DNA of 21,363 nucleotides, taken from the IMG/VR virus record IMGVR_UViG_3300022842_000074, positions 1 to 21,363 of that record; one strand, written 5' to 3'. This DNA is from a virus. The translations under genes and the position numbers were made by a program. The notes beneath the pieces were generated by a model, which ran no database searches, was not told where the DNA came from, and worked only from the letters and a program-made list of their open reading frames with translations. Positions within the stretch are counted from its first letter, which is position 1; each line of letters starts with the position of its first letter. Below are positions 1-21,363 of the stretch, one piece after another.

Positions 1-288
1 ATTGCCTGATCCGCTAACACCGACAAACGAAAGCGGACCCGATACCAGAGCCTCGCCGTAAATTATTTTCTGGCTTTCGATTGTGCCCCTGGCTGTGACT
101 TGCCGCGAGCGATCATTGTCTTTGATGCCTTGGTTTATGCCGGGCTTTGCCAGTTTGGTAACGAGCATTGTACCGCCGACAATAATTGCGGCGCCAACGG
201 CAAACGCGGCACCGCCTACAACAGCAATCCCGACAAGACCTGCGGCGGCTGTACCAATGGCGGCGACAAATGCGATTACTGGTGGCAT
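1..288 (-). CDS. Tail tip / host-specificity protein (gpJ-like), N-terminal fragment
   Basis: Partial gene that runs off the left edge; only the first 96 codons are present. It starts at ATG 288, inside the end of the upstream NlpC/P60-like gene (13-base overlap), with GAGG about 10 bases upstream. Residues about 4-45 are almost all Ala, Gly, Val and Ile, a hydrophobic N-terminal segment common in gpJ-type tail tip proteins. This is followed by a charged stretch (DNDRSRQVTARG) and a IIYGEALVSGP segment, matching the usual 'R-x-P...VYGxxRVSG' block near the start of these proteins. Its position after the hub and NlpC/P60 genes supports this role: it would form the tail tip that contacts the receptor. 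The receptor-binding part lies outside the window. Confidence 0.7.
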   Translation of the reverse strand, partial: MPPVIAFVAAIGTAAAGLVGIAVVGGAAFAVGAAIIVGGTMLVTKLAKPGINQGIKDNDRSRQVTARGTIESQKIIYGEALVSGPLSFVGVSGSGN

Positions 289-671
289 ACTGACCAACCC
301 TCGATAATGTGGCGATGATGAACCCGCGTTAACCCGTGTCTAGTCAGACAAACCGCGTGTTCTCCGAACTTTATACCCATCGCATCGCCGACTGTTCGCA
401 ATCGTACCATAACCGGGTCGCCGTCGATGTATTTGTCGTCGGGTTTTATGCCTAATGCATAACTAACCAGGCCGGAAAGGTCGCCATGCTTTTGTATTAA
501 TGCAGACGCGTCTTTTTCGTTACTGTATTGAAATCGGGCGATGTAATCGCGCCCGGTGATCTCGGTTAGAACATGCGCCGCGAATATGCAGCAATCCGAA
601 TTGCCATATTCAAATCCGCGTTTTTTCCATGAGTTTAGCGCGTGTATAACTGCTGCTGTACTCGGTGCCAT
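276..671 (-). CDS. NlpC/P60-like tail-tip peptidase family protein (DUF6950-like)
   Basis: A protein of about 131 residues, between the hub-type gene and the tail tip gene, where siphoviruses usually place a cell-wall peptidase. The motif YGNSDCCIFAAHVL (about residues 22-35) fits the catalytic cysteine helix of NlpC/P60-related phage proteins, and the later GEHAVCL stretch could supply the histidine. If active it would open peptidoglycan during DNA entry. I placed the start at ATG 671, three bases after the upstream stop; a TTG at 677 overlapping that stop is an alternative, and no strong ribosome binding site decides between them. Family assignment is from motif and context; the catalytic triad is not proven. 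Confidence 0.6.
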   Translation of the reverse strand: MAPSTAAVIHALNSWKKRGFEYGNSDCCIFAAHVLTEITGRDYIARFQYSNEKDASALIQKHGDLSGLVSYALGIKPDDKYIDGDPVMVRLRTVGDAMGIKFGEHAVCLTRHGLTRVHHRHIIEGWSVCHQ

Positions 672-673
672 GT

Positions 674-1297
674 TCAAAACAACGAGCCAATGTCTATCGG
701 GCCTATGCTGGGTCCACCTGCGATCGAGTCACTGGTGTTCGATTTCCATCGGATTTTTGCGCCGGATATCTTCGGTAGGAAATCAAAGAATAAGTCGCCA
801 GTGTAAGCGGCTTGTAACGCCTGGGTGGTATATTTCAAACCTGATGACCGGTTAAACGCCGATAATTCCGACTCGCATTGTACCGTGATTGAGTCGCCAC
901 CAACGACACCAGCACTGACATTCATAACATCCATGTGCCCAGCCCACATCTGCAGCGGCGTATTTAATAGTTCGTCGTCGGCTGAAAGCGCCCCAATGTA
1001 TATAATCGCGTCTCTCATGTAATAATCTTCTGTCATGGCTACACCAACTAACGTTGAATCCAGTGCGCTTAATGTCAATGTAACACCATAGGGGCTGACG
1101 TCTGACCCTTCTTCTAATGCTGATACCGCACCAAAATCACCAACGCCCAGCCAATCGAAACCACCCCAGGTATATGTCCCGATGCCGTTATGTACTCGCA
1201 CGATGCCACTGGAAAAGTCCAGGTACGCAAATGTGAGAATGCTAACGTGTGGCGCTGCAAATGCCGCCGCACTGGCTGCCTCAAATGCTCTACTCAT
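674..1297 (-). CDS. Tail hub/baseplate protein (DUF2163-like role)
   Basis: A 207-residue protein between the distal tail gene and the NlpC/P60-like gene. Its N-terminal half reads like phage tail hub proteins of the DUF2163 type: a short β-rich opening (LDFSSGIVRVHNG), a YTWGGFDWLGVGDFG block, then an EEGSD...GVTLTLSALDS block. The order tape measure, distal tail, hub, NlpC/P60, tip is classical for siphovirus tail tips. It probably forms part of the hub ring at the tail end. The start codon overlaps the upstream stop as ATGA (4-base overlap), so translation is probably coupled. The exact Pfam family is not certain from reading alone. Confidence 0.55.
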   Translation of the reverse strand: MSRAFEAASAAAFAAPHVSILTFAYLDFSSGIVRVHNGIGTYTWGGFDWLGVGDFGAVSALEEGSDVSPYGVTLTLSALDSTLVGVAMTEDYYMRDAIIYIGALSADDELLNTPLQMWAGHMDVMNVSAGVVGGDSITVQCESELSAFNRSSGLKYTTQALQAAYTGDLFFDFLPKISGAKIRWKSNTSDSIAGGPSIGPIDIGSLF

Positions 1298-1893
1298 GCT
1301 AGAACGTCCTCGATCGCCTCAATTGTAAATGATGAATTAATGCCTGGGTTGTTGTCCCAGGATACTTTTGACGACAGTATAAAAACACCAAGGACCGGTA
1401 CCGAGTAATCTACCACATCGTTATCGTTGGTTTGCTTGCGGATCGGTGGCGCGATCGAAAGGGAAACTTCGCCGCTACCATCGGAATCAGCATCCGCTGT
1501 CACCATGTGCAGTTCGTTGTTAAATGCCACGTAATCTCCGGACATTAGGTAATCGGAGACGGAGAATGTCGCTCCATCGCATACAAGTGTGCTACCAGAC
1601 TGGTCAGCGCCGTTGATAAGTAGTGTCCCGCCGCCTGCACCGCGCCGCGCGAATGAATGATCCTGCAAATAGAACCTATGTTCTTGGCCGTTTAATTTGG
1701 CAAGGAATGCTTGCATTTCTGCCCGGTCTGAGCCGAACAAATTGTTGAATGTCATAGTTACGCGCCAGAGCGAGCCTTTCCGACCGGAAGTCTGGATTGC
1801 GTTGGTTAGCGGTGATCGAAAGGTTTTTGTGTTGGTGACTAACTCAAACGATGATTGGCTCGGCGTCAATTCCGGGAAACTGTATGTTGTCAT
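1294..1893 (-). CDS. Distal tail protein-like structural protein
   Basis: A 199-residue protein directly downstream of the tape measure, overlapping it by an ATGA junction. The pattern of an SFELVTNTKTFRSPLTNAIQT opening, then WRVTMTFNNL, EMQAFLAKLNGQEHRFYLQDHS, is typical of a phage tail family that sits right after the tape measure and behaves as distal tail protein, the first ring of the tip complex. The C-terminal half is Asp/Ser/Gly-rich with alternating β-strand character. There are no membrane segments or enzymatic motifs. Role is inferred from family resemblance and gene order. Confidence 0.55.
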   Translation of the reverse strand: MTTYSFPELTPSQSSFELVTNTKTFRSPLTNAIQTSGRKGSLWRVTMTFNNLFGSDRAEMQAFLAKLNGQEHRFYLQDHSFARRGAGGGTLLINGADQSGSTLVCDGATFSVSDYLMSGDYVAFNNELHMVTADADSDGSGEVSLSIAPPIRKQTNDNDVVDYSVPVLGVFILSSKVSWDNNPGINSSFTIEAIEDVLA

Positions 1894-4193
1894 GTTAGGC
1901 GCCCTCTGCGTAGCAAGTCTTGGACCTGCGCCACCGTTTGGCGGTTGGTTTGAATCATCGCCTGTTGAATTCTTATATCAACGTCTGCACCGCCGCCAGA
2001 TGCGTCAACGTTGTTTACTATCGTAACACTACCTCCGCCGCCCATTTTATCGTTCGGCACAACGCGGCCACTTGTACCCATGTGCAGCAACTCAGGACCG
2101 CGTTCGCCGACGAGGTATGATTCGCCGCCCCGTACCTGTCCGCCCAGTGCCCTGGCGCCTACAGCGGCACCAGACAAGGCCGCAACTGCGGTTGCCATTG
2201 GTGTTGTTGCTGCGATCGCAGCGGCAGCCGCTGCGGGTGCTAAACCCGGACCGACTATCGGTATCGCCGCTGTTGATGCAAACGCGTTAAGGCCCGCCAT
2301 CGCGACGGCTGCGGATGCGTTTAAACTCATAGCCGATGCCTCCCCTGCCTGGGCAGCCTTGCCGACAAGTTTTTGCACGACTTGGTATACAACCCACTGC
2401 GCGGCCATATCTGCCAATGCGCCGACCATTGATGCAGCCATGCCCCTGGCGAATTCTTTAAACGCATCTTTTGCCGATGAGGTACCTGTTAGGATTGACT
2501 CAAACGCGCCGGACATACTGGTGGTTAAATTTTGGGCCATGTTTGCGCCCATCATATCCATGTTGGTCAGTGCTTCGTTGGTCTGCTCTTGCCACTCGAG
2601 CAAGTATCCACTGCGGGCATCGAGATCGCGAAGGTCAGATTCGCGCTTTAATGCTGTAATGCCAGCTTGGTATTGTTCCTCGCTCAATGTTCGGTTAGCA
2701 AGCTCTAGGTCCAACCTGGTCGTTATGCGTGTTTGGCGCTCGGCAAACGCCGCCTCTTCGCTCAACCCGAGCATGGTGACTTGCCCGAGGTATCGCTCGG
2801 CGGCTACTGTTTGGGATTCATATTTCTTATTGGCCGACTCAATCGCACTAGAGTCTGCGTCCGCTTGTTTTTTCTGTGCCCGTTCCAGTGCCTTATCATC
2901 GGACTCTCGTAATCGCTCCTTTTCCTTTGCTAACTTTTCCAGTCTGGCTATTTCCGCCTCGGCATCGCCCTCAATCAAGCCGGTTAGTGATCCGCCATCC
3001 TTCAATAATCGTTGATTTTTCCTGAAAAACGCCAGGCTTTCGGCGGCGTCGCGGATAACGCCATCGTTCTGTTTCATATCGAGATGGAATTGATCCATCT
3101 CCGGTGTTAATGAACGCTGCGCCCCGGTGATTTCATCTACCGCATCGCGCAGATCGTTATATGTACCAACGTTCTTTGGGTCCAGTGATCCTGCCGCTTG
3201 AGCGAATGCCAGAGCCTCTGTACGGGTGATACCCAATGCCTCGCTAATCTCGGTCAACGCCGCCGTAACGCCGCCCACCGCGTTTGAGTATGTTTTTACA
3301 GGCGCTACAAAGTCGGAGTTATTAAATCCGCGTTGGCGGAGGCGCTCTATATCCTCGTTGAATTTGCTCAGGTCAATGCCAGTAATACCATCGACCATAT
3401 CGTCGATAGCGCCGGTTGATCCGATGATGGCTGTTCTGGCAGCGTTCATACCCGATACGATCTGCGCTGTCGCTGCGGCGCTGGATATCCTGCCCAACTT
3501 CTCTAGTTCGCGGGCAAACTCCAGGGTGCCGCCTGTGTTGCGTACAACCTGGCCCTCTAGCCTGGATAAGGCATCTTCTAGTTCTTTAGCACCCGTACCA
3601 GCGCCGCCGAATGCTGCAACTAGTGTGCCGCCAACCATCGCGCCGAGCGCAATCAATACGCCGAATACTGCTCCACCTGGTCCAAATATTGACGCGATTT
3701 GCGGCCCCTGCTGTCCGAGAATAACAAACGCGCTTGTGCCCATTTGGGCTTGCACTGCAACGTCCTGTAACTGAAAAGATAATTGTTGAGTCGCACCCTT
3801 CATGGCGCCGAAGCTGCCTTTAACAACGTTCGACTGAGCCGCTGTTTTTTTGAATGTTGTCCCAGCTGTTGTGGTTGTCTTGCCGGATCGCTCCATCGCG
3901 GCAGCCATCTTATAGGCCTCTGCCTCGGCAAATCCGATGGACTTTGCCATGTTAATGACGGTTTTGTCAGTGCGCTTGCTTGATTCCGTCAGAGTGACAA
4001 GGCGGTCGGCTGCCCGATCCATGCCTTTTGCCATCTTGTGGGCTTCAGTCTCGGCGAAGGCGATAGACTTTGCCATGTTGGTGGCAGTTGTGTCGGTGCG
4101 CTTGCTTGATTCAGTCAGGGTGTCGAGGCGTTTGGATGCAGTTGCCACACCGGTCGAATCGACCTTAATCGTTAAATTGGATACATCAGCCAT
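1890..4193 (-). CDS. Tail tape measure protein
   Basis: A 767-residue protein, the longest structural gene here, in the usual place after the tail chaperones. The N-terminal part is α-helical with two tandem 42-residue repeats (about residues 22-105). A hydrophobic Gly/Ala segment follows around residues 160-200 (QGPQIASIFGPGG onward), then long charged coiled coil (about residues 400-530). A second Ala-rich hydrophobic stretch lies near residues 610-690, and the C-terminus carries the common tape measure signature YLVGERGPELLHMG. At about 1.5 Å per residue the tail would be roughly 115 nm (inference). I chose ATG 4193 rather than 4208 because GAGG sits 7 bases upstream. The start overlaps the stop of the frameshifted chaperone product. 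Confidence 0.9.
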   Translation of the reverse strand: MADVSNLTIKVDSTGVATASKRLDTLTESSKRTDTTATNMAKSIAFAETEAHKMAKGMDRAADRLVTLTESSKRTDKTVINMAKSIGFAEAEAYKMAAAMERSGKTTTTAGTTFKKTAAQSNVVKGSFGAMKGATQQLSFQLQDVAVQAQMGTSAFVILGQQGPQIASIFGPGGAVFGVLIALGAMVGGTLVAAFGGAGTGAKELEDALSRLEGQVVRNTGGTLEFARELEKLGRISSAAATAQIVSGMNAARTAIIGSTGAIDDMVDGITGIDLSKFNEDIERLRQRGFNNSDFVAPVKTYSNAVGGVTAALTEISEALGITRTEALAFAQAAGSLDPKNVGTYNDLRDAVDEITGAQRSLTPEMDQFHLDMKQNDGVIRDAAESLAFFRKNQRLLKDGGSLTGLIEGDAEAEIARLEKLAKEKERLRESDDKALERAQKKQADADSSAIESANKKYESQTVAAERYLGQVTMLGLSEEAAFAERQTRITTRLDLELANRTLSEEQYQAGITALKRESDLRDLDARSGYLLEWQEQTNEALTNMDMMGANMAQNLTTSMSGAFESILTGTSSAKDAFKEFARGMAASMVGALADMAAQWVVYQVVQKLVGKAAQAGEASAMSLNASAAVAMAGLNAFASTAAIPIVGPGLAPAAAAAAIAATTPMATAVAALSGAAVGARALGGQVRGGESYLVGERGPELLHMGTSGRVVPNDKMGGGGSVTIVNNVDASGGGADVDIRIQQAMIQTNRQTVAQVQDLLRRGRLT
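3879..4130 (-). repeat. Two tandem 126-bp (42-residue) repeats in the tape measure gene
   Basis: Two adjacent in-phase copies (4130-4005 and 4004-3879) encode the same pattern: RLxTLTESSKRTD, then NMAKSI-x-FAE-x-EA-x-KMA. The nucleotide sequence is also conserved, for example the shared cgcttgcttgattc block spaced 126 bases apart, so the duplication is fairly recent. Repeats of this kind change tape length and therefore tail length. Confidence 0.8.
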
Positions 4194-4862
4194 CGTTGGT
4201 CCTCGCATGCAAGTGGTCTAATGCGCGTATCATATCAACCTCTATAACCGATAACGCGCCATAAATGGCTGAATATGCAGAAATATCATTGTAACCGATC
4301 GCGCCATCTGCTGAATTTTTCAGCTCAACGAACAAAGCCCAATAGGGCAACAACTTAACCCGTAACATAGGGCGCTCGGCTAGTTCTTTTGGTTCCCGCC
4401 CGATTGACTTCTCGACTTGCTTTAGATTATCTAACCGACTGACCTTTGAACCTTTATCAAAACCCGCCGCCCAAAACTGCCAAGTGGCGAATATCTCTAG
4501 TTCGCCGATCAGCCCGGCGTAAAATTTTTGCGGTCTGCTATGAAGCGGTCGATTTGGCCGGCAATAAATGGCGCGTCGGTGTACAGTTTACGTGCGACTT
4601 TATCACTATACTCAACGTCCTTTTTGCCGTCCTTCAATCCACGCCAGCCTTTAGTGATCGATACTAGCAACTCGATATCAGCACCCTCGATATTTTCGAG
4701 CAGTTTCATCTGAAACTTACGCACAGCTGCGCGGTACTGTTTCGAGTCCGGACCAACAACGGTGATATAGAAATCGGTCAACTCGCCGTTTGCTGGACTG
4801 ATCACCTGCACATCAGACCCATGTTCATGGGCCTCAGCGGTGTATAGACTGGATATTTCCAT
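4186..4862 (-). CDS. Tail assembly chaperone, -1 frameshift fusion (gpGT-like)
   Basis: This is a joined product: frame 0 from ATG 4862 to the slippery site at 4521-4527, then the -1 frame to the TGA at 4186-4188, giving 225 residues (114 plus 111). The downstream frame is open all the way from the slip site and reads YAGLIGELEIFATW onward, with a helical, Trp/Leu-rich start and a protein-like C-terminus (ALDHLHARTNDG). It has no start codon with a ribosome binding site near the slip site; the first ATG is at 4368. In λ and most long-tailed phages such a minor fusion helps load the tape measure during tail assembly. Position just before the tape measure agrees. Confidence 0.75.
4503..4527 (-). 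promoter_or_regulatory. Programmed -1 frameshift site (AAATTTT) with downstream hairpin
   Basis: On the minus strand the zero-frame codons AAA AAT TTT form the heptamer A AAT TTT (4521-4527), a perfect X XXY YYZ slippery pattern, three codons before the zero-frame stop. Directly downstream CGCCG (4519-4515) can pair with CGGCG (4507-4503) across a 7-base loop. The spacer is only one base, shorter than in well-studied sites, so the hairpin's stimulatory role is uncertain. Confidence 0.7.
4509..4862 (-). CDS. Tail assembly chaperone (gpG-like)
   Basis: A 117-residue protein between the tail tube and tape measure genes. ATG 4862 lies one base after the tube gene stop (TAATATG arrangement), with a GAG-type site upstream; the longer open frame reaching to 4946 is overlap with the tube gene. 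The protein ends in a helical domain (KFQMKLLENIEGADIELL; KVARKLYTDAPFIAGQIDRF) typical of phage tail chaperones. The last codons before the stop contain the slippery heptamer that makes the longer fusion product. The unshifted form is expected to be the major product. Confidence 0.75.
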   Translation of the reverse strand: MEISSLYTAEAHEHGSDVQVISPANGELTDFYITVVGPDSKQYRAAVRKFQMKLLENIEGADIELLVSITKGWRGLKDGKKDVEYSDKVARKLYTDAPFIAGQIDRFIADRKNFTPG

Positions 4863-4863
4863 A

Positions 4864-5775
4864 TTAATCGGCTCTTTCGATTTTGATTTGGCTGGCTGTT
4901 GCTGCGTGATACAAAGCGATAAAATCCAACGATACCGTAACAGCACCGGGTCCAGAAACTTCAGGGTTGCCTGAATTGTATTTGATGTTGGGCAATGTGA
5001 AGGTGTAACTGCTACCGTCCAGGTCCGTCAGTACAAAGACGAGTGCGCTGGATGTTTCCGCGATAAACTTATCAATCAGTGTTGAATTTTCAAAGTATGC
5101 GGTGACCGTACCGGTTACCATTGATTTGCCCACTGATGGCAGCAACGTAGAATCACTACCGACAACATAAAGCGCCTCGGCGCCGTTGTCTACTGTCAAC
5201 TCCAACGAGGTTATTGTCGCGATTGAGCCGCCGCCCTCGGTGATTGAACCAGTGAATGAATCAAACGGCTCGCTCGTTGTGTCGTCGTCGTATGTTGCGC
5301 CGGCCAGTAATGATGCTGATACGCTCATACTTTTACCGATAATACCGAAAGATCCTGTAACCATGCTATTAGGTGCAATCGACAAACTCATGCTGTTGAA
5401 ATTGCAACCGGTCGATCTTAGGTATTTTGCAACATCGGCATGAAATCGCTCAATTGTGAAACTGCGCCGGGTAACGCCTGCGAGTACAACGTCAGTATCC
5501 CATGTTCCGCACAGCGTCGCTTCGATCAAGTCATCGAATGTGCCGTAGGACAACTCGAAGTTAATGTCACCACCGACAGACTTGTTGCCATGTCGGAAAT
5601 TTGCAACTTGGCGGTCCTGGCGCAGTTCCTCGGATTCAATAGCGTCCTTTGATAGACCGAGCGTTGTACCTGTATGTCGAATGGGTGTAAGTACCGGCGA
5701 TGATGTTGGTGTTGTGCCAAATGTCGATTCTACGATGTAGCTTAAATCGTGGCGTGAACCTGTTGCGATTGTCAT
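4864..5775 (-). CDS. Major tail tube protein
   Basis: A 303-residue protein placed between the tail terminator gene and the tail chaperones, the standard position of the tube subunit. The N-terminus resembles phage tube proteins that begin with a short conserved block (YIVESTFGTTPTSSPVLTPIR), and the remainder is β-rich with many Ser, Thr and Gly. GAGG precedes ATG 5775. It would polymerise into the hollow non-contractile tail around the tape measure. No sheath gene is present, which supports a siphovirus rather than a myovirus. Confidence 0.8.
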   Translation of the reverse strand: MTIATGSRHDLSYIVESTFGTTPTSSPVLTPIRHTGTTLGLSKDAIESEELRQDRQVANFRHGNKSVGGDINFELSYGTFDDLIEATLCGTWDTDVVLAGVTRRSFTIERFHADVAKYLRSTGCNFNSMSLSIAPNSMVTGSFGIIGKSMSVSASLLAGATYDDDTTSEPFDSFTGSITEGGGSIATITSLELTVDNGAEALYVVGSDSTLLPSVGKSMVTGTVTAYFENSTLIDKFIAETSSALVFVLTDLDGSSYTFTLPNIKYNSGNPEVSGPGAVTVSLDFIALYHAATASQIKIERAD

Positions 5776-5777
5776 AA

Positions 5778-6194
5778 TTACCTCGGTGGCGTATGTGCCA
5801 TGTAATTTATTGAAATTGAGATGGCAAAACGATCACCATCTACAATGCCAGCGGTACGGGATACGTCGCGTAATCTAACGTTGGTACCTGCACTTGTTAA
5901 ACTGGTGCCTCGCTTAAAGTGATCACTGATCAAGTCTGCCTGGGCCTCAGCCGCTCCGCGACCGCCACCGACCGCCGCGAAAATGTCTATTTGATAAATG
6001 CCTTGATTTTCATCGAGACCGGCATCACCTAGCCCAGCCTGTTGCGTTGGCGCCGGGAGCAGTGTTGGCCGTAGATATAATACCCCACTTGTCGGCTCAT
6101 ACGCTACATTTTGCCATGCAACCGGCGGCAATGATGCCAACGTGTTTAATCTACCATCTAACGCGGCGCTAATGCTGGCGAATATTGTACTCAT
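5778..6194 (-). CDS. Tail terminator / tail completion protein (DUF4128-like)
   Basis: A 138-residue protein immediately upstream of the tail tube gene. It has a helical start (STIFASISAALDGRLNTLA), then a β-rich region with LYLRPTLLPA and GIYQIDIFA, and RRGAA-like helix text (GGGRGAAEAQADLISDHF). This is the pattern of DUF4128-type phage proteins that act as tail terminators. It overlaps the upstream gene by four bases (ATGA). The role is inferred from family resemblance and gene order. Confidence 0.6.
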   Translation of the reverse strand: MSTIFASISAALDGRLNTLASLPPVAWQNVAYEPTSGVLYLRPTLLPAPTQQAGLGDAGLDENQGIYQIDIFAAVGGGRGAAEAQADLISDHFKRGTSLTSAGTNVRLRDVSRTAGIVDGDRFAISISINYMAHTPPR

Positions 6195-6628
6195 TTAATA
6201 GCGGCCTCTACTGCGTTATTCCATGCCAGAATACTTACGCGAACCATCCCACTCGGCGCCTGTTTGCTATGGCCGCCAAACTCAATCCGACTAGCATAAG
6301 GTAGATTGTTGGTTAGGTAAATCTTTTGATCACCGACAGCACCGGCAATTGCCGCCTGAGCGTTATTTATTGTTAGTCCACCGCCCGCATCGATAATATC
6401 CAACTGGGTAGCTGCTGGTGTGTCGAGCGTTGCTTGCCAGTTGCCGCGCAATCGGCCGCCAACATAACCTGGTGGCGCCGACCCTGGCCGCTGCCATTGG
6501 CTGGCGTTGCCGACTGGCGTTGCCATTATAACCGCGCCAAATATCTGTATGGCGGCGGCGCGTTTGGCCTGGACCAAATCCAAACCAGATTTATCCGCCC
6601 ATGCTTTAACGTCTACAGTGAATGTCAT
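6191..6628 (-). CDS. HK97 gp10-like neck/tail completion protein
   Basis: A 145-residue protein between the head-closure gene and the tail terminator. It starts with a helix bearing TPVGNASQWQ and a GGRLRGNWQ motif, and continues to YASRIEFGGHSKQAPSGMV. The combination 'TPVdTG...LRxSW...YxxxiExG' is characteristic of HK97 gp10-type connector proteins. It would join the completed head to the tail. The start overlaps the upstream gene by 23 bases. Confidence 0.7.
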   Translation of the reverse strand: MTFTVDVKAWADKSGLDLVQAKRAAAIQIFGAVIMATPVGNASQWQRPGSAPPGYVGGRLRGNWQATLDTPAATQLDIIDAGGGLTINNAQAAIAGAVGDQKIYLTNNLPYASRIEFGGHSKQAPSGMVRVSILAWNNAVEAAIK

Positions 6629-6962
6629 ACATCACCGCTGTTCCCGCAGGTGATGTTGTCAACACCTGCATTACCCTGTAATCATTACCGGAAAACGTAA
6701 CGGTATCATCGACCTGCGGCGCACCCGTTGATGCGCCGAATAATAATCTGAAGTCGCCGCGTTTGACAATTTCACCATCCAACTCGCTATTATCGAACTG
6801 CATACGCACACCTTTTCCCGTCAGCGTTTCAACGGATCCGCCAGTATACCCTCCGGTTGATGGGTCGAACGTTGCGCCGGCTGTTCTGGCGATCGTTGTT
6901 ACTGCGCCGAAGTGATTAATCAATGCTTCGGCTGTTGCCGCCATTGCGGAATAATCAAACAC
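6606..6962 (-). CDS. Head closure / head-tail joining protein
   Basis: A 118-residue β-rich protein in the neck gene cluster. The block SGNDYRVMQVLTTSPAGTAVMYDIH near the C-terminus resembles phage head-closure proteins of the gp16/FII type, which plug the portal-adaptor channel and provide the tail docking face. The start is uncertain. GTG 6962 overlaps the upstream stop and would be coupled to it; an ATG at 6944 is the alternative. Neither has a convincing ribosome binding site. Confidence 0.55.
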   Translation of the reverse strand: MFDYSAMAATAEALINHFGAVTTIARTAGATFDPSTGGYTGGSVETLTGKGVRMQFDNSELDGEIVKRGDFRLLFGASTGAPQVDDTVTFSGNDYRVMQVLTTSPAGTAVMYDIHCRR

Positions 6963-7422
6963 GAATAATACCGGTTAGCTTTTTAACTAAGCCCGATAAC
7001 TTAGCCTCGGCTGCTGCCAGGTATGTTGTGGCATGCGCTGATTTGCCGTACTCGACTTCGATGTCGCCGATCTTTTCGCGCACAGTTTCGCGCCCCTGGT
7101 TGGCAAGTGGGTTGTCCCCACCGTCAATTGCTATGGCAAGCTCGATTTGAGAATTGATAAGGTTCGCAGGTATCGTATTAGATGCAATGTTGTATCCGTC
7201 AATTTGGACGCCGAGCCTGGGCCACTGTAGCGCCTGGTCTGGATTGGCTTTGGTACCGACGAAGTTTTTGTGCTCTAGTGCATCCATCGCTTTGATCAAT
7301 AGCACCGCGCCGGCAGCGGTCACAGTGACGTTGCGGTCGGTTGCGTATGTTGCAAGCTGTGCCTCGGTTGCGTAGCTGTTAGCGCCGACAACCTGGGTGC
7401 CGTCCTCTATAATAATCGCCAT
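6955..7422 (-). CDS. Head-tail adaptor-type protein (annotated in relatives as DnaT-like)
   Basis: A 155-residue protein following the capsid gene. It begins with MAIIIEDGTQVVGANSYATEAQ-like text and continues with a helical body (AMDALEHKNFVG; ALQWPRLGV). This pattern is shared with phage proteins often labelled 'DnaT-like ssDNA-binding', but its position between coat and head-closure genes indicates a connector (adaptor) role under the portal. AGGGA precedes ATG 7422. The DnaT label would be misleading as a function. Confidence in being a neck protein is moderate to good. Confidence 0.65.
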   Translation of the reverse strand: MAIIIEDGTQVVGANSYATEAQLATYATDRNVTVTAAGAVLLIKAMDALEHKNFVGTKANPDQALQWPRLGVQIDGYNIASNTIPANLINSQIELAIAIDGGDNPLANQGRETVREKIGDIEVEYGKSAHATTYLAAAEAKLSGLVKKLTGIIRV

Positions 7423-7501
7423 GTTATATCCCTACTCCACAATCCAGCGAGGTGCCGCTATCGGCAATATCTGCAAAGGATATACAAGTACATCGGCACA
7501 T

Positions 7502-7630
7502 TTATTTGGCCTTAGCTTTTGCCTTTGGCTTGACTACTGGTTTTTCGCCCTGGACGATATCATCGGGTCGCCGATCTTCGGCGTTTATTAGTGTTTTAAT
7601 ACCCGATCGGGTAACAGTTAAAGTTTCCAT
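7502..7630 (-). CDS. Small Lys/Ala-tailed protein, 42 residues
   Basis: A short gene between the coat gene and the adaptor gene. ATG 7630 has GAGG eight bases upstream, and the frame reads METLTVTRSGIKTLINAEDR and ends in a basic KPKAKAKAK tail. The good ribosome binding site, same strand and tight structural-operon context support a real gene. Small proteins with basic C-termini occur at this place in other phage head modules, but I do not recognise the family and assign no function. Confidence 0.6.
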   Translation of the reverse strand: METLTVTRSGIKTLINAEDRRPDDIVQGEKPVVKPKAKAKAK

Positions 7631-7656
7631 TATGTCTGCCTCGTAATGCCATCAAA

Positions 7657-7682
7657 GCTGGACCCTCTCACGAAGGCCCAGC
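7657..7682 (-). terminator. Hairpin after the coat gene, possible weak terminator or attenuator
   Basis: Arms of 8 bases (GCTGGACC / GGCCCAGC) with one mismatch and a 10-base loop, just downstream of the coat stop on the minus strand. It is followed only by TTTG, so termination would be partial. It could separate the highly expressed coat gene from lower-expressed neck genes. Confidence 0.35.
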
Positions 7683-7701
7683 GGTGAAGCACTACAACCG
7701 T

Positions 7702-8847
7702 TTAGCCCAGCAGGATTGCAGTATGCTCGGGCTTGACTACGTCAGCGCCCCAGGCCAATGCGACCTCATAACGAACCTTTCGGTAACCTTTGTACAGGCT
7801 AAACTCGAGCGCCAAGCCTGAACGCGGATCGGTGATGATCATAACATCAGATGCCATATCACCTTCCTCGGGTCGAGCCGGTGCGCGAGCAACCAAGACT
7901 AGAGCAGATCGATTGAACGCCATGTTCCGAGCCGATGCAGCCACGCTAGTAACCGCAACCGCTGATGCCGGTAGCGCCTGGCGTAGACCAGGTGCTGCAA
8001 GAACAAGCGTACCAGGACCGTCGATGCCTGTTGCTACGACATATTTGTTGGCGTCATTTGCAAAGGTAACAATGTCACCAGCGAGAATCTCATCAGCACC
8101 AGTAATCAGCGCAATACTCGTTGCGCCAACTGCAAAACCGGCGGTGCTAGTGGTGAAGTCACCGTCACTATCGCCGATAGCTGGACTGTTGATCTGTGCA
8201 GACTCGCGCAATGGCATGCCCGCAATATCAAGCAAAACACCCTGACGCAACATCGAATCGGTGCCGGCAGCGTTAACCGCTGACTGCTTACCGATGAAGT
8301 TGGCGCCGGCTGATGTATTAATAACCAGCTGGTTGTCGGATCCAGGCGCGCCGTTATCTTTTAATATCTGCATAACTTTCGACGCGTCGGTGTAGTCGTT
8401 GGCAGTGCCAAACGGCGTAGTTGCTGCGGTGCCGTATGCCCGGCTGAATTTGCTTTGCAGCGCAGCCAGGTCGGTTTCTACTTCATTAACCAGACCGCGA
8501 ATAGCTTGTGCGATCTTATTAGCGCGAACGCCCATGAAGCCGGGGCCAGTTTGCAATTTCAACTGGTCCTCGCCGACAAAACCAAACTCATAAGCGCGAG
8601 ACTTATCGATGGTGATTGTCTTGGCGCCGGATGTTTGTCCGGTTGGTTCAGGTGTAGCCATTGCGGGTGTAACGTCTACGCCGTTACCCACTGGTTCAAC
8701 ATCAACAACGATATTTTGACCTTTACCAGCTCTTGCTGCGCTGGTGTTCATTGTTACCGCCGGAATTAATCCAGTTAGCTCTCGACTTACAACGTCGAGA
8801 GCCTCGTAAATATCCGGTACGATTGAAGTTATTGTATTCTCAGCCAT
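7702..8847 (-). CDS. Major capsid protein, P22-coat-like
   Basis: A 381-residue protein following the scaffold gene. The start (SIVPDIYEALDVVSRELTG) and the C-terminus (YRKVRYEVALAWGADVVKPE) resemble P22 gp5-type coat proteins, whose C-terminus has a comparable 'RIALWYGVNATRPE' element. A β-rich segment around residues 230-300 (AVGATSIALITGADEILAGD onward; GDIVTFAND) is placed where P22-type coats carry an inserted domain. The core is the HK97 fold by family knowledge. AGGA precedes ATG 8847. It would form the icosahedral shell with the upstream scaffold and portal. Confidence 0.8.
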   Translation of the reverse strand: MAENTITSIVPDIYEALDVVSRELTGLIPAVTMNTSAARAGKGQNIVVDVEPVGNGVDVTPAMATPEPTGQTSGAKTITIDKSRAYEFGFVGEDQLKLQTGPGFMGVRANKIAQAIRGLVNEVETDLAALQSKFSRAYGTAATTPFGTANDYTDASKVMQILKDNGAPGSDNQLVINTSAGANFIGKQSAVNAAGTDSMLRQGVLLDIAGMPLRESAQINSPAIGDSDGDFTTSTAGFAVGATSIALITGADEILAGDIVTFANDANKYVVATGIDGPGTLVLAAPGLRQALPASAVAVTSVAASARNMAFNRSALVLVARAPARPEEGDMASDVMIITDPRSGLALEFSLYKGYRKVRYEVALAWGADVVKPEHTAILLG

Positions 8848-8857
8848 GATTCAGTTC

Positions 8858-9511
8858 CTAATCAGTGATGGTGCCACCGGACTTTGCGTACTCTGCCCGC
8901 TGTACTGGATTGAGGGCTTCAAATTCGCCCCTGGTTTTGATTTTTGCAGCACCGCCGCTGTTGTTTCCGCCGTTGGCACCGCCGCCAGAGGATTGATTGC
9001 CTTTTAATAGCGAGGCAAACTTTGGATTATTTTTAAACTCGGCCGCCAAATCATCAAGCGATGAAACGGTTAGTTGACCGTTACTATCGGCAACTTTAAC
9101 AGACTCATCATTAAATACTAGCCTGTTTGCTATGAATGTCGATAACAGTTCCGCGTTGGGTCCATCGGCCAGTTCGGTCGCGATACGCATCGCGGCGTTA
9201 TCGCGTTTCTCATTACCGACTGCGCCTCGCAGTAATTCCAATTCGCCTAGTGTAGTTTGGTATCGTTCCTCGGATGATTTATGCAACTGCTCGAAGTCGC
9301 CCTTTTCTTTTGCGATGCGCGATGCCTCAGCTGCAGCCTCGGTTTCCACTTTGCGGCGAGCCTCTTTTGCGGCTTTGGTTTCGCCTAACAACTCATCCAT
9401 CTTAGCCTTGATGCTGGTGGTTTCACCCGTCAGGCTTTCGACCTGGCCGGTTAGCGTTGTGTTGGCTTCTACTAACTTGGCGTTTTCGGCTTGCAATTCT
9501 TCTAATGTCAT
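8858..9511 (-). CDS. Capsid scaffolding protein
   Basis: A 217-residue protein directly upstream of the coat gene. The first 110 residues are a strongly charged coiled coil (TLEELQAENAKLVEANTTL; ETKAAKEARRKVETEAAAEA). The C-terminal part has a Gly/Asn-rich linker (about residues 175-190) and a short helix RGEFEALNPVQRAEYAKSGG, the usual ending of DUF4355-type scaffold proteins. I chose ATG 9511 because it has GTGAG about 7 bases upstream; the longer frame from 9535 has none. It would template procapsid assembly and leave before packaging. No protease gene is nearby. Confidence 0.75.
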   Translation of the reverse strand: MTLEELQAENAKLVEANTTLTGQVESLTGETTSIKAKMDELLGETKAAKEARRKVETEAAAEASRIAKEKGDFEQLHKSSEERYQTTLGELELLRGAVGNEKRDNAAMRIATELADGPNAELLSTFIANRLVFNDESVKVADSNGQLTVSSLDDLAAEFKNNPKFASLLKGNQSSGGGANGGNNSGGAAKIKTRGEFEALNPVQRAEYAKSGGTITD

Positions 9512-9550
9512 AATAATACTCACTGAGTAGGCCATCCACTGGACGGCGGT

Positions 9551-11368
9551 TTATTCGGCTGACAACGCGATGTTATTCATGCTGTCAAGTTGCGACAGGG
9601 TATATTGCTTTCCCGTCGGGTCGGTAAACCGATCAAGCGTAAAGGTGCCATCTCGGAATAGTTTAGATCGCGCAGGCCCAAGGGCTTCATCGATAAAACT
9701 CTTAGGCTGGCTGCGTAACCATGTGCTGTATCTAGTGTTGCTTGAGACAACTTCTGTGCCGTCAGCACCGATTGCTGGTCGTTGGCCTTTAACGTCTAGG
9801 CTGAACTCTTGGCGTACCACTGGTATGGTCGTTGATCGGCAGTTGTGTGTTATAATGCCATTTGCAGCAAAGCAATGATCAAACGTTTGGAGATTATAAA
9901 CATGCCCGCTAAAATCACTAACCTCGACACTGATTACATCATCCGCGAATACGCCTCCGGCGTAGGTGTTGGGGGAATCGCCGATAAACTCGGTGTCAGC
10001 CCAAGACCCATTGAGCGAGTCATTCGTGAGAATGGCGTTGTTCTTCGTGGCCGTGGTGCCCAGCAACAGGCTAGGATGGACAAAGCTACTCCCGCTGAAA
10101 AGCGTGCTCTGGTGAGAAATGCGAACATTGCCGCCAGAGGCAGCGTCCGAACATTTGCCACTAAGTGCAAGCTGGCTAAGTCGCTCGCGGGCAGAGTCGA
10201 TGTCCATCATGTTTCTGCGCTTGAGGATGCTTTCGCCGAAATGTTGGACGATGCCAATGTCACATGTACCCGCCAGGTTGCTTGCGGACCGTATCTCTGC
10301 GATTTCGTTATCGATTCCATCGCCGTGGAAATCTGGGGCGGAAATTACCACTTCTCTGGCCTTCACATCGCCAGAGCACCAGAGCGATTTAAATATATCC
10401 TCGACACGATGAAAGCCGCGATTATCATCACCGTCAATAACACCAATCCCCTTACACCGCGATTGATTAAAGCATTGGTCGCCAACATTGACGAGCTCAG
10501 CAGACATCCAACCCTTAGCGGTGAGTACCGGATGCTTTGGAGTAACGGTGATTACGTTACCGGAAACTGTCTTGATGGTGATAACTTTACCTTCAAATAC
10601 CCGTTTGCTAATAGCCGAAACACCCGCAGCGGACGTTATGAACGTGCCTGAAATCACGCAATTGTAATGCGCTGGCGGCATAGGTCCAATACCAACATCA
10701 TACTTGTTGCCGTCGCGCCCCATGCATATCATGCTGGTTAATCCGTCTAATGTGGAAACCCATTGATACTCGTTAACCAGATCACTGTTCTGTTCATATG
10801 TCGCGAGCCGCCCGGCGCTACTGGCATGGCTTAGTACCGTTGCGACTAGTGCTTGCACTTGCCTGGATATCAGCGAGTCGATAAACCCTGATACCTTTTT
10901 CACAATTGAAGTTGTGGGGCTGCCTGAAGTTGCCCCGTCCATAATAACATTCAGAATGTCGGATGCTTTTTTAGTCCCGAACGCAGACAACAATTCTGGT
11001 ATTGAAACGCCCGCCTGAACCGGTACCGCTGCGCTGATCGCGGTTGCGAGTAATGTACTGGTTGGCACAGCGAATATTGCGGATGTTCCTGCAGTTAGCA
11101 TATCCGCCGTAAACCCAGCCTCACTGATGGCGAGTTTCTCAGCCTCTGCGATCAATGCCTTTTGATCCAATATCTGTAACGTTCGCATATCGGCAATAAG
11201 CCTGGTTAGATCCTTTGATGCATATTCGTCCTGGAGTAGCCTGGCGCTCAACTGGCCTTTGTACAATCGTAGCTGTGCAGCCGCCACCTCGTTTTGTCTG
11301 CGGATGTATCGCTGTAAGAATACAGCCCTTCGCGTTGCGGCGTTGGTTAAGAATGCGCGGCTAGTCAC
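9551..11368 (-). CDS. Phage Mu F-like minor head protein interrupted by an intein
   Basis: A 605-codon gene between portal and scaffold. The start is GTG 11368 in a GTGA overlap with the portal stop, with GAGG just upstream. Without the intein the protein would be 332 residues. The N-extein (1-236) is helical and ends TCM-type: MICMGRDGNKYDVGIGPMPPAHYN. The C-extein (510-605) opens CRSTTIPV and contains ADGTEVV, RYSTWLRSQP and a DRFTDPTG end. Joined, the exteins restore PPAHYN-CRSTTIPV, the conserved MuF family motif (PPxHxNCRS). MuF proteins attach inside the capsid near the portal and are needed for head assembly or DNA delivery. Splicing is therefore probably required for a functional product. 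The intein (237-509) is described separately. Confidence 0.85.
   Translation of the reverse strand: MTSRAFLTNAATRRAVFLQRYIRRQNEVAAAQLRLYKGQLSARLLQDEYASKDLTRLIADMRTLQILDQKALIAEAEKLAISEAGFTADMLTAGTSAIFAVPTSTLLATAISAAVPVQAGVSIPELLSAFGTKKASDILNVIMDGATSGSPTTSIVKKVSGFIDSLISRQVQALVATVLSHASSAGRLATYEQNSDLVNEYQWVSTLDGLTSMICMGRDGNKYDVGIGPMPPAHYNCVISGTFITSAAGVSAISKRVFEGKVITIKTVSGNVITVTPKHPVLTAKGWMSAELVNVGDQCFNQSRCKGIGVIDGDDNRGFHRVEDIFKSLWCSGDVKAREVVISAPDFHGDGIDNEIAEIRSASNLAGTCDIGIVQHFGESILKRRNMMDIDSARERLSQLALSGKCSDAASGGNVRISHQSTLFSGSSFVHPSLLLGTTATKNNAILTNDSLNGSWADTEFIGDSPNTYAGGVFADDVISVEVSDFSGHVYNLQTFDHCFAANGIITHNCRSTTIPVVRQEFSLDVKGQRPAIGADGTEVVSSNTRYSTWLRSQPKSFIDEALGPARSKLFRDGTFTLDRFTDPTGKQYTLSQLDSMNNIALSAE
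9848..9892 (+). promoter_or_regulatory. Extended -10 promoter and ribosome binding site for the antisense endonuclease
   Basis: TGTTATAAT at 9848-9856 is a perfect extended -10 (TGnTATAAT). It is opposite the codons for I-I-T-H of the intein C-terminal splice motif. No good -35 box is seen at 17 bases, which an extended -10 can tolerate. GGAG at 9889-9892 then precedes ATG 9902. A transcript would start near 9863 and stay within the intein DNA until the stop codon. Confidence 0.5.
9902..10651 (+). CDS. Antisense-encoded Vsr/PD-(D/E)XK-like putative homing endonuclease inside the intein
   Basis: A 249-residue protein encoded on the strand opposite to the intein and wholly inside it. Residues about 10-50 look like a helix-turn-helix of resolvase type (YIIREYASGVGVGGIADKLG). 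Residues about 103-180 look like a Vsr/DUF559-type nuclease core: helix with E108 and E113, a CTRQVACGPYLCDFVID strand pair with D134, then VEIWGGNYH with E143, W145 and H150, and an ERFKYILDTMKAAIIITV helix-strand. This order is that of PD-(D/E)XK single-strand-fold nucleases, which include Vsr-like homing endonucleases known from fractured intein genes. I chose ATG 9902 because GGAG lies 9 bases upstream; a longer frame reaches GTG 9845. The stop is 9 bases inside the intein boundary. The last 50 residues lie opposite intein blocks A and B. Confidence 0.82.
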   Translation: MPAKITNLDTDYIIREYASGVGVGGIADKLGVSPRPIERVIRENGVVLRGRGAQQQARMDKATPAEKRALVRNANIAARGSVRTFATKCKLAKSLAGRVDVHHVSALEDAFAEMLDDANVTCTRQVACGPYLCDFVIDSIAVEIWGGNYHFSGLHIARAPERFKYILDTMKAAIIITVNNTNPLTPRLIKALVANIDELSRHPTLSGEYRMLWSNGDYVTGNCLDGDNFTFKYPFANSRNTRSGRYERA

Positions 11369-12810
11369 AGTACCTCGTCGATGATTTCCGCATCGCTGTC
11401 GATTTCATCATCGGTGCGATCAGCGGCAATCAGACCAGATCGGCGTAGTTGGTGCCGAAGGTCCGGCAAAGCAATAACACCTCGATCCATTAGTTGGACT
11501 GCGGCCATTACCAGTTGAGGGTCAATACTCGCCTCGTAGAATTCGCGGTTGATGATAATTTCAGGCTCGAGTGTGCCGCCCATGAAATCCATCACCCAGG
11601 TTAGGCATTGAGCGAATGCTTCTTCGACATTGCCGATGATCGCGCTAAGTTTGCTGTTCTGCCCTGCAAAGCGGATCTTTGCAGCCTCGGCTGTTTCGAC
11701 TCCACCCTTGTCCTGGATAATCCTGGTACCAATTCGGACCATCTGTTGCTCTTTGATTTCCATACCTTTTAGCGGCATTTGGTTATCTCCGGCTTGAAGC
11801 AGCATCGCACTACCCGACTCGGGCAGCAATACTGCGGCCCTGCTGCCGAACGCAACGCCGCCACTCATGTTCTGGTCAACCCATGATTGTGTTAGGCCGG
11901 AGAATACAGGCGTCGGCTGGCCGACTAGAAAACTGGATTCTTCATAGTCGGCGCTGTTGCGATAGTGCGCGATGTTGATCTCCGCGATGTCATAGAGCGG
12001 CGCCTTATCGACAACCTCATCGTTATTGACCGAGCCGACGAAGCTGAAGGGTATTAAGTTCCATGTGGAACCATCAGCTTTGCGCGGTACGATGTCGGCC
12101 GCAAAAGCACCATTCTGCTCGGTGCCTAGTAGCTCATCATTCTCATTGTAAAGCCGTTGGATATAAACGCCGTCTACCATCAGCAGTGCCCGGTGATACA
12201 TTAACTCAACAACATCAAAACCGTCTGCACTTACTTTCTCGGTCGGTTCCCGCAGAATCACCATCGACAATTGTTGCCTGCCGTTGATGGTTTCGCAGCG
12301 CCAGTTGATGATAGATTCTGCGGGATATGTCAGGACGCGGGCCTCTTGACCAGCCGTTTGCGCGGCGGTCAAACCTTCGCGCATTTGCGGGTAGTCAACC
12401 AAAAGCCCAAATCGACCGACCAGCAAAGTATCGGCTGCGATCAACTTAATTAGCTGATCGGCGCTCAACCCTTCGCCGTTTGCATTGTCTTTGATGTACT
12501 CAATACCTGGATCAACATCGAGCATTGTCTCTTTGCGGAAAACCATTCCGAGCATGCCCTCTTTGGTATGCCCTACGAAATTGACAAAAGACGCCCGCTG
12601 TCGGTATGCCTCATATCGTAGCTTATTAGCTGTGCTGCCATCCTCGGCGTTTGGTGCCGGCAAATATGCTGTGCCGGGCATTGATCCTATCTGACCTGAC
12701 GCGGATCCACGTCGCGACTTGACCGCGTTTGCCCCGTCGTCGCAGTCGCGTAGCATTTGCCACAGTGGAATGAACTTTTGGTAGTCCTTGTGTTGCGCTG
12801 ATACTGCCAT
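11365..12810 (-). CDS. Portal protein (DUF4055 family)
   Basis: A 481-residue protein between the large terminase and the MuF gene. The opening (HKDYQKFIPLWQMLRDCDDG, then LRYEAYRQRASFVNFVGHTK) and the mid-section (YDIAEINIAHYRNSADYEES; GAAKIR-like AEAAKIRFAGQNSKLS) match the DUF4055 phage portal-like family. It would form the dodecameric DNA channel at the head vertex and dock terminase and neck proteins. The C-terminus ends in an acidic tail (DRTDDEIDSDAEIIDEVL), common in this family. A GAGA-type site precedes ATG 12810. Confidence 0.85.
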   Translation of the reverse strand: MAVSAQHKDYQKFIPLWQMLRDCDDGANAVKSRRGSASGQIGSMPGTAYLPAPNAEDGSTANKLRYEAYRQRASFVNFVGHTKEGMLGMVFRKETMLDVDPGIEYIKDNANGEGLSADQLIKLIAADTLLVGRFGLLVDYPQMREGLTAAQTAGQEARVLTYPAESIINWRCETINGRQQLSMVILREPTEKVSADGFDVVELMYHRALLMVDGVYIQRLYNENDELLGTEQNGAFAADIVPRKADGSTWNLIPFSFVGSVNNDEVVDKAPLYDIAEINIAHYRNSADYEESSFLVGQPTPVFSGLTQSWVDQNMSGGVAFGSRAAVLLPESGSAMLLQAGDNQMPLKGMEIKEQQMVRIGTRIIQDKGGVETAEAAKIRFAGQNSKLSAIIGNVEEAFAQCLTWVMDFMGGTLEPEIIINREFYEASIDPQLVMAAVQLMDRGVIALPDLRHQLRRSGLIAADRTDDEIDSDAEIIDEVL

Positions 12811-12814
12811 ATTA

Positions 12815-14053
12815 TTATCTCGCGAATCGAACGCGTAGATCGGCCACCGGCTTCACGACGGGCATTTCATAGGCGATGGGGTAAGTGCCCGCATCGGGTA
12901 AATGGTCTAAATTGGACTTTTTGTCCGGTAATCCGTTTGCATCATACGCTAATTGCTCCATGCAGCGAGCATATTCCGGGCAGTGTAGATCATTGATAAA
13001 CAATCGGCCATGATCAAATGCGGCGTTAGTTGCCATAACTCTATCTTTAATAAACGGGTTGGTTTTGTTAGCGTAAACACTAAACCTAGCCTGCTCTAGA
13101 AGTGCAATGTCCGATGTTGAGGCGTCCACCGTCTTGCGGCTAGACCCTGATGCGTCAGGATACACTCTAATACTATGCCCAGGATAACGCTCTTTGATCG
13201 CCCTGGTCATCGCTGGTGTATCATAGATGCCTTTTAGCTCATCGACCGCATGCCATGCCTCGCCGCGCATAACGTAAACCACGGCGCTCATATTGGTGAC
13301 GTTGAAATCCATACCAATGCACAACAACTCACCAGCCTGTATGGTTTCTGTGCTGCGGCATCGGCTCCGTTCATAGCTGTTGAATACAGTCCCCGACTGT
13401 AGGTTAACAAATTGCCCGTCCAAATAAGCATTGAGCAGATTCGCCGGGTAAATATCCCGCAGCGTTTGAACGTACCCACTGGGCAGATGCGGGTTGCTCA
13501 TCGTCGCTGCTTGGATGATCTCGTATCCTGGTCGCGGGTCATTCTTCCATGTGTTGTAAACGAATTTAAACCCCTCGGGTGTTGTTGTCACTCCGATTGT
13601 GTTGTGCGTCCCGTCGTTTTTCTTCTGTCGGTTTCGAGCGACGATCTGGCGCCAGGCATACGCTGCATCGTCGGTTTTCATCGTATCCAACTCGTCGACA
13701 TCTGCGTCGCCATGCTCGTAGCCGATGATACGTTGCGGTGTATCCATCGATCGAAAATAGATGCGCCCGGACCCTGGTATCTCGATGTAATTCAGCGGTG
13801 ATTTATATAACCGGTAAGGGATGCCTAATTGCTCGAGTACTTCCTCGAACCTGGGAAATGCAATCATTCGGATTAAGTCGTATGTTGGCGCATAGAATCC
13901 CCGGTTGACTTCAGGCGATTGCAATTTGCCAATGATGCAGCGGTTGATTGCTGCCTCGGTCTTTCCTGCACCAAACCCGCTAACAAGTGCGGGAAATTGC
14001 GCGGTACTCATCATGTACTCGAATTGTGGAATGGTTGGACAAATATCCGCCAT
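12815..14053 (-). CDS. terL: Terminase large subunit
   Basis: A 412-residue packaging motor. The Walker A motif GFGAGKT is at residues 26-32 and the Walker B region ADVDELD at 117-123 with catalytic acid E121. An IGVTTTPEGFKFVY segment (about 153-166) is the coupling-motif region. The RNase H-like nuclease starts at GMDFN (D249), followed by YPDASGSSRKT (D300) and a third acidic position near the C-terminal HLPDAG. It cuts concatemeric DNA and pumps it through the portal. Start ATG 14053 lies three bases after the terS stop, so the two subunits are probably coupled. It is slightly shorter than many TerL proteins but complete. Confidence 0.93.
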   Translation of the reverse strand: MADICPTIPQFEYMMSTAQFPALVSGFGAGKTEAAINRCIIGKLQSPEVNRGFYAPTYDLIRMIAFPRFEEVLEQLGIPYRLYKSPLNYIEIPGSGRIYFRSMDTPQRIIGYEHGDADVDELDTMKTDDAAYAWRQIVARNRQKKNDGTHNTIGVTTTPEGFKFVYNTWKNDPRPGYEIIQAATMSNPHLPSGYVQTLRDIYPANLLNAYLDGQFVNLQSGTVFNSYERSRCRSTETIQAGELLCIGMDFNVTNMSAVVYVMRGEAWHAVDELKGIYDTPAMTRAIKERYPGHSIRVYPDASGSSRKTVDASTSDIALLEQARFSVYANKTNPFIKDRVMATNAAFDHGRLFINDLHCPEYARCMEQLAYDANGLPDKKSNLDHLPDAGTYPIAYEMPVVKPVADLRVRFAR

Positions 14054-14056
14054 TGT

Positions 14057-14473
14057 TTATTTATTGGGGTTGATGATATTGATCACCGGCGCGGCGGCTG
14101 TCACCTGGTGGTCGGGTTGGTCAGTCTGCCCGAGCCAGTTCTTACCCAACCAGATTAACATAGTCGGGTTGCCATCAATCGCAGTTGAGAATTGCTTGCG
14201 GCGCAGGCTCATTCGGCCGCCTGCGCTCTTTTGCTTGAAGTAGTCCGAAAATCCAATTTTGTGATCACGTTTGCATGTTCGGTTAAGCGTATCGTAATCA
14301 ATGCCTAGAATCCCAGCCTGCTCTTCGCCGGTACAATGCAACGCGCACATGCTGTCAACCTGGCGCCAATCGATAATCGTAGGCTTCGGTCCTGGTTTTG
14401 CCCTGGCCTTTGGTTTTGCTTTGGTCTTTGGTTTTGCTTTGGACTTTGGTGTTGGCTTTTTCGTGTTATCCAT
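14057..14473 (-). CDS. terS: Terminase small subunit
   Basis: A 138-residue DNA-recognition subunit directly upstream of terL. It starts with a basic Lys/Pro/Ala tail (about residues 3-28) and continues with a helix-turn-helix-like segment (VDSMCALHCTGEEQAGILGI, then DYDTLNRTCKRDH) and a KSAGGRMSLRRKQF/LIWLGKNWLGQTD end. That C-terminal pattern is characteristic of many phage TerS proteins. I chose ATG 14473 (GAGG six bases upstream) over the frame start at 14488. The basic tail probably strengthens DNA contact (inference). Confidence 0.85.
   Translation of the reverse strand: MDNTKKPTPKSKAKPKTKAKPKARAKPGPKPTIIDWRQVDSMCALHCTGEEQAGILGIDYDTLNRTCKRDHKIGFSDYFKQKSAGGRMSLRRKQFSTAIDGNPTMLIWLGKNWLGQTDQPDHQVTAAAPVINIINPNK
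14390..14457 (-). repeat. 18-bp tandem repeat coding the Lys/Pro-rich tail of TerS
   Basis: Two perfect 18-base units except for the last base (14408-14425 and 14426-14443; unit ctttggttttgctttggt on the plus strand) with partial copies on both sides. In frame they encode alternating K-A-K-P-K-T type residues. Slippage here would change tail length without breaking the frame. Confidence 0.75.
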
Positions 14474-14523
14474 TTGAAACCTCGTCAAATTGGAGCGGGT
14501 GGGTCGGAATCTCGCCGCCCAGA

Positions 14524-14540
14524 TTAGGGTGGAACCCTAA
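14524..14540. repeat. Perfect inverted repeat between the Mom-like gene and terS
   Basis: TTAGGGT / ACCCTAA arms of 7 bases with a 3-base loop (GGA on the plus strand). There is no T-run on the minus strand, so it is not a typical terminator. Its place just upstream of terS suggests an operator, RNA processing element or packaging-site element, but nothing in the sequence decides. Confidence 0.5.
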
Positions 14541-14551
14541 CGCCTGATTTT

Positions 14552-15229
14552 TCACCCGCGTAATTTTGCTTTTCCCTTGTACATACCAGCGCCCATGTCC
14601 TCTATCTTTGAAAACGGCAACTCTGGAACAGTTAGCTTAGCCCTACACACCTTGTCAATAAAATAAACATATCGCAATTGGAAACCCGCCAACGGCACCG
14701 CGCCATTTTCGCGGGCGATAGCACTGCCAAAGCGGCCATTTTTACTGTGCTGCGGGCTATCTAATGATTTTTTCGCCATGATAGAGCCGTCTGCCATTCT
14801 AAGTATCTGCGCATTCTTCTTGATGCCTGTTAGTATAAACCCGCTGGCGCGGTATATCACGCCATCCCCACATTGTGTTGCATCACTAAAGCTGATCACC
14901 CATTTTATATGAGGATAGTGTTTTTTTATAAACCGCAACGCCACCCCAATGGCCCTACTTTCGCTGAATTTTGGTAATACATCGGAGAACGCCATTCGGT
15001 TGAGTTCAATAAAATCGTTCCAACCCGTTCCCTCTACCAAACCTGATGTTTTTCTTATATCAATACTGCAACCGAATTGCATCGCCCCCTCGAGTTTACC
15101 GTCAAGAAACACGCCAAAATGCAAGCGGCTATTATTAACAACCTTCCCGCTATAATGAATTTTCTTAACGATAGCATTTGCCGCGCCGGATTTAATCGGC
15201 GTAATGACAATATCCTTAGCACTACGCAT
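14552..15229 (-). CDS. Mom-like DNA adenine modification protein (GNAT fold)
   Basis: A 225-residue protein resembling the phage Mu Mom family, which changes adenine in DNA to a methylcarbamoyl derivative and makes phage DNA resistant to many restriction enzymes. The GNAT-like arrangement is visible: IHYSGK near residue 25, LHFGVFLDGKLEGAMQFG (36-53), ELNRMAF (75-81), a SRAIGVALRFIKKHYPHIKW helix (91-110), SFSDATQCGDGVIYRASGF (113-131) and YVYFIDK (187-193). It overlaps the ParB-like gene by 8 bases, so they are probably translated together. Assignment by pattern is good, but the chemical product made here is not known. Confidence 0.75.
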   Translation of the reverse strand: MRSAKDIVITPIKSGAANAIVKKIHYSGKVVNNSRLHFGVFLDGKLEGAMQFGCSIDIRKTSGLVEGTGWNDFIELNRMAFSDVLPKFSESRAIGVALRFIKKHYPHIKWVISFSDATQCGDGVIYRASGFILTGIKKNAQILRMADGSIMAKKSLDSPQHSKNGRFGSAIARENGAVPLAGFQLRYVYFIDKVCRAKLTVPELPFSKIEDMGAGMYKGKAKLRG

Positions 15230-15830
15230 CTCTGACGGACAACCATTCTTGACAAATCAACGTTAATGCGTTTCCGTTGGTGTTGTCATTGATGCCAGTA
15301 TCTACCAGTGGGTTTGTGCGGGCCAGCATCACCGCATCATCAATCAACGCCACCTGCTCATCATGCAGTGTGAATGTCTTTTTCTGGAATGGATCCCGCT
15401 CCCCTTCAGGTAGTTCCGGTATGCCACAATTAATATCTAGTAGCCCAGCCATAAAATCATCATCAAAGCCCAACACCTCGATATTAAAATTCTTGGTATT
15501 TAACAATTCAATTTCTGCTCGCAAGGAGTCCAAATCCCAACCAGCGTTGAGCGCCAGCTGATTGTCGGCGATGACATACGCTCGTTTTTGCTCGTCGCTC
15601 AATCCTGAAAGGGTAATGGTGGGTATTTCATCCATCGCCAGCTTTTTAGCTGCCTGGACCCTACCATGCCCGGCAATTATTGATCCGGCGTCGTCGATCA
15701 GCACCGGGTTGGTAAACCCGAACTCATTGATGCTGGCAGCGACCTGGGCAACTTGCGCGGCGCTATGGGTCCGGCTGTTGTTTGCGTATGGGATTAGGTC
15801 GCAGATGGGTTTATATACTATCGAGAGCAT
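15222..15830 (-). CDS. ParB/Srx-fold domain protein
   Basis: A 202-residue protein with a clear ParB N-terminal domain (about residues 8-95): PYANNSRTHS, INEFGFTNPVLID, AGHGR (53-57) and SDEQKRAYVIADNQLALNAG. The C-terminal part has FTLHDEQVALIDDAVMLA and NTNGNALTLICQEWL, seen in phage ParB-like proteins that lack a methylase domain. ParB/Srx-fold proteins bind nucleotides; in phages they often lie next to DNA-modifying enzymes, not partition genes. No ParA is present, so plasmid-type partition is unlikely. It is first in a two-gene unit with the Mom-like gene. A helper role in DNA modification is inference. Confidence 0.8.
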   Translation of the reverse strand: MLSIVYKPICDLIPYANNSRTHSAAQVAQVAASINEFGFTNPVLIDDAGSIIAGHGRVQAAKKLAMDEIPTITLSGLSDEQKRAYVIADNQLALNAGWDLDSLRAEIELLNTKNFNIEVLGFDDDFMAGLLDINCGIPELPEGERDPFQKKTFTLHDEQVALIDDAVMLARTNPLVDTGINDNTNGNALTLICQEWLSVRDA

Positions 15831-16179
15831 TCAGAGACCATCGCAATACGCGAAAAATGAATTTAACATAGCACAAAACAGAGACGTTTCATATAATTTG
15901 AATGGGCCTATCTCTATAAAGAATGGGTGTTAACGAGCACCTATTCACTGCTTCACTACGGAAACATCGTTGGCTAGGCCAAAGCAGATCGTAGCAGATA
16001 ATTAGTGCGCCCCTCCACCAATGATATCAAGTCGGCTTTCAGCGGGGCGCGGCTGAACTCCAAATAAGAAAGCTACGACATATAGTCCATGACTCCTTAC
16101 CAACAAAGCCACAATTAAGTGGCTTCTAGCTGTCGGGTTTAACCGAGTAGCTTAGGCTCCTATCTTCCGCCCCATGTTT
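15831..16179. other. Non-coding gap with several hairpins, possible structured RNA or late control region
   Basis: About 350 bases without a credible gene on either strand. It holds the terminator-like hairpin at 16106-16125, a TTCAGC/GCTGAA stem (16038-16043 with 16052-16057), a TTGGC/GCCAA stem with 3-base loop (15970-15982), and a GGTG/CACC stem near 15927-15942. A strong AAGGAG site on the minus strand just below the terminator leads only to a five-codon frame (MDYMS). The region lies between the early genes and the ParB/Mom/late genes, where a late promoter is expected, but I could not find a convincing -35/-10 pair. Confidence 0.45.
16106..16125 (-). terminator. Probable intrinsic terminator of the early minus-strand operon
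   Basis: Perfect 7-base stem AAGCCAC / GTGGCTT with loop AATTAA; on the minus strand it is followed by TGTTGG after the CTT, a short T-rich tail. It lies about 55 bases after the last small early gene. The tail is weak, so termination may be partial. Confidence 0.5.
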
Positions 16180-16266
16180 TCACGACCATAGCCACGCCAG
16201 CGCTGCTACCATGATGATGATTATTGTCGCCTCGATAACGATCAGTTGTTTTGTGCTTTCCCTCAT
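16180..16266 (-). CDS. Small single-pass membrane peptide, 28 residues
   Basis: A short frame downstream of the zinc-ribbon-like gene. GGAG lies nine bases upstream of ATG 16266. The peptide starts with a charged segment (MRESTKQ) and continues as an uninterrupted hydrophobic helix (LIVIEATIIIIMVAALAWLW) before a stop. Phages carry many such single-span peptides, but 28 codons is short and the frame could be fortuitous. No function is assigned. Confidence 0.4.
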   Translation of the reverse strand: MRESTKQLIVIEATIIIIMVAALAWLWS

Positions 16267-16296
16267 CCTGCATCACTCCCGTTATCCTTTGAATTC

Positions 16297-16515
16297 TCAT
16301 ACAATCTGCCCTTCTTGATACTTAGTAGACAACCCCCGATAGTCTTCAGGGTCGGCTTTCTTACCGCACTTTTTACAGACCATGCTCGGCACCACGTTGT
16401 TGTAAAAATGGTCGTCGTCGTAGCCTGTCCCATCGTGCGTGTTATCGCAGTATTCACAGATGTATTCACAGATGATGTCACGCCTGTGCTGGGATATTAT
16501 TTTGTTAATCTTCAT
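16297..16515 (-). CDS. Small zinc-ribbon-like protein, 72 residues
   Basis: A 72-residue protein overlapping the upstream 49-residue gene by ATGA. Two CxxC pairs are visible: CEYCDN (about residues 21-26) and CKKCGKK (about 47-53), separated by an acidic stretch (DGTGYDDDHFYNN). This spacing fits a small zinc ribbon. There is also a second Cys at 16 (ICEYICEYC). The protein sits among early genes; such ribbons are often nucleic-acid or protein adaptors, but I do not recognise a named family. Another frame across the same bases (16263-16481) is a shadow. Confidence 0.65.
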   Translation of the reverse strand: MKINKIISQHRRDIICEYICEYCDNTHDGTGYDDDHFYNNVVPSMVCKKCGKKADPEDYRGLSTKYQEGQIV

Positions 16516-16661
16516 GGTGCCTCTCCCTGTATGGCTTCTAGGGCTTTTTTAAGCCAGCATCTCGCTTTATTCAGATCTGCAAAAGCGGCTATAACTTTTT
16601 CGTTAGCATCTACAAGCACGTAGCGAAATTGTAGCCCTGGTCCTAGATCGTTGATTTTCAT
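16512..16661 (-). CDS. Small early protein, 49 residues
   Basis: A short gene joined to both neighbours. Its ATG shares a base with the upstream stop (TAATG), and its TGA overlaps the next start (ATGA). It reads MKINDLGPGLQFRYVLVDAN and continues into a helical AFADLNKARCWLKKALEAI segment. The tight junctions on both sides and the protein-like composition support a real gene. No family was recognised. Confidence 0.7.
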   Translation of the reverse strand: MKINDLGPGLQFRYVLVDANEKVIAAFADLNKARCWLKKALEAIQGEAP

Positions 16662-16948
16662 TATAAGTGGGCCTCGTTACGCCTTAATTCCTCAGCGTAA
16701 TCCCTGACATTTTTTGCATTATCAGGTGTCAGCCATATCTCGATTCTCACAAGCCCAGCGGCGAGTTTACGTTCGCGCTCCTGGCGCTTTCTTTCGTTTT
16801 GGGCCACTCGCCTCGGCTCTTTTGGCGCTGACATTTGTTTAGACGCGCATTTTCCTGTGATCTTGCAGGAATACGGCGAGTAACAAGACTCGCAATGCAC
16901 GTCATCAAATTTCAACTCACTATCGAATCCAGCCATTGTCATTGTCAT
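16661..16948 (-). CDS. Small Cys-containing, highly charged protein, 95 residues
   Basis: A 95-residue early protein. The N-terminal third has a Cys-rich knot (CESCYSPYSCKITGKC, about residues 19-34) that could bind metal. The rest is very basic and helical (PRRVAQNERKRQERERKLAA), ending in VRIEIWLTPDNAKNVRDYAEELRRN, which has the look of a ribbon-helix-helix-type segment. That suggests DNA or RNA binding (inference). Three ATGs lie close together at the start (M1, M3, M5); a weak GAGAA site favours the first. Family not recognised. Confidence 0.6.
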   Translation of the reverse strand: MTMTMAGFDSELKFDDVHCESCYSPYSCKITGKCASKQMSAPKEPRRVAQNERKRQERERKLAAGLVRIEIWLTPDNAKNVRDYAEELRRNEAHL

Positions 16949-16984
16949 TTTCTCGTTCTTTTCTCTTTCTTTCGGCAGATGTTT

Positions 16985-17182
16985 TCAATCTTCCCCAAAT
17001 ACCCTAACTTTCAAATCAATCATTCGAGCAATGCTAAACTCGATAGACTCTCTGTTGTCATCTAATTTGCTGGTTTTTGCTCGTTTAATTCCTTGCTTTA
17101 TCGCAATATCAAGCGCCGCAATTATGTCGCGTCTTTCATTGCAATCGAACTCAAATGTTTTTGGGTTAATCTTGAATCTCAT
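16985..17182 (-). CDS. Small early protein, 65 residues
   Basis: A protein of 65 residues between DUF3310 and the 95-residue gene. I chose ATG 17182 because AGGA lies seven bases upstream; an upstream in-frame start at 17239 would run through a palindrome and lacks a site. It reads MRFKINPKTFEFDCNERRDI, then two helices (IIAALDIAIKQGIKRAKTSK; NRESIEFSIARMIDLKVRVFG). No family recognised and no function assigned. Confidence 0.6.
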   Translation of the reverse strand: MRFKINPKTFEFDCNERRDIIAALDIAIKQGIKRAKTSKLDDNRESIEFSIARMIDLKVRVFGED

Positions 17183-17217
17183 AACGATTCCTAGTTGGGG
17201 TAACAAAACAATCATAT

Positions 17218-17235
17218 TCTGTGACAGGTCACAGA
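17218..17235. promoter_or_regulatory. Perfect 18-bp palindrome between two early genes
   Basis: TCTGTGAC / GTCACAGA arms of 8 bases with a 2-base centre (AG). It lies between the DUF3310 stop and the next start. It could be an operator for a dimeric repressor or an RNA hairpin. It resembles a CRP site in its TGTGA/TCACA ends, but the spacing is 4 bases instead of 6. Confidence 0.5.
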
Positions 17236-17273
17236 GCAAGGGGTGGAGTGAAATATTTTTGCCCCTGGCGCGT

Positions 17274-17492
17274 TTAGGTTCGTTCCTCAGCTTCGGTTAG
17301 CTCGATCAGCAGTTCTATAAAATGTTTCGCTTTCTCCAGGTCCGCGATGCCGTTCTTATCTTTCCAGCGGGTTAGATATTTAATGGCGCTCGACTCGCAA
17401 AACCCGAGGCCGTTACGGTGGCAATATTCGACCGGCTGAATCGCAAGTTTTTTGTAATGCTCGCCCGCCACCTGTTTATCTAAAGCCTTCAT
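17274..17492 (-). CDS. DUF3310 protein
   Basis: A 72-residue protein matching the DUF3310 pattern: GEHYKKLAIQPVEYCHRNGL at the start, then FCESSAIKYLTRWKDKNGIADLEKAKHFIELLIEL. In relatives this is a small phage protein sometimes fused to other early domains and sometimes labelled SaV-like; its biochemical role is not settled. GGAG lies upstream of ATG 17492. It is the first gene after the AT-rich iteron region and may be driven by the promoter described at 17647-17674. Confidence 0.85.
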   Translation of the reverse strand: MKALDKQVAGEHYKKLAIQPVEYCHRNGLGFCESSAIKYLTRWKDKNGIADLEKAKHFIELLIELTEAEERT

Positions 17493-17511
17493 ATTTTCTC
17501 CATTATCGTTG

Positions 17512-17722
17512 TTTGCGTCTAGATGTCGGATAAATTCGGAATATACCCTTATTAGGATATATATTTATTTTTACTAATTTACTAATAATATATACCTTAT
17601 CCTGATTTCAACTTTATATACTCTTATCTAGTTATCTAGACGCAAAAGTATAATATAAGTAAATAAATCAACAACTTACGGTGCGTCCGGATGTGCGTCC
17701 GGATAACCATTTGCGTCTGGAT
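17512..17722. other. Candidate phage replication origin (AT-rich region flanked by iterons)
   Basis: A 243-base gap between the primase-helicase and DUF3310 genes. A core of about 110 bases (17525-17633) is very AT-rich. It is flanked by a perfect 13-base inverted repeat, TTTGCGTCTAGAT (17512-17524) and its complement (17634-17646), and followed by three further direct copies of the same unit. Inside the core, AGGATATATA-type and TATATA...TTATCCT elements form a weaker inverted repeat. Repeated sites beside an easily melted segment and next to the replication gene are what an origin looks like. The function is not proven. Confidence 0.5.
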
Positions 17723-17815
17723 AAACTGGTACAAATTAAAATGGTACATAATTCAAATCGTTTAAAAACTCATCAACCTCTGCTATCCGGACTTCCGGCT
17801 GCACATCTGGACGCA
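17514..17815. repeat. Six iterons with consensus TGCGTCYRGAT
   Basis: Copies lie at 17514-17524 (+), 17634-17644 (-), 17682-17692 (+), 17694-17704 (+), 17712-17722 (+) and 17805-17815 (-, inside the end of the primase gene). Variants are TGCGTCTAGAT, TGCGTCCGGAT, TGCGTCTGGAT and TGCGTCCAGAT, so all copies keep TGCGTC and GAT. A further partial copy lies near 17784. The repeats look like binding sites for one protein. Confidence 0.75.
17647..17674 (-). promoter_or_regulatory. Candidate promoter for the DUF3310 operon
   Basis: On the minus strand TTGTTG (17669-17674) and TATACT (17647-17652) are spaced by 16 bases in the intergenic region upstream of the DUF3310 gene. The start point would be near 17640, close to an iteron (17634-17644), so the iteron-binding protein could affect it. 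Confidence 0.4.
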
Positions 17816-20144
17816 TCCAAATTCTGTGCTGGCGTCGCGTTTTGTTGCAGGTGATTCGCTTTTCTACTTTCTCGTATCCCATCTCTGATAAGATTTTTGA
17901 TAGCGTTCTGCCCGTCGGTAATGGTTCGCCCTGCTCCATCGCTGCATAGTCAACCAATGTTGTAATATCAATGATGTTTTCGTTAATAACTGGGCACCGA
18001 TGGGTTTCGATGGCGTCCTCGACTGCCTCGCGCTCGGGCGAAAGGGCTAGCGCCATCATCTGAGTTTTAGCACCAGTCATCGGCGCGTTGCCCCTGGGCA
18101 TAAAGTCGGGGCTGATGGTCCTGTTCAATAAATAATGCGCCAACGCGTCGATCCGCCGTTCGCTATCGTCAAACAACCGCTTGAAATATGCGTCAGTGCC
18201 ACCCCCGGCGCTAAAGGCTGTATTCATTTGGCTCGCTGACTGCAATGCCGAGAATAATACGCAATACCGGCGATCGCCGTCGGCTAGTGGTATGGCGTCC
18301 TTATGATTGGTCAGCAAAAGGTAATTTGTGAAGTTGGGCACCGTTCTAGAATCCCGACCTTTTTCTTCAACGCTGATGGTGTCGTTCGTTTGGTACGGTT
18401 TCAACTTGTCGAGCACTTCATACTTGTTTGTCCCGCTAATTCTGATTTCCTCGACAACCGCTAATCGGGAGCCATGCGCCCAACCGGTGAACCGTCCGGC
18501 GATGGTGGTCGAGTCTAGCTGGCGCATGTTGCGCCCGAGGATGTTCTGCATGACTGTTGAAAAATACGATTTGCCGCATCCTTGTGCGCCCTGCAGTAGT
18601 ACGCCCCAATTGACGCGCTTGCCTGGTTGCTGCAAAACATACGCCAACCAATCCAGCAATATTTTTTGCTCGTTTGGCTCGGGTAAAAGTATCGCGGTGT
18701 GCGCCAGAAACAAATCAATAACCGCCTGGCCGTCGTCGTCCACCGCTGCGCAAGGTTGCGCGATGTCCTCGCGGCATATGTTGATGTAATGGTTGCCGTC
18801 AAAGTAAACCTCGGATGATGCGCCCGGCCAGTACATCGTGTCGTTGCATTTCAAAAAGGCCGGGTTAGAACCGACCAGCACCGCCGCCGGGGTGTTTGAT
18901 AATATGCAGATCGGTTCGCTGGCGAATTTCGTATTGAATGCCTCGCGTTTGATTCCGTAAAACGTCGCGGTGTTGTAATACTCGGCACGCTCGGTCAGGT
19001 AGACCCAATCCTCGGCCCACCCAGGCAATGATCCGCCACCGCCGCCCGTTGTTACTGGTGGCTTGACTGATTTCTTGACGTCGGTTCTGGTGATGCCGAC
19101 GCCCTTCGCCCATGCCTGGTGCAGCTCGGCTGCTAATAATGCCCGATCGCTGTCGGCCAGTGCGTTGGCTGGCATTGCTTTCAGGGTGTCAACCATCGCC
19201 CGGTGCGCGTCGCGATCGGCTACGGCTGCGCATTGTGCTATTAACTCATCGAAAGGTGTGGCGCCCGATTCATTCGTCGTTGCGACCGCGCCGATGCCGC
19301 CCGATTCTTTTACATGGTAGATAATCGATGCAAAGGTCGTTTTTCTGATGCTGTTGCCGAATGACCGCCACTTGCTGCCCATCACGCCTGGGTCGAACCG
19401 TTCCGCGTCGGCCTCGGACCACTTTGCCCAAATCTTTAACCCGTACTTGCTGCCCTGGTATTGATGGTGCAATGCGGCGCCAACCTGGACCCATTCGTTG
19501 TATTCGAGCGATGTCGCCGGGTATGCCCGCAGGTAATTTTTGACCTGGTCGTCGGTTATGTCCAGCGGTTGTTCGCTGATTGCGTCGTCGAGGTCATTGT
19601 TGGTTTCCGTCGCTGCAATGGTGCCGGGTAACTGGTCCTCAACTTGCAGCGGCCCGCCGCTGACCGCCATGGACCAGGCCGTTGAAATGTCCGGGCAGCT
19701 CGGCATGTACATAACCTGGTTCGGTTTGTAGCTGCATGGGTCCAATGGAATCTCGAGCGCGTCGCCGACCGCCCTGGATAGCTGTCGGTATTCGTCCGGT
19801 GTTATTTCCCTTGATAAGGGTATAACGATTCTCAGTTTCGGTTTGCCGATGGTGTGGCTGTAGGTCGTGTATGCTGCAAATGTGCAATCAAGCGACATTG
19901 TTAGCTGTAGTTCGATCTCGTCCAATGTCATTCCAGTCTCGTCAGCGTCGAGCGTTAGCAATGACCGCCCAACCATCTGATCCTCTTTTCGGTCGGTGCC
20001 GGTGAAATGACCGCCGACAAAGAATTTGCCGCCCTTTCGCTTTCGCTGTTCGTGTTTACATAACAACCCCGATAATTTTTTCCATTCTATTTCTACCGTT
20101 TTGGCGGCGCCCAGGTCAGTACCGATTGCAATTTTAACCATCAT
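17736..20144 (-). CDS. Primase-helicase (AEP-like, PriCT-2, DUF5906/D5-type ATPase)
   Basis: An 802-residue replication protein. The N-terminal part (about 1-165) looks like an archaeo-eukaryotic primase-type domain: LLTLDAD (62-68), SHTIGKPKLR (96-105) and PNQVMYMP (141-148). A PriCT-2 linker follows (about 200-275): EWVQVGAALHHQYQGS...LKIWAKWSE...KWRSF. The C-terminal part is a superfamily 3-like helicase: Walker A GAQGCGKS (519-526), Walker B LAVVEE (561-566), and sensor segment LLLTNHKDA (609-617) followed by DGDRRYCVLFS. It would unwind the origin and prime synthesis. The start overlaps the repressor gene by 11 bases; a second ATG follows immediately. Confidence 0.88.
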   Translation of the reverse strand: MMVKIAIGTDLGAAKTVEIEWKKLSGLLCKHEQRKRKGGKFFVGGHFTGTDRKEDQMVGRSLLTLDADETGMTLDEIELQLTMSLDCTFAAYTTYSHTIGKPKLRIVIPLSREITPDEYRQLSRAVGDALEIPLDPCSYKPNQVMYMPSCPDISTAWSMAVSGGPLQVEDQLPGTIAATETNNDLDDAISEQPLDITDDQVKNYLRAYPATSLEYNEWVQVGAALHHQYQGSKYGLKIWAKWSEADAERFDPGVMGSKWRSFGNSIRKTTFASIIYHVKESGGIGAVATTNESGATPFDELIAQCAAVADRDAHRAMVDTLKAMPANALADSDRALLAAELHQAWAKGVGITRTDVKKSVKPPVTTGGGGGSLPGWAEDWVYLTERAEYYNTATFYGIKREAFNTKFASEPICILSNTPAAVLVGSNPAFLKCNDTMYWPGASSEVYFDGNHYINICREDIAQPCAAVDDDGQAVIDLFLAHTAILLPEPNEQKILLDWLAYVLQQPGKRVNWGVLLQGAQGCGKSYFSTVMQNILGRNMRQLDSTTIAGRFTGWAHGSRLAVVEEIRISGTNKYEVLDKLKPYQTNDTISVEEKGRDSRTVPNFTNYLLLTNHKDAIPLADGDRRYCVLFSALQSASQMNTAFSAGGGTDAYFKRLFDDSERRIDALAHYLLNRTISPDFMPRGNAPMTGAKTQMMALALSPEREAVEDAIETHRCPVINENIIDITTLVDYAAMEQGEPLPTGRTLSKILSEMGYEKVEKRITCNKTRRQHRIWMRPDVQPEVRIAEVDEFLNDLNYVPF

Positions 20145-20337
20145 CTTTATTACCCTGTGCGACTAAATTTAATGCCCGCAGCCATCCACCTGTATCGGCT
20201 TCGACTTTCAACGCCTTAGCTGGTGACATCGATCCTTTCTTTACCCATTGGGATACTTGACTGTCGGTTACACCGAGGGCGGTCGCCATCTGGCGTTGAC
20301 TCCCGTAATGTTTAACCGCTAATTTAATTGCGCTCAT
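20134..20337 (-). CDS. YdaS/Cro-like repressor
   Basis: A 67-residue DNA-binding protein with a helix-turn-helix: GSQRQMATALGVTDSQVSQW (13-32) followed by VKKGSMSPAKALKVEADTGG. This is the YdaS/Cro-like pattern, where the MSPAKALK helix follows the HTH. It lies at the head of the minus-strand early operon and overlaps the primase start. GAGG lies ten bases upstream of ATG 20337. It probably binds the palindrome in its own promoter region. YdaS has been called an antitoxin, but no toxin partner (YdaT) is adjacent here, so a Cro-like switch role is more likely. Confidence 0.8.
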   Translation of the reverse strand: MSAIKLAVKHYGSQRQMATALGVTDSQVSQWVKKGSMSPAKALKVEADTGGWLRALNLVAQGNKDDG

Positions 20338-20340
20338 CTG

Positions 20341-20381
20341 TTGCGTTCCTCATTTAATGTGGGGTAAAGTGTACCTCACAT
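20341..20381. promoter_or_regulatory. Divergent promoter region with a 25-bp operator palindrome
   Basis: ATGTGGGGTA (20357-20366) and TACCTCACAT (20372-20381) form an inverted repeat with one mismatch and a 5-base centre. It sits between the repressor gene (minus) and the plus-strand operon. A plus-strand promoter TTGCGT (20341-20346) to TAAAGT (20365-20370), 18-base spacer, overlaps it. A minus-strand -10 TACACT (20368-20373) also overlaps, without a good -35. One bound dimer could block both directions. Confidence 0.6.
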
Positions 20382-20401
20382 AAAAATGAAAGGGAAATAC
20401 A

Positions 20402-20782
20402 ATGTTAGAAACTGAAATCAAAAAGCTAACCGCCGCAATTGAACGGTTGTCCGAGTTACTGGTCGCGGGTCAGTCTATCACTATCACTGACGATGGTACC
20501 CCCGTTGAACCCCAGCACCAATCTCCGGCGAATGAAAAAACCACCGAACTGGCGACCAAAACAAAGACAGTTAGTGTCGATGAGCCGCATCCGTTTAACT
20601 ACGTTGCAATGCGCGAAGAAGCAAAAGATTTGTGCTTAACCCTGGTGCGCGACAACCGCGATAACAAAAAGCTGATAGGCGCCTACCTGGTAGGCTACGC
20701 TGCTAAAACCATCGCCCAACTCGCCGATGAAAACCTCGAGGCGTTTATCGCTAGTATGCGGGAGATTCAAAATGCCAAATAA
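20402..20782 (+). CDS. Phage early protein, 126 residues, unknown function
   Basis: First gene of the rightward operon. AAGGG lies upstream of ATG 20402. The N-terminus is a helix (EIKKLTAAIERLSELL), the middle is a disordered Pro/Gln/Thr-rich linker (about residues 36-65), and the C-terminal domain (MREEAKDLCLTLVRDNRDNK, then LIGAYLVGYAAKTIAQLADE, then LEAFIASMREI) resembles a small helical domain found in phage proteins beside recombination or single-strand-binding genes. It overlaps the DUF2800 gene by 11 bases. The function is not known; an accessory role in recombination or replication is inferred from position. Confidence 0.65.
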   Translation: MLETEIKKLTAAIERLSELLVAGQSITITDDGTPVEPQHQSPANEKTTELATKTKTVSVDEPHPFNYVAMREEAKDLCLTLVRDNRDNKKLIGAYLVGYAAKTIAQLADENLEAFIASMREIQNAK

Positions 20783-21363
20783 TCACGCCAAACTATCCGC
20801 GTCTGGATCCGCTCAATGGATGAACTGCCCCGGATCGATTAAGGCCACCGAGGGTATGATTAGCACCACCAGCGTGTTCGCCGAGGAAGGTAGCGCCGCG
20901 CATGAACTTGCCGACATATGCCTCAGCACCAATGCGTCGCCCGCATCCTGGACGGGTAAACCGCTGGTTGAATGGAGCGCCTGGACGGTTACCGAGGAAA
21001 TGGCCGGGTATGTTCAGGAGTACGTTGATTTTGTGATCGCACTAGGCGGATTTCAATCCTATGAAATCCGCAGCGACTTCAGCGCCTGGGTACCGGACGG
21101 CTTCGGAACCAGCGACGCCGTGGTGTACGTCGCCAAAACCAAAACGCTGCACGTTGTCGATTTGAAGTATGGACAGGGTATAAAGGTGTACGCGGAAAAT
21201 AACACCCAGGGTATTTTGTATGCGCTGGGTGTGTTCGATGCGATGTCGTTGTCCCATGAAATCGAGCGCGTTGTAATAACGATTGTACAACCGCGCATGG
21301 ACCACATTGACGAGTGGTCGATTGATGTCGATGCGCTAATGAAATGGGGTGAGGTGATTAGCC
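20772..21363 (+). CDS. DUF2800 protein (Cas4/PD-(D/E)XK nuclease fold), truncated by the window end
   Basis: Only the first 197 codons are present. ATG 20772 has GGAG seven bases upstream and overlaps the end of the previous gene. The text matches DUF2800: LSASGSAQWMNCPGS (8-22), EEGSAAHELADICL (37-50), AWVPDGFGTSDAVVY (about 104-118) and LHVVDLKYGQGIKV (124-137). The later block AENNTQGILYALG also fits. GTSDA with an acid and the DLK element form the PD-(D/E)XK active site. Such proteins often act in phage recombination or DNA processing next to annealing proteins. The C-terminus lies outside the window. Confidence 0.88.
   Translation, partial: MPNNHAKLSASGSAQWMNCPGSIKATEGMISTTSVFAEEGSAAHELADICLSTNASPASWTGKPLVEWSAWTVTEEMAGYVQEYVDFVIALGGFQSYEIRSDFSAWVPDGFGTSDAVVYVAKTKTLHVVDLKYGQGIKVYAENNTQGILYALGVFDAMSLSHEIERVVITIVQPRMDHIDEWSIDVDALMKWGEVIS

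Follow-up and report, generated by a model that had tools for sequence, protein, structure and literature searches.

A phage MuF intein with a putative EDxHD/Vsr-like homing nuclease encoded as a separate gene on the opposite strand

Reviews describe the nuclease of an intein as a fused, nested domain that is in frame with the rest of the polypeptide and inserted at a conserved point (PMC3943268, PMC6801210). The viral DNA analysed here (21,363 nucleotides of IMG/VR record IMGVR_UViG_3300022842_000074, hereafter the window) contains an intein without such a domain and, facing it on the other strand, a long open reading frame (ORF), which raises the question of whether an intein can carry its homing enzyme antisense to itself. 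An earlier note on this DNA had proposed that one segment serves splicing on one strand and homing on the other, to be refuted if homologous inteins showed a broken or unconstrained antisense frame or if the antisense protein lacked nuclease similarity. The proposal is supported and neither refuting outcome was met, with activity and homing remaining inferences. We regard it as highly probable that this is a homing intein with its nuclease in a gene of its own on the antisense strand, the expression, splicing, cleavage specificity and homing being inferred.

On the sense strand, the following features were delimited:

9551 to 11368, minus strand: MuF-like head morphogenesis gene with intein, 605 aa (PHROG 241 head morphogenesis, 5e-78; Phage_Mu_F, 1.3e-5, under the cutoff)
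9842 to 10660, minus strand: intein of 273 codons, from C1 to HN and followed by Cys, inserted in MuF between ...PPAHYN and CRS... (Intein_splicing, 5.5e-10 for the isolated intein; empty alleles of relatives contiguous at the homologous point)
10631 to 10660, minus strand: intein block A (CVISGTFITS), C1 invariant across 52 inteins
10520 to 10561, minus strand: intein block B (GNVITVTPKHPVLT, TxxH motif), H43 invariant and T40 nearly so in the 52 inteins
10319 to 10333, minus strand: sense linker motif DFHGD, in the codon-by-codon map the mirror of the nuclease strand IAVEI
9884 to 9937, minus strand: intein block F (...GHVYNLQT), whose mirror holds the Shine-Dalgarno site and ATG of the nuclease
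9842 to 9871, minus strand: intein block G (FAANGIITHN), whose mirror holds the extended -10 box

The intein runs from C237 to N509 of the MuF protein, followed by Cys+1, exactly where the earlier note had placed it. Pfam Intein_splicing was matched by the whole gene product (4.3e-9) and by 47 of the 52 sense inteins, in which C1, H43 and N273 are invariant, and the sequence criteria of a class 1 intein with HINT fold are met (C1, TxxH in block B, C-terminal HN, a nucleophilic +1 residue, in frame with the host). AlphaFold predicted a confident splicing domain made of approximately residues 1-67 and 232-273, with a linker predicted to be disordered between residues 126 and 231 (pLDDT <50), and known inteins were the top Foldseek matches of this model. 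No LAGLIDADG, HNH or other in-frame nuclease domain was found, Intein_splicing being the only Pfam family matched in the 52 sense inteins; the lack of LAGLIDADG and HNH motifs noticed earlier in the linker is thereby borne out, an in-frame nuclease within it is rejected for want of a Pfam match, and the canonical criterion of a homing intein, a nuclease domain in the same polypeptide, is not met.

The opposite strand carries a gene for a predicted nuclease:

9902 to 10651, plus strand: antisense nuclease gene, 249 aa and stop, with N-terminal HTH, helical region, EDxHD/Vsr-like nuclease domain (approximately residues 98-202) and a C-terminal part facing block B
10223 to 10351, plus strand: nuclease catalytic core, E108, Y131-x-x-D134, E143 and H150 (72 aligned proteins)

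As had been observed from the letters alone, this 249-residue frame lies wholly inside the 819 bases of the intein. Both frames are in register, every antisense codon being the reverse complement of one sense codon and antisense position 1 facing sense position 3, so that an antisense stop requires a sense TTA, CTA or TCA. The intein has 271 register-matched codons without any of these, the longest such run in the 14 other tested genes of the window being 134; at the rate of those genes (4.5%) a 269-codon run has P ~4e-6, and given the intein amino acids and the extein codon usage of the gene, log10 P is approximately -6 for the window alone. ORF length by itself was not relied on, since long ORFs in other registers arise by chance in the window. 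An in-frame ATG upstream (window 9875-9901, plus strand) would add nine residues to the nuclease; the start that is conserved and has a Shine-Dalgarno site lies at 9902.

A tblastn search with the antisense protein as sole query identified relatives in 104 phage records (Jerseyvirus, Kagunavirus, Pseudomonas, Vibrio, Gordonia, Edwardsiella, Haemophilus and others), and pattern scans located relatives at more than 110 viral-contig loci; 145 complete inteins formed 94 clusters at 80% identity. Scans of bacterial genomes gave no match with P0001 and a single locus, in Atlantibacter, with A3, and alignment A1 was too diverse to support a pattern scan. All the full-length nuclease relatives inspected face an intein, which almost invariably sits in a MuF-type gene; the exceptions are two cases without intein and a few loci that are truncated or frameshifted. 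At L026, L022, L036 and L037 the same intein-nuclease family occupies other points of MuF-type proteins, implying changes of target site, and in L004, L011, L013 and others intein length (~263-370 residues) seems to track the number of antisense HTH units. Deposited annotations give for Snoke the intein at most, missing the nuclease, and in vB_StyS-sam the ORF annotated instead is shorter and lies in a different plus-strand frame; none of the intein-form annotations inspected names the antisense nuclease, and both strands of seemingly nuclease-free inteins therefore deserve a search. The arrangement accounts for the long 'linkers' of MuF inteins that annotators have left blank.

Might the antisense ORF be a by-product, a conserved intein being mirrored codon for codon while codon bias keeps the frame open? 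In this register sense conservation does leak into the antisense reading, and at GC-rich loci (the L014 family) the antisense frame is open even past the intein, but a single mirror stop was seen in the core of the 94 clusters, whereas these amino acids, coded with the extein codon usage of the respective gene, would lead one to expect ~818. The frame is intact in 93 of the 94 clusters, the nuclease ORF covering a mean of 90% of the intein, and the antisense reading is the one under purifying selection in the linker, contrary to what the first refuting outcome of the earlier note required. Substitution rates at positions 1/2/3, taken over 26 independent pairs, were 0.301/0.223/0.540 in the exteins and 0.365/0.128/0.238 (sense positions) in the intein core, where sense position 3 is protected, since it serves as antisense position 1. 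In core codons, changes silent in the antisense reading alone exceeded those silent in the sense reading alone by 3 to 1 (1072 vs 358), the reverse of the exteins (260 vs 2256), and this direction was the same in 26/26 pairs. It is this position-specific pattern that refutes the by-product reading, to which we leave almost no credence; moreover, profile searches independently find a nuclease in the antisense protein and its fold is predicted with confidence, neither of which holds for the sense linker. A chance ORF through codon bias is likewise ruled out by the mirror-stop counts and the position-specific rates.

The splicing regions keep the sense pattern (N-terminal 60 codons, 261 to 110; C-terminal 30 codons, 135 to 42), so splicing is also selected. 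Between the window and L003 identity is 63% in antisense and 49% in sense, and purifying selection on the nuclease can be seen between close relatives too (e.g. L011/L025, L153/L154). The C-terminal part of the nuclease faces conserved block B and its conservation could not be assigned to one strand. These comparisons of sequences show dual coding, with very high confidence, and purifying selection acting on both readings in different parts, and the sense linker is best explained as mainly a passive mirror of the nuclease. The only cluster without an intact frame is L077; in it, as in L139 and L140, the nuclease is interrupted by an in-frame stop at sense codon 136 and the intein is still open, a candidate for a decayed stage of the homing cycle.

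What the antisense protein resembles was addressed by profile, family and fold. Its nuclease-domain profile matches the homing endonuclease I-Bth0305I in its catalytic domain (3R3P, 7.6e-7) and a DUF559-type structure (3HRL, 2.2e-6), Vsr structures coming next (0.04-0.08). Pfam REase_MTES_1575 was matched by 34 of the 72 members when these were searched one by one; many members match HTH families and one matches NUMOD1. The AlphaFold model of the antisense protein is confident (mean pLDDT 90.3) and its top PDB fold match by Foldseek is again 3R3P, though the match is modest (E 8e-3, probability 0.99, TM 0.57 on the target). In a viral library, the fold matches prominently included Vsr, DUF559 and endonuclease-like proteins. 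Thus I-Bth0305I, an EDxHD homing endonuclease, ranks first among nucleases by both profile and fold, and the HTH-like start and Vsr/PD-(D/E)XK-like core read from the sequence in the earlier note correspond to a real similarity, as the suggested profile and structure searches could have denied. Among the core residues named there, E108, D134 and E143 stood, being present in 72/72 aligned proteins, E113 proved neither invariant nor nearly so, and H150 held only in part (His in 46/72). Y131 is found in 71/72 and R162 in 66/72, and the second D of the EDxHD motif has no clear match in the aligned proteins. The strand with E143 is mirrored exactly by the strongly conserved sense motif DFHGD. We assign the protein with very high confidence, by sequence, to the EDxHD/Vsr-like nuclease family, its activity being inferred. 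Tandem HTH arrays like the nuclease N-terminus were also seen elsewhere, in a protein of a Caulobacter phage and in a homing enzyme of the GIY-YIG type (L160, 2330-3088; BcepSaruman NC_049850.1, 30014-30397).

The gene would need signals of its own, and candidates lie within the splicing motifs of the intein:

9887 to 9904, plus strand: TTGGAGATTATAAACATG, Shine-Dalgarno-like site, spacer and nuclease start codon (Shine-Dalgarno 4-mer in 61/92 start regions vs 8.4% background)
9848 to 9856, plus strand: extended -10 promoter-like TGTTATAAT upstream of the nuclease, with a weak -35 in the window

In the window, the sequence opposite block F is TTGGAG-spacer-ATG, and in most clusters the nuclease start codon lies 21 codons from the intein C-terminus, facing the His of block F (GHVYNL[QE]T). 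GGAG is still present in relatives with other sense residues (VYDASS, VYDISS), and where the block F His is missing the ATG is often shifted by a few codons. Upstream of the start, TATAAT is found opposite block G and the junction in 34/83 relatives against 9.2 expected when the same proteins are recoded, and near-perfect TTGACA-TATAAT pairs (score 11-12 of 12) occur in 14/83 against 0.8 expected with the same protein sequence. Hence many relatives appear to have a putative sigma-70-like promoter antisense in the intein, from which expression is inferred; with an extended -10 and only a poor -35, the promoter of the window itself is its least certain element.

Alleles with and without the intein, for which the earlier note had suggested a search, both exist. 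Intein-less MuF genes are contiguous exactly at the homologous point when Snoke is compared with fEg-Eco19 and vB_SenS_ER14, and dunkel with both. The nuclease also occurs apart from an intein. In Acinetobacter phage P1068 it is a free gene (WHB31326.1, hypothetical protein) on the opposite strand at the 3' end of a MuF gene without intein, and in the viral contig of L149/L156 a free nuclease gene on the opposite strand adjoins an intein-less MuF; the frame opposite the free gene is no longer open throughout, having many stops in P1068 and several in L149. These two copies sit in two separate places within the intein-borne set (unrooted tree, weak deep branches), which makes at least two separations of intein and nuclease probable, in a direction that is not proven. 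A free-standing ancestor was considered and not retained, the intein-free copies looking like two separate changes of state. Intein DNA is 95.7% identical between Kagunavirus Snoke and Jerseyvirus dunkel, and the exteins 87% and 79%, a difference compatible with horizontal transfer, though double constraint confounds the comparison; the lower divergence of inteins between phages could reflect that constraint rather than recent transfer. In L012 and L013 (Gordonia phages Angelicage and Vivi2), extein proteins are 98-99% identical but identity falls to 78.5% in the inteins, a pattern that intein replacement or much faster intein evolution would produce.

Other readings accept the antisense protein, or the mobile element, and dispute its nature. 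A phage defence, exclusion or regulatory DNA-binding protein hiding in an intein would agree with the dominance of HTH arrays among family matches, and cleavage data are lacking; homing nucleases can, besides, exclude competitors too. Against it stand the position within an intein at a conserved site, the existence of empty alleles, the invariant catalytic residues, a homing endonuclease as closest solved relative, and the two free copies that still adjoin the same MuF end, and we consider this reading improbable. Slightly less probable still is a former homing nuclease, now inactive in most members and retained for DNA binding or as an intein spacer: the EDxHD His is not universal, and the L077 cluster pairs a broken nuclease with an intact intein as a homing cycle predicts, yet the invariance of E108, D134 and E143 and purifying selection visible even between close relatives oppose it. 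The insert might instead be a group I or II RNA intron whose homing gene runs antisense, an arrangement with a precedent among the group I introns of myxomycete rDNA (PMC9548176), but this reading was excluded and its likelihood is negligible: no Rfam match was obtained in window 9500-11400 at E up to 1, the sense frame is open with intein blocks A, B, F and G and Cys+1, and AlphaFold and Foldseek give an intein fold.

The preferred reading, a homing intein with an antisense nuclease gene, can be set against known systems. Homing inteins of the LAGLIDADG/HNH type (e.g. PI-PfuI, VMA) share with it a splicing domain at a conserved host site, a nuclease in the intein DNA and empty alleles, whereas the nuclease of the MuF intein has its own gene on the opposite strand, which also faces the splicing blocks. 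The P1068 relative is of the same nuclease family and lies likewise on the opposite strand at the MuF 3' end, but its MuF has no intein and the facing frame is closed by stops. Fractured genes with split inteins, reportedly described by Dassa in 2009, are said to have a separate Vsr-like homing gene between the intein halves; they too tie a Vsr/EDxHD-type nuclease to phage intein DNA, whereas the MuF intein is contiguous and overlaps its nuclease. I-Bth0305I, listed among group I intron homing enzymes (PMC3943268), and the EDxHD and Vsr-DUF559 nucleases have the same fold by profile and structure search, the motif E and D being invariant, and N-terminal DNA-binding modules; unlike I-Bth0305I, the MuF enzyme is antisense to a protein-coding intein and its motif His is not universal. 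In I-DsqI of Didymium, a homing gene is antisense to the group I intron of myxomycete rDNA that it mobilises (PMC9548176), but there the sense strand is a ribozyme RNA and the enzyme of His-Cys type, whereas here both strands are protein-coding over ~90% of the intein and the group I ribozyme criterion in the sense RNA is not met in the Rfam search. No antisense homing gene in an intein was found in a literature search that did not cover many subscription papers and preprints, in keeping with the earlier statement that no established description was known; 'complementary strand' in two intein papers referred to contig orientation only. The architecture therefore appears new, its parts being known families.

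We propose that the ~820 bp segment would act as a homing intein coded on both strands. Read on the minus strand, the intein would be translated within the MuF head protein and presumably excise itself, splicing being inferred; read on the plus strand, a separate HTH and EDxHD/Vsr-like nuclease gene would be expressed, with a start site belonging to it and in many cases a promoter that can be recognised. The nuclease would presumably cut intein-less MuF alleles of co-infecting phages at the conserved HxNC site, and repair from the occupied copy would then spread the whole segment. Dual coding, two-part purifying selection, nuclease family, translation signals and empty alleles are read from sequence; expression, splicing, nuclease activity and cleavage specificity are inferred, and our confidence in the cutting of empty alleles and homing is high but untested. 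Against this reading stand the absence of biochemical or expression data, the incomplete conservation of the EDxHD His, the modest fold match to I-Bth0305I and the weak -35 of the window. With somewhat less assurance than for this locus, we think it likely that these elements form a widespread, unrecognised class, in which a complete putative nuclease transcription unit (promoter, ribosome site, start, ORF and stop) lies antisense within the codons of the protecting intein, splicing motifs F and G doubling as its promoter and start region. Such an arrangement would break the rule that the homing enzyme of an intein is a domain of it. It is also a well-supported and widely conserved instance of ~250 codons that encode one protein on each strand, a natural system to measure the sharing of one sequence by two reading frames, and the source of a large family of site-specific nuclease candidates whose likely targets are known.

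Two further features of the window were recorded. A 334-codon ORF facing the tape measure gene (window 2011-3015, plus strand) lies in a different register and is probably a by-product of codon usage. A Mom-family DNA modification protein (PF25680, 9e-54) overlaps the end of a ParB_N-like gene (window 14552-15229 and 15222-15830, both minus strand), suggesting hypermodified phage DNA.
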